Positions 1 to 44,032 of a stretch of 44,032 bases of DNA are shown one piece after another (position 1 is the first letter of the stretch; each line of letters starts with the position of its first letter). Origin of the DNA: Halobacteriales archaeon QS_8_65_32 (lineage in GTDB: Archaea; Halobacteriota; Halobacteria; Halobacteriales; Halococcaceae); contig PXRY01000037.1 in NCBI GenBank assembly GCA_003022925.1, positions 1-44,032 on the forward strand. Direction: 5' to 3'. The translations under genes and the position numbers were made by a program. The notes beneath the pieces were generated by a model. It was not told the origin of the DNA. It did no database searches and saw nothing but the letters and a program-made list of their open reading frames with translations.

Positions 1-52
1 CAACGGCCGTCCCACGTCGCAGCGACGCGAGAGCGCGAACCGGTCAGGGAGC

Positions 53-829
53 ATGACGAGCGCCGTCGTCCGGGGCCTTTCCTCGCTCGCGACGACGCTG
101 ATCCGACTTGCAGTGCTATTCACAGTGCTCTCGCTCGCGGCGGTCCCGTTCGGCGGTACCGGCATCCCGGCCGTCGACGGAACCGCCGACGAGGCCTACG
201 ACGCGATCGAGGACCTGAGCGCCGACCTGAGTGCGGCGTTGTCCGACGGGACCGACGGAACCGACGAAGCGGTCGGCGAGGCGGATCGGTCGGAGTCGGT
301 TGCCGGGAACGTTTCCGCGGCCGACGCGAACGCGAGCGGGTCGAACCCGACCATCGACCGGGCGGCGACCGAACGCTACATCCACGAGTTCATCAACGCC
401 GAACGCACAGAACGCGGCCTCGAACCCTTAGCGTCCGACGCCGAGTTGCGCGAGGTCGCACGGTACTACAGCGCCCGGATGGCACGGGAGGACTTCTTCG
501 CCCACACCGCTCCGGACGGCGGGACGCTTTCCGACCGGTACGACCGCTTCGACTACGACTGTCGCGTTCCGGTAGAGAACGGACGGGTCGCGACCGGCGG
601 AGAGAACTTGGCGTATACCTTCTACCGAACGCCAGTGCGAACCGACGGCGGGGTCGAGTTGTACGATAGCGAGCGCGAACTCGCCCGGGGGATCGTCGAT
701 GGTTGGATGAACTCCGCCGGCCACCGGAAGAACCTGCTGCGACCCTACTGGGCACACGAAGGGATCGGCGTCTACGCAATTGAAGAGGGCGGCCGACTCC
801 GCGTGTACGCGACACAGCACTTCTGCTGA
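53..829 (+). CDS. CAP/SCP-domain secreted or membrane-anchored protein
   Basis: 258 aa. Residues about 12-36 form one hydrophobic segment (signal peptide or N-terminal anchor). An acidic, low-complexity linker follows to about residue 105, and a CAP (SCP/PR-1/CAP-Y) domain fills the rest. CAP hallmarks visible are an N-terminal helix reading INAERTERGLEPL, the HTAPDGGTL segment, the GENLAY motif and a GWMNSAGHRKNLL block with the conserved His. CAP proteins act outside the cell; their chemistry in archaea is not established, so no reaction is assigned. The start is the first ATG and lies just before the hydrophobic segment. The gene converges with the zinc-ribbon gene at 882-1244. Family call is firm; function is unknown. 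Confidence 0.85.
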   Translation: MTSAVVRGLSSLATTLIRLAVLFTVLSLAAVPFGGTGIPAVDGTADEAYDAIEDLSADLSAALSDGTDGTDEAVGEADRSESVAGNVSAADANASGSNPTIDRAATERYIHEFINAERTERGLEPLASDAELREVARYYSARMAREDFFAHTAPDGGTLSDRYDRFDYDCRVPVENGRVATGGENLAYTFYRTPVRTDGGVELYDSERELARGIVDGWMNSAGHRKNLLRPYWAHEGIGVYAIEEGGRLRVYATQHFC

Positions 830-881
830 CCGTCGGCATCACGCGGGACGCCAACGGTCGATCGTTACCTCGTTACTCGAG

Positions 882-1244
882 TTACCCGAGCGGTCTGACG
901 CACTCGCGACAGTACGTGAAGCCCGGATCGACGTCGTTGAGCGTGCCACACCGCGGGCAATGACGCCCCGATGTTGAGGCGGCTCGGACCCGGTCCCGGT
1001 GTCCGTCCCCTCGGTCGGCGTTCCCGGGCGCGTCCGGCGAATCGATCCCGTGGGATGACTCGCCGACGGCCGGCCCCCGGTCGGTGTTCGGGTGCTCGCG
1101 CGGCGGCGCAGTCCGTTCGAGCGAGCGCTCGCCGCTCGTCGCGTTCGTACCGGCGTCGTCGCGGTCCCTGAGGTACCGGTAAATGAGTACCTGTAGCAGG
1201 CTGAAGCCGACGACGTACGCGACGACCCATCCCCAGAGCTCCAT
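882..1244 (-). CDS. Small membrane protein with C-terminal zinc ribbon
   Basis: 120 aa. Residues about 3-24 form a single membrane helix (ELWGWVVAYVVGFSLLQVLI). A charged, disordered middle part follows, and the protein ends in a zinc ribbon with two CxxC pairs (CPRCG and CREC) that should bind one zinc ion in the cytoplasm. This architecture is common in small uncharacterised haloarchaeal proteins. A weak TATA-like stretch (caaagtat, around 1268-1277) lies about 28 nt upstream of the ATG, consistent with a short or absent leader. No function is recognised. Confidence 0.72.
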   Translation of the reverse strand: MELWGWVVAYVVGFSLLQVLIYRYLRDRDDAGTNATSGERSLERTAPPREHPNTDRGPAVGESSHGIDSPDAPGNADRGDGHRDRVRAASTSGRHCPRCGTLNDVDPGFTYCRECVRPLG

Positions 1245-1404
1245 CTGCTGTGCTATGGGTTCTCACGATACTTTGTACCTTCGGTCCGTACAACTCTCGA
1301 AACGTGAAATAAACCGTCGATACAGCGCCGGGTTGGGGGGCCGCGAGTGAGCGACCCCTCCTCCCGTCCTCCCGCCGTCGGAAGCGCCCCGGCGAGGTCG
1401 GTAC

Positions 1405-1412
1405 GGTTAAGA
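1405..1412 (+). promoter_or_regulatory. TATA-like box for the arylsulfotransferase-like gene
   Basis: GGTTAAGA is centred about 26 nt before the ATG at 1435. This spacing is typical of leaderless haloarchaeal transcripts and supports that start codon. Confidence 0.55.
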
Positions 1413-1434
1413 CGGGGCGAGCGGTCGAACGGGT

Positions 1435-2721
1435 ATGGCTCGTCGCCGCCGTCTGCTCGCTTTCGGTCTCGTCTTCTTGTTGTGTGTCTCTGCGCTCGGC
1501 GTGCAGGGCATGACCGCAGAGGTCGGGACGAGCGCGCGCGCGGCCGGCGACGGACCGTATCCCGGAAACACGCTCATCAGCGTCCAGACCTACCGCGAGA
1601 ACGACGGCCGGCTCATCGAGGTTACGCCCGCCGGCGAGACCGTCTGGGAGTTCGACCCGCCGAACGCACGGGTGTTCGACGGCGAGGAACTCGACAACGG
1701 CAACATGCTCGTTACCTACACGACGCGACTCCCCTCCGCAGAGTGTCCCGAGCGATTCTTGCAGTACGAGGGAAGCCACTGCATCCGCAACCAGGTGGTC
1801 GAACTCGACGGCGACACGCTGCAAGGGAAACAAGAAGTCGTCTGGCGCTACGCCTGGCTCGACGAGAAGCTCTTCGGCCACGAGGTCCACGATGCCGACC
1901 GCCTGCCGAGCGGCGAGACGGCGATCGCCGACATGGGCAACGATCGGGCCTTCATCGTGGACGGCGAGGGCAACGTCACCTGGGAGTGGCGCGCGACCGA
2001 ACACTTGGGCGCGAACACCTCGTTTCGCGAACAGTACGGCGGGCCACCGAACCCAGGCCGCGAGCGCGACTGGACACACATGAACGACATCGACTTACTC
2101 CCGAACGGGAACTTCGAGCTCTCGGTTCGCAACTTCGACGTCGTGCTCGAAGTGAATCGCCAGTCGAAGGAGATCGTGGGCGTGCTCGGCGAACCGGGCA
2201 AACGCTCTCTCATGCACCACCAGCACAACCCCTACCGGCTCACGCGCTGGGGGACGACGGTCATCGCCGACTCGGAGAACCACCGGGTGATCGAGATCGA
2301 CCGCGAGACCGAGGAGATCGTCTGGTCGTACGGCGGCAAGGACCTGCTGCGATACCCACGGGACGCCGATCGTCTGCCGAACGGCAACACGCTCATTACC
2401 GATACGATCAACAACCGGGTAATCGAGATCAACCCCGAAGGCGAGATCGTCTGGGAGTACGAGGGGATCCGTATCCCCTACAGCGCCGACCGTCTCTCCA
2501 TCGACGAGGAAGACGGCAGAACCGTCCCCGGCTGGCGATTGGATGAGCAAACCGAGGAGGTCGGGACGGTCGTCGGCACGGTGCGCCAGTTGGAAGGGTG
2601 GGGCGCGTGGGTGTTCCCGATCTGGATGCGCCTACCGGAGATGGCGGCCTTTTTAGGAGCTGTGCTCGCCGGCCTCGCCATCGTCGCGGACCTCGGGGTC
2701 GGCTGGTGGCGACAACGCTGA
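1435..2721 (+). CDS. Arylsulfotransferase (ASST)-like beta-propeller membrane protein
   Basis: 428 aa. There is an N-terminal signal/anchor (residues about 6-27), a propeller built from repeated units of the type 'DADRLPNGNTLITD...NRVIEINPEGEIVWEYE' (split here by variable residues), and a C-terminal membrane helix (about residues 400-420) ending WWRQR. Repeats ending in VWEF, VWRY, TWEW, VWSY and VWEY mark successive blades. The fold matches the archaeal arylsulfotransferase family PF05935/PF14269. Most haloarchaeal members have no tested activity, and whether this one transfers sulfate is inference. The start follows a TATA-like box at about -26. The gene converges with the sugar dehydrogenase gene downstream. 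Confidence 0.8.
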   Translation: MARRRRLLAFGLVFLLCVSALGVQGMTAEVGTSARAAGDGPYPGNTLISVQTYRENDGRLIEVTPAGETVWEFDPPNARVFDGEELDNGNMLVTYTTRLPSAECPERFLQYEGSHCIRNQVVELDGDTLQGKQEVVWRYAWLDEKLFGHEVHDADRLPSGETAIADMGNDRAFIVDGEGNVTWEWRATEHLGANTSFREQYGGPPNPGRERDWTHMNDIDLLPNGNFELSVRNFDVVLEVNRQSKEIVGVLGEPGKRSLMHHQHNPYRLTRWGTTVIADSENHRVIEIDRETEEIVWSYGGKDLLRYPRDADRLPNGNTLITDTINNRVIEINPEGEIVWEYEGIRIPYSADRLSIDEEDGRTVPGWRLDEQTEEVGTVVGTVRQLEGWGAWVFPIWMRLPEMAAFLGAVLAGLAIVADLGVGWWRQR

Positions 2722-2846
2722 CGGCGATCTCTACCCGAGCGCCGCCCGACCTCGTGTGTCGCTACGGTCACGGACACACGCTGCGGTCGCGGACGTACGG
2801 GGCCGCGGACACACGGTTCCGGCGGTACGCCAGTTCTCGCCGGGCG

Positions 2847-4007
2847 CTATCGTGGCCGGATCCGGAGCACTCGGTCGTCGGGTTTCGCGGGCGAGCCGCG
2901 TCCATCACGGTTGCTCGTCGTCACGTAGAGGTGGTCGTCGGGCCCGGTAAAGGCGGTTCGCAGGCGGCCGAACTCCCCGGAAAGGAGGGTACCCTGCTCG
3001 CCGACGGTTCGGCCGTCTACCTGCGCTCGTCCGAGGAACGCCCCCGTGAGCGTGCCGAAAAAGAGGTCGCCTTGCCAGTCAGCGATCGGCCCGTCGTAAA
3101 ACGCCGCGCTCGCGGGCGCGACCGTCGGCGTATAGGTCGCGAGCGGTGCGGTGAATCCGCCGTCGGAACCGTCGCCGCTGCCGCCATTCCCGCCGCTGTC
3201 GCCGCCGGTTCCCATCACGTCCGGCCAGCCGTAGTTCCCGCCGGGTTCTAAGAGATTGATCTCGTCGTCGTGGTCCGGACCGTGTTCGGTGCCGTACAGC
3301 CGCCCGTCGCGAAAGGCCAACCCCTGGGGGTTGCGGTGGCCGTAGGAGTAGATCGCACTCCCGAAGGGGTTCTCGGGGTGGGGAGTGCCATCGAGCGTGT
3401 ATCGAAGGACCTTGCCAGCGAGCGAGCCGCGATCCCGTGCGAACCCGCTGCGGCTCGCGTCGCCCGCGGTGACGTACAGCGCGTCGCCGTCGATCGCGAG
3501 GCGACCGCCATTATGAATGCTCGACGCCGGAATCCCCTCGACGATCGGTCGAGCGGTCGATTCGAGGTCCGCGAGGTCGCCACGCAGCACGCGATTACGG
3601 ATGCCCTTCGAGGTGCTGTACGTCTGGTAGAGGTAGACGACGTTCCGACCCCTGGGATCGAATTCGAGCCCTAATAATCCGCCCTCGCCGGCCGGTTCCG
3701 TGCCGTCGGTGAGGTCGGCGACGACCTCGGGTTCGCCGCCCGTTCCGCCGGCGACGCTGGGTACTTCGAGGAGTCGGCCCGGTCGCTCGGTGAGGTACAA
3801 CGCGTTGTCGCGGAAGGCAGCCCCCCAAGGCACTTCGAGGTCCGAGGTAATCGTCTCGACGCGTGCGTCGACGGCCCCGAGCGTGCCCCCGGAACCGGAC
3901 GTGCCCGGGTCGCCCCCCGAACCACCCGGACGGAAGCCCGAGCACCCCGCGAGCCCCGAAGCGGCCGCTGTAGCGGCGGCCGCCCGGAGGTACGTCCGTC
4001 GGTTCAT
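2847..4007 (-). CDS. PQQ-dependent sugar dehydrogenase-like Tat lipoprotein
   Basis: 386 aa. The N-terminus carries a twin-arginine motif (NRRTYLRAAAA) and a lipobox (LAGC, Cys about residue 22), so the protein should be exported folded and lipid-anchored. The rest matches the soluble glucose/sorbosone dehydrogenase propeller (GSDH, PF07995). Visible blocks are LEVPWGAAFRDNALYLTERPG, GLLGLEFDP, HNGGRLAIDGDALYVTAGDA, GHRNPQGLAF, EHGPDHDDEINLLEPG and GNYGWP. The His in HNGG and the GHRNPQG and HGP segments correspond to active-site/PQQ-contact regions of this family. The substrate is not deducible. An AT-rich run (taataataata) precedes the ATG. Confidence 0.87.
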   Translation of the reverse strand: MNRRTYLRAAAATAAASGLAGCSGFRPGGSGGDPGTSGSGGTLGAVDARVETITSDLEVPWGAAFRDNALYLTERPGRLLEVPSVAGGTGGEPEVVADLTDGTEPAGEGGLLGLEFDPRGRNVVYLYQTYSTSKGIRNRVLRGDLADLESTARPIVEGIPASSIHNGGRLAIDGDALYVTAGDASRSGFARDRGSLAGKVLRYTLDGTPHPENPFGSAIYSYGHRNPQGLAFRDGRLYGTEHGPDHDDEINLLEPGGNYGWPDVMGTGGDSGGNGGSGDGSDGGFTAPLATYTPTVAPASAAFYDGPIADWQGDLFFGTLTGAFLGRAQVDGRTVGEQGTLLSGEFGRLRTAFTGPDDHLYVTTSNRDGRGSPAKPDDRVLRIRPR

Positions 4008-4164
4008 GATCGTATTATTATTAGGAGCTCCGAACGGAAAACGCCTCCCCCGACGGCGATCGACCCGCTCGGCCAGCGCTCGAAAAACGAAACGAAGTCA
4101 CCAACGGGACGATGACCCACGCCGGCGAACCCGAGCGAACAGCGCATGGTGGCCACCGGCGGCC

Positions 4165-5991
4165 TCAGTAGTTCTCCGTACGAAGTTTGTAGTTAAAGAC
4201 GAACGGCTCGGTCGTCGCGTGCAACCCCTCGCCGGTGTCCCGGCTCGACAGCGTCCGGAGGTAGATCTTCTCGTTTTCGAGCGAGCGCCCTCGGAGGTAG
4301 TTCTCGGGATTGAGGTACTTCTGATCGTCTAACATCTCGCGTTCGAGCCCGTCTATCGACTGCTCGTACTCGATCAGGTCCGCGTCGTACTGGAGCGCGT
4401 AGGTCCGCTGGCCGGGCTGTTCGACGACGATCCGTTCGGGTCCATCGGCGTTCTCGACGCGCAGTCGTGGCGTTCCGGCGCGGTCGAAGCCCGTTTCCTC
4501 GGGGACCGCCCGCCAGGATCCGTTCTCGTCGGCGCTGACGCTCGCCCGGTCGAACGCCGGTTCGATCCCGACGTGAAACGTGTACTTCGGGTAGCCGTTA
4601 GTAACTCGATAGCCCGTTGTCGGGTGCCGAGAGATCAATGTACAGGTGCCGTCGGCGAAAAACGACCAGTCGACGATATACCGGTAGGGGCCGTAGTTCT
4701 GCCCGAAGCGCCACTCCCAGCGGTCCTCCGACCCCGTGTGGAACGTGCCCCGGATACGGAAGCCGTCCGGTAGGTCGTGGGTCTCGACGACGCCCGGTCC
4801 GCTCACGCCTAACGGGTCCCAGAAATGGTAATTGACCGTCTCGCCTTCGGGGACGCCGGGCGCTTGCATGCCGAAGGGTTCGTAATCCGAGAGCATCCAC
4901 GGAATGTCCGTTTGCCGGCCGAAGACGGGTTTGCCCTTGTAGCTCGCCTCGATCCGGTAGCCGTCGTGCAAGCTGTTCTCCCAACTCACCTCCCAGTCGG
5001 CCCCAGTCACGGTTTCGGGCGGATCGAAGTCTCCGGGGACCGGAAGCGACCCGCGCGGCACCTCGTAGTCCGGGCTGTCCCTCTCCACGTCGGCGACGAT
5101 ATCGGAAAGCGGATCGGGCGAGTTCCGCGTCGGGGTGAAGACCCCTAACAGTTCCTCGGCGTCGGTGTCGACGATCGTCGCGAGCGAGACGATCTCGCCC
5201 TCGCGGTCGTTCCAGTTGAACCCCGCCGTCGACAGCGAGTAAAGCGGGTACTCCGACGAGAAGGCGGAAACCAGGTCCCGCGCCGAGAAGTCGAGATACC
5301 AGTTCTTGCCGGCGAGCACCTCACTCACCCGCGAGTCCGAGAGCGAGAGTTCCGCCGCGGTGAAGTCGGTGTTCTCGTGGTTCTCCTCGATCGTATGGGA
5401 GGCACCGTTTCGCCAGCGACCGACGTCGAGTTTCAACAATCGATCGCTCTCCCGGTCGACGACGCCTCGAACTCGTCTAATATCGTCGTAGGTGATCGTA
5501 TACTCCTCTTCGAGCGCCCCGCCGTTCTCGACGGTCATCGTATGGGGCGCGAGGATCTCGACGACGTCGCGTCCGTCGAAGATCCGGTGGTACGCGCTCG
5601 ACGAGACCGCGCCGGTCACGGCGCTCGCGACCTCGGGGACAGCTAGCACCCGTCGCAACGCGACGAGCTTGCGGTTCGCGACGAGGCCGCCGTAGGCCCT
5701 TAGATTCCGCGGGCTCACGTAGCGCAACTCACCGACCGGCGGCAGCTCCTCGGGTTCGTCGGTCGGCTCGTCCGTTTCGGTCTCGGTCGGCGTTTCGGCG
5801 TCGGTCGTCGTTTGCGTCGCCGGTGGGGTCGGCGTCGCCGTCGCCGTCTCGGTGCTCGTCGGTGCAGGCGTGTCCGTCCGCGCGCTCCGTGAGTTCTCGC
5901 TACACCCCGAAAGCGTCAGTACCGTGCCGGCGAGCGCTGCCCTAAGGAAGTCCCGTCTGTCGTATCGCCGTCCGTCCTGTGGCCCTGTCAT
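4165..5991 (-). CDS. Exported lipoprotein with copper-amine-oxidase-like fold, probably lacking the cofactor site
   Basis: 608 aa from the ATG at 5991. The start gives a twin-arginine signal (YDRRDFLRAALAG) followed by a lipobox-like LSGC; a TATA-like TTTTAAATTC lies upstream near 6091-6100, so longer starts are unlikely. A Thr/Glu/Pro-rich linker runs to about residue 85. The C-terminal half resembles the copper amine oxidase catalytic domain: a strand pair around SLHDGYRIEASYKGKPVFGR, a PWMLSDYEPFGM segment, and YRYIVDWSFFADGT in the place where active enzymes have NY(D/E)Y before the DW..F..DG block. The Asn and acidic residues around the quinone-forming Tyr are absent (PYRY), and the HxH copper pair is not seen where expected (YPKYTFHVGIE). 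It is probably a non-catalytic relative. The similarity is read by eye. Confidence 0.6.
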   Translation of the reverse strand: MTGPQDGRRYDRRDFLRAALAGTVLTLSGCSENSRSARTDTPAPTSTETATATPTPPATQTTTDAETPTETETDEPTDEPEELPPVGELRYVSPRNLRAYGGLVANRKLVALRRVLAVPEVASAVTGAVSSSAYHRIFDGRDVVEILAPHTMTVENGGALEEEYTITYDDIRRVRGVVDRESDRLLKLDVGRWRNGASHTIEENHENTDFTAAELSLSDSRVSEVLAGKNWYLDFSARDLVSAFSSEYPLYSLSTAGFNWNDREGEIVSLATIVDTDAEELLGVFTPTRNSPDPLSDIVADVERDSPDYEVPRGSLPVPGDFDPPETVTGADWEVSWENSLHDGYRIEASYKGKPVFGRQTDIPWMLSDYEPFGMQAPGVPEGETVNYHFWDPLGVSGPGVVETHDLPDGFRIRGTFHTGSEDRWEWRFGQNYGPYRYIVDWSFFADGTCTLISRHPTTGYRVTNGYPKYTFHVGIEPAFDRASVSADENGSWRAVPEETGFDRAGTPRLRVENADGPERIVVEQPGQRTYALQYDADLIEYEQSIDGLEREMLDDQKYLNPENYLRGRSLENEKIYLRTLSSRDTGEGLHATTEPFVFNYKLRTENY

Positions 5992-6189
5992 CGGTATCGA
6001 GTCCCGTCGTCGCGTCGTGACCGTCCCGTTCGTCTTCCCCTCGTCGGCGCTCCAGAGTCGTCGCTCCTTCGTTACGGTATCTCGGCTCGCCGAATTTAAA
6101 AGGCCGTCGGAGCCGTCGAGTTGGATGCGAACGGATTCGGACATCGAACACGGGTCGAACGCCGGTCGGTCCCGATCGGTCCTCAGCAG

Positions 6190-7488
6190 TCACGGTCGAC
6201 GCCCGGCTGGGATCCGATCGCGGTTCGTCCCGTCGGTCGCTTCCGCGGAACCCGGCTCGTCGTCGAGAAGCGAGGCGTAGAGTCCTTCTATCCCGTCGGT
6301 GATCCGCTCCCAGGTGAAGGCGTCGGCGTACGTCCGGATACCCTCGGCGTCCCACTCGCGACCGAGCGCCTCGGTCAGAGCCGCCGCGAGCGCGTCGGGG
6401 TTCGCCGGTTCACAGAGCAGCCCGTACGCCTCGTCGGTGATCACCTCGCTAACGCCGCCGACTGCGGTGCCGATGTAGGGCTTCCCACAGCCGAGCGCCT
6501 CGAACATCACCGTCGGATTGCCCTCCGAAAGGCTCGGGAGACAGAAGGCATCACAGGCGTTCATCCAGACGTCGACCTCGCGTTCGGGGACGTAGCCCAA
6601 TATCTCGACGTGGTCTTCGAGGCCGCGTCGCCGCACCCGACGTCGGAGGTCACGCAGCGTCGCGCCCTGGCCGCCGATCACACACAGCGCGTCGGGGAAC
6701 TCGGCGACGACCCGCTCCATCGCCTCGACGAGGAATCGATGACCCTTCCGGCGTTTGAGCGTCCCAAGGGTAAAAATAACCTTTCGGTCCGGATCGACAC
6801 CCAGCTCCGATCGCGCCTCGTCCCGGTCCAACAATCGGTAGCGATCGCGCGAGAAGCCGTTGGGGATCGCGCGGACGTTCTCGCTATAGCGTTCTAACAG
6901 GGGGACGTCACGCTCGTTCACCCGAACAATGGCGTCGGCGTCGCGCCACGTCTCGTAAACGTCCGGAAGTCCCGAGGTGTACTCGTCGAGGAATCGGTCG
7001 CGGTTCGCGTGAACCGTCAACACGACCGGGACCTCGCGGTCGGCCCCCAGACGCGTCGCTGCGTAGCCGGCGGTCCACGTGAAGTGTGCGTGGATCAGGT
7101 CCGGGTCGATACCCAGCCGGTCGACCTGCGCGCGGAGCGCCCGGGCGTGTTTGCCCCCCAGCCGTTCGTACCCGCGGTCGGTCGGGAGGTACCAAAGCGG
7201 CGTCACCGCGACGGTGACGTTTTCGGGCACGCTCGCCAGGTCGAGTTTCGCCTCCTTTCGGTAGGGCCGGAGCCACTGGATCGGGAGGTAGTCCGAAACC
7301 GCCGCGATCGGGTTATACCGGACGAGAATCGTAACGCTATCGAACGCCGCGGCCAATGGGTCGACCTGGCTCTTGACGAACGTGTCGTAGTTGTGGCAGA
7401 CGATCAGCAGGTCACGATCGGCCCACCGACCTACCTGAGGCGATTCGACGACTTCTGAGGGCGGCATCGTTCGTGTGGAGAGGGCCAT
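6190..7488 (-). CDS. Glycosyltransferase family 4 (GT-B fold)
   Basis: 432 aa from the ATG at 7488. The N-terminal domain contains DLLIVCHNYD and a DLIHAHFTWTAGYAA block. The C-terminal donor domain has FTLGTLKRRKGHRFLVEAM, VIGGQG, and the EX7E motif (EGNPTVMFE) followed by GKPYIGTAVGGVSEVI, all typical of GT4 retaining transferases. It should transfer a sugar from a nucleotide donor on the cytoplasmic face of the membrane; donor and acceptor are not deducible. A TATA-like CTTAAG at 7511-7516 is centred about 25 nt from this ATG, which supports a leaderless start over the longer frame at 7584. Neighbouring GT2 and nucleotide-sugar dehydrogenase genes suggest a role in N-glycan or other surface glycan assembly. 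Confidence 0.88.
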   Translation of the reverse strand: MALSTRTMPPSEVVESPQVGRWADRDLLIVCHNYDTFVKSQVDPLAAAFDSVTILVRYNPIAAVSDYLPIQWLRPYRKEAKLDLASVPENVTVAVTPLWYLPTDRGYERLGGKHARALRAQVDRLGIDPDLIHAHFTWTAGYAATRLGADREVPVVLTVHANRDRFLDEYTSGLPDVYETWRDADAIVRVNERDVPLLERYSENVRAIPNGFSRDRYRLLDRDEARSELGVDPDRKVIFTLGTLKRRKGHRFLVEAMERVVAEFPDALCVIGGQGATLRDLRRRVRRRGLEDHVEILGYVPEREVDVWMNACDAFCLPSLSEGNPTVMFEALGCGKPYIGTAVGGVSEVITDEAYGLLCEPANPDALAAALTEALGREWDAEGIRTYADAFTWERITDGIEGLYASLLDDEPGSAEATDGTNRDRIPAGRRP

Positions 7489-7510
7489 TGTTTGTACGTG
7501 CTTTATTGGT

Positions 7511-7516
7511 CTTAAG
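7511..7516 (-). promoter_or_regulatory. TATA-like box for the GT4 gene
   Basis: CTTAAG is centred about 25 nt upstream of the ATG at 7488, which separates this gene's promoter from the upstream dehydrogenase-GT2 pair. Confidence 0.5.
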
Positions 7517-7623
7517 TAACTGTCGACGAAATTTGAATGTAACTCGAACCGATGTCGGTGCACGCTGAGGGTTCGTCTGCCCACAGCAACGGGGCTAAAG
7601 AAACTTGCGGCCGGTCCTGACAG

Positions 7624-8781
7624 TTATTCGCGGGTTTGAGCCTCGAGCCTTTCGTTCGCCTCTAAGTCGAAGATCATCGAGAGCACCAGTAGCGTACAAC
7701 CGACGGCGGTGGTGAGCGCGCCGTAAGTCAGCGAGCCGGCTGTCGAATCGGTCGCGGACTCCTTCGCCGAGAGCGCCCGCCGAAGCGTGGCAACGGCCTC
7801 TACGATGCCGGTTCCCGTTACGAGCGCGCCGAGCCCGTATAGTAGCGCGAGCGGGTGGAAACCGAGCAACAAGTAGCGTGTCTTGAGCCGCCAGAGGAAT
7901 CCCCGGAGCAGTAGCAACGAGACTTTCCTGATGTATTCTTCGTATTTGATGCTAGACGTCTCCTCGCCGTAGCGCGCCGGCATACCGACGTCAGTAACCC
8001 GGGCGCGCTCGACGTTGAGCTTGATCAACAGGTCTGTACAGTAGCCGTAGTACTCGTACATCCCCTCGACGTCGACCGCCGCGAGCGCTTCCGTCGAAAT
8101 CGCAGTGTAGCCGTTCTGGGGATCCATCGTCTTCCAGTAGCCGCTCGCGATCTTCGTCAAAAGGGTGAGAATCGAGTTGCCGAACAGCCGGAAGGTAGGC
8201 ATCTCCTCGCGGGTGGTTGGGTCAAGCAGTCGATTGCCCTTCGTGTACTCGGCAGCGCCCTCGACGATCGGATCGAGGAATCGGGGCAACATCCGCGAGT
8301 CCATCTGACCGTCGGCGTCGATCGTCGCGACAATGTCGACCGGCGACCCGTCTTCGAGCGCGGCGAGGTAACCGGTCTTGACCGCGCCGCCGGCACCGCG
8401 ATTCCGTTCGTGACGGATCGGTACCGCTCGGCCGATCGGCTCGTGCACCTCCGCACGCGCGAACAGGGCGCTTTTGGCGTACCCGTCGCCGATCGAACGT
8501 CGCGAGAGCGCCGTCCGCGCGGTATTCTCACCGTCGCCGTCAGCGTCGCCCGAAGCCGCCGTCATGTCGCCGTCGCCGGAACCGACGGCGTCTCGGTTTT
8601 CCCCTGCTCGGGCCGTGGCGTCGGCGGCCGCGAGGATCTCCGCCCAGGTGCCGTCGGTCGAACGGTCGTCGACGACGTACACTCGATCGACGAACGAGGG
8701 AATCCCGGTGATGACGTCCCCGACGAACCCTTCCTCGTCGTAAGCGGGGACGACGACGCCGACGGTGTGTTCGCGATACAT
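7624..8781 (-). CDS. Membrane glycosyltransferase family 2 (dolichol-phosphate sugar synthase-like)
   Basis: 385 aa. The GT-A catalytic domain shows VGVVVPAYDEEGFVG, a VYVVDDRSTDGTW block (nucleotide binding) and the DXD-like ATIDADGQMD. The segment AEYTKGNRLLDPTTREEMP and the GYTAIS motif resemble dolichyl-phosphate mannose/glucose synthase-type GT2 enzymes. Two or more C-terminal membrane helices (about residues 290-320 and 345-370) anchor it. Residues about 55-95 are an acidic Gly/Asp-rich insertion between the nucleotide-binding strand and the rest of the domain. The ATG directly abuts the stop codon of the upstream dehydrogenase, so the two are almost certainly co-transcribed. The likely role is transfer of a sugar to a polyprenyl carrier for surface glycan synthesis. 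Confidence 0.87.
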   Translation of the reverse strand: MYREHTVGVVVPAYDEEGFVGDVITGIPSFVDRVYVVDDRSTDGTWAEILAAADATARAGENRDAVGSGDGDMTAASGDADGDGENTARTALSRRSIGDGYAKSALFARAEVHEPIGRAVPIRHERNRGAGGAVKTGYLAALEDGSPVDIVATIDADGQMDSRMLPRFLDPIVEGAAEYTKGNRLLDPTTREEMPTFRLFGNSILTLLTKIASGYWKTMDPQNGYTAISTEALAAVDVEGMYEYYGYCTDLLIKLNVERARVTDVGMPARYGEETSSIKYEEYIRKVSLLLLRGFLWRLKTRYLLLGFHPLALLYGLGALVTGTGIVEAVATLRRALSAKESATDSTAGSLTYGALTTAVGCTLLVLSMIFDLEANERLEAQTRE

Positions 8782-10149
8782 CTATAGCGTGACGTACTCG
8801 AATGCGTGTTGGGAGTCCGTCCCTTCGTGTCTGAAGACGGCGTGGGGATCGGCGACGACCGGCTGGTCGCCGAGCTCGCTTCGGATCCCCTCTAAGTCGT
8901 ACTCGGTGATCTCCCGGTGTGGCGTCATGATCAACGCGGCGTCGAACCCCTCGAACGATAGCTCTTCCTGGGCATCGATGTTGAACTGCCGTTCGATCGT
9001 GGCGTTCTCGACGTGGGGATCGTAGGCGGCGAGGCTCACGCCCGCCGATCGCAGCAACGAAATGCACGTTTCGATCGCGGACGAGCGAACGTCGTCGGTG
9101 TTGGGTTTGTACGCCACGCCGAAGACCACCATCGACGGTTCTTCGAGGGCGGCCTCGCCCCCGTTCGTCGCCAGCGCGGTTTCGGCCGTACCCTCCCTCG
9201 CCGTCGTCGCCTGCACTGTCCGTCCGACCCGTTCGGCGCGTTCGGCGAGCGCCGCGAGGGTCATATCGGCTAACCGTTCGGGTACTCGGTTGTTCACATC
9301 CCGTGCCGTTTCGATTAGATCGGCGGTGTACCCGTCGCGATTGGCCTTGTGGATGAGGTAGTAGGGGTCGACCGGGATACAGTGCCCGCCGACGAGTCCC
9401 GGTTGGTACTTGTGGAAGTTCCACTTCGTGCCCGCGGCTTCTAACACCGAGTGGGTGTCGATGTCCCAGTGGCCAAAGAGCGCGGCGAGTTCGTTGACGA
9501 GCGCGATGTTGACGTCGCGCTGGACGTTTTCGATGCATTTTGCGGCCTCTGCGACTTCGATGCTCGGCGCGCGATAGACGCCGGCACCGACGATCGAACT
9601 GTACAGATCCGCCAGGTCGTCGCGGACGGCCTCACTGCCGCCGCTGACTACCTTCACGACGTTGTGAAGCCCGTGTTCGCGATCGCCTGGGACCGCACGC
9701 TCGGGCGAGTACCCCACGTAGAAGCCCTCGCCGGCGGACCATCCTGAGGTTCGGGAAATCGCCGGCGCGAGGATCTCCTCGGTAGCACCGGGGAAGACGG
9801 TCGATTCGAGTACGACGGTCGTCCCCCGCTCGATGTGCTCGCCGATCGTCTCGCCGGCGGCTTCGACGTAGCTCAGATCCGGCCGGTAGACCTCGTCAAC
9901 GGGCGTCGGGACGGCGATAACCACGTACTCCGCAGAATCCATCGCAGCGGGATCGTCGGTGAAGGTGATATCGCTGGACTCGACGCGGGCGTCGCTGATC
10001 TCGCCGGTGGTATCGACGCCGCCGCGGAGGGTGCGGACGACGTCGGGGGAGATGTCGAAGCCGGTAACGTTGTAGCCCTCAGCGTCGAACGCGACCGCCA
10101 GCGGGAGACCGACGTACCCCATGCCGACGACACAGATATTCGGGCGCAT
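8782..10149 (-). CDS. Nucleotide-sugar dehydrogenase, UDP-N-acetylmannosamine/glucosamine dehydrogenase type
   Basis: 455 aa. It oxidises a UDP-sugar twice at C6 with NAD+ to give a uronic acid. The N-terminal Rossmann fold reads CVVGMGYVGLPLAVAF. The catalytic Cys lies in GGHCIPVDPYYL, the form found in WecC/UDP-HexNAc dehydrogenases rather than the GSCFPKD form of UDP-glucose dehydrogenase. The C-terminal UDP-binding domain shows VVFGVAYKPNTDDVRSSA and AYDPHV. The ATG at 10149 is preferred; a TTG three codons earlier is also open. A TATA-like stretch (gcttttag) lies about 40 nt upstream. The gene abuts the downstream GT2 gene, suggesting that the acidic amino sugar made here feeds a surface glycan. 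A loop at about residues 310-340 is variable. Confidence 0.92.
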   Translation of the reverse strand: MRPNICVVGMGYVGLPLAVAFDAEGYNVTGFDISPDVVRTLRGGVDTTGEISDARVESSDITFTDDPAAMDSAEYVVIAVPTPVDEVYRPDLSYVEAAGETIGEHIERGTTVVLESTVFPGATEEILAPAISRTSGWSAGEGFYVGYSPERAVPGDREHGLHNVVKVVSGGSEAVRDDLADLYSSIVGAGVYRAPSIEVAEAAKCIENVQRDVNIALVNELAALFGHWDIDTHSVLEAAGTKWNFHKYQPGLVGGHCIPVDPYYLIHKANRDGYTADLIETARDVNNRVPERLADMTLAALAERAERVGRTVQATTAREGTAETALATNGGEAALEEPSMVVFGVAYKPNTDDVRSSAIETCISLLRSAGVSLAAYDPHVENATIERQFNIDAQEELSFEGFDAALIMTPHREITEYDLEGIRSELGDQPVVADPHAVFRHEGTDSQHAFEYVTL

Positions 10150-10593
10150 AGCAGCCAATGTTGTTCGATCGAAGTCGTGCGCCGCTAAAAGCCTTTATGG
10201 CTGCATTCGTCGCCATCCCTGGTGTGTGCTGTCTTTACACGCTGAGAAGCGGGCGGGCGCGAAACGTCACCGTCGTGCTTCGAGCCCCGCGTAGAGGACC
10301 GAAGCTGACCCGTTGAATCGACGATGGCAACGATGGCAGCGGCGACGGCGATGGCGGTGACGACGATGGCCGACCCGACCGACTAACGCAGTCCTGGCGT
10401 CGATCGACGGGTCGATTTGGGGTCATCGACGGCTCGAGCGACGAACCGGAAACCGGGACTCGGATCGGAAAACCGAACTTCGGTCGGGAAACCGGGATTC
10501 AGGTCGGAACCATCGGGACCTGGCTCGGAAGCCGGGAGCCGGAATGCGAACTCCGGACTCCGAGCATCGGGAGTCCGGAGTCGAGACTCGGGC
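10150..10593. other. Intergenic stretch with simple and degenerate repeats
   Basis: No gene is supported in these 444 bases. The right-to-left promoter for the dehydrogenase lies at about 10180-10200. At 10321-10372 there is a GATGGC/GACGGC microsatellite-like run. At about 10430-10535 short degenerate units of the type GGAAACCGGGA and CTCGGAT recur. A strong hairpin sits at 10550-10581. Confidence 0.6.
10550..10581 (-). terminator. 12-bp perfect hairpin after the acyltransferase gene
   Basis: ACTCCGGACTCC (10550-10561) and GGAGTCCGGAGT (10570-10581) are perfect inverted repeats around an 8-nt loop. The hairpin begins 13 nt beyond the stop codon at 10594, so a 3'-end processing or termination role is plausible. 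Archaeal termination does not need hairpins, so the call is tentative. Confidence 0.4.
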
Positions 10594-11493
10594 TTACCCC
10601 GGCGGGGTGCGGTCGCGACCGAACTCGTCGAAGACCTCCAAGTCGTCGGGCAGGTCGTCGTCGATCCGGCGCTGTTCCCGGTTGTCCTCGTTCGCGTCCT
10701 CGACCGGTTCGGCGACCGATTCCCAGCCGGGTTTGATAGTAATGCTCTTTGCGGGCGTGCCGACGGCGACGTGGTGGGCGGGGATGTCACGCTGGAGGAT
10801 CGACTTCGCGCCGACCATTGCGTTCTCGCCAACACGGACGCCCGCACGGATCATCGAGTCGTACCCACACCGGGCGTCGTCGTCGAGTATCGTGTGGTAG
10901 TTCGTGATCTCGGTTTGATCGACCAGATCGTGATCGTGGCTGTAGACGTGGGTCGTATCGGCCATGCTCACCCGATCCCCGATCGAAAGCCGACCCCGAT
11001 CGTCCAAGTGGACGCCGTCGTGGATCACCGTGTTATCGCCGATGGTAATATTATGACCGTAGGTCATCGTGATCCCCTTGAATAGCCGAAGGCCTTTGCC
11101 GGCCTCCTCGAAGAGGTGCTCGGCCAACATCGCCCTGAACCCGAGCGCGAACTCGACGTTATCGGCCATCGGGGTGGCGTCGAACTGTCGCCAGAGCCAC
11201 TGGAGGTGTTTCGACTCCTCGAACTTTCGTTCGTTCTTCTCGGCGTAGTACTCCGATTCGAGCGTCGAGTTACACGGGTCATACCCTTGAAGGCGAACGC
11301 GGGTCGCGGGCGACACCTCTTCGCCGGCCTGCCAGCGCTCGTAGGCTTCGCGATCACCGTACAGATCGACCAACACGTCCGTGACGACGTCACAGGTGTC
11401 CTCCGGACCCGAGAGTCGCTCGTCGACCGCGGAGAGAAAGGCCTCCAAGCCGGCTTCGGCGTCATCGGGCAACGAGACGTGGCGCTTCGTCAT
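10594..11493 (-). CDS. Left-handed beta-helix (hexapeptide repeat) acyltransferase
   Basis: 299 aa. The N-terminal 110 residues are helical and contain a maltose O-acetyltransferase-like lead (EKNERKFEESKHLQWLWRQF). Hexapeptide repeats follow from about residue 135 (ITIGDNTVIHDGVHLDD, LSIGDRVSMADTTHVYSHDHD, ARCGYDSMIRAGVRVGENAMVGAKSIL split here by eye) and a closing DIPAHHVAVGTPAKSI. The SHDHD His residues fit the catalytic position of sugar O-acetyltransferases. It should acetylate a sugar or nucleotide sugar from acetyl-CoA. Its position beside the dehydrogenase and two glycosyltransferases supports glycan decoration. The acidic C-terminal tail of about 40 residues is typical for haloarchaea. 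Confidence 0.83.
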   Translation of the reverse strand: MTKRHVSLPDDAEAGLEAFLSAVDERLSGPEDTCDVVTDVLVDLYGDREAYERWQAGEEVSPATRVRLQGYDPCNSTLESEYYAEKNERKFEESKHLQWLWRQFDATPMADNVEFALGFRAMLAEHLFEEAGKGLRLFKGITMTYGHNITIGDNTVIHDGVHLDDRGRLSIGDRVSMADTTHVYSHDHDLVDQTEITNYHTILDDDARCGYDSMIRAGVRVGENAMVGAKSILQRDIPAHHVAVGTPAKSITIKPGWESVAEPVEDANEDNREQRRIDDDLPDDLEVFDEFGRDRTPPG

Positions 11494-11689
11494 AGCTCCG
11501 CTACCTCATCCTCGTTCATAGGGATTTCCGTCGTCCGTGTGGAGTGTCACGCCTGCCGTCACGTTCACCGGTCGTCAGTTGTTCCGTCAGCCAGCGGAGA
11601 AATTGCAGAGCAACGGCAGAAAAACCACGAAGCTGGAACCGTTCAGCAACGATCACCTGGCGGCGTCCGATCGAACGACGAGGGCCGAC

Positions 11690-11912
11690 ACAGAGCGTCT
11701 CGGACGGGATTGAAAGGGGCCGACCGCTCGGCGACGGCGGGCGACGTAAGCACCACAGGTGAGCGACCGAAGGGAGCGAGCCGAGCAGCGTGGTTCGAGA
11801 GAGCGAAGCTCTCTCGTTATCACAAAAGACCGCGCAAAGCGCGGTCTTTTGAACGACAGCGAGCCCCCCGAGCCGAGCGTGTCGGGGGGTTTCAAAGCAG
11901 TCTGATCGGCCT
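11690..11912 (+). repeat. Hairpin-rich intergenic element, copy A
   Basis: The copy opens with a GGGATTGAAAGGGGCC-type head near 11705, then a block containing CGACGTAAGCACCACAG, GAGCGACCGAAGGGAGCGAG, and three hairpins. Hairpin 1 is CGAGAGAGC / GCTCTCTCG with a GAA loop (11796-11816). Hairpin 2 is AAAAGACCGCGC / GCGCGGTCTTTT with an AAA loop (11824-11850). Hairpin 3 is CCCCCCGA / TCGGGGGG (11864-11889), followed by T-rich DNA. The order head-body-G/C hairpin-T tract recurs in other copies of this window. The rest of 11494-11689 shows nothing I can call. Confidence 0.75.
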
Positions 11913-11950
11913 TTTTGTCGAACGCTACTACGCCAAGCACCGCTGACCGA

Positions 11951-13873
11951 TCAGGCGAGAAAGACGTGTCGGGGCCGGTCGGTGAGCATGTCGCGGCCCT
12001 GACTCACCGTCTCGCGGAAGGCGTCGCTCCGGAAGAAATCCATCGCGTCCTCGCGCGAGCGCCACTGGCTCGAAATGAACGTGTCGTTCTCGTCGGCTCG
12101 GTTGACCAACAGATCGGTCTCCAAGTGTCCGTCCATGTCCGCCAAGAGGTCGGTAACCCCGTCGAAGCTCGTAACGAACTCCTCGCGATACTCAGGTTTG
12201 ATGGTGTAGAACATCCCCATCGTCCCGAAACCCGACTCCTCGCCGGCCCGCGAGACGACCTCGGGCAGGTCGGCGAGAAAGCCTCCAGCGGTGTCGGCGG
12301 CCTTGCGTGTCTCCCAGATGCTCACGATCGCGGCGCGCCCGCCGCCCCGGGCGGCGTAGACCGCCGTCTTCACGTGGGTGTCGTAGTGTGCGAAGTTCGC
12401 CCGGAGGTCGTCGACCTGGGTCTCTAACTCGTCGGCGTCGTGCTCGGAGTACAGTACCATCGCGTAGACGTCCTCGCCGTGGGGCTGGCCGGCGTAGATA
12501 TCCAGATCCTCGAGTTCGCCGCGGATGTCGTCGTCGGTGTCGTCGGTGCCCGCCACAGCCGCCTCGTTCGTGCTTGCCTCTCGCGCTTCGGCGGCCGAAC
12601 TACCATTACCGTCGCTGCCGCCGCCATTACCGTCAGCGCCGACGGGACCGACCCGGTGGTCGGTCACGCCGGGCAGGTCGGCGAGGAATCCAGCGGCGGT
12701 GTCGGCGGCCCGTTCGTTCTCCCAGACGCTCGCAACGGCGGTGAGGTCCTCTCCAGTGCCGACGCTCGTCGCGACGTGGGTGTCGTAGTGGTCGAAGTTC
12801 CCGCGCAGGCCGTCGACCGCTTCGCCGACCTCGCTCTCGTCGGCTTCGCTCTCGACGAGAACTGCGTACGCGCCATCGGGGGCCTCGATCGAGTCGTCTA
12901 TCGCCTCGACCGCCGGACCGAGGCTGGGGTCGATCGACTCACCCTCGGTGCCGCCGTCGGCGCTCGCCCCGTCGGCCGGTCCGACCCGGGCACCGGCTGC
13001 CGCCGCATCGCCGGTCGCTGCTGCGTCGTCCGCGGCCGCCGTCTCCTCGACGATTCCCTCCTCGGCGCTCGGAACCGCCTCACCGGCCATGTACGCGCCG
13101 AGGTCAGCCGGTGGAAATCGTCGTCCGAAGTAAAACGGGCCGAACTCAGCGTAGCGCGAGGTCGAGGGGTCGAAGCGCATCTCGTAGAGCAGCTGTTTCA
13201 CCTGGGCCGGGTCGTCGGAAAAGAGCGTTACCCCCCACTCCCAGTCGTCGAAGCCGACGCTGCCGGTGACGACCTGGACCACCTTGCCGGCGTACTTGCG
13301 GCCGATATCGCCGTGGGCGCTCATGTGCTCGGCGCGCTCGTCGAAGGGCAGGTCGTACCAGTTGTCGACCTCGCCACGGCGTTTGTCCATGGGGTAGAAA
13401 CAGACGTACTCGGCGTCGGGCAAGGTCGGGTGCAGGCGCATGTCGATATAGCGCCGAAGGCCGGCGTCCATCTCCTCGTCGTCGAGATCGGTCGTGTAGC
13501 CGCTCGCCTCCGTAACCGAGACGAACGAGTCGGTGTGGTCGGTGAAGTCGCCGAATTTCGTCCGCTCGAATCGGCGTTCGGCGCGTTCGACGTCGGCCAT
13601 ACTCGGCCGGAGGTGCAAGACCATGAGATCGGCCTCGTGACCCAACACGGCGAAGACGGCGCTCGCGCCGCCGGAACCTTCGCCGTCGCTTTCGGCATCG
13701 CCGGCTTCGATGTCCGCTAAGGCTTCGTGACGGCGGAGGTAGTCGGTACCTTCACCGATCGCCCGCTCGCGAACCGCCTCGGGGGCCGCGCGCCAGGCGT
13801 CCCAGTCGATCGTTCGGAAGTCGTGCAGCGCATACCAACCCTCCTCGGTCTGTGGGGGCTCGCGTCGTTCCAT
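11951..13873 (-). CDS. HemQ/chlorite dismutase-like heme protein fused to duplicated ABM-like domains
   Basis: 640 aa from the ATG at 13873. Residues about 1-265 are a chlorite dismutase/HemQ-type domain: VCFYPMDKRRGEVDNWYDLP (the Tyr and Lys match the coproheme decarboxylase active-site segment), HMSAHGDIGRKYAGKV, and GFDDWEWGVTLFSDDP, YEMRFDPSTSRYAEFGPFY. After a Ala/Asp-rich linker come two copies of an about 95-residue module, each with HYDTHV, an (A/I)VSIWE-like strand and RAADTA-GFLADLP. A C-terminal antibiotic-biosynthesis-monooxygenase (ABM) domain follows (MGMFYTIKPEYREEF to TFISSQWRSREDAMDFF). Haloarchaeal Cld-ABM fusions (PitA type) are known; the doubled middle module is additional. 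It is probably a heme-handling enzyme (coproheme decarboxylation or heme binding). A GTG start at 13924 is possible but less likely. Confidence 0.88.
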   Translation of the reverse strand: MERREPPQTEEGWYALHDFRTIDWDAWRAAPEAVRERAIGEGTDYLRRHEALADIEAGDAESDGEGSGGASAVFAVLGHEADLMVLHLRPSMADVERAERRFERTKFGDFTDHTDSFVSVTEASGYTTDLDDEEMDAGLRRYIDMRLHPTLPDAEYVCFYPMDKRRGEVDNWYDLPFDERAEHMSAHGDIGRKYAGKVVQVVTGSVGFDDWEWGVTLFSDDPAQVKQLLYEMRFDPSTSRYAEFGPFYFGRRFPPADLGAYMAGEAVPSAEEGIVEETAAADDAAATGDAAAAGARVGPADGASADGGTEGESIDPSLGPAVEAIDDSIEAPDGAYAVLVESEADESEVGEAVDGLRGNFDHYDTHVATSVGTGEDLTAVASVWENERAADTAAGFLADLPGVTDHRVGPVGADGNGGGSDGNGSSAAEAREASTNEAAVAGTDDTDDDIRGELEDLDIYAGQPHGEDVYAMVLYSEHDADELETQVDDLRANFAHYDTHVKTAVYAARGGGRAAIVSIWETRKAADTAGGFLADLPEVVSRAGEESGFGTMGMFYTIKPEYREEFVTSFDGVTDLLADMDGHLETDLLVNRADENDTFISSQWRSREDAMDFFRSDAFRETVSQGRDMLTDRPRHVFLA

Positions 13874-13957
13874 ATCTATCCATAGTGCGCCACGAACATG
13901 TGCGTTGTGCGTCGATCGGTTCACTTCGATGCGACGCCGCCGGGCGACCTCGAACCC

Positions 13958-14426
13958 TCACTCGAAAGCGATGCGGTTGACGCCGACTAAGAGGGCGACG
14001 GCGACGACGATGACGTCCCCGCCGACGGGCGTCGACTGGATGCCGAGCGCGACAATGAGCGTCGTTGCACACGCCGGCGCGTGATGGAGGTCGGTTACGA
14101 GCATCCCGCCGGCGGTCAGCGCCGTTGCGACCGTTGCGCTCGCGGCGAGTCGTAGCCACGCGATCGAGAAGGGCGACAGCGAGTCCGTAACGGCGATCGG
14201 AGCCGCGAGCGCGTGGTAGGCCGCCAGCCCGGTAAGAACGCCGACGACGTGCCCGCCGATTAACCCGCTGGGGTCGGCTCGCCGCCGCGTCGGGCCGAGT
14301 CGCGAGCACGAACGCCGAGGGACCGAGGCTCGGGAACAGTGCCGGGAGTCCGGTCGCCCACGCTAACGTTCCAACGACGGCAATGAGCAGTCCCGCATGG
14401 AGGCTCGTCCCGATCCGTCGGTCCAT
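13958..14426 (-). pseudogene. HPP family membrane protein, frameshifted
   Basis: The first about 60 codons read MDRRIGTSLHAG, then a helix and LFPSLGPSAFVLATRPDAAA, the N-terminus of an HPP-family integral membrane protein. The rest (IGGHVVGVLTGLAAYHALA, LHHAPACATTLIVALG, VNRIAFE then TGA at 13958-13960) continues in another frame. A one-base insertion near 14258-14264, within the GTTAATC of the coding strand, would explain it: removing one A restores RV-IGGH. HPP proteins have about four membrane helices; some are nitrite transporters. A formate/nitrite-type transporter remnant lies next upstream. The lesion is either real decay or a sequencing error. Confidence 0.8.
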
Positions 14427-14600
14427 GAGCGATACCGAGAGAACACGGTGTCAAAGTCAAAACGCCGCCGGTAGCTATCTCACGAAGGATCGGTCGCATC
14501 GCAGGATGGCTCCCCGAGACCGAAGGCCGCTAGAAAACACCCTTCGACGGATCGCCGAGATGTCGGTCGACATCGTGTACAACGTCGTCGTTCTCGGCGT

Positions 14601-15451
14601 TCAGGCATCCATCTCGATGTCGGATTCGTCGGACCCGCGGACGATGTAGCTGTAGTTCAGCAACGCGACGAACGCTACCCCGCCGATCACGTTGCCAACG
14701 GTAGTGAGTAGCACGAACCGGAGCCACTCGAAAATCGAGATGTCCGCGCCGGCCAGCATTCCAACGATAATCTCGCCGTTGGTCGCGATAATGTGTGGGA
14801 GGTGGCCTACACCGATGAGGAACGCTATCACGAAGATCACGACGATGCGGCTGATCGTATCGCCGACCGACGTGAGGATCCAGGCGAGCAACGCCATCAA
14901 CCAGCCGGCGAGGATCGCACCGGCGAACATCTCGACCGGCGAGAGATCGATGAAGACCTTCGCGATGTCGACGAACAGCTGTGGGTTGATGACGTTGAGT
15001 GCGGGACCGAGAACGACGATGAAGCCGGCGAACAGCGAGATACCAACCTGGTTGCTGAGGTAGACGAGCGTCCAGAGCCGGCCGAACTATGAGAGGGAGG
15101 CGGATCCGTCCAACACGGGGAGAACGGCGAGTGTCGTGTGTTCGGTAAACAGCTCGGTCCGGCTCACGATGACGAGGACGAACCCAACGGTGTAGCCGAT
15201 CGACTCAAGAAATCGAGGAATAGGAGCGCCGAAGATCCCGCGGCGAGCGTCCCCATGAGGAACAAAGCGAACACGCCGAGGCCGAGAGTTAACCCACAGG
15301 AAAGCGCCGAGAGGAACTGTCCGGCCGGGGGCCGTTCGAGTTCGGAGACCCCTTCAGCGATCTGGAGACGGAGAACGTCCTCGTAATCGCGCTGAGTGTC
15401 CATCTCTTCACCCGCCATCGTGCCACTCGGATCCGTCGCCGTGATCGACAT
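14601..15451 (-). pseudogene. Formate/nitrite transporter (FNT) family, broken by a frameshift and a nonsense codon
   Basis: Translation from the ATG at 15451 gives DYEDVLRLQIAEGVSELERP and a first membrane helix. The frame then shifts near 15195-15205, after LLFLDFL. In the shifted frame the protein continues GYTVGFVLVIVSRTELFTEH, meets an in-frame TAG near 15087-15090, and resumes with FGRLWTLVYLSNQVG, LNVINPQLF and a long intact C-terminal part (MFAGAILAGWLMALLAWIL, FLIGVGHLPHIIATNGEI, FVALLNYSYIVRG). The parts together match the FNT family (FocA/NirC fold, six helices). Two independent lesions make loss of function likely unless the sequence is wrong. Its neighbour is the also-frameshifted HPP gene. 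Confidence 0.83.
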
Positions 15452-15659
15452 GGGCCCACGAACACGTATCCGCGCTCCGGTCGAGCCCACCGGATCGTCG
15501 TAGTAAGTGCATATCGAAATCTCGCGTCGGAGTTGTTTGAGAGTGTCGAGTCACCGTTCGGGTCGAGTGCGCCGATCGTCCAGTGCCCCGTTCGCCGACA
15601 GCACGTTCGTCAACCCGCGCTGGAGGCGTACGCGCCCGATAGCGGTGTGAAACGATCGA

Positions 15660-17453
15660 TTACCCCAACAACTGCGGCCCGAAGATCATGAGTACGAGGC
15701 CGGCGAGCATCGTCAGGCTGACCGCGGTCGTCACGGCGCTCGTGAGATCGTGGCTGAAACTTCCGGGGAGTCGCGAGACGATCGCCTCGGTGCTCGTCCG
15801 GAGGATATGGCCGCCGTCGAGCGGGAAGGTCGGAATGCAATTGAAGAAGGCCAACTGGACGTTGATCCACCCGGCCCAAAAGAGGACGTTTGCGAGCGTG
15901 AAGACCCCGCCGCCGAGTATTGAGAGGGGGCCCTGGATAGTGTAGAAATTCGTCACCGGGCCGACGAATCCTGCGAAGTTGTACGACAGCCCGAGCCCGG
16001 GGACGGCGTTCGCTAACGGAAGGAAGAGTACGGTACCGGCTCTCGACAGGAACGAGCCGATACTGAAGCCGTCCGCACCGCCCCCGAGCAACCCGAGGAA
16101 CTGTTCGGTAGGATAGGGATCGATTCCGAGATCGGTAACGGTCAGTCCACTGATGCCGGGTTGGACACCTGCAACGCCTACTAATCCGCCGCCCGTTCGC
16201 TGGTTCCGTCCGAGTTCGACGTCGTAGGACTGCCGTTCGCCGTCGACGTACGCCTCGATAGATACCCGTTCGCCGGGGTCGCGGTTGGCGAGCGTTTCTC
16301 GGAGACCCGCTCCGTCGACGATCCGTTCGCCGTCGATCCGAGTGATAATAATCGACGATCCGATCGGTGCGCTAGCGTCCGCGAGCGGGCCGTCCTCAGC
16401 TACCTGCGCCGAGTACGCACCCATCGGGGCGGTCGCCGTGGTTCCGTTTGCGGTACGGATCGTCGCGACCGTCCTGTCCCGAAGCGCCCGCTCGAACCCG
16501 CTTTGGGTGTGGACTTCGGTGCCGTTGACCGCGACGATCTCGGGGGGATCGCGTCCGCTCACGTCGATACCGGGCACGGCTCCGGGCACCGCGCCGGTCA
16601 CGACGAGCGAGCGCGTCACCTCTACCTGCCGCTGCTCTCCGTCGTTCCGCACTGTGAGCGTTACCTGCCGATCGGCATCGGCGAGCGTCGCGTCGAGGTC
16701 GCTCTCGTTCGCGATCGGTTGGCCGCCGGCGGCGGTGATGACGTCCCCGCGTTCGATGCCCGCTTGCGTTACCGGCGTTCCGGGGAGGGTGTTGCCAACG
16801 GTGACGCCGGCAACGGGCGTGATCGCGCCGACGACGGGGCCAAAGAGCAACAGGAAGGCGAGCAGCGAGACCGCGAAGTTGTTCGTGACGCCGGCAGCGA
16901 ACATCCGGGTCTGGCCGCCGCGATCGGCCTTTTCCCTGTTCTGTTCGTCGGGTTCGACGAACGCGCCGATCGGGATCAGCGTGAGAAAGGCCAGTCCCAT
17001 CGAGTCGATCTCGATGTCCTCGACCCTGCAAAGGAGGCCGTGGCCGCCCTCGTGGACGACCAAGCCGATCAGGAGGCCGAAAACGATCTCGGGGGCGGCT
17101 GACAAGGGGAGAAAATCGTTGACGCCGGGGATCACCAACACGTTTCGTGGCTGGTTGATCGCCGTTGCCTCCGGCGGGTTGGTGAAGACACTGTATGCCG
17201 CCGTCATGATCAACAGGAAGGACCCGGCCATAACGACAAGGGCGATGCCGACCCCGAAGTTCCCCCAGGCGCGCCAGAAGCGTCTCGGGCCAGCGAGCCA
17301 GTCGAGAAAGGCCTTCCCGCGCTGGGTGCGAAGCGTCGTGATCGGCCCGCTCACGTTGACGTACTCGGGCAACACCCTCCGGGAGCTGAGCGCCGTCGCG
17401 ACCAGCATGTAACAGACGACGCCGATCAGCACCCAGGTCAGCGCGCGGACCAT
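15660..17453 (-). CDS. Site-2 protease family (M50) membrane metalloprotease with PDZ domains
   Basis: 597 aa from the ATG at 17453. It is a polytopic intramembrane zinc protease. The zinc motif is HEGGH (HExxH form) in a helix at about residue 145, and the third ligand lies in NCIPTFPLDGGHIL near the C-terminus. Between them are one or two PDZ-like domains (GTPVTQAGIERGDVITAAGGQPI and GSSIIITRIDGERIVDGAGL), as in RseP-type and archaeal S2P enzymes. It would cleave membrane-bound regulators or clear signal peptides. A TATA-like TCTTATTC at 17475-17482 is centred about 26 nt before this ATG and favours it over the GTG at 17495. Confidence 0.92.
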   Translation of the reverse strand: MVRALTWVLIGVVCYMLVATALSSRRVLPEYVNVSGPITTLRTQRGKAFLDWLAGPRRFWRAWGNFGVGIALVVMAGSFLLIMTAAYSVFTNPPEATAINQPRNVLVIPGVNDFLPLSAAPEIVFGLLIGLVVHEGGHGLLCRVEDIEIDSMGLAFLTLIPIGAFVEPDEQNREKADRGGQTRMFAAGVTNNFAVSLLAFLLLFGPVVGAITPVAGVTVGNTLPGTPVTQAGIERGDVITAAGGQPIANESDLDATLADADRQVTLTVRNDGEQRQVEVTRSLVVTGAVPGAVPGIDVSGRDPPEIVAVNGTEVHTQSGFERALRDRTVATIRTANGTTATAPMGAYSAQVAEDGPLADASAPIGSSIIITRIDGERIVDGAGLRETLANRDPGERVSIEAYVDGERQSYDVELGRNQRTGGGLVGVAGVQPGISGLTVTDLGIDPYPTEQFLGLLGGGADGFSIGSFLSRAGTVLFLPLANAVPGLGLSYNFAGFVGPVTNFYTIQGPLSILGGGVFTLANVLFWAGWINVQLAFFNCIPTFPLDGGHILRTSTEAIVSRLPGSFSHDLTSAVTTAVSLTMLAGLVLMIFGPQLLG

Positions 17454-17474
17454 TGTCTTTGTTGGGGCACTGTC

Positions 17475-17482
17475 GAATAAGA
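17475..17482 (-). promoter_or_regulatory. TATA-like box for the S2P protease gene
   Basis: TCTTATTC on the minus strand is about 26 nt from the ATG at 17453, predicting a leaderless mRNA. Confidence 0.5.
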
Positions 17483-17544
17483 GGGTTCGGTTCACCGACT
17501 AGTATTCGCTTTAGTACTTTGACGGAGGAGAGCCGCTGAGACTG

Positions 17545-17840
17545 TTCAGGAAACCCCCAGACGTTCGACTCGGGGGACTCGCTGTCGTTCAAAGGACGCG
17601 AAGCGTCCTTTATGATGTGATCAGAACTCGAAGAGTTCTGATTTACTCACGAGAACTCCGTTCTCGTGAATGTGGCAAAAACGCGGAGCGTTTTTGCTGC
17701 AAGCGGGACCTTCAGTCCCGCAGTGACGAAAGGCGCTTTGCGCCTTTCGAACCACGCGCCTCGCTCCCTCCGGTCGCTGCGGTGCTTACGTTGCCCGCCT
17801 TCGCCGAGCGTCCGGCCCCTTCCAGTCCCACCCGAGACAC
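17545..17840 (-). repeat. Hairpin-rich intergenic element, copy B (six serial hairpins)
   Basis: The head (GGGACTGGAAGGGGCC on the minus strand) is at about 17813-17830, followed by the block AACGTAAGCACCGCAGCGAC. Then come six hairpins in 160 bases: 17727-17749 (10-bp stem, TTT loop), 17703-17721 (7 bp), 17675-17697 (10 bp, GGA loop), 17648-17668 (9 bp, TCC loop), 17621-17641 (9 bp, GAA loop) and 17591-17611 (9 bp, GAA loop). Last is a C5/G5 pair at 17554-17576. A TATAATAA sequence on the same strand at 17895-17902 could drive transcription into it. It fills most of the gap between lysS and the protease gene. Confidence 0.78.
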
Positions 17841-17894
17841 GTTGTGTAGGTTTGAAACGCTTGGTCAAACACCGCCACCAGTAGGACGCTGTGC

Positions 17895-17902
17895 TTATTA
17901 TA
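17895..17902 (-). promoter_or_regulatory. TATA-like box upstream of hairpin element B
   Basis: TATAATAA on the minus strand lies beyond the lysS stop codon (17961) and about 65 nt before the element head. It could start a non-coding transcript near 17873. Confidence 0.35.
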
Positions 17903-17960
17903 CGATGTCCAGCAAGTTGCTCCGTCCGCCACTGATCCCTTCGAGTGATCGTCGTGCCCC

Positions 17961-19718
17961 TCAGGCCTCGCGGCGGAGCCGCTCGACGACGAACTCGCGA
18001 TCGAGTTCGGCCAGGAACGGTCCGAGTTTCGGTCCCTGTTCGGTTCCGAACAGGAGGCGGTAGCCGGCGGTGAACAACTCGCCGGGATCGAGGTCGTGGT
18101 CGCGTGCGGTTTCGAAGATCTCGCTCTGGATTTCCTCACCATCGTGGCCCGCCGCGACGGCCGCCGCGAGGTCGTCGAGCGCCGCCTCGGTCGCCCGGTC
18201 GAACTCGACGGCCGGGAGGTCGGTCGCTAGGCGGTAGTTGTAGGCGTTGTCGGTACGCTTCGCCCATGTTCGAGCGTACTCGACGCGCGCGAGGGCTGTT
18301 TCGACCACTTTCTCCGTAGCCGCGTCGGGGAGGTGGCCCTCCCGGCGCGCCATTGCCTCGCGCAGATCGACGTCGTCGGTCATGCCGAGCACGGCGGCGA
18401 AGGTGTATGGAAGCCGGATCGGCCGGTCGGCGACCGAGCCGACCACCGCGGGATAGGCGGCTCTCGCTCCGCTCGCTTCGTCGTCCTGCGGTCCGTCATT
18501 CTGCTGTCCGTCGCCCGTCGTCTCGTCGCTCAATACGCTCGACGTGGCCGCGTCGAAGTACGTTCGCTCGAAGGCATCGAACTCGTCTACGAGCTGGTCG
18601 GCGCGTGTAACAGAGAAATCCCGGGCCCGGCTCGGATTCTTCGTGAAGAAATAGCGAAGGACCTCGGGTTCGAGGAATTCGAGAACGTCCTGAACCATCA
18701 CGACGTGGCCTTCGGAGGACGAGAAGGCCTCGCCATCGAGCGTGAACCACTCGTAGGCCATCGGTACCGGTGGCGTCTCGCCGAGGACGTTTCGCGAGAT
18801 GTCGACGCCGCTGGGCCACGATCCTTCGGCGTGGTCCTTGCCGAAGGGCTCGAAGTCCACGCCTAGGACCTGCCACTGGGCGGGCCACTCGAAGCGCCAG
18901 GGGAGCTTTCCCTCCCGAAAGGTGGCGGTTCCCTCGTGGCCACAGCCCTCGATAGTCCGGTCGCCGGCCTCGACGTCGGCACAGACATAGGTGACGGTAC
19001 CGGCCTCCATATCGACGCTTCGAACGGCGTTCGTCTCGGTGACGTGACCGCAGTCGGCACAGATCGGACGGAAGGGCACGTAGTCGTTGTTCACTTTCTC
19101 CTGGTAATTCGCGAGCACGGTCCGGGCCTGCTCGCGGTGTTCCAAGAGATGCCGCGTCACGTCCTCGAATTCACCCGATTCGTACAGTTCGGTGTTCGAG
19201 ATCGTCTCGACGGGAAATGCCACGAGATCGGCGCTTCGCTCGACGAGGTTCGAGAAGTGCGCGCCATAGGAGTCACAGCAGCCGAACGGGTCCGGAATCG
19301 CGGTATAGGGCTTACCGAGATTCCGACCTAACGCCCCGGCGTCCACGCTGTCGAGGCCTACGACGTTCCCGTCGAGGTCGGCGAGTTTGCGGGGAACCCT
19401 CCGAAGCGGATCGCGGTCGTCGGCGGTGAAGACCTGGCGAACCGTCCGGCCCTGATCGCGCAGGGCTTCGGCGACGAAGTACCCGCGCGCGATCTCGTTC
19501 ATGTTGCCGAGATGGGGCACGCCCGATGGCGAGATGCCGCCCTTGATAACGATCGGGTCGTCGGGACCGGGGTCGGCATCTGTATGGGAATTGGAATCGG
19601 GATCGAGGACGCGGTCGAGAACGAGGTCGGCGACCGATTCGGCCCAGAAGTCGTGTGGCTGTGGCCCGCCAAGGACGTACGGATCGTCAGGGTCATCGGG
19701 ATCGTTGCCGTCGTTCAT
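17961..19718 (-). CDS. lysS: Lysyl-tRNA synthetase, class I
   Basis: 585 aa. It charges tRNA-Lys with lysine using ATP. It is the class I (archaeal) form: a HIGH-like HLGN in GISPSGVPHLGNMNEIARG (about residue 70) and a KMSKS-like SSSEG in LDGEAFSSSEGHVVMV (about residue 305). A zinc-binding insert has CADCGH and CADVEAGDRTIEGCGH. The N-terminus has DDPYVLGGPQPHDFWAESVAD. An acidic Gln/Asp insertion (about residues 395-415) and a short acidic loop near residue 50 are haloarchaeal features. The start ATG overlaps the pyrH stop by 4 nt, so the two genes form an operon read from the pyrH promoter. Confidence 0.96.
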   Translation of the reverse strand: MNDGNDPDDPDDPYVLGGPQPHDFWAESVADLVLDRVLDPDSNSHTDADPGPDDPIVIKGGISPSGVPHLGNMNEIARGYFVAEALRDQGRTVRQVFTADDRDPLRRVPRKLADLDGNVVGLDSVDAGALGRNLGKPYTAIPDPFGCCDSYGAHFSNLVERSADLVAFPVETISNTELYESGEFEDVTRHLLEHREQARTVLANYQEKVNNDYVPFRPICADCGHVTETNAVRSVDMEAGTVTYVCADVEAGDRTIEGCGHEGTATFREGKLPWRFEWPAQWQVLGVDFEPFGKDHAEGSWPSGVDISRNVLGETPPVPMAYEWFTLDGEAFSSSEGHVVMVQDVLEFLEPEVLRYFFTKNPSRARDFSVTRADQLVDEFDAFERTYFDAATSSVLSDETTGDGQQNDGPQDDEASGARAAYPAVVGSVADRPIRLPYTFAAVLGMTDDVDLREAMARREGHLPDAATEKVVETALARVEYARTWAKRTDNAYNYRLATDLPAVEFDRATEAALDDLAAAVAAGHDGEEIQSEIFETARDHDLDPGELFTAGYRLLFGTEQGPKLGPFLAELDREFVVERLRREA

Positions 19719-20434
19719 CCGTCGACCCAGTACGTCGGCTCGTCGTTGCTGCCCTCGGGGACGACGTCGGTGCCGCCGTGTTCGCCGGTGTGAACCGCGC
19801 GCTCGATCCGCTCGGGGTCGGTGCCGTCCAACACGATCGTCCGCGTGCCCGACCGTTCGATGAGTTTGGCCGCGAGCAGGTCGACCGGCGCGGAGGCTCC
19901 GGCGCTCATCTCGACGTCGGCGATCACGTCCACGAGGTCGCCCGCCGAGAGCCGCTCGAACTTTCTAGCATCGGCGCTCGTCTCCGGGTCGGCGCTGAAC
20001 ACACCCGGAACGCTCGTCGCATATACTAAGAGGTCGGCTCCGACGTACTCGGCGACCGCGGCGCTTACGGCGTCGGTAGTCTGGCCGGGCGTCACGCCGC
20101 CCATCACGGCGACGTCACCTCGGCGGAGCGCGGCCCCGGCGGCCTCGTAGTCCGTCGCGGGCGAGGGTATCGCCCGGCCGCCGAGCGCGGTAATAAACAG
20201 CCGGGCGTTGAGCCGCGTCGCCGCGATTCCTAGTCCATCCAGTTCGATCTCGTTGGCGCGCAGCGAACGGGCCGCGCCGATGTACTCCCGGGCGATCGCG
20301 CCGCCGCCGACGACGACCCCGAGCGTCACGCCGTCGGCGGCGAGACCGTTGACGACTGAAGCGAACGCGGCGACCCGATCGGCGTCGAGGTCGGGTACCA
20401 AGACGCTCCCGCCGATCGAAAGGACGACTCTCAT
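19715..20434 (-). CDS. pyrH: UMP kinase, archaeal type
   Basis: 239 aa. It phosphorylates UMP to UDP with ATP in pyrimidine nucleotide synthesis. It is an amino-acid-kinase fold: SIGGSVLVPDLDADRVAAF at the N-terminus, VGGGAIAREYIGAARSL (phosphate-binding loop), GGVTPGQTTDAVSA, and DLLVYATSVPGVFSADP with the ATP-contact region. Length matches the archaeal family. It is the first gene of a pyrH-lysS operon (4-nt overlap). A TATA-like CCTTATAC at 20459-20466 is about 28 nt upstream. Confidence 0.95.
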   Translation of the reverse strand: MRVVLSIGGSVLVPDLDADRVAAFASVVNGLAADGVTLGVVVGGGAIAREYIGAARSLRANEIELDGLGIAATRLNARLFITALGGRAIPSPATDYEAAGAALRRGDVAVMGGVTPGQTTDAVSAAVAEYVGADLLVYATSVPGVFSADPETSADARKFERLSAGDLVDVIADVEMSAGASAPVDLLAAKLIERSGTRTIVLDGTDPERIERAVHTGEHGGTDVVPEGSNDEPTYWVDG

Positions 20435-20458
20435 CGAACTCGGTTAACCCGGAGATCC

Positions 20459-20466
20459 GTATAAGG
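20459..20466 (-). promoter_or_regulatory. TATA-like box for pyrH-lysS
   Basis: CCTTATAC on the minus strand is centred about 28 nt from the pyrH ATG and implies a leaderless transcript. The same short interval also holds GGTTATTAAC, a candidate for the divergent gene at 20520. Confidence 0.55.
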
Positions 20467-20519
20467 GTTATTAACCGCCGAGCGAAGGCTACAAGCGCCG
20501 CGGCGTCCTTCCTCCGGTT

Positions 20520-21527
20520 ATGTACCCGATCGGCGTTGTCGGTCCTGGCTCTAAGCGACTTACGAAACGCCTCACCGAATTCCTCGCCGAATACGGCCGT
20601 GTGAGCGTGATCACCGGCGACCGACGGTCGAGCGGCGAGGACGACGAGACCACGACGGATGGCGGAGCCGCCGTTACCGAAACGACTCCTGGAGAGGGTG
20701 ACGACCTCGAAGCGTACCGAAGCGCCGGCGCGGCGTCGGTCTACGAACTCAACGCTGGGAACTGGCGCGCAGCGGGCGGCGGGATGACCGAACGCGAGGC
20801 GCTGTACGCCGTCGCGCCGGCTTGTGAGTTCTGCGTCGTCGAGAACCCCCCCGACGCGGTCAGCGAGGGGCTTTCGCGGATCGTCCTCAGGGATCGGATG
20901 GCCGACGGGAGCGACGGGAAGAGCGGCGGCGATCCGGACGGCGGTCGAGAGCGCAGTTCCAACGCCGGCGTGGCGGCGGATGCCGACCCGGAAACGAGCC
21001 CTAACCCCGAACCGGGTTCCGAGTTCGGTTCGGCCGGCGGAGCAGTGCTCGCGACCGCGGCGAACCCAGAGGCGATCGATCTCGACGAGGTTCGAGACAC
21101 CCTCGAAGCCACCGAACCGGTAGAGACCATAGAATCGCTCGTCGAGAGGGCGAAATCATCCCCCCGAGCGCCCGAATCGGGCGCGATCGCAACGTTCACC
21201 GGTCGCGTCCGCGCGCAGGAGGACGTAAACGACACCCCGACGGAATACCTCGAATTCGAGAAATATGAGGGCGTCGCCGAACAACGGATGGCGGCGATCA
21301 GCACCGAACTCGAAGAACGCGACGGAGTGCACGAGGTCCTCATGCACCACCGCAGCGGCCGTATCGAGTACGGTGAGGACATCGTCTTCGTCGTCGTCCT
21401 CGCCGGCCACCGCGGGGAGGCGTTCCGGACCGTCGAGGACGGGATCGACCGGCTGAAGGCCGAAGTGCCGATCTTCAAAAAAGAAGTCACCGTCGACGAG
21501 CAGTTCTGGGTTCACGACCGGCCCTGA
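20520..21527 (+). CDS. moaE: MobB-like / MoaE molybdopterin synthase large-subunit fusion
   Basis: 335 aa. The C-terminal about 135 residues are MoaE, the catalytic subunit of molybdopterin synthase. They show SGAIATFTGRVRAQEDVNDT, LEFEKYEGVAEQRM, VLMHHRSGRIEYGED, VVVLAGHRGEAF and KAEVPIFKKEV with the catalytic Lys region. The N-terminal part (GVVGPGSKRLTKRLTEFLAEYGRVSVITGD, split here) resembles MobB, the GTPase that helps make the guanine dinucleotide cofactor, but it lacks a proper GxxxxGK(S/T) loop. A long acidic, repetitive linker (residues about 40-75 and 125-185) joins them. MobB-MoaE fusions occur in haloarchaea. Together they act in molybdenum cofactor synthesis; the partner MoaD is not in this window. 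Confidence 0.9.
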   Translation: MYPIGVVGPGSKRLTKRLTEFLAEYGRVSVITGDRRSSGEDDETTTDGGAAVTETTPGEGDDLEAYRSAGAASVYELNAGNWRAAGGGMTEREALYAVAPACEFCVVENPPDAVSEGLSRIVLRDRMADGSDGKSGGDPDGGRERSSNAGVAADADPETSPNPEPGSEFGSAGGAVLATAANPEAIDLDEVRDTLEATEPVETIESLVERAKSSPRAPESGAIATFTGRVRAQEDVNDTPTEYLEFEKYEGVAEQRMAAISTELEERDGVHEVLMHHRSGRIEYGEDIVFVVVLAGHRGEAFRTVEDGIDRLKAEVPIFKKEVTVDEQFWVHDRP

Positions 21528-21879
21528 CCCCTACCGAAACTCGGAGTCGGCCGCTCGACAATGCGTTTTCGGAACAGGCACGGTGAAAGTAAGTCGTCAT
21601 TGCGTCAACAATCTTAATACAATATTTATTTTATTCGAATGACACTCGTGTGTAGCGCTCGGAAACGCCCTGTTTCCGTGGTCGAACGGTTCGAACTGGC
21701 CGGCCGACGAGCCGATCGATCCAACAGACTGAGAGCCGTTTGTAAAACGTTTGCGTCGATCTGGAAACGTCCTAGTCGACACCTTTTGGCCTAATTCAAA
21801 CGCTCCAAGCGCGAATTAACGCCAACGTTCGTCCGGTTATATGCTCCCAAAGTAACCATGAATGAACGAGGTACGAGAG
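21528..21879. other. Intergenic stretch with AT-rich patch and small hairpin
   Basis: No gene is supported. At about 21608-21643 the DNA is markedly AT-rich (AATATTTATTTTATTCG), which is unusual here and could be a promoter or 3'-end signal. At 21660-21678 CGGAAAC / GTTTCCG form a 7-bp hairpin with a 5-nt loop. A TATA-like GTTATATGC at about 21836-21844 serves the next gene. Confidence 0.5.
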
Positions 21880-22131
21880 ATGAGCACCGAAGCCTCCACC
21901 CCGACTGCGACCGATCAAGCAAGCAAAGAAGAGCGGCTGCGAGCCTTCCTCGACGAGGAGGCGAACGGCGGCGACCTGTATTTCAAAAGCAAGTTCATCG
22001 CTGAGGAAGTCGGGCTCTCTCCGAAGGAGATCGGCGCGCTGATGGTCAAGCTTCGCGAGTCAGCGACCGACCTCGTGATCGAAAAGTGGTCGTACACGAG
22101 CGCGACGACGTGGCGCGTCAGGCGCGCGTGA
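21880..22131 (+). CDS. Small winged-helix-like protein (DUF7123 type)
   Basis: 83 aa from the ATG at 21880; an ATG at 21862 would add six residues. After a Thr/Ser-rich lead, the core reads DLYFKSKFIAEEVGLSPKEIGALMVKL and ends IEKWSYTSATTWRV. That helix-turn-helix pattern with a terminal wing is common in small haloarchaeal proteins placed in DUF7123. The TATA-like box at 21836-21844 would start transcription near 21864, after the first ATG, which favours 21880. It is probably a DNA-binding protein, but no target is known. Confidence 0.75.
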   Translation: MSTEASTPTATDQASKEERLRAFLDEEANGGDLYFKSKFIAEEVGLSPKEIGALMVKLRESATDLVIEKWSYTSATTWRVRRA

Positions 22132-22307
22132 GTTCGCACGCGATGTTGTGAGACGCCGCTGATCGCGATCGCCCGAACTCCCGGTCCCCGGCCGCCATCC
22201 CCGCTGGCGCTCGCCTCCCCGCTTTTGTTTCGCCTCGACCCGTCGACTTATGAGTCGGTCGACGGATTGGCGGGCCGATCGGCGTCCGCTCGTGCCGCCG
22301 GCCTCGT

Positions 22308-22315
22308 GTTTATCA
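22308..22315 (+). promoter_or_regulatory. TATA-like box for the second S2P gene
   Basis: GTTTATCA is centred about 28 nt before the ATG at 22340, consistent with a leaderless message. Confidence 0.5.
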
Positions 22316-22339
22316 ACGTGCATGCTGTAGTGGCTACCG

Positions 22340-23515
22340 ATGGCAGAGTTCGGATCGCTGGGCGACGAACCACCGGGCGACGGTCCCCCGGCGGCCGCGT
22401 TCGACGCCGTTTTCGACGTCAAGCGGGCCCGGGCCGACGACGGTCGACTACTGTACTACGGCGAACCGCTCGCTCCACCGGAGGACGTCGAACGGCGCGT
22501 CTGGCCGCTCTTTCGCGAGGCGGGCTACGAGGTTCGGCTTACCACTGTTCCCGAACGCGACCCGCTCACCGGCGTACAGACCGGCAACGAACACGCGCTC
22601 GTCGCCGAGCCACGGTCGATCGGAGTGAACGGGATCCCGTGGACGAACGTGGTTCTGGCGGTATTAACCGTACTGACGACGCTGTGGGCCGGCACGCAGT
22701 GGTATTACGTCCAGGTCGACCCGCTCGCGAACCCGCTGTCGCTGCTCGGCGGCTGGCCCTTCGCCGTTGCGGTACTCGGCGTCTTAGGCATCCACGAGTT
22801 CGGCCACTACGTCATGAGCCGGTATCACGGCGTTCAGGCGAGTCTACCGTACTTCATCCCGATTCCCTCGTTCATCGGGACGATGGGTGCGGTCATCCGC
22901 ATGCGCGGGCGAATGCCCGACCGACGCGCGCTGTTCGACATCGGCGTCGCCGGTCCCTTGGCCGGACTCGTCGCCGCCGTTGGCGTCACCACGATCGGGC
23001 TCTCGCTCGACCCAGTGACCACGCCCCAGTGGGTGATGAACAGCCCCGGCGCGATCGAATTCGACTTTAATTATCCGCTACTGGTCCATTTCATCGCCGA
23101 TGCTATCGGCCAACCGCTCGAATACGCTGACCCACGGACTTCGGTCAATCCCGTAGTACTAGCCGGCTGGATCGGCATGTTCTTCACGTTCATGAACCTG
23201 TTGCCAGTCGGACAGCTCGACGGCGGGCACATCTTACGCGCCATGCTCGGGCGACGCCAGGAGACGATCGCCGCGGCAGTGCCCGCATTGCTGTTCGCAC
23301 TCGCGGCGTACCTCTACTACGTGCTCGGCAGTTCGTTCAACGCCGTGTTCCTCTGGGTGTTCTGGGGCGTCTTCGCGATCGGGATCGCCTACGCCGGCCC
23401 GGCGACGCCAGTCGACGACAACTCGCTCGACGCAAAGCGTATCGCCGTCGGGATCGGGACGCTGGTCCTCGGCGTGCTCTGTTTCACCCCTGTCCCGATC
23501 GAACTCGTCACCTGA
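22340..23515 (+). CDS. Site-2 protease family (M50) membrane metalloprotease
   Basis: 391 aa. The N-terminal about 100 residues are a soluble acidic domain (YYGEPLAPPEDVERRVWPLF, LVAEPRSIG). The rest is polytopic. The zinc site HEFGH lies in VLGIHEFGHYVMSRYHGV, and the third ligand is in NLLPVGQLDGGHILRAMLG. The pattern PYFIPIPSFIGTMGAVIRMR and DIGVAGPLAGLVAA is typical of the archaeal/plant EGY-type S2P subgroup without PDZ domains. It cleaves substrates inside the membrane; the targets are unknown. It differs from the PDZ-containing S2P at 15660-17453, so the window holds two unrelated S2P subtypes. Confidence 0.93.
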   Translation: MAEFGSLGDEPPGDGPPAAAFDAVFDVKRARADDGRLLYYGEPLAPPEDVERRVWPLFREAGYEVRLTTVPERDPLTGVQTGNEHALVAEPRSIGVNGIPWTNVVLAVLTVLTTLWAGTQWYYVQVDPLANPLSLLGGWPFAVAVLGVLGIHEFGHYVMSRYHGVQASLPYFIPIPSFIGTMGAVIRMRGRMPDRRALFDIGVAGPLAGLVAAVGVTTIGLSLDPVTTPQWVMNSPGAIEFDFNYPLLVHFIADAIGQPLEYADPRTSVNPVVLAGWIGMFFTFMNLLPVGQLDGGHILRAMLGRRQETIAAAVPALLFALAAYLYYVLGSSFNAVFLWVFWGVFAIGIAYAGPATPVDDNSLDAKRIAVGIGTLVLGVLCFTPVPIELVT

Positions 23516-23633
23516 TCGCCCGTCTCGATCCGTTTCCGTCCCGATCGGCTCCCGTCCGTCGGTTCGTCGGTGTCGACTCAGTCGTAGCTCTCCAATATCG
23601 TTTTCCCACGGCGGACCACCGCCGGTTCCTCAA

Positions 23634-23641
23634 ACTTTAAC
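23634..23641 (+). promoter_or_regulatory. TATA-like box and strong SD for the superoxide dismutase gene
   Basis: ACTTTAAC at 23634-23641 would start transcription near 23664. GGAGGGGG at 23666-23673 lies 7 nt before the ATG at 23681, an unusually good Shine-Dalgarno sequence for this window, and it decides the start over the ATG at 23657. Confidence 0.5.
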
Positions 23642-23680
23642 ACCGACGGTTGCGATGTGGACGGTGGAGGGGGAAAAACC

Positions 23681-24292
23681 ATGGCTACATACGAACTACC
23701 GCCACTACCGTACGACTACGACGCGCTGGAACCACATATCGACTCGCGCATCATGGAACTCCACCACGATGCCCACCACCAGGGGTACGTCGACGGCGCG
23801 AACGCCGCGCTCGATAGCTTGGAGGAGATGCGCGAGAGTGGTGACTTCAGCGACGCCAAGCCCGTCGAGCGCAGCCTCTCGTTCAATCTCTCAGGTCACG
23901 TGAACCACTCGGTGTTCTGGGGGAACATGTCGCCCGACGGCGGCGGCGAACCCGGCGGCGAGTTGGCCGACAAGATCGAGGAGGACTTCGGCTCGGTCGA
24001 GAATCTCAAAGCCCAGTTCACCGGCGCGGCGTCGAGCGTCGAAGGATCGGGCTGGGGCATGTTGGTCTACGAAAATGTCGCCGACCAGTTGATGACGATT
24101 CAGGCCGAGAACCACAACAACCGCGCGATCCAGGGCTCGCGGCCGCTGCTCGTCTGTGACGTCTGGGAACACGCCTTCTATCTCCAGTACGAGAACAACA
24201 AAGGCGAGTACATCGACAACTGGTGGGAGGTCGTCGACTGGGACAACGTCGCAGAGCAGTACGACCGCGCTCAGCAAGGCCACGGCGTCTGA
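23681..24292 (+). CDS. sod: Superoxide dismutase, Mn/Fe type
   Basis: 203 aa. It converts superoxide to oxygen and peroxide in the cytoplasm. The fold and ligands are complete: HHDAHHQGYVDGAN (first metal His and second-sphere residues), SGHVNHSVFWGNMSPDGGG (second His), and LVCDVWEHAFYLQYENN (Asp and His ligands). The Gly/Gln positions around GSGWGMLVY fit the haloarchaeal Mn/Fe-SOD group. It is probably monocistronic; downstream lies a hairpin-rich element at 24414. Confidence 0.96.
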   Translation: MATYELPPLPYDYDALEPHIDSRIMELHHDAHHQGYVDGANAALDSLEEMRESGDFSDAKPVERSLSFNLSGHVNHSVFWGNMSPDGGGEPGGELADKIEEDFGSVENLKAQFTGAASSVEGSGWGMLVYENVADQLMTIQAENHNNRAIQGSRPLLVCDVWEHAFYLQYENNKGEYIDNWWEVVDWDNVAEQYDRAQQGHGV

Positions 24293-24413
24293 ACCGACCA
24301 GGTACATCTACGCTATTCTTTCGAGCGCTTCGTGGGTAGCTGCGGCACCGTCGCTACCGTCGTCGAGAACGGTAGTGTTGAGTTATGCAACTACTGGCCG
24401 AATAACCGTCGGG

Positions 24414-24804
24414 GGTTAGGACTGGAAGGGGCCGACCGCGTGGCGGCTTCGCCGTGGTTCGAAAGACGCCTCCGGCGTTTTTCGGTCAGTGCTGGAAATC
24501 GCGGACTCCTACCTTGCAGCAGGAACGTTGCGCGTTCCTGCCACATCTGCTCGCGGGCGAAGCCCGCTCACATGGTCCGTGGGACCGGAGGTCCTGCTTG
24601 CAGCAAAAACGCTCTGCGTTTTGCCACATCACGAAACGGCCAAGTCGTTCGAACGACCCCGCTCACACGGTTCGAAGGACCGGCAGTCCCTCGCGCTACT
24701 CACGAGCACGCGGTCCCTTGGGTCCCGCCCTGCCGCCCCATCAGCGGTCGTCGCCATCGAAGCGGCCGCTGAGCGGAAAATCAAAAGGGTGTCAGCGGGT
24801 TAGC
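24414..24804. repeat. Hairpin-rich intergenic element, copy C (two opposed heads)
   Basis: A plus-strand head (GGACTGGAAGGGGCCG, about 24419-24434) and a minus-strand head (about 24710-24735, GGGCGGGACCCAAGGG) face each other around a hairpin body. Stems include GCAGGAACG / CGTTCCTGC (about 24508-24532) and a GCAAAAACGC / GCGTTTTGC pair near 24601-24625 with a one-base bulge. CGAAAGACGCC / GGCGTTTTTCG near 24460-24485 contains one G-T wobble. Its right edge carries GTCAGCGGGTTAGC (24791-24804), also present at 26444-26457. No gene is visible in 24293-24804. Confidence 0.7.
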
Positions 24805-24809
24805 TGATC

Positions 24810-25020
24810 CTATCGGAAAAGTACCAATCCGTGGTTGTCGTTGAGGGCGAGGAAATCGTCGTCCTCGGTGAATACGACCCAGCCGTTCCGCGCCGCAAAG
24901 TCGCTGATCTCGGGGTCGAGTGCGTCCATAGCCAACGCTTCCGTGACCGTCGCAACGGTGAACCTACTCCGTTCGTCGGAACGTCTCGGTGTAGCGCTCG
25001 TCGACGTTTCAATCGCAGAG
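24810..25020 (-). pseudogene. DUF5615 PIN-like toxin remnant
   Basis: The C-terminal part is clear: VATVTEALAMDALDPEISDF then AARNGWVVFTEDDDFLA and a TAG at 24810-24812, the Mut7-C/DUF5615 PIN-like fold with its TEDDDF motif. The N-terminal strand NVDERYTETFRRTE is in a different frame, ends at a stop, and is itself preceded by a stop. So the gene has at least one frameshift plus nonsense changes. It follows a broken DUF433 antitoxin (25026-25305), the same order as the intact pair at 25557-26212. It is too far gone to encode a working toxin. Confidence 0.72.
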
Positions 25021-25025
25021 AGTCT

Positions 25026-25305
25026 TTAGGCGTCCGGCGCGCGGCTGTTGCGCTGCACCGCTCGGTAGTGTGCTTCCCGTCGCGCTCGAAGCGTTTCCAT
25101 CTCGTCGGGGTGGTCGCCGTAGTACGCGAGGGCGGCTTCGACCCTGTCTCGCGTGAGGTCCGGATACCTCTCTAGTATCTCGGCGACGGTCTGGTCGCCC
25201 TCACAGATGCTCTCGCCGAGCATAAACACCGATACGCGTACCCCTTATACGTGATTTGCCGTGGAGCGCGTCGGGAGTCTTGACAATCTCGACGGTCTTA
25301 CTCAT
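25026..25305 (-). pseudogene. DUF433 antitoxin, frameshifted
   Basis: It starts at the ATG at 25303-25305 with MSKTVEIVKTPDALHGK and continues RIRGTRIGV, then loses frame near 25215-25225. The other frame continues FMLGESICEGDQTVAEILER to the end. The paralogue at 25901-26212 reads RLGVFMLGEM at this point, so about two bases are missing here. Residues after it (VEAALAYYGDHPDEM) match DUF433, a small wHTH-like antitoxin. Its promoter region (25306-25345) is about 80% like that of the intact paralogue, which points to duplication and decay. Confidence 0.75.
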
Positions 25306-25354
25306 AGCCGGACTAGCCGGGCAACCTACTTGAATCTACGTCCAGCCGACGGTT

Positions 25355-25541
25355 CGTTCGCTTGCTTCGCTCGCTCGCGGGAACGCCGGCCCCTTTCAGT
25401 CCTACCCTGCCGGTTGATCGGCCGGTCGTCGCCGCCGAAGCGACCGGCGTTCTCGTGGCGAGAGCAGGGAGCAACGCCGGTGGGACCGCGGACGCGACGC
25501 TCGCCGGGCGAAGAAAGGAGAAGGGTAGTCGGCGGGCGATA
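25355..25541 (-). repeat. Intergenic element, copy D
   Basis: On the minus strand the copy reads GTCGGCGGGCGATA-side boundary (25528-25541), then CGCCCGGCGAGCGTCGCGTC, CCACCGGCGTTGCTCCCT and CACGAGAACGCCGGTCGC. The family core GGGTAGGACTGAAAGGGGCC follows near 25389-25408. It lies between the stop of the intact DUF5615 gene and the promoter of the decayed DUF433 gene, and it lacks the hairpin body of copies A and B. Confidence 0.72.
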
Positions 25542-25556
25542 CGTCGTTCCTATCAG

Positions 25557-25904
25557 TCACGGAACGTACGTCTCGATTGCCCAGTAGTCGTCCGCGTTCT
25601 CGGCGATCGTTTCGAGAGCATCAACGAAATCGCCGGGGGTGGGGTTGCGGTCCTGGGCGTAGAAGATCACTCCGCAATCGGCTTCGAGTCGGTCGCCGGT
25701 GCTAGTTTCGTCCTCGTCGTCGATCAGAAATCGCTTGTCACCCGTGAGGATCACCCAGTCGTGGGTTTCGGCGTATTCGATGATGGCCGGATCGGATGCC
25801 TTCGGGGAGAGTACGTTGCTACTGTGGGCGAACTCCAGTCGATCGCTTCCACGGATCGCGTTCGCGTACTTCGGGGCGACGTTGTTGTCACAGAGGATTC
25901 TCAC
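25557..25904 (-). CDS. DUF5615 PIN-like toxin
   Basis: 115 aa. MRILCDNNV at the N-terminus supplies the first acidic residue of a PIN-like (Mut7-C) nuclease fold. ASDPAIIEYAETHDWVILTGD and KRFLIDDED carry the other acidic positions. These are probable RNases of type II toxin-antitoxin modules, though few are tested. The ATG overlaps the stop of the upstream DUF433 gene by 4 nt, so the pair is translated together. The C-terminal half (DCGVIFYAQDRNPTPGDF) differs from the other DUF5615 copies in this window, so it is not a recent duplicate of them. Confidence 0.82.
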   Translation of the reverse strand: MRILCDNNVAPKYANAIRGSDRLEFAHSSNVLSPKASDPAIIEYAETHDWVILTGDKRFLIDDEDETSTGDRLEADCGVIFYAQDRNPTPGDFVDALETIAENADDYWAIETYVP

Positions 25905-26212
25905 GCGTTCGACGCCGACCTGTCCTGTTGCTTCCGATCAGCGTTACCCTCGCGCTCGTCGATCTCCTGGAGCAATGCGTTGCGTTCGCGGCGGTGGTCC
26001 TCCATCTCCTCGGGGTGGCCGTCGTAGTACTCGAGCACTGCCTCGACGTGCTCACGTGTGAGTTCGTCCCACTCGTCGATCACCTCCTCGGCAGTCCATT
26101 CTCCCCGGCGGATCATCTCGCCGAGCATGAACACCCCGAGACGGGTTCCCTCGATCCGGGGCTGACCGTGCAGAACGTCGGGGGTCTCCACGATCTCGAC
26201 AGTATTGCTCAT
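25901..26212 (-). CDS. DUF433 antitoxin
   Basis: 103 aa. The core GQPRIEGTRLGVFMLGEMI then EEVIDEWDELTREHVEAVLE and YYDGHPEEM matches DUF433, a winged-helix-like family that precedes DUF5615 toxins. It is likely to bind the toxin and its own promoter. It is the first gene of the pair (4-nt overlap with 25557-25904). The tail (REGNADRKQQDRSAS) is basic/polar and disordered. The upstream region has no strong TATA box. Confidence 0.85.
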   Translation of the reverse strand: MSNTVEIVETPDVLHGQPRIEGTRLGVFMLGEMIRRGEWTAEEVIDEWDELTREHVEAVLEYYDGHPEEMEDHRRERNALLQEIDEREGNADRKQQDRSASNA

Positions 26213-26239
26213 ACCAGGACTAACCGAGCGACATACTTG

Positions 26240-26457
26240 AACCTACGTCCGGTCGCTGTGGTGCTTGCTTCGCCGGCCGTCGCCGACCGTGCCAGCCCCG
26301 TTCAGTTCCACCCTACCGGTTGATCGGCGGTCGTCGAAGCGGCCGGCGTTCTCGTGAGCGAGCAATACGAGCGACCGGGAGTAGGGAGCAACGCCGGTGG
26401 GACCGCGGGCGCGACGCTCGCCGCGCGAAAAACGGGAAGGGCCGTCAGCGGGTTAGC
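26240..26457 (-). repeat. Intergenic element, copy E
   Basis: The copy is nearly identical to copy F over about 150 bp, including ACGCCGGCCGCTTCG, ATTGCTCGCTCACGAG and the core GGAACTGAACGGGGCTGGC. Its right boundary GTCAGCGGGTTAGC (26444-26457) contains the TAA stop codon of the gene at 26453-26758, so the element supplies that stop. Its left end merges with the promoter of the DUF433 gene. Confidence 0.75.
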
Positions 26458-26758
26458 CGAACTCCTGTTCGTACGAGCGGGCGTAGGTGCGCCAGTTCGA
26501 CTTCATGTGCTCCCAGGCGTCCCAGAAATCCATGCTTACGGGGTCTTTCGCCTGATCGCGGCGGTAGAGCCGGTCGAAGTGCGTATAGCCGTGCTCGGTG
26601 TCGATGCGAGCGATCTGCACGTTCTCACCTTCAGTGGTATCGCGAAAGACGACGACCGCGAACTCCTCGGGGTCGTTGAGCCCGGGTTCCGCGCGAAGGT
26701 AGAGGTAATACACCTCGCCTCGGTGTGGACCGAGCCGTTGGCGGTCCTCGTAGGTCAT
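26453..26758 (-). CDS. TumE-like small protein, candidate toxin
   Basis: 101 aa. It reads GEVYYLYLRAEPGLNDPEEF, VARIDTEHGYTHFDRLYRRD (as IARIDTEHGY THFDRLYRRD) and ends in a Trp/Tyr-rich helix. The pattern of a short beta-rich domain with a HGYTHFDRLYR block resembles TumE-type partners of HVO_A0114 regulators. Its ATG overlaps the stop of the HVO_A0114-type gene upstream by 4 nt, so the two form one unit. Toxicity is inference from this arrangement. The stop codon lies inside the repeat boundary shared with copy C. Confidence 0.7.
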   Translation of the reverse strand: MTYEDRQRLGPHRGEVYYLYLRAEPGLNDPEEFAVVVFRDTTEGENVQIARIDTEHGYTHFDRLYRRDQAKDPVSMDFWDAWEHMKSNWRTYARSYEQEFG

Positions 26759-27165
26759 TCAGCGTCGTCGGTATCGGCGTAGAAATCCCACTGGAACTCC
26801 CCGTCGAGCAACAGCGGTCTGACGAACACGTTTCGGTGTTTGAGCCGCGGTGCCTTCTTGTTCCCGTTCGTCTCGTACTCGACGAGTTCGTTCCTCGCGA
26901 GTACGTCTAAGTCCTCCTTGACGCTCGAAACGTGGCGATCGAGCCGACGAGCCAACTCGCGGATCGATTCGGGGTCGTGCTCGGCGAGGTACTCGACGAC
27001 CCCTAAGCGCCGCTTCGTGAGCACGCGCTCGTCGAGGTCGTCGAAGTGGTGCAGCGTGTCCTCGTAGCCGGTTTCCTGCAATCGACCCATGAACGTCTGA
27101 AGCGGGTTCGCGCGCTCTTCCCACGACCGTTCTTCGCGGTCGGTTTCGGACTGGTCCGTTGCCAT
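26755..27165 (-). CDS. HVO_A0114-family wHTH DNA-binding protein (antitoxin-like)
   Basis: 136 aa from the ATG at 27165; a longer frame upstream is less likely because it has no good start. The winged-helix core reads RRLGVVEYLAEHDPESIREL, ARRLDRHVSSVKEDLDVLAR, NELVEYETNGNKKAPRLKH, matching the HVO_A0114 family. It likely represses its own operon and neutralises the small partner encoded by the overlapping downstream gene. An inverted repeat CGTTCGG / CCGAACG at 27182-27202 lies 17 nt before the start and is a candidate operator. Confidence 0.85.
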   Translation of the reverse strand: MATDQSETDREERSWEERANPLQTFMGRLQETGYEDTLHHFDDLDERVLTKRRLGVVEYLAEHDPESIRELARRLDRHVSSVKEDLDVLARNELVEYETNGNKKAPRLKHRNVFVRPLLLDGEFQWDFYADTDDAE

Positions 27166-27181
27166 CTGGATAATCCTCTCT

Positions 27182-27202
27182 CGTTCGGATTGAACCCGAA
27201 CG
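27182..27202. promoter_or_regulatory. Candidate operator of the HVO_A0114/TumE-like operon
   Basis: CGTTCGG (27182-27188) and CCGAACG (27196-27202) form a perfect 7-bp inverted repeat with a 7-nt spacer, followed by further CGAAC/TGAACG half-sites to 27215. It sits 17 nt upstream of the regulator's ATG. Confidence 0.45.
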
Positions 27203-27261
27203 AACTTGAACGCACGGGTCATGACTCGGCAGAAGTGGTCGGTGAGATGTGAATCCTCGTC

Positions 27262-27562
27262 AGCGGACTACGGGACGACCGCTCGAAAGCCCCTGGCGGG
27301 CTCAGCTCCCAGGACTCGCTGTGCTCCTCGCCTCACTCCCTTCGGTCACTCGGCTCCGGTGCTTACTTCGCCGGCCGTCGCCGAGCCCGCCAGCCCCGTT
27401 CAATCCCGCCCTGCCGGTTGCTCGGCGGTCGTCGCTTGCGAAGCGGCCGGCGTTCTCGTGAGCGAGCAATACGAGCGACCGGGAGTAGGGAGCAACGCCG
27501 GTGGGACCGCGGACGCGACGCTCGCCGGGCGAAAAAACGAGAAGGGAAGTCAGCGGGCGATA
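27262..27562 (-). repeat. Intergenic element, copy F
   Basis: It shares its boundary (GTCAGCGGGCGATA, 27549-27562) with copy D and about 150 bp with copy E. The core GGGCGGGATTGAACGGGGC is at about 27393-27411. The block GAAGTAAGCACCGGAGCCGA is at about 27353-27372, then GTGACCGAAGGGAGTGAGGC. It lies between the pilin stop codon and the HVO_A0114 operon. Confidence 0.75.
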
Positions 27563-27583
27563 CAGGTGAACCCAGAGGGTCGA

Positions 27584-28024
27584 CTAACTGACCTCGTATG
27601 TCGCGAGCGTTGAGGTCTGATCGCTGTTAGGATCGCTCCAGATAACCCGCAGTGTACCGGCCGCAGAAGCACCAGGGTCGGTATTAGTGCCAGCGTTGAC
27701 GTCCACTGTGGGAGGGGGAGCACCAGCGCCGGTAGACGTCCAGGTGACACCGCCAGTACCGGCTCCTCGGAAGACAATATTATCAGAGCTGATAGTGTCA
27801 CCACCGTTATGAGTGACAGTGACACCAGAAGTTGAATCGCCTTCGAAGTTGAAACTCGCTTGTGGAGCCTGCTGCTGGTCTCTGCCTAAGTCGAGTACGA
27901 ACGTCGCGATCACCGCCGCTAAGATCACCGTGATCGCCACCATGAGGATCACGCCGATCACCGGGCTGACCGCCCGCTCGTCGTCGCCGCCGAACACCGA
28001 TTCGAGTTTTGTCTTGAGGGTCAT
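27584..28024 (-). CDS. Type IV pilin (haloarchaeal Pilin_N family)
   Basis: 146 aa from the ATG at 28024. A short charged lead (KTKLESVFGGDDERA) precedes the class III pilin motif AVSPVIGVILMVAITVILAA, where prepilin peptidase would cut just before the hydrophobic helix. The helix would form the core of a pilus or be retained in the membrane. The extracellular part is Gly/Thr/Ser-rich beta structure of unknown binding. GC content falls in the last 250 bases compared with neighbours, a possible sign of transfer. A TATA-like TTCAAATACC near 28124-28135 lies far upstream, giving a long leader if used. Confidence 0.88.
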   Translation of the reverse strand: MTLKTKLESVFGGDDERAVSPVIGVILMVAITVILAAVIATFVLDLGRDQQQAPQASFNFEGDSTSGVTVTHNGGDTISSDNIVFRGAGTGGVTWTSTGAGAPPPTVDVNAGTNTDPGASAAGTLRVIWSDPNSDQTSTLATYEVS

Positions 28025-28214
28025 CGTAATTGCTCGACACACAGCCTGTTCGCGGCGACGGCCGCTCGGTCGTCCGATGCGACCGGCCGCCGGTCGACTG
28101 CGTGCTTGGGACGCGGTGGCTTCGGTTTGGTATTTGAACGTTCGGCGTGAAGCGAAACCGATCGAACGAATGGTAGTTCGGCGGGAGTTGGACCGGAAGC
28201 GATCGACAACAGCT

Positions 28215-28465
28215 CGAAGGCCCCTAGCGCTCTCGTGAGCGGTAGCGAACGAGAGCAGGGAGCAGCTCTGCTGCGACCGTGGTCTCGGCTCGGGCGGCTC
28301 GCTGCGCTCCTCACCTCGCTCCCTCCGGTCGCTCGGCTCCGGTGCTTACTTCGCCGAGGTTCGGCGAACGCAAGGCGCTACGCGCCTCGGATGGCGAACA
28401 GCGCAGCCGTGAGCCGACCGCACCAGTCCCTTTCAGTCCCGCCCTGTCGGGTGGTTAGCGGTGGT
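28215..28465 (-). repeat. Intergenic element, copy G
   Basis: The core GGGCGGGACTGAAAGGGAC is at about 28430-28448 and the block CGAAGTAAGCACCGGAGCCG at about 28336-28358, with GAGCGACCGGAGGGAGCGAG. A hairpin AGGCGC / GCGCCT with a TAC loop lies at 28373-28387. Shares over 50 bp with copy F. The remaining part of 28025-28214 holds the pilin upstream region and no gene. Confidence 0.72.
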
Positions 28466-28475
28466 CGCTGTCGGA

Positions 28476-28586
28476 TCAGAGGCGAGAGAAGACTCGATGG
28501 TTGCTCAACGACGGGACCTCGGTGAGAAAGCTCCGTTTGTGCTCGCTTTCCATGTCGACGACCACGCTTGCGTCGATGACGGTCAG
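28476..28586 (-). pseudogene. PIN-domain toxin 5' fragment
   Basis: A 36-codon stretch reads LTVIDASVVVD then MESEHKRSFLTEVPSLSNHR and a TGA at 28476-28478. TVIDASVVVD is the first strand of PIN-domain toxins with its catalytic Asp; the remaining about 100 residues are missing. The normal ATG is CTG here and overlaps the stop codon of the upstream gene (28583-28849), as a VapC start normally overlaps its antitoxin. Copy G of the repeat begins about 10 bp beyond its end, so the truncation coincides with the repeat edge. Confidence 0.6.
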
Positions 28587-28849
28587 CTATCGTTCCGTTC
28601 GATCCACTTACACTTCTCGCCGAAATCGCCCGCTCGACACTGTGTCGCGATCGATCGGTAGGTGTCCTGGGAAATCCGATCGGCCGGCTCGATCGGGACC
28701 GTTGCGACTCGGATATCGTCCTCGTTGGTGGGGTGTTCGTATCGAAGAATCACGGTTTTTCCGAGTTTCACGACGAGGCGTTGTGCGTGCTCCCGTTCGA
28801 GTCCTTCCAAGTATTCGACCGCGCGTTCTGCGTACTCCAGATCGGTCAC
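28583..28849 (-). CDS. ParE/RelE-like N-terminus joined to an unrelated C-terminus
   Basis: 88 aa. Residues 1-28 (MTDLEYAERAVEYLEGLE followed by REHAQRLVVKL) fit the start of a ParE/RelE toxin. The expected ParE core strands are absent. Instead it continues EDDIRVATVPIEPADRISQD, TYRSIATQCRAGDFGEKCKW, a sequence that looks like the end of a different small protein and is directly followed by a PIN-toxin start. The simplest reading is a fusion of a truncated ParE with the antitoxin of the PIN stub downstream. It starts 4 nt after the ParD-like gene. Whether it is still active is unclear. Confidence 0.55.
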   Translation of the reverse strand: MTDLEYAERAVEYLEGLEREHAQRLVVKLGKTVILRYEHPTNEDDIRVATVPIEPADRISQDTYRSIATQCRAGDFGEKCKWIERNDS

Positions 28850-28853
28850 GACC

Positions 28854-29087
28854 TCACTCCACTCCGAGGCGACGTTTCACGTCGTCGTGGGAAACGGTTT
28901 CGCCGCGTTCGAACTGTTCTTCGCTGATTTCGATCTCCCGGCGTGCCCACGGGGAAAGCCGCAGGGGACGCTCTTCGATCAGATGGCGGATCGCGTCGCG
29001 AACGACCTCGCTCGAATTGAGGTACTGGCCCAACCCGGTAGCGTACTCTTCCATATCGTCCGGCAATTTCACCGTGGTACTTCCCAT
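28854..29087 (-). CDS. ParD-like ribbon-helix-helix antitoxin
   Basis: 77 aa. MGSTTVKLPDDMEEYATGLG is a ribbon-helix-helix start (the DNA-contact strand STTVKLP), followed by YLNSSEVVRDAIRHLIEERP and a polar tail with FERGETVSHDDVKRRLG. It would bind its own promoter and the toxin encoded 4 nt downstream. The palindrome TAGTATACTA overlapping the start codon region (29087-29096) is a likely operator. Confidence 0.82.
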   Translation of the reverse strand: MGSTTVKLPDDMEEYATGLGQYLNSSEVVRDAIRHLIEERPLRLSPWARREIEISEEQFERGETVSHDDVKRRLGVE

Positions 29088-29096
29088 AGTATACTA
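29087..29096. promoter_or_regulatory. Palindromic operator at the parD-like start
   Basis: TAGTATACTA is a perfect 10-bp palindrome that includes the first base of the start codon. Its GTATAC core also occurs twice in the vapB operator at 34879-34898. Confidence 0.45.
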
Positions 29097-29163
29097 CAGA
29101 TCAACCATGGTACGACAATAAGCACGTTGTCCGTCTGCCCTCAGTTAACAGACCCACCCGACC

Positions 29164-29508
29164 TCACAGCCACTCGCGTCCGGTTTTCTGCAGGCCTCGT
29201 ACCTCCTCGTGCGGATAGACTACCGCCATCGAGTGAACGATATCCGCGACCGCTTTCGCGGGTAGCGTGTCGTCCTCGAAGAACAATACAGCACGATACT
29301 CCTCCGGCGGTACGTCCTCGACGAAATCGTCGCCGTGCATCACGATCGTCCGGTCCGCTGTAAGCGAGAACGCGGCGAGATCGCTGTCACTCGCCCCTTT
29401 GCCGAGTTCCGGAACCGAATCGACGTGTTCGACATCGTGTCCCAGCGCTTCGAGGCGACCGGTGACCTCGTGTTCTACGTTCTCGTCGAGAAGCAGTCGG
29501 TACGTCAC
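29164..29508 (-). CDS. DUF5615 PIN-like toxin
   Basis: 114 aa. YRLLLDENVEHEVTGRLEAL, GHDVEHVDSV, ASDSDLAAFSLTADRTIVM and HGDDFV show the complete acidic set (DEN, SDSD, D, GDDF) of the Mut7-C/DUF5615 PIN-like fold. It is probably an RNase toxin. It starts 3 nt after the DUF433 gene upstream (29512-29817), in the same order as the pair at 25557-26212, but the proteins are distant. Confidence 0.85.
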   Translation of the reverse strand: MTYRLLLDENVEHEVTGRLEALGHDVEHVDSVPELGKGASDSDLAAFSLTADRTIVMHGDDFVEDVPPEEYRAVLFFEDDTLPAKAVADIVHSMAVVYPHEEVRGLQKTGREWL

Positions 29509-29511
29509 TTC

Positions 29512-29817
29512 CTACCTCCTGAGTCGGTCGTGAGGGGGCGTTAGCGTCGTCATCTCCGCTGCTTTCTCGCTCAACCGCTCGCGGCGTTTCTCGACTCGGC
29601 CCATCACCTCGGGGTTACGGTGATAGTATGTAAGCGCTGCGTACACGTCCGCGAGGTCGAGATCGTATCGATCGGCGACTGACTCCGGACGGAGTCCGCG
29701 TTCTTCTACCTGGCTATAGACGTACCTGACAGTGATCCGACTGCCCTCGATGTGTGGCTCATCGTGAATCTCGGACTCCTCGCCGGGCACGATACCGTAT
29801 ACCTCGACGGAACTCAT
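29512..29817 (-). CDS. DUF433 antitoxin
   Basis: 101 aa from the ATG at 29817. It reads DEPHIEGSRITVRYVYSQVE, RGLRPESVADRYDLDLADVY, AALTYYHRNPEVM, the DUF433 pattern. An ATG two codons earlier (29823) is also open; a TATA-like TTTATA at 29842-29847 is 27 nt from 29817 and 21 nt from 29823, which favours 29817. It is the first gene of the pair and precedes the DUF5615 toxin by 3 nt. Confidence 0.85.
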   Translation of the reverse strand: MSSVEVYGIVPGEESEIHDEPHIEGSRITVRYVYSQVEERGLRPESVADRYDLDLADVYAALTYYHRNPEVMGRVEKRRERLSEKAAEMTTLTPPHDRLRR

Positions 29818-29841
29818 ACTCATACCAAAGGAGGCTACGTG

Positions 29842-29847
29842 TATAAA
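29842..29847 (-). promoter_or_regulatory. TATA-like box for the DUF433/DUF5615 pair
   Basis: TTTATA on the minus strand lies 27 nt from the ATG at 29817, implying a leaderless transcript. Confidence 0.5.
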
Positions 29848-29865
29848 GCTCGCACCTCTTTGCCG

Positions 29866-30236
29866 GGCCCGCAGTCGTTCGAAAGACGCTTCGTGTCTTT
29901 CGTGATGTGACAAAAAACGCTCCGCGTTTTTGCTGCAAGCGGGACCTTCGGTCCCGCAATGACAAAAGGCGCGAAGCGCCTTTTGAACCACGAGCGCGAG
30001 TGAAAGGAGCGCGAGCGAGGACCCCGGCAAAAATCTGTTCTCGTGAGCGAGTGCCAGCGAGCGAACGAGAGTAGCGCGGGACCGAAGGTCCCGCGGACTG
30101 TTCGAGCGGGTCTACGGCCCGCGAGAAGGCGGGGAGTGAGAGTGAGTGACCGAAGGGAACGAACGAGAACGACCATCGCACTAAAAACGCTCACTCGCGC
30201 CTGCGGCGCTCGTTCGCGCGTGCAGTGCTAGTGCCT
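29866..30236 (-). repeat. Hairpin-rich intergenic element, copy H
   Basis: No standard head is recognisable, but the hairpin body matches copy B in order: CGAAAGACGC / GTGTCTTTCG with one G-T pair (29880-29902), AAAAACGC / GCGTTTTT (29913-29931), GCGGGACC / GGTCCCGC (29939-29957) and CAAAAGGCGC / GCGCCTTTTG with a GAA loop (29963-29985). The right half (30000-30236) has further GCGGGACC / GGTCCCGC (near 30078-30096) and CG-rich direct repeats such as GAGCGAGCGAACGAGAG. It fills the gap between the DUF433 gene and the broken restriction gene; no gene is visible. Confidence 0.7.
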
Positions 30237-30246
30237 ACCGCCTCCG

Positions 30247-33200
30247 CTACGACCGCGGCCCGCTCTCAGCCAGTTGGTCGTAGAACCTTAGTACCGAATC
30301 GAAATAGTCCTCGTCCATCACCTGGGGATTTTGCATCCGGTGGAAGTCATCGAGAACGAACTTCGTCTGCTTGCGATCGAGGCCGTAGGCGTGAAACGCC
30401 GCCGCGTCGGTCTCGGCCCGGAGCCGGCGGCGCTCGTCGGTATCGATAGCCGGTTCGAGGCCGCCCAAACGGTCGCGCATCTCGGCGAACGCCTCGCCAT
30501 AGCAGTTCAGACGCGCGGCTCGCCGCCAGACGTAATCGAACCAGTCGTCGCCTGCGGTGAGACGGGGGACCTGCGATTCGGTGAACTTGTACGTTACAAC
30601 AGTGCTATCGACCTTCGTTCGTATCAAGAAGTCAAACGGTAGGCTATTAGTAAGCCCCGACGCGACGAATAGTTCCTCATCTGAGAAAATTCTCTTATAT
30701 GCGCCATGGATCGGGTCCTCAGCGAGGTGGCTTTCGGTGGGACGGATATCGTACGGTCTCAGCGAGTGAAGTTTGTTGTGATGGACGACTTCGCTCGGAA
30801 GCACTGCGGCGATCATCGTCCGCTCATCGGATGCCCGGGCGATATCTCGATAGGCAACGCGGTACTCGGTGCAGTCAAGCAGCACGTCGTTCAACCCAAG
30901 CAGTTCGCCGCGATGTTCTATCAGCAGGCCGTCAATGGATTGCTTCTGTGATTTGCTCGTCTCCGGTTCTCCGAACGCTCGATAGATAGCTTTCTTCAAA
31001 TCGCCGCTATTGAACGTCCGCTCCCGAGTACGGCGTTTCGCGCTCTGTGCAGGCGCTACGTCTTCCTCAACGCTCCAGAAAGTGAACGGCTGTGCCCCTA
31101 CTTCCGGCGTGTCATCGTAAACGTGCTGGTGAACGTTCTTCCCGCTATATACCGAGAAACTGCCCACTTGTTCGTCTTCAACGAACCTATCAGCGTCGCG
31201 GGTCCGATCGAGTCCTCGATGTGGGATCACATTCCACCGGTCCGAGATACCGTCACCGAGAGACGGATACGAAAGGATCGCACTCAGTGCCTCGGACTCT
31301 TTATGACTCCGAATAAACGGGAAAATACGCGCTTCGGGCGAATATTCGGTTGATACTTCTCGCGGGATTTCAACTGCCTGCTCCCTCCATTCGTCGAGAA
31401 CTGCGACATCTCGCTGCTGGAAAATCCCTCGAAAAACGTCAGTCCTGCCGCTGTTTTTGAACGCTGTGACCGCGAAGTTGTATCGATTCTCTATCCCATC
31501 GAAGATGCCGTGATTTTCGAATCCGATGAGAGCGGAGATTTCCGCGTTATCGAGGAGCTTGAGTCGGAGGTCTTTCGAGAACGACCCGTTGAAGATGACA
31601 CCGGGAAGCACCTGTGCGACGTACGAGTTCTCCCCTGCGATGGCGAAGACGCGCTCTAAGAACAGCCCGGCGAGGTTGTTCTCGTTCGGGTCCTTCCGTC
31701 CGGCGACAGTCGGTTTCTGGAGTTCGTAGATCGGCCCATCGGTGAAATAGCGCATCTGGACCTCGATACGCTCCTGATAGGACTCCCACGACGCCGCCGT
31801 CTCCTCGTTTTCGAACAGCTCCTCTTGTTTCGCGTTCTTTTCCGTCGGGAGGTAGGTACGGAATCACTCGTCGTACCGGCTGAAGAAGTCCTCGCGGTTC
31901 GGCCGTAACTGGTCCCACGGTGGGTCGCCGACGATCGCGTCGAACCCGCCCTCGGCGTAGACCTCCGCGAATTCGAGCACCCAGCTGAACGGCTGCATCG
32001 CTCTGACGTCCTCTATCGTGACGCCCTCGCTCCCTGCCTCGACGAAATCGGCGTGAGTGTCGTCGACGATGCCCTCCCGGGCCGCCCGAAGCTTCTCGAA
32101 CGCTTCTCTCCGGTGGTACTCGGCGGTCTCGGTGTCGATCGCCTCCTCGTGCTTTTCCTTTTCGTCGATGATCCCCCGGTACCGCTCGCGAACGCTGTCC
32201 GCGCTGAAACTACCTAACGTATACCCCTCGCCGTCGTCGGTCGTCTCCGGAAAGCCGGTGTACCCAATTAAGCTGTTTCCCTGCCGGAGATTGAAGACGA
32301 TGTTCGGCAACGCGAGGTCCTCGTCGTCCAGGTCCTCCAAATTCTCGCGTTCGAGTTCGGCGATGATCGAGAGCCATAGTCGGAGCTTTGCGATTTCCAC
32401 TGCTGGCCCCATTAAGTCCACGCCGTAGATGTTTTCGAGCACCGTCGTCTTCTTCAGCCGGTAGGTGTGGGGATACGAGTCGTTCCGAGCGTAGAGCGCC
32501 TTCCGGACGCTGACGATCTCCTCTAACACCGAGGTCAGGAAGTGCCCCGACCCACACGCCGGATCGACGACCCGCAGATCGTCCACCGCATCGAGGAGCG
32601 GCCCGATCGTCCCCCAGTAACCGGGTAGCCCCTCGATCAACTCGTACACCGACTCGAAGTTTTCGACCGTGTGTTCAGGCCAGTCACACTCCTCGACCAG
32701 GGTGCGCTCGAAGCGATCGAGCAGCGCGGGCCGGATGGTCTCCTCGGCACAGAAGCGGGTGATCTCGCTCGGGGTGTAGTACGCGCCGAGTTCCTTGTTC
32801 GTATCGGCGTCGTCGCTCGTCACGTAGTTCATCGTCTTCTCGAAAACGTTCCCTAAGACGCTCGGGTCGAGGTCCGTCGGTGCGCCCTTCGCCGAGAAGC
32901 TGTACTCCTCCAAGAGATCGATCACGTCGAACAGCACGCTATTGCGAACGTCGAACGCCCGCTCGGAGAAGTCCTCGCCGATCGTCGGCCGGAACAGGCC
33001 GCCGTTCAGATAGGGCACGCGCTCGAAGAGGTCGATGTTCCTGATGGTCGGCGAGCGCTCTGCGGGCTTTCGGTTCATCACGTCGTAAAACAGGCGTTGG
33101 CAGAACTCCTCGTAGAGCGACCCGCCGTAGACCCCTTGCTAGTAGGTCTCCTTGAGCGTCCGGAGCAGATCGGGCTGGAAGATCCCCTTGTCCTCCAAGA

Positions 33201-34114
33201 ACTTGATGAAGAGCAGCCGGTTCATCAACTCGACGGCGAACAGCCGGGAGTCCTCCGCGGTCGCGCCGTTGGGCGCTCGTACCCCGTCGCCGACCAGCGA
33301 TCGCGCGCTCCGTTCGTCCCCACCGACGATGCCGAAGACATAGCGAGTGTAGTCGTCGTAAAAGTCGTCGGTGATCTCCCGCTGTTTGCGCTCGATGACC
33401 TGTCGGGCGTCCGCTGCGATCGAGACGAAGTTCTCGAACGCGAAGGTCCGGACTAGACGGGAAACCCGATCGCTATCGGCGTCGGCGAGGACCGCTTCGA
33501 GCGGGTCCTGTCTCCCGACCTGGTTCTCGAATAGCGCGAGAAAGACCGGCGCGAGGCCGATCTCCTCGATGGCGGTGTGGGTGTACGAATCCGGGTCGTA
33601 GCGGATGAACACCCACCGGAGGCCGTCGGTCGCGAAACCGAAATCGGACTCGAACTCGCGCTGGCCGAGCCAGTCCCGCACCTGGCCCGCGCCGTGTTCG
33701 CGCGAATCGAGGGCCTTGTTTATGCGTTCGGCTTCGATCAACAGGCGCGTTGAGTCGATCCCGTCGTACGCCCGGAGCGAGACGGCGTAATCGGCGACGA
33801 GCGTCCAGCCGCCAGATAAGCCGCCGGCCTCAGTCGCGTACTCGTACTCGAGAACGTCCAACAGCGGTTCGACGACAGCCTGTTGAGTAAGCGACTCGGA
33901 CTGGAGGCCGTCACGGGTCATGCTCGCGCGGAGCAGGTACGACCCGGCACCCGCTCGCAGGATCCGTTCGGGCGTGTCGTCGTCGATCTGCTCGCGGAGC
34001 GCGGAGACGGCGGTGTCGATGGTGTCGAGGGGTCGTTCTCTGCTCGTCGACGGTCGTCTCGAACGCTTCTTCGACGAACTCGGTCGCGGTCGCCCGCGTC
34101 GATTCGGAGGGCAC
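30247..34114 (-). pseudogene. Type IIG restriction-modification (Eco57I-like) gene with one frameshift and two nonsense codons
   Basis: About 1289 codons if repaired. From 34114 the N-terminus MPSESTRATATEFVEEAFE shifts frame near 34030-34050 into LDTIDTAVSALREQIDDD and MTRDGLQSES. A nuclease-like lead (STRLLIEAERINKAL) follows. A TAG interrupts at 33139-33141 (TLKETY-stop-QGVYGGSLYEEF) and a TGA at 31864-31866 (FFSRYDE-stop-FRTYLPTE). Between and after the stops the frame is intact, including methylase motif I VVDPACGSGHFL and motif IV VGDPPWDQL, then a long target-recognition region to 30247. These enzymes methylate one strand and cut nearby. With three lesions it is probably inactive. The reading frame is otherwise clean, so decay is recent or the lesions are errors. 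Confidence 0.88.
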
Positions 34115-34208
34115 GATGGGGAGGCGGAGAGGGGTGTTAGCCGTACTTCTCCGGAGCTATTGTTAAGGATTCCTCACTCGCTCGAACGGGTTCGTCCTCG
34201 ACGGTGAC

Positions 34209-34604
34209 TCATGGCGATACGACATCGAGATCGTCGACGGAGGTGAAGTCCTCGTCAGTCGATACGACGGCTTCGTTGAACTGCAGCCCCGTCGCTGCGA
34301 TGAGCGCATCCGCCGGCCCTAATTGCGGCTTTTCGTTCGAGGCGTAGTGAACCCCCTCGATCACGCCCGCCCGTCGAGCGAGGTTCTCGTCGATACCGAC
34401 GAGCGGTTTGTTCACAATGAGCGCCTCGTACTCCCGTTGGTTCTCGATCGGCTTCGAACCGGTACCGACGCCGACGTACAGTTCGAAGACGGTGATAACG
34501 GACACTCGCAACGGAGCGCCGGGGGCTTCGAGTTCGGCCGCTTTGCGGACGACTGCCGGTCGCTCCTCGCGCAGCGCGATAATGAAATCCGTGTCGAGGA
34601 TCAT
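34209..34604 (-). CDS. vapC: VapC-type PIN-domain RNase toxin
   Basis: 131 aa. MILDTDFIIALREERP (first Asp of the PIN site), VSVITVFELYVGVG (Glu), DENLARRAGVIEG and GPADALIAATGLQFNEAVVS followed by TDEDF (later acidic residues) form a complete PIN domain. It would cleave RNA, often tRNA, when free of its antitoxin. It follows vapB by 9 nt on the same strand. Confidence 0.9.
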   Translation of the reverse strand: MILDTDFIIALREERPAVVRKAAELEAPGAPLRVSVITVFELYVGVGTGSKPIENQREYEALIVNKPLVGIDENLARRAGVIEGVHYASNEKPQLGPADALIAATGLQFNEAVVSTDEDFTSVDDLDVVSP

Positions 34605-34613
34605 CCGGAGAGC

Positions 34614-34877
34614 TTATTTCCCGGTTCCGGTCCCAATTCCGGTCGTTTCCTCGCGATCGACCAGGGTTTCTACGTCGGCGATCCCGGCGTCCTCGGAGGC
34701 CCGGACCGCTGTTTCGTGCTCCGTTGCCTCCGCTTTCGACATCGTGCCCGCCAAGTCGAGCAGCGACCAGTCGCCGATGAGCCGGTTGATCGCCTCCGAG
34801 TACGTCTCGTCGGCCCGCTTGTGCGCTTTCACTCGCTCGTACACCGAATTGCCGAGCCGAACTGCTTTCGTTGCCAC
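34614..34877 (-). CDS. vapB: VapB-type antitoxin
   Basis: 87 aa with a GTG start. The N-terminal MATKAVRLGNSVYERVKAHK is a DNA-binding RHH/AbrB-like element, followed by RADETYSEAINRLIG and a flexible, acidic tail that would wrap the toxin. It lies 9 nt upstream of vapC. The perfect inverted repeat at 34879-34898 begins 2 nt before its start codon and is the expected autoregulatory site. Confidence 0.85.
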   Translation of the reverse strand: MATKAVRLGNSVYERVKAHKRADETYSEAINRLIGDWSLLDLAGTMSKAEATEHETAVRASEDAGIADVETLVDREETTGIGTGTGK

Positions 34878-34878
34878 G

Positions 34879-34898
34879 TCGTATACGTCCGTATACGA
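34879..34898. promoter_or_regulatory. Operator of vapBC (perfect inverted repeat)
   Basis: TCGTATACG (34879-34887) and CGTATACGA (34890-34898) are perfect inverted repeats with a 2-nt spacer, directly before the GTG start. A VapBC complex bound here would block the promoter. Confidence 0.6.
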
Positions 34899-35114
34899 GG
34901 GTCAAAACTCTTGTTCAGTCCTCTCGCCGAGAAACGAGCGACCTTTGAGGTTCGGCGAGCGCACGTTCGTCTACTGTCGCCTCGACTTGGTCGGCGGCAC
35001 ATATCGCGCGTAGCTCTCGCTCGACGGTTCCGGCACCAACGACACGACACAGTGTCATCGAGCGAAGTCACGATTCCCTTCACTTACTCCGAACAGCAGG
35101 CTGCTCTCACTCAC

Positions 35115-35199
35115 TGCGCGGGATCGGATTCGAACCGACGGACCCCTACGGGACAGCGTCCTAAGCGCTGCGCCGTTGACCTAGCTTGGCTACCCGCGC
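35115..35199 (-). tRNA. tRNA-Leu (anticodon UAG)
   Basis: 85 nt, class II. The 7-bp acceptor stem GCGCGGG / CCCGCGC pairs 35193-35199 with 35116-35122 and the discriminator A is at 35115. The anticodon stem CAGCG / CGCTG encloses the loop CTTAGGA, with the anticodon TAG. The variable arm (about TCCCGTAGGGGT) and the T loop GGTTCGAATCC are standard. No intron and no encoded CCA are seen. It would read CUA codons. Confidence 0.96.
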
Positions 35200-35249
35200 G
35201 CAACGCTGATTTCAAACGAATCGAGTAAGAACCTGTCGTCTCCTCTCAA

Positions 35250-35861
35250 CTACCGGCTCGCCAGCCGATCCCTGATCGCGTCCGCAAGCCCGTCGGGATC
35301 GCTCACCGCCTCCAAGGCTTCTACCTCGTCGTCGACCGCGATCCGGCCGCCATCGACGACGCTTGCACAGATCCCGCCGCGATCGCTCTTGAGCGCCCGG
35401 GAAACGCCGTCCTCGCCGGCGACCTGTTCGACGTGGGCACACGGCGGTCGGGGTCGGGTGCCCTCGAAGACCACGTCGCCCACCCGGAACTCGACGTTTA
35501 GCAGCTCGTGAACCGACACGCCGCTCGTAACGACGTTCCGGCGGTGGCGACCGTCCGAGAGGTCGATGCCGTACTCCGCGTCGATCTCGTCGATCGCCTC
35601 GCGTTCGATAAAGGTCACCTCGCACTCGTCGAACCCCGAGTAGTAGCCGGTGCCCTTCATGTACCGATCGCCGTCGAGTCCCTGCCGGGAGACGGCCTCG
35701 ATTCCCTCGACTTCCTCCATCGGTGCTGACCCCTCTGGCGTGGTGAAGATTGCCTCGACGAAGCCCGTCGGGACGATTCCTTCCGACTCGCCGTCGGTCT
35801 TCGACCCGCTGTCGCTCGTCGTTCGGTTCTCGGGTCCCGACCCCGCATCGGTTCCTGCCAT
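35250..35861 (-). CDS. MOSC domain protein
   Basis: 203 aa from the ATG at 35861. The MOSC (molybdenum cofactor sulfurase C-terminal) domain is clear: VEAIFTTPEGSAPMEEVEGI, SRQGLDGDRYMKGTGYYSG, SDGRHRRNVVTSGVSVHELL and RPRPPCAHVEQVAGEDGV with the conserved Cys. MOSC proteins bind or modify the molybdenum cofactor or a sulfur carrier. A link to the MobB-MoaE gene 14 kb away is only thematic. A TATA-like CTTATGAG at 35883-35890 is 26 nt from the start and rules out the longer frame. Confidence 0.88.
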   Translation of the reverse strand: MAGTDAGSGPENRTTSDSGSKTDGESEGIVPTGFVEAIFTTPEGSAPMEEVEGIEAVSRQGLDGDRYMKGTGYYSGFDECEVTFIEREAIDEIDAEYGIDLSDGRHRRNVVTSGVSVHELLNVEFRVGDVVFEGTRPRPPCAHVEQVAGEDGVSRALKSDRGGICASVVDGGRIAVDDEVEALEAVSDPDGLADAIRDRLASR

Positions 35862-35882
35862 GTTCCTGATTCGGCGCTCGAA

Positions 35883-35890
35883 CTCATAAG
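35883..35890 (-). promoter_or_regulatory. TATA-like box for the MOSC gene
   Basis: CTTATGAG on the minus strand is centred about 26 nt from the ATG at 35861. Confidence 0.5.
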
Positions 35891-35925
35891 CGGTTCGTCG
35901 AGCGGGCGAAACGGCCGGAAGCAGG

Positions 35926-35931
35926 TTTAAG
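35926..35931 (+). promoter_or_regulatory. TATA-like box for the TFB-like gene
   Basis: TTTAAG lies 27 nt before the GTG at 35955 and only about 12 nt before the GTG at 35940, so 35955 is the likely leaderless start. Confidence 0.5.
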
Positions 35932-35954
35932 CGCCTCGCGTGCCAAGCGAGAGC

Positions 35955-36263
35955 GTGTACCGGGCGCGCGATCAGGTCGCGAACGAACGCTGGCTCGCTG
36001 ATCTCGAAAGCGCAGCCGACACCCTCGACCTCGGCACCGACGCCCGTGAGCGCGCGACCGACCTCTTTCTCTCGACGATCCCCGCGGAAGACCGCTCGAA
36101 ACGCGCAGTACTGGCCGCGAGCATCTATGCAGGGGCGCTCATCGCCGGCGATCGCCGCTCGCAAGGGGCGGTCGCAGACGCCGCCGGCGTCTCCCGGCTC
36201 ACGGTTCAAAAGCGGTGGAAACCCCTGTTAGAGGAAGCCGGCCTCCAACCCCCGACCTGGTAG
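35955..36263 (+). CDS. Short TFB-like protein with a single cyclin-type repeat
   Basis: 102 aa from the GTG at 35955 (a GTG at 35940 adds five residues). The second half, RSKRAVLAASIYAGALIAGD then SQGAVADAAGVSRLTVQKRW, matches the cyclin-fold repeat of transcription factor B (TFB/TFIIB), including the DNA-contact helix SRLTVQKRW. The zinc ribbon, the B-finger and the other cyclin repeat of full-length TFB (about 320 aa) are absent. It could modulate or compete with TFB at promoters; this is inference. The gene is divergent from the MOSC gene with an 80-bp shared promoter region. Confidence 0.75.
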   Translation: MYRARDQVANERWLADLESAADTLDLGTDARERATDLFLSTIPAEDRSKRAVLAASIYAGALIAGDRRSQGAVADAAGVSRLTVQKRWKPLLEEAGLQPPTW

Positions 36264-36395
36264 CGAAGAAGGGACTTCCAGCAGCAAGCGTCGATCGGTA
36301 GTCGTGTCGGCAGCCGCCTCGATCGACGGTATTGGCCGTCTCGACCGTCGGTGCTCGATCGGGTCCGATTCGTCGGCGTTCCGATGGTCGAGGCG

Positions 36396-36887
36396 CTACT
36401 CGGCCGCTCGGGTCCGGGGTTCGCGCTCGGGGGTGGGCCGGCCGTGTTCGTCGATCTCGCCGCTGACGATTCGTGTCGAGGAGATGCGTTGCCCGTCCTC
36501 GGCGGCGACGTGATCGACGACTTCGACGCGTAGCGGGTCGATCCCGTTCTCCCGGCGGATTTCGTTCACGCGGTTCGCGCCGGCTTCGGTCTCTGGGGAG
36601 ACGACGAGCGCGTCGAACGCCGGTTCGGTTGCGATCCCGGTCGGCTCCGTGAGCTCGCGGATCTCGTAGGAACGGTCGTACTCGGCGGCCAGCGAGGCGA
36701 GTTCGTTCGCCAGGTCGCGTCGGCGGTCGGCGAACGGCCGGACGTAACGGTCCTCGTGGCGGGTTTCGGGCGCTAAATCGTCGCTCGTCAACCCGACGGT
36801 GACGTCACCGAGTTCGAACGCCCGCTTGAAGAGGTTCCGGTGGCCGTCATGTATCGGATCGAACGTCCCGCCCAACGCGACCTTCAT
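36396..36887 (-). CDS. coaD: Phosphopantetheine adenylyltransferase, archaeal type
   Basis: 163 aa. It transfers AMP to 4'-phosphopantetheine in coenzyme A synthesis. It is a nucleotidylyltransferase fold: VALGGTFDPIHDGHRNLFKR contains the HxGH motif, and EDGQRISSTRI matches the ISSTxI motif. Length and the SPETEAGANRVNEIRREN block fit the archaeal family. No other CoA gene is adjacent. Confidence 0.92.
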   Translation of the reverse strand: MKVALGGTFDPIHDGHRNLFKRAFELGDVTVGLTSDDLAPETRHEDRYVRPFADRRRDLANELASLAAEYDRSYEIRELTEPTGIATEPAFDALVVSPETEAGANRVNEIRRENGIDPLRVEVVDHVAAEDGQRISSTRIVSGEIDEHGRPTPEREPRTRAAE

Positions 36888-36959
36888 GTGCCCTCCGAGC
36901 GGCCCGGCGGCTTAGTGCCTTCGGCATGACTTCCTGGCGGTGTTCAGCGAAGTGACGAA

Positions 36960-37262
36960 GACCGACGGTAACTACTTCGGGTGGGACTGGAAGGGGCCGG
37001 GCGGTCACGGGCGCGAAGCGCCCGTTGGCTCGGGAGAGCGAAGCTCTCCCGTAGGTCGGCGAACCCCGGCGAAGCAAGCACTGGAGCGACCGGCAGGGAG
37101 CGAGCGCGCGCAGCGAGCCGCGGGTAGTCGTTCGAGAGAGCGAAGCTCTCTCGTGATGACGGGAGAACGGAGTTCTCCCGAACGGATCATGCGAACGGGC
37201 CTCCGGCCCGTGAGCAGAAGCCGAGCGTGTCGGGGGCTTCCAAAACGGTCGTGGCGACTCTT
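36960..37262 (+). repeat. Hairpin-rich intergenic element, copy I (five hairpins)
   Basis: The head GGGTGGGACTGGAAGGGGCC is at about 36980-36999. Five triloop hairpins follow: ACGGGCGC / GCGCCCGT (37007-37025, GAA), CGGGAGAGC / GCTCTCCCG (37031-37051, GAA), CGAGAGAGC / GCTCTCTCG (37133-37153, GAA), CGGGAGAAC / GTTCTCCCG (37160-37180, GGA) and ACGGGCC / GGCCCGT (37195-37211, TCC). The end carries GCCGAGCGTGTCGGGGGCTT and T-rich DNA, as in copy A. The second and third hairpins differ by a G-C to A-T pair. No gene is seen in 36888-37329. Confidence 0.78.
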
Positions 37263-37329
37263 TTTCCCAAAAAGCTGCCAAATGAAACACGACCGATCCC
37301 CTCGCGTGCTTCGGGCGGACCGTCCGCAC

Positions 37330-38442
37330 TCAGGACGCCGACCGTTCCTCGTCGTCATCGCCGTCACTGTCGTCCCGATCAGCCCCATCGGTGCCATTGC
37401 CCCCCTTCGTCCCGCTCTCGTCGCCTGTCTCGCCCTCGCTGCTCGCGTCGTCGGCGCTATTCGTGTCGTTGCGCCCACCTGCGTTCGTGCTACCACGCCC
37501 GTCACCGTTCGCGCCGTTGCGTTCGTCCGCGTCGTCGTGCTCGTCCACACCATCGACATCGATTCGCACCGGGTTGCCCCCGCTGGTCGTCGTGCTCGAA
37601 GGGTCCGAGCAGTCGGGTGAGTCCGAGGGAGCCGAAGAATCCGAGGAACCCGACCCCAGGAACCGATCGAGATCGAGTCCCCCGGGGAGCCCTGTTGCTC
37701 CTCGCTCCCCTCGGCCGGCACTGATCGCGTCGGCTAGCAGTACGCTCGGCGCGACGGCGGCGTACTCGGGTTCGTACTCCCGACCACGGTCGTGGTCGTC
37801 ACCCGCGTCCCTGTCGTCGTCCGGCGCCTCGACGTTGCTCGGTTCGTCCGCGTCGCCCGGCGGCCCGCGCCGTTCGACGGCACCGTAGGAGCGAAGCGCT
37901 TCCATTGCGTCCTCGACGGCTCGAGGGTATAGTCCGGTCTCGTCGGCGATCGCCGCCGCCGTGCTCCAGGGTCGCTCGCGCAACGCGACGTAGACCCGGA
38001 GGTGTGTCTCGGTGTCGAGCACCCGCGAGAGCACGACGAGCACCGACTCGTCGAGGCGATCGAAGAGATCGTCTTCCGAATCACCGAGATCGAAGCCGCG
38101 GTCCTCGCTTGCGTCGCTTCCGCCGTCGCGGTTCGACCGGCGTTTCGCGTCCAACCCCGGCGAGCCCGTCCCGACGTCGATCTCGATCCCATCGTCGGTC
38201 GACGTGTCGTTCCCGTTTGCCGTCGGCTCGCCGTTGCTCGTCGACTCGCCGTCGTCCGGTTCGTCGTCGCTCAGTTTGCCATCGTTGCTCGATTCGTCCC
38301 CGTCCAGTTCGTCGCCGTCGCCGGATTTTGGGTCCTCGTCCCCGCCGGTCGAGATCGGGATGTCCGTTTTCGAGCCGGTTTCGCCGTCCGAGTCGGTGTC
38401 GTCGTCCGTTGGTCCGGCGTCGGATCGCTCGTCGTCGCTCAT
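37330..38442 (-). CDS. wHTH DNA-binding protein with long acidic tails
   Basis: 370 aa. A winged-helix core at about residues 130-195 reads LFDRLDESVLVVLSRVLDTE, HLRVYVALRERPWSTAAAIA, DETGLYPRAVEDAMEALRSY and GAVERR, matching TrmB-type and similar regulators of haloarchaea. It is flanked by an N-terminal acidic tail (about 125 residues rich in Asp, Gly, Ser and Thr) and an even longer acidic C-terminal tail (from about residue 200). It is probably a transcription factor; ligand and targets are unknown. Genes around it give no hint. Confidence 0.72.
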   Translation of the reverse strand: MSDDERSDAGPTDDDTDSDGETGSKTDIPISTGGDEDPKSGDGDELDGDESSNDGKLSDDEPDDGESTSNGEPTANGNDTSTDDGIEIDVGTGSPGLDAKRRSNRDGGSDASEDRGFDLGDSEDDLFDRLDESVLVVLSRVLDTETHLRVYVALRERPWSTAAAIADETGLYPRAVEDAMEALRSYGAVERRGPPGDADEPSNVEAPDDDRDAGDDHDRGREYEPEYAAVAPSVLLADAISAGRGERGATGLPGGLDLDRFLGSGSSDSSAPSDSPDCSDPSSTTTSGGNPVRIDVDGVDEHDDADERNGANGDGRGSTNAGGRNDTNSADDASSEGETGDESGTKGGNGTDGADRDDSDGDDDEERSAS

Positions 38443-38736
38443 ACGTACGCATCAGGGACGTCGAGTCTAAAGCATTGATCGTGTAGCAGCTTCGGGAACA
38501 GAGTCGCCGAGGCCGTCCCGGAAGCCCCCGAGCGTTCACTGGCGCGGTGAGCCAAGCCCCTCCTGATCCCGCCTGGGAAGGGTTCCGTCAATCGTCGGTC
38601 GTCAGGGGTCGGTCGTCGGGAATTGGGGGATCAAGGGCTGATCGATCGGGGATTGAAGATCGAAGGTCGGTCGATCGGCATTCACAATACCACCCGCGGA
38701 TTTATGCCGATATCGCGGGTCGTAGTACGTGAACAT

Positions 38737-41247
38737 ATGAGTACGGACTCCACGCTTCCCGAGACGGCGGACACCGTCGTCGTCGGTGCCGGCTGCGTCG
38801 GGTGCAGCGCGGCCTATCACCTGACCGAGCGCGGTCGCGAGGACGTCGTCGTTCTCGATCAGGGCCCGCTGTTCGAAACCGGCGGCTCGACGTCACACGC
38901 CCCGGGACTGGTCTACCAGACCACCGGGAACGAGACCATGACGAAGCTGGCGAACTACACCCAGGAACTCTACACCGATCTCGACGGCTTCGACCGGTGT
39001 GGCGGGATCGAAGTCGCCTACACCGAAGAACGGTGGGACTACCTGAAACGCAACCGCGAGTACGGCCGCGCGTGGGGCTTAGAAGGCGGCGAACTGCTCT
39101 CGCCGGAAGAAGTCACAGAAGAGATTCCGGTGGTCGATCCCGAGGTCATCTACGGCGGGTATTACCTCCCGACCGACGGCCGGGCGGACGGCGTCGCGGC
39201 GTCGGAAAACATGGCCGCGGCGGCCAGCGAGCGCGGCGCGGACTTCTTCGGCGAGACCGTCGTCACGGACTTAGAGGTCGAAGACGGGAGTATCTCGGCG
39301 GTCGTCACCGACGAGGGGCGGATCGAGTGCAACGAAGCGCTCGTCTGTACGAACATCTGGGGGCCGTTGTTCGGCGATATGGTCGGCGTCGACATCCCGC
39401 TCACACCGTGTGCCCACCAGTACCTCGTGAGCGAACCCTTAGAGGAACTCGCCAGCGCAACTGAGGAGGTCGAACAGCCGATTCTCCGCCACCAGGACTA
39501 CTCGATGTACTTCCGCCAGCACGGCGAGTCCTACGGTATCGGCTCGTACGACCACGAGCCCCTGTTAGTCGATCCCGAGGACATTCTCGCACCCGAGGAA
39601 TCCGAACGGATGCCCTCGATCCGCGAGTTCACCGAGGAACACTTCTACCAGCCGACCCACCCCGACATCGACAAGTCGGCGTACGACGCCGCTCGGGAGT
39701 TAGTGCCGGCGCTCGACGGCGCGGAGTTCGAGGACGCATTTAATGGTATGTTCTGTTTCACGCCCGACGGCATGCCAATCCTCGGCGAGACCGAGGACGT
39801 CGACGGACTCTGGTGGGCGCTCGCGATCTGGGTCACCCAATCGGGCGGCGTCGGCGACGTCATGGCCGAGTGGATGACCGAGGACGTCCCCCGGCTCGAC
39901 GGCGAGCGCATCGACGTGAGCGGCGCACACCTCTCGCGATTCCAGCCGCATACCGGCAGCCGGGCGTTCACGAAGGATCGGGGCGGCCAGCAGTACCAGG
40001 AGGTATACCAGCTCATCCACCCGGCCGAACAGCCCCGCAACCAGCGCGACCTGCGCCGGAGCCCCTTTTACCATCAGCAGGACGAACTCGACGCGGAGTT
40101 CGTCTCCTCGGGCGGCTGGGAGGTGGCTCAGTGGTACGAGTCGAACGAGGACCTATTGGACGAGTACGACATCGAGATGCCCGCCCGGTCGGACTGGCAG
40201 CGAACGGGGTGGTCGCCGATCCAGGCCGCAGAACACCGCGCGGTCCGCGAGAACGTCGGTATCTGTGACCTCTCGCGGTACACCCCGATCGAGATCACGG
40301 GACCGGGCGCGCCCGCGTTCGTCCAGCGACTGTTCGCGAACGACATGAACACTGAGGTCGGACAGGTGCGCTACGCGCCGATGTTGGACGAAACCGGCGG
40401 CGTGCTCGCGGACATGGCGATCACCAGGCTCGGCGAGGAGCGGTTCGTCTGTACGACCGGCGGGGGCTCGTCGGCGACGCTGCACTCGCGCTGGATCCGC
40501 GAGCAGGCTCCGAGTGATGGATCGGTGACGATCGACGCCCACGTCTCCGACGAGTGCGGGTTCGGCGTCTGGGGCCCGAAGGCAAGGGAGGTCCTCCAAC
40601 CGTTGGCCGATACGGACCTCTCGAAGGAAGGCTTCGGCTACTTCCGCGCGCGGGAGTTCTACCTCGATTCGATCCCGGTCACTGCACTACAAGTATCGTA
40701 CGTCGGCGAACTCGGCTGGGAGCTGTACTGCCCCACCGAGTACGGCGGCAAGCTCTGGGACCTCGTCCGAGAGGCCGGCCAGGACCACGACATGGTCGCG
40801 CTCGGCAACGGGGCCTTTTTGGGCTCGCTCCGCCTGGAGAAGGGCTTTCGGCTGTGGGGCACCGACGTCACGGCCGAGTACAACCCCTACGAGGCAGGGA
40901 TCGGCTTCGCCATCGACCTGGATACGGACTTCGTCGGCAAAGAGGCCCTGCTCGACGCGCGCGAGGCCGGCATTGACCGGAAGCTCGCCTGTCTCACCGT
41001 AGACGACGGCTCGGTGCTCGATACCGGCAAGCCGATCGTCGATCCCGACGCCGGCGAGATCGTCGGCCACGTCGACGCCCATGATTACGGCTACAGCGTC
41101 GGCGAGTCGATCGCCTACGGCTACGTGCCCGCCGAGTACGCCGAACCCGGCGTCGGCGTCGAGATCGAGTACGAGGGCGAGCGCTACGCCGCCACCGTGC
41201 GCGAGGAACCGCTGTTCGACCCCGAGCGCGAGCGGGTGCTCCAGTAG
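38737..41247 (+). CDS. FAD-dependent oxidoreductase / GcvT-type aminomethyltransferase (DMGDH/sarcosine dehydrogenase-like)
   Basis: 836 aa from the ATG at 38737. Residues about 10-370 are a DAO-type FAD domain (VVVGAGCVGCSAAYHLTERG, GGSTSHAPGLVYQ, MYFRQHGESYGIG and GMFCFTPDGMPILGE). A bridging FAO_M segment follows. From about residue 435 there is a GcvT folate-binding domain (AAEHRAVRENVGICDLS, VGQVRYAPMLDETGGVLADM, GELGWELYCPTEYGGKLWDL, LGSLRLEKGFRLWGTDV) and a C-terminal GcvT barrel (FVGKEALLDAREAGIDRKL). This is the layout of dimethylglycine and sarcosine dehydrogenases, which demethylate N-methylglycines and pass the one-carbon unit to tetrahydrofolate. Betaine or choline catabolism is the likely context; the exact substrate is not deducible. 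Confidence 0.9.
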   Translation: MSTDSTLPETADTVVVGAGCVGCSAAYHLTERGREDVVVLDQGPLFETGGSTSHAPGLVYQTTGNETMTKLANYTQELYTDLDGFDRCGGIEVAYTEERWDYLKRNREYGRAWGLEGGELLSPEEVTEEIPVVDPEVIYGGYYLPTDGRADGVAASENMAAAASERGADFFGETVVTDLEVEDGSISAVVTDEGRIECNEALVCTNIWGPLFGDMVGVDIPLTPCAHQYLVSEPLEELASATEEVEQPILRHQDYSMYFRQHGESYGIGSYDHEPLLVDPEDILAPEESERMPSIREFTEEHFYQPTHPDIDKSAYDAARELVPALDGAEFEDAFNGMFCFTPDGMPILGETEDVDGLWWALAIWVTQSGGVGDVMAEWMTEDVPRLDGERIDVSGAHLSRFQPHTGSRAFTKDRGGQQYQEVYQLIHPAEQPRNQRDLRRSPFYHQQDELDAEFVSSGGWEVAQWYESNEDLLDEYDIEMPARSDWQRTGWSPIQAAEHRAVRENVGICDLSRYTPIEITGPGAPAFVQRLFANDMNTEVGQVRYAPMLDETGGVLADMAITRLGEERFVCTTGGGSSATLHSRWIREQAPSDGSVTIDAHVSDECGFGVWGPKAREVLQPLADTDLSKEGFGYFRAREFYLDSIPVTALQVSYVGELGWELYCPTEYGGKLWDLVREAGQDHDMVALGNGAFLGSLRLEKGFRLWGTDVTAEYNPYEAGIGFAIDLDTDFVGKEALLDAREAGIDRKLACLTVDDGSVLDTGKPIVDPDAGEIVGHVDAHDYGYSVGESIAYGYVPAEYAEPGVGVEIEYEGERYAATVREEPLFDPERERVLQ

Positions 41248-41309
41248 CGGTACAGTGTTACAGCAACGGAGCAATACGGTAGCGACGCGGTGACGACGCA
41301 GCGGAAACT

Positions 41310-41490
41310 AGAACAGCGGGACAGGGCCGACCGCATGGCGGCTCCGCCGCGGTCGGGCTGACGCCTCGCGTTCCCAACTTGAGCGACGCGAAGCGTCGTT
41401 CGAGCGACAGTGAGCCCCCAGCCGATCATTCGGGGACCTCCGAAGCGACCCCGGCGGCTCTTTCGCCGAACGCTGCTGAGACGAGTACCG
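41310..41490 (+). repeat. Hairpin-rich intergenic element, copy J (degenerate)
   Basis: A worn head (GCGGGACAGGGCCGACCGC, about 41316-41334), a GGCGG / CCGCC pair near 41337-41350, and GAGCGACGC / GCGTCGTTC with a GAA loop and one G-T pair (41381-41401) are recognisable. They are followed by GAGCCCCCAGCCGATCATTC and a CGGGG stretch with CTCTTTCGCCGAACGCTGCT, the tail of copies A and I. It fills most of the gap upstream of infB. Confidence 0.65.
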
Positions 41491-41557
41491 CTTCGGACCC
41501 GTCGATCGCGAGCTTCCCAGCGATCGTGGCCCCTCCGGACGGTCGTGACGATGGGCT

Positions 41558-41563
41558 TAAATG
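41558..41563 (+). promoter_or_regulatory. TATA-like box for infB
   Basis: CTTAAA is about 46 nt before the ATG at 41607, giving a leader of about 20 nt. Confidence 0.5.
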
Positions 41564-41606
41564 CGGCCCGCACCCTCTCTCGAACGACTTCTCTTCGGTG
41601 GTATCC

Positions 41607-43421
41607 ATGTCGGACACTGACGCTACAAGCGAGGCGGGCGAACTTCAACGGACGCTACGGACGCCGATCGTTGCGGTGCTCGGCCACGTCGACCACGGGA
41701 AGACGAGTTTGCTCGACCGGGTTCGGGGATCGGCGGTTACGGCGGAGGAAGCCGGCGCGATCACCCAACACATCGGCGCGACCGCCGTCCCCTTGGACGT
41801 GATCTCCGAACTCGCCGGCCGCCTCGTCGACCCCGACGACTTCGATCTGCCGGGACTACTCTTTATCGACACGCCGGGCCATCACTCCTTTACGACGCTT
41901 CGCTCGCGCGGCGGGGCGCTCGCGGACATCGCGATCTTAGTCGTGGACATCACCGACGGCTTCCAGCCCCAGACGATCGAGTCCTTAGACGTCCTCCGGC
42001 GAACACAAACTCCCTTCGTCGTCGCGGCGAACAAAATCGATACGATCCCGGGGTGGAACCCCCAAGCAGAGACCCCGATCCGCGAGTCCAGGGAGGCCCA
42101 GAGCGATCGCGCCACCTCCCGGCTCGACGAGCGACTCTACGAGATCATCGGCGATCTCTCCGACCACAGTTTCTCGGCCGATATGTACTGGCGCGTGGGG
42201 AACTTCGGGGACAACGTCGGCGTCGTGCCCCTCTCCGCCGAAACCGGCGAGGGTGTGCCCGACCTGCTCACCGTTCTCATGGGTCTCTCCCAACGCTACC
42301 TCAAAGACGAGATGGCCATCGACGTTGCGGGACCGGGGGCCGGGACGGTGCTCGAAGTAACGGACGAGAAAGGCTTCGGCAAAACCTTAGATATCGTGCT
42401 CTACGACGGGACGGTAACCGACGACGACACGATCGTCGTCGGCGGCTCGCGGGAACCGATCGTCACCGACGTGCGGGCGTTACTGCAACCCCGGCCGCTC
42501 GCCGAGATCCGTACTGAAAGACGGTTCGAGCGGGTCGATTCGGTCAAGGCAGCCGCCGGGGTGAAGATCGCCGCGCCCGACTTAGGCGACGCGATGGCCG
42601 GCGCGCCGGTGCGCGTGATCCGCGATCGGGAGCGCGAGTCGGTTATCGAAGCCGTGCAGGCCGAACTCGCCGACATCGAGGTCTCGACCGCAGACGAAGG
42701 CGTCGTCGTCAAGGCTGATACCCTGGGCAGTCTCGAAGCCGTCGCCGACGCCTTAGAGGACGCGGAGGTCCCAGTCGTGCGCGCGGAGGTCGGCGCGGTC
42801 GCCCCCCGGGACGTTCGCGTGGCCGAAACCGCGAACGAGCCCGATCATCGGGTGATCCTCGCCTTCGCAACCGACACCTTGGACGACGCCTCGCGGCTCG
42901 CCGACCAGGAGGACGTCGATATATTCGCGAACGACGTGATCTATCGCTTGATCGAGGAATACGAGGAGTTCGTCGAAGAACGGGCGAGCGCCCAGCAGGA
43001 CGCCGTGCTCGACAACATCGCCCGGCCGGCGCGCTTTCGTATTCTGGAGGACCACGTCTTTCGTCAATCGAACCCCGCCGTCGTCGGCGTCGAGGTCCTC
43101 TCGGGCACCTTGAAACGCAACGCTCGGGTCGTCGATTTCGAGAACCGGAAACCCAAACGCGTCGGCCAGATCAAAGGCATCCAGGAACAGGGCGAGGACG
43201 TCGATCAAGCACGCAGCGGCGAGCGCGTGAGCGTCGCAATCGACGGACCCACGGTGGGACGACAGATCGACGAGGGTGATACCGTCTGGAGCGAACTCCC
43301 CGAGAAACACGCGAAGGTGCTAGAACAGGAACTGACCGACGACATCCCAGCCGACGAACTCGAAGCCCTCTCGATGTACCTTGACAAACGCCGCCAGCGC
43401 GATCCCTTCTGGGGGAAGTAA
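41607..43421 (+). CDS. infB: Translation initiation factor IF-2 (aIF5B)
   Basis: 604 aa from the ATG at 41607; a longer open frame to 41379 lies in the repeat and upstream of the TATA box. It is a GTPase of the IF2/eIF5B family that promotes subunit joining. The G motifs are complete: GHVDHGKTS (G1), DTPGHHSF (G3) and NKID (G4, VAANKIDTIPGWN). Domain II (GTVLEVTDEKGFGKTLDIVL), domain III (VKADTLGSLEAVADALEDAE) and domain IV (NPAVVGVEVLSGTLKRNARV, GERVSVAIDGPTVGRQI) follow in order. Length matches archaeal aIF5B. Confidence 0.95.
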   Translation: MSDTDATSEAGELQRTLRTPIVAVLGHVDHGKTSLLDRVRGSAVTAEEAGAITQHIGATAVPLDVISELAGRLVDPDDFDLPGLLFIDTPGHHSFTTLRSRGGALADIAILVVDITDGFQPQTIESLDVLRRTQTPFVVAANKIDTIPGWNPQAETPIRESREAQSDRATSRLDERLYEIIGDLSDHSFSADMYWRVGNFGDNVGVVPLSAETGEGVPDLLTVLMGLSQRYLKDEMAIDVAGPGAGTVLEVTDEKGFGKTLDIVLYDGTVTDDDTIVVGGSREPIVTDVRALLQPRPLAEIRTERRFERVDSVKAAAGVKIAAPDLGDAMAGAPVRVIRDRERESVIEAVQAELADIEVSTADEGVVVKADTLGSLEAVADALEDAEVPVVRAEVGAVAPRDVRVAETANEPDHRVILAFATDTLDDASRLADQEDVDIFANDVIYRLIEEYEEFVEERASAQQDAVLDNIARPARFRILEDHVFRQSNPAVVGVEVLSGTLKRNARVVDFENRKPKRVGQIKGIQEQGEDVDQARSGERVSVAIDGPTVGRQIDEGDTVWSELPEKHAKVLEQELTDDIPADELEALSMYLDKRRQRDPFWGK

Positions 43422-43506
43422 GACCGGCTCTGACCGATTATAAAGAGCGTTTCTACTGTTGTTAGCTGAGCTCCACGCACACGGTAGCAGAAGGAATCGA
43501 CGGGAG

Positions 43507-44028
43507 TCACCTAATGAGTGCGGAGAGCTTCGAACGTGTTGCGTTGACAAGGCTCTGCCCACCAAGACCAACACCAAGTACGATCAGCAGTATGTACACC
43601 TCATCTGATAGCCAAAATGGAACCGCAGACAGAACTGCTGCCCGGACCTGTACGCAGGTTAGAGTAATAATAAACGGTGTTTGAACTGCTGAACTGTCTC
43701 GTTGCGAGTGACGTAACCTTTCCAACTGTTTGTTCGTCTCCGGAAGCCGTTCGTTTGTCATCGAAAGTGTCTCGCTAAGTTCCGTGTTGAGATTGGATAG
43801 CTTCGTATTGGTGGTATCGAGAGTATCATCCAGATCGGATGTGGCTACTAATTGGAGTCCATCACTGGTGAGCCAATAAACGCTTACATTTCCACTTCCG
43901 CTTATTGTTGAGTTTAGCAAGCCTTTGTTTTCTAGAGAATGAAGATGAAAATCCCGGATGTCGATATCTAAGTTGCTGCTCAGGATATCTAGAGTGATTG
44001 TCTGCTCTGGAATAGTCACATCTCTCAT
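43507..44028 (-). CDS. Low-GC wHTH-like membrane protein of unknown function (may continue past the window)
   Basis: 173 aa as seen. The N-terminal 65 residues (TIPEQTITLDILSSNLDIDI, RDFHLHSLENKGLLNSTISG, VYWLTSDGLQLV) look like a winged-helix domain. A central Thr/Asn/Leu-rich helical stretch (DDTLDTTNTKLSNLNTELSE, TNERLPETNKQLERLRH) has heptad spacing and probably forms a coiled coil. Two hydrophobic segments (FIITLTCVQVRAAVLSAVPF and VYILLIVLGVGLGGQSLV) follow. The region is clearly more AT-rich than everything to its left, which suggests a transferred gene. The first ATG is at the window edge, so the true start may lie outside. Confidence 0.6.
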   Translation of the reverse strand: MRDVTIPEQTITLDILSSNLDIDIRDFHLHSLENKGLLNSTISGSGNVSVYWLTSDGLQLVATSDLDDTLDTTNTKLSNLNTELSETLSMTNERLPETNKQLERLRHSQRDSSAVQTPFIITLTCVQVRAAVLSAVPFWLSDEVYILLIVLGVGLGGQSLVNATRSKLSALIR

Positions 44029-44032
44029 GAAT

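Follow-up and report, generated by a model that had tools for sequence, protein, structure and literature searches.

The window, i.e., the whole stretch of 44,032 nucleotides that was analysed, is an entire contig (C42) from a haloarchaeal genome of 3.28 Mb that is 78% complete. Near 17.5 kb, the element designated here as copy B is flanked by genes for a class I lysyl-tRNA synthetase and an M50/PDZ protease. It belongs to a family with a nested build: a dispersed repeat, intergenic in position and called the host repeat below, contains in some copies a cassette in which two to about nine hairpins follow one another (Table 1). Cassette-bearing copies are found in the window at 11.7, 17.5, 29.9, and 37.1 kb, and the empty cassette site at 27.3 and 28.3 kb.

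A preliminary description of this DNA named nine copies with a common head and a shared block, as well as a headless copy near 29866. Eight of the nine are recovered by the motif GGGACTGAAAGGGGC, which occurs with at most two mismatches at 11706, 17815, 24418, 25389, 26295, 27393, 28426, and 36983, but the copy near 41310 has no match. At up to three mismatches, the window holds 10 matches to this motif, against a mean of 1.2 and a maximum of 5 in shuffles. When the element is read in its own direction, the supposed head is its tail (GCCCCTTTCAGTCCC). The shared block, GTGCTTACNTCGCC, is present with at most one mismatch at six sites (11740, 17782, 26261, 27359, 28342, and 37068), but at up to three mismatches it does no better than 2 of 100 shuffles. 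The headless copy does carry hairpins, and the stems quoted for the various copies are present, namely CGAAAGGCGC at 17727, CAAAAGGCGC at 29963, CGGGAGAGC at 37031, CGAGAGAGC at 37133 and 11796, and GCAGGAACG at 24519. Copy B (17591–17749) holds five perfect hairpins with three-base loops and a sixth with a 5-base loop, but not every copy has an array: near 25355, 26240, 27262, and 28215 there is none, the repeats at 27314 and 28297 showing the empty site instead.

Table 1. Features of the hairpin cassettes and of their host repeat in the window.
Feature	Position	Strand	Basis
Copy B host repeat, 5' part, up to cassette insertion site CTCGCTG	17551..17584	+	sequence, other copies; outer limit approximate
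Copy B serial-hairpin cassette TCGTT...AACCA, six hairpins, 170 bp	17585..17754	+	boundaries from empty sites
Copy B hairpin I, AAAGGACGC, loop GAA	17591..17611	+	hairpin reading
Copy B hairpin II, ATCAGAACTC, loop GAA	17620..17642	+	hairpin reading
Copy B hairpin III, TCACGAGAAC, loop TCC	17647..17669	+	hairpin reading
Copy B hairpin IV, GCAAAAACGC, loop GGA	17675..17697	+	hairpin reading
Copy B hairpin V, GCGGGAC, 5-base loop CTTCA	17703..17721	+	sequence
Copy B hairpin VI, CGAAAGGCGC, loop TTT	17727..17749	+	hairpin reading
Copy B host repeat, 3' part including GTGCTTACGTTGCC and tail GCCCCTTCCAGTCCC	17755..17834	+	motif matches
Copy A two-hairpin cassette (hairpins 11796-11816, 11823-11851)	11791..11856	-	hairpin reading
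Copy A host-repeat tail	11706..11753	-	motif matches
Copy C host-repeat tail; hairpins partly decayed (GCAGGAACG at 24519)	24418..24660	-	outer limit approximate
Copy D tail motif alone, without hairpin array	25389..25403	+	motif match
Copy E host-repeat 3' part, without hairpin array	26261..26309	+	motif matches
Copy F host repeat, empty cassette site (junction 27321/27322)	27314..27407	+	empty-site comparison
Copy G host repeat, empty cassette site (junction 28304/28305)	28297..28440	+	empty-site comparison
Copy H cassette without tail	29866..29992	-	hairpins 29913-29931, 29939-29957, 29963-29985 and one imperfect; limits approximate
Copy I host-repeat tail with hairpins 37007-37025, 37031-37051	36983..37081	-	motif matches, hairpins
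Copy I two-hairpin cassette (37133-37153 loop GAA, 37160-37180 loop GGA)	37128..37186	+	hairpins

Used as a query, copy B matched at least 94 pieces of its own genome, at least 40 of them at an E-value of 1e-25 or better, both counts being lower bounds since 40 of 330 first-look candidates were scored. Thirty loci of this genome were fetched and then read directly. The outer ends of the repeat are inverted copies of GGNGGTGTTTAGTTNAG, a terminal inverted repeat present with at most two mismatches at 81 places of the genome against 2 for a reversed control, and the inverted end pairs are spaced 211–476 bp apart. Flanking 8-mers equal at 7 or 8 of 8 positions, i.e., putative target-site duplications, were found at four of 13 end pairs, a set obtained from 16 rows after dropping one duplicate and two rows without a 3' flank, and in which two loci are counted twice with alternative ends. 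None of 20000 permutations did as well, and the remaining nine pairs showed no match. In the genome of the window, the outer repeat, to judge from its ends, likely moves as a miniature inverted-repeat transposable element (MITE) too. Pattern lists for this genome (78% complete) and for three others of its genus held no inverted end pair 0.8–3 kb apart, nor was an autonomous transposase for the outer repeat seen in them, the family search having covered Y1 transposases.

Many copies are located at contig ends or close to them (L005, L007, L009, L010, L020, and L024), and cassettes probably break the assemblies of this genome. In a Halorubrum-like genus (L112, L111, and L135), one to several tandem units made of a TTTATAA motif followed by CTCCAAAGCCCC stand upstream of the host repeat; these TATA-box-like repeats may act as promoters or mark the ends of the element. 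At L006, L009, L014, and L034, in several genomes, there is a second recurrent module in which CGTGGGACC..GGTCCCACG precedes GACCATGCGAGCGGGCTTCGCCCGCGAGCAGA or a near variant of it. On visual inspection, the outer part of the host repeat could pair with itself over a long distance, CTGGCGGGCTC with GAGCCCGCCAG in copy F and CAGTCGCGAGGGCG with CGCCCTCGCGACTG in the Halorubrum-like genus, and this pairing would enclose facing C4 tracts, with G4 on the opposite strand. A G-quadruplex is conceivable in this outer part, at 17551–17834 of the window and in other copies.

Full copies of the cassette follow one plan, GTCGTT[I]TGATGTG[II]TT[III]GTG[IV]TGCAA[V]AATGA[VI]AACCAC, in which the linkers are conserved, the stems differ from copy to copy yet pair, and the loops mostly have three bases. 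In 386 kb of the window's genome, sampled for holding copies, 151 perfect triloop hairpins have a stem of at least 8 bp and 75 a stem of 10 bp or more. The corresponding numbers in a third-order Markov control were 29 and 2, from a run in which the window was entered twice, so that the 81 it counted in 430 kb are an overestimate. The excess concerns three-base loops only, with 151 hairpins against 25 with four-base, 23 with five-base, and 21 with six-base loops in the same 386 kb. Folded as single-stranded DNA, the cassette of copy B has a predicted energy of -61.8 kcal/mol (z -12), and the other strand a predicted z of -10.6. Near position 1500 of L106, about nine triloop hairpins with other linkers stand in series, flanked by tnpB and by a gene for a short-chain dehydrogenase.

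Five slots defined by the linkers gave a set of 365 hairpins, after 39 of 404 contexts were dropped for having more than three mismatches or another loop length. Their loops are GAA (87), TTC (83), GGA (50), TCC (37), TTT (25), AAA (10), and rarer others, and the set comprises 46 distinct perfect stems. GNA loops (150) and TNC loops (130) together make up 280 of the 365, each GNA loop being a TNC loop on the opposite strand, and a C-G pair closes 351 of the 365. By sequence, such a loop with its C-G closing pair is the C-GNA-G mini-hairpin of DNA, which is extraordinarily stable according to the accessible part of PMC4686876, where a melting temperature of 78°C is given for GCGAAGC.

Filled copies read CTCGCTG|TCGTT...AACCA|CGCTCC and empty ones CTCGCTG|CGCTCC, so that at one point of the host repeat the array is present in some copies and absent from others. 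Ten empty copies were found among the loci of the window's genome, the two at 27314 and 28297 included, and 11 among 30 loci of the Halorubrum-like genus. At one orthologous locus, six hairpins are present in L083, two in L143 (Halorubrum xinjiangense), and none in L131. Judged from these junctions, the hairpin array is a separable insert in the host repeat, a point beyond the reach of the preliminary description. Downstream of the cassette site, L131 has a different hairpin run interrupting the same repeat, at a point that reads CCGACTCC^CTCGCGCGTGC in other copies, and therefore more than one cassette type, and more than one site, seems to be in use.

Within conserved coding genes, three in-frame inserts were found (114, 117, and 45 bp). 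The first, with four hairpins, is in a gene for an S9 peptidase (Pfam) whose uninterrupted site is present in six of the eight relatives examined, two of them of the same genus (L258 and L259), the other two relatives not matching the search string. The 117-bp insert, also with four hairpins, is near the end of a tnpB gene in L098 (TNB domain), at GTGG^CACAGCC, and has the same boundaries as the cassettes of the host repeat (TCGTT...AACCA), on the other strand. There, at L098:1379-1555, the cassette sits in the loop of a stem-loop at the tnpB end, which resembles the sot0042 family with a score of 54 bits against a cut-off of 88. The 45-bp insert has two hairpins and interrupts another tnpB; the empty form of each tnpB was inferred from the sequence of the other. 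No target-site duplication borders the cassette at CTCGCTG^CGCTCC or at the L098 site GTGG^CACAGCC. The inserts in L110 and L106, which are of other cassette types, share 0 to 5 bases at their ends, which is ambiguous, and depart from the G^C junction seen in the main type. The precise G^C insertion in two unrelated settings, of which one is a hairpin loop, and the lack of a target duplication suggest a replication-linked or single-strand route, as far as junction sequences can tell.

The preliminary description proposed a search of haloarchaeal genomes with a covariance model. Such a model of the five-hairpin array, run under strict filtering with no more than 16 candidates scored per genome, had matches in 111 of 195 Halobacteria genomes, and in 99 of the 157 of good quality; some weak matches may be other hairpin runs. 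In other families, read directly, the linkers are kept in many copies and the stems are different. A pattern scan of named genomes gave at least 117 loci, 83 haloarchaeal and 34 bacterial among the matches listed, the former in Halorubrum, Halosimplex, Natrinema, Haloarcula, Haladaptatus, Halovivax, and others. With a pattern that fixes three outer pairs by itself, a perfect triloop hairpin was found at 71 of these 83 haloarchaeal loci and one within two mismatches at 80, against none within two mismatches at the 34 bacterial chance loci among the matches listed. The serial-hairpin architecture, judged from these loci, recurs through the order Halobacteria. Plasmids gave pieces alone, with query coverage of no more than 14% in 9 records and no more than 25% in 7. 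Carriage by phages or viruses was rejected, as there was no phage match and, among the matches listed for viral contigs, which had 30 pattern matches, no site with a hairpin of at most two mismatches.

How such inserts move, and why their stems stay paired, could be explained by selected DNA hairpins acting as single-stranded recognition sites of a recombinase or transposase, the pairing being kept by the needs of the protein, as in REPIN/RAYT systems or integron attC sites. The precise G^C insertion in both the host repeat and the L098 tnpB would fit, as would the GNA loops and C-G closing pairs kept over 46 stems. REPINs have inverted ends, and the cassette ends are indeed inverted (GTSGTT...AACSAC), which makes REPIN/RAYT a lead. 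It is weakened by the search for the Y1 transposase (PF01797), which found no such gene in 7 of 15 genomes; array matches are present in 6 of these seven (G000-G003, G058, and G021, of which G000-G003 are incomplete assemblies). Moreover, the stems vary so widely that recognition would need shape alone. A REPIN-like system does not seem to be required for cassette movement, and we consider selected recognition hairpins unlikely as a general account.

The stem changes were described earlier as compensatory, and this is borne out. In 23 five-hairpin copies, the covariation score was 0.130 against 0.084 in shuffles (0 of 500 as high), and although copies related by descent do not make independent events of these counts, pairs changed on both sides numbered 12 against 6.2 (0/500) and covariation cells 36 against 13.2 (0/500), slid controls giving 2–3 pairs. 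Four of five measures exceeded all 500 shuffles; the fifth, further pair types, was not above chance (31 against 29.3, reached in 96 of 500). The covariation of the array stems is real, and the family described earlier as dispersed serial triloop hairpins with paired changes holds.

Compensatory change is a standard sign of functional RNA structure, and a structured non-coding RNA family whose stems covary by selection on the fold would account for it. The linkers and their order, conserved across Halobacteria, would also fit, as would the TATA-like motifs seen by eye upstream of Halorubrum-like copies. Several DNA-level marks in the dispersed copies stand against it, however. Slot mismatches, read in the element's orientation, are G.T 43, A.C 37, and other 26 (G.T against A.C, p 0.58), so that no preference for G.U over A.C is seen, whereas 24 tRNAs from the same loci have 39 G.U and no A.C among 537 pairs (Fisher 2e-8). 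The same balance would also be expected if both strands were transcribed and selected. The two loop orientations are similarly frequent and intermediates between GAA and TTC are rare (GAC 8, GTA 6, GTC 6, TAA 0, TTA 0, TAC 3). Reverse-complement loops are not predicted by RNA selection but are predicted by hairpin inversion. Loop orientation shows no correlation between slots (p at least 0.236 in ten comparisons, with few copies each), and therefore single hairpins, not arrays, appear to be inverted. The number of hairpins varies at orthologous loci, and some cassettes lie within coding genes. The earlier statement that no named family fits also stands: the window has no Rfam match at the gathering score, and seven further loci gave sot0042 and HgcC alone, both below their cut-offs and both in L098 at the tnpB end. 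Because there is no G.U preference and reverse-complement loops are similarly frequent, RNA selection is not supported. Single-stranded DNA had been named beforehand as one of two options, RNA being the other. As the main reading, the RNA family was rejected on the Rfam negatives, the loop inversion, and the mismatch balance against tRNAs, and we hold it to be improbable.

Nine distinct orthologous pairs of filled sites, with upstream flanks of 82–93% identity, were compared (12 rows, three of which repeat the same locus). In one, L227/L251 (Natronolimnohabitans innermongolicus and Natrinema zhouii, upstream flank 90%), the same two stems are kept and both loops are GAA in one genome and TTC in the other. 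A second pair shows no change, the number of hairpins differs in at least four, and several have stems replaced. Whole stems replaced at orthologous loci, the same stems in different slots and genomes, and the occurrence of mixed arms would all follow if ready-made hairpins were exchanged between copies by homologous recombination, with no copying from arm to arm. The mixed arms of the A1 set fit either such swapping or template switching. Exchange does not make inverted loops between unchanged linkers, however, and leaves the first perfect copy of each of the 46 stems unaccounted for, and as a full explanation it has little probability.

We thus favour, with moderate confidence, mobile DNA cassettes of serial triloop hairpins carried in a dispersed haloarchaeal repeat, the paired stem changes arising by template switching rather than by RNA selection. 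During replication or repair, a strand would fold back at a C(GNA)G mini-hairpin, which would start the process, and the polymerase would copy one arm into the other before resuming; a single step of this kind would restore perfect arms and invert the loop. High intracellular salt may help this fold-back. For the movement of whole cassettes, the likeliest candidate is a replication-linked route in which a folded single strand would be inserted, favoured because several array-bearing genomes have no detectable Y1 transposase. Several points temper template switching. Swapping of whole hairpins between copies by recombination may also contribute to the stem changes, and clean inversion of the loops with stems kept is seen in one of the nine orthologous pairs. 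Some form of selection on these sequences, which template switching by itself leaves unexplained, is suggested by linkers that recur and by the preference for GNA.

Hairpin-associated small inversions in chloroplast DNA were reportedly described by Kelchner and Wendel in 1996. As in the chloroplast inversions covered by the available text of PMC2903610, the loop of an inverted repeat occurs here in both orientations among close relatives, and arrays and mobility are not described in that text. A further related system is that of the template-switch hairpins of Monttinen and Loytynoja (2022; PMC8794818), where, in the part available, one event can copy an arm into the other and thereby restore the arms, change several bases at once in a compensatory manner, or invert the loop. 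A table in the same source reports enrichment of loop inversion alone and of multiple compensatory changes, but not of both combined. Those hairpins are in RNA genes (microRNA, rRNA), whereas the present ones are archaeal triloop arrays, dozens per genome, with near-equal loop orientations. The double-hairpin elements of fungal mitochondria (Paquin et al., 2000, as cited in an excerpt of PMC7218506) are similarly made of hairpins and cited as evidence of mobility, but have two hairpins and are mitochondrial; the archaeal cassettes, with two to about nine hairpins and recurring linkers, are set apart by this description.

REP, REPIN, and BIME elements (cf. PMC12306157) also have hairpins, many intergenic copies, and inverted pairs with short head motifs, but here Y1 was not found in several array-bearing genomes and the stems are of many sequences; no word starting with "halo" occurs in the accessible portion of PMC12306157. 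Rickettsia palindromic elements resemble the inserts described above in being palindromic DNA placed in frame in unrelated genes, but they are about 150 bp long, belong to other organisms, and have no serial triloop arrays named in the available section (PMC10969869). Haloquadratum has transposase-free mobile repeats of its own, i.e., MITEs with inverted ends and target duplications, PATEs, and SMRs; the PATEs have near-terminal palindromes akin to IS605 ends, and by their description, which in the portion at hand includes no serial hairpin cassettes, they are set apart (PMC3119063). A literature search of titles and abstracts, with few subscription journals, returned no description of serial hairpin cassettes in haloarchaea.

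A bolder reading is that the cassettes move as folded single strands without a transposase of their own, repair and diversify themselves by C(GNA)G arm copying, imitate RNA covariation across an archaeal order, and form a new class of mobile DNA; this we put forward tentatively, as a possibility that we somewhat doubt. What gives the family its interest is that covariation stands here beside reverse-complemented loops, the absence of a G.U bias, and exact triloops. If true, these arrays would be a natural test bed for the rate at which template switching produces covariation without RNA function, and would call for caution in covariation-based RNA discovery. They would also represent a kind of haloarchaeal mobile element that places in-frame peptides into conserved genes.
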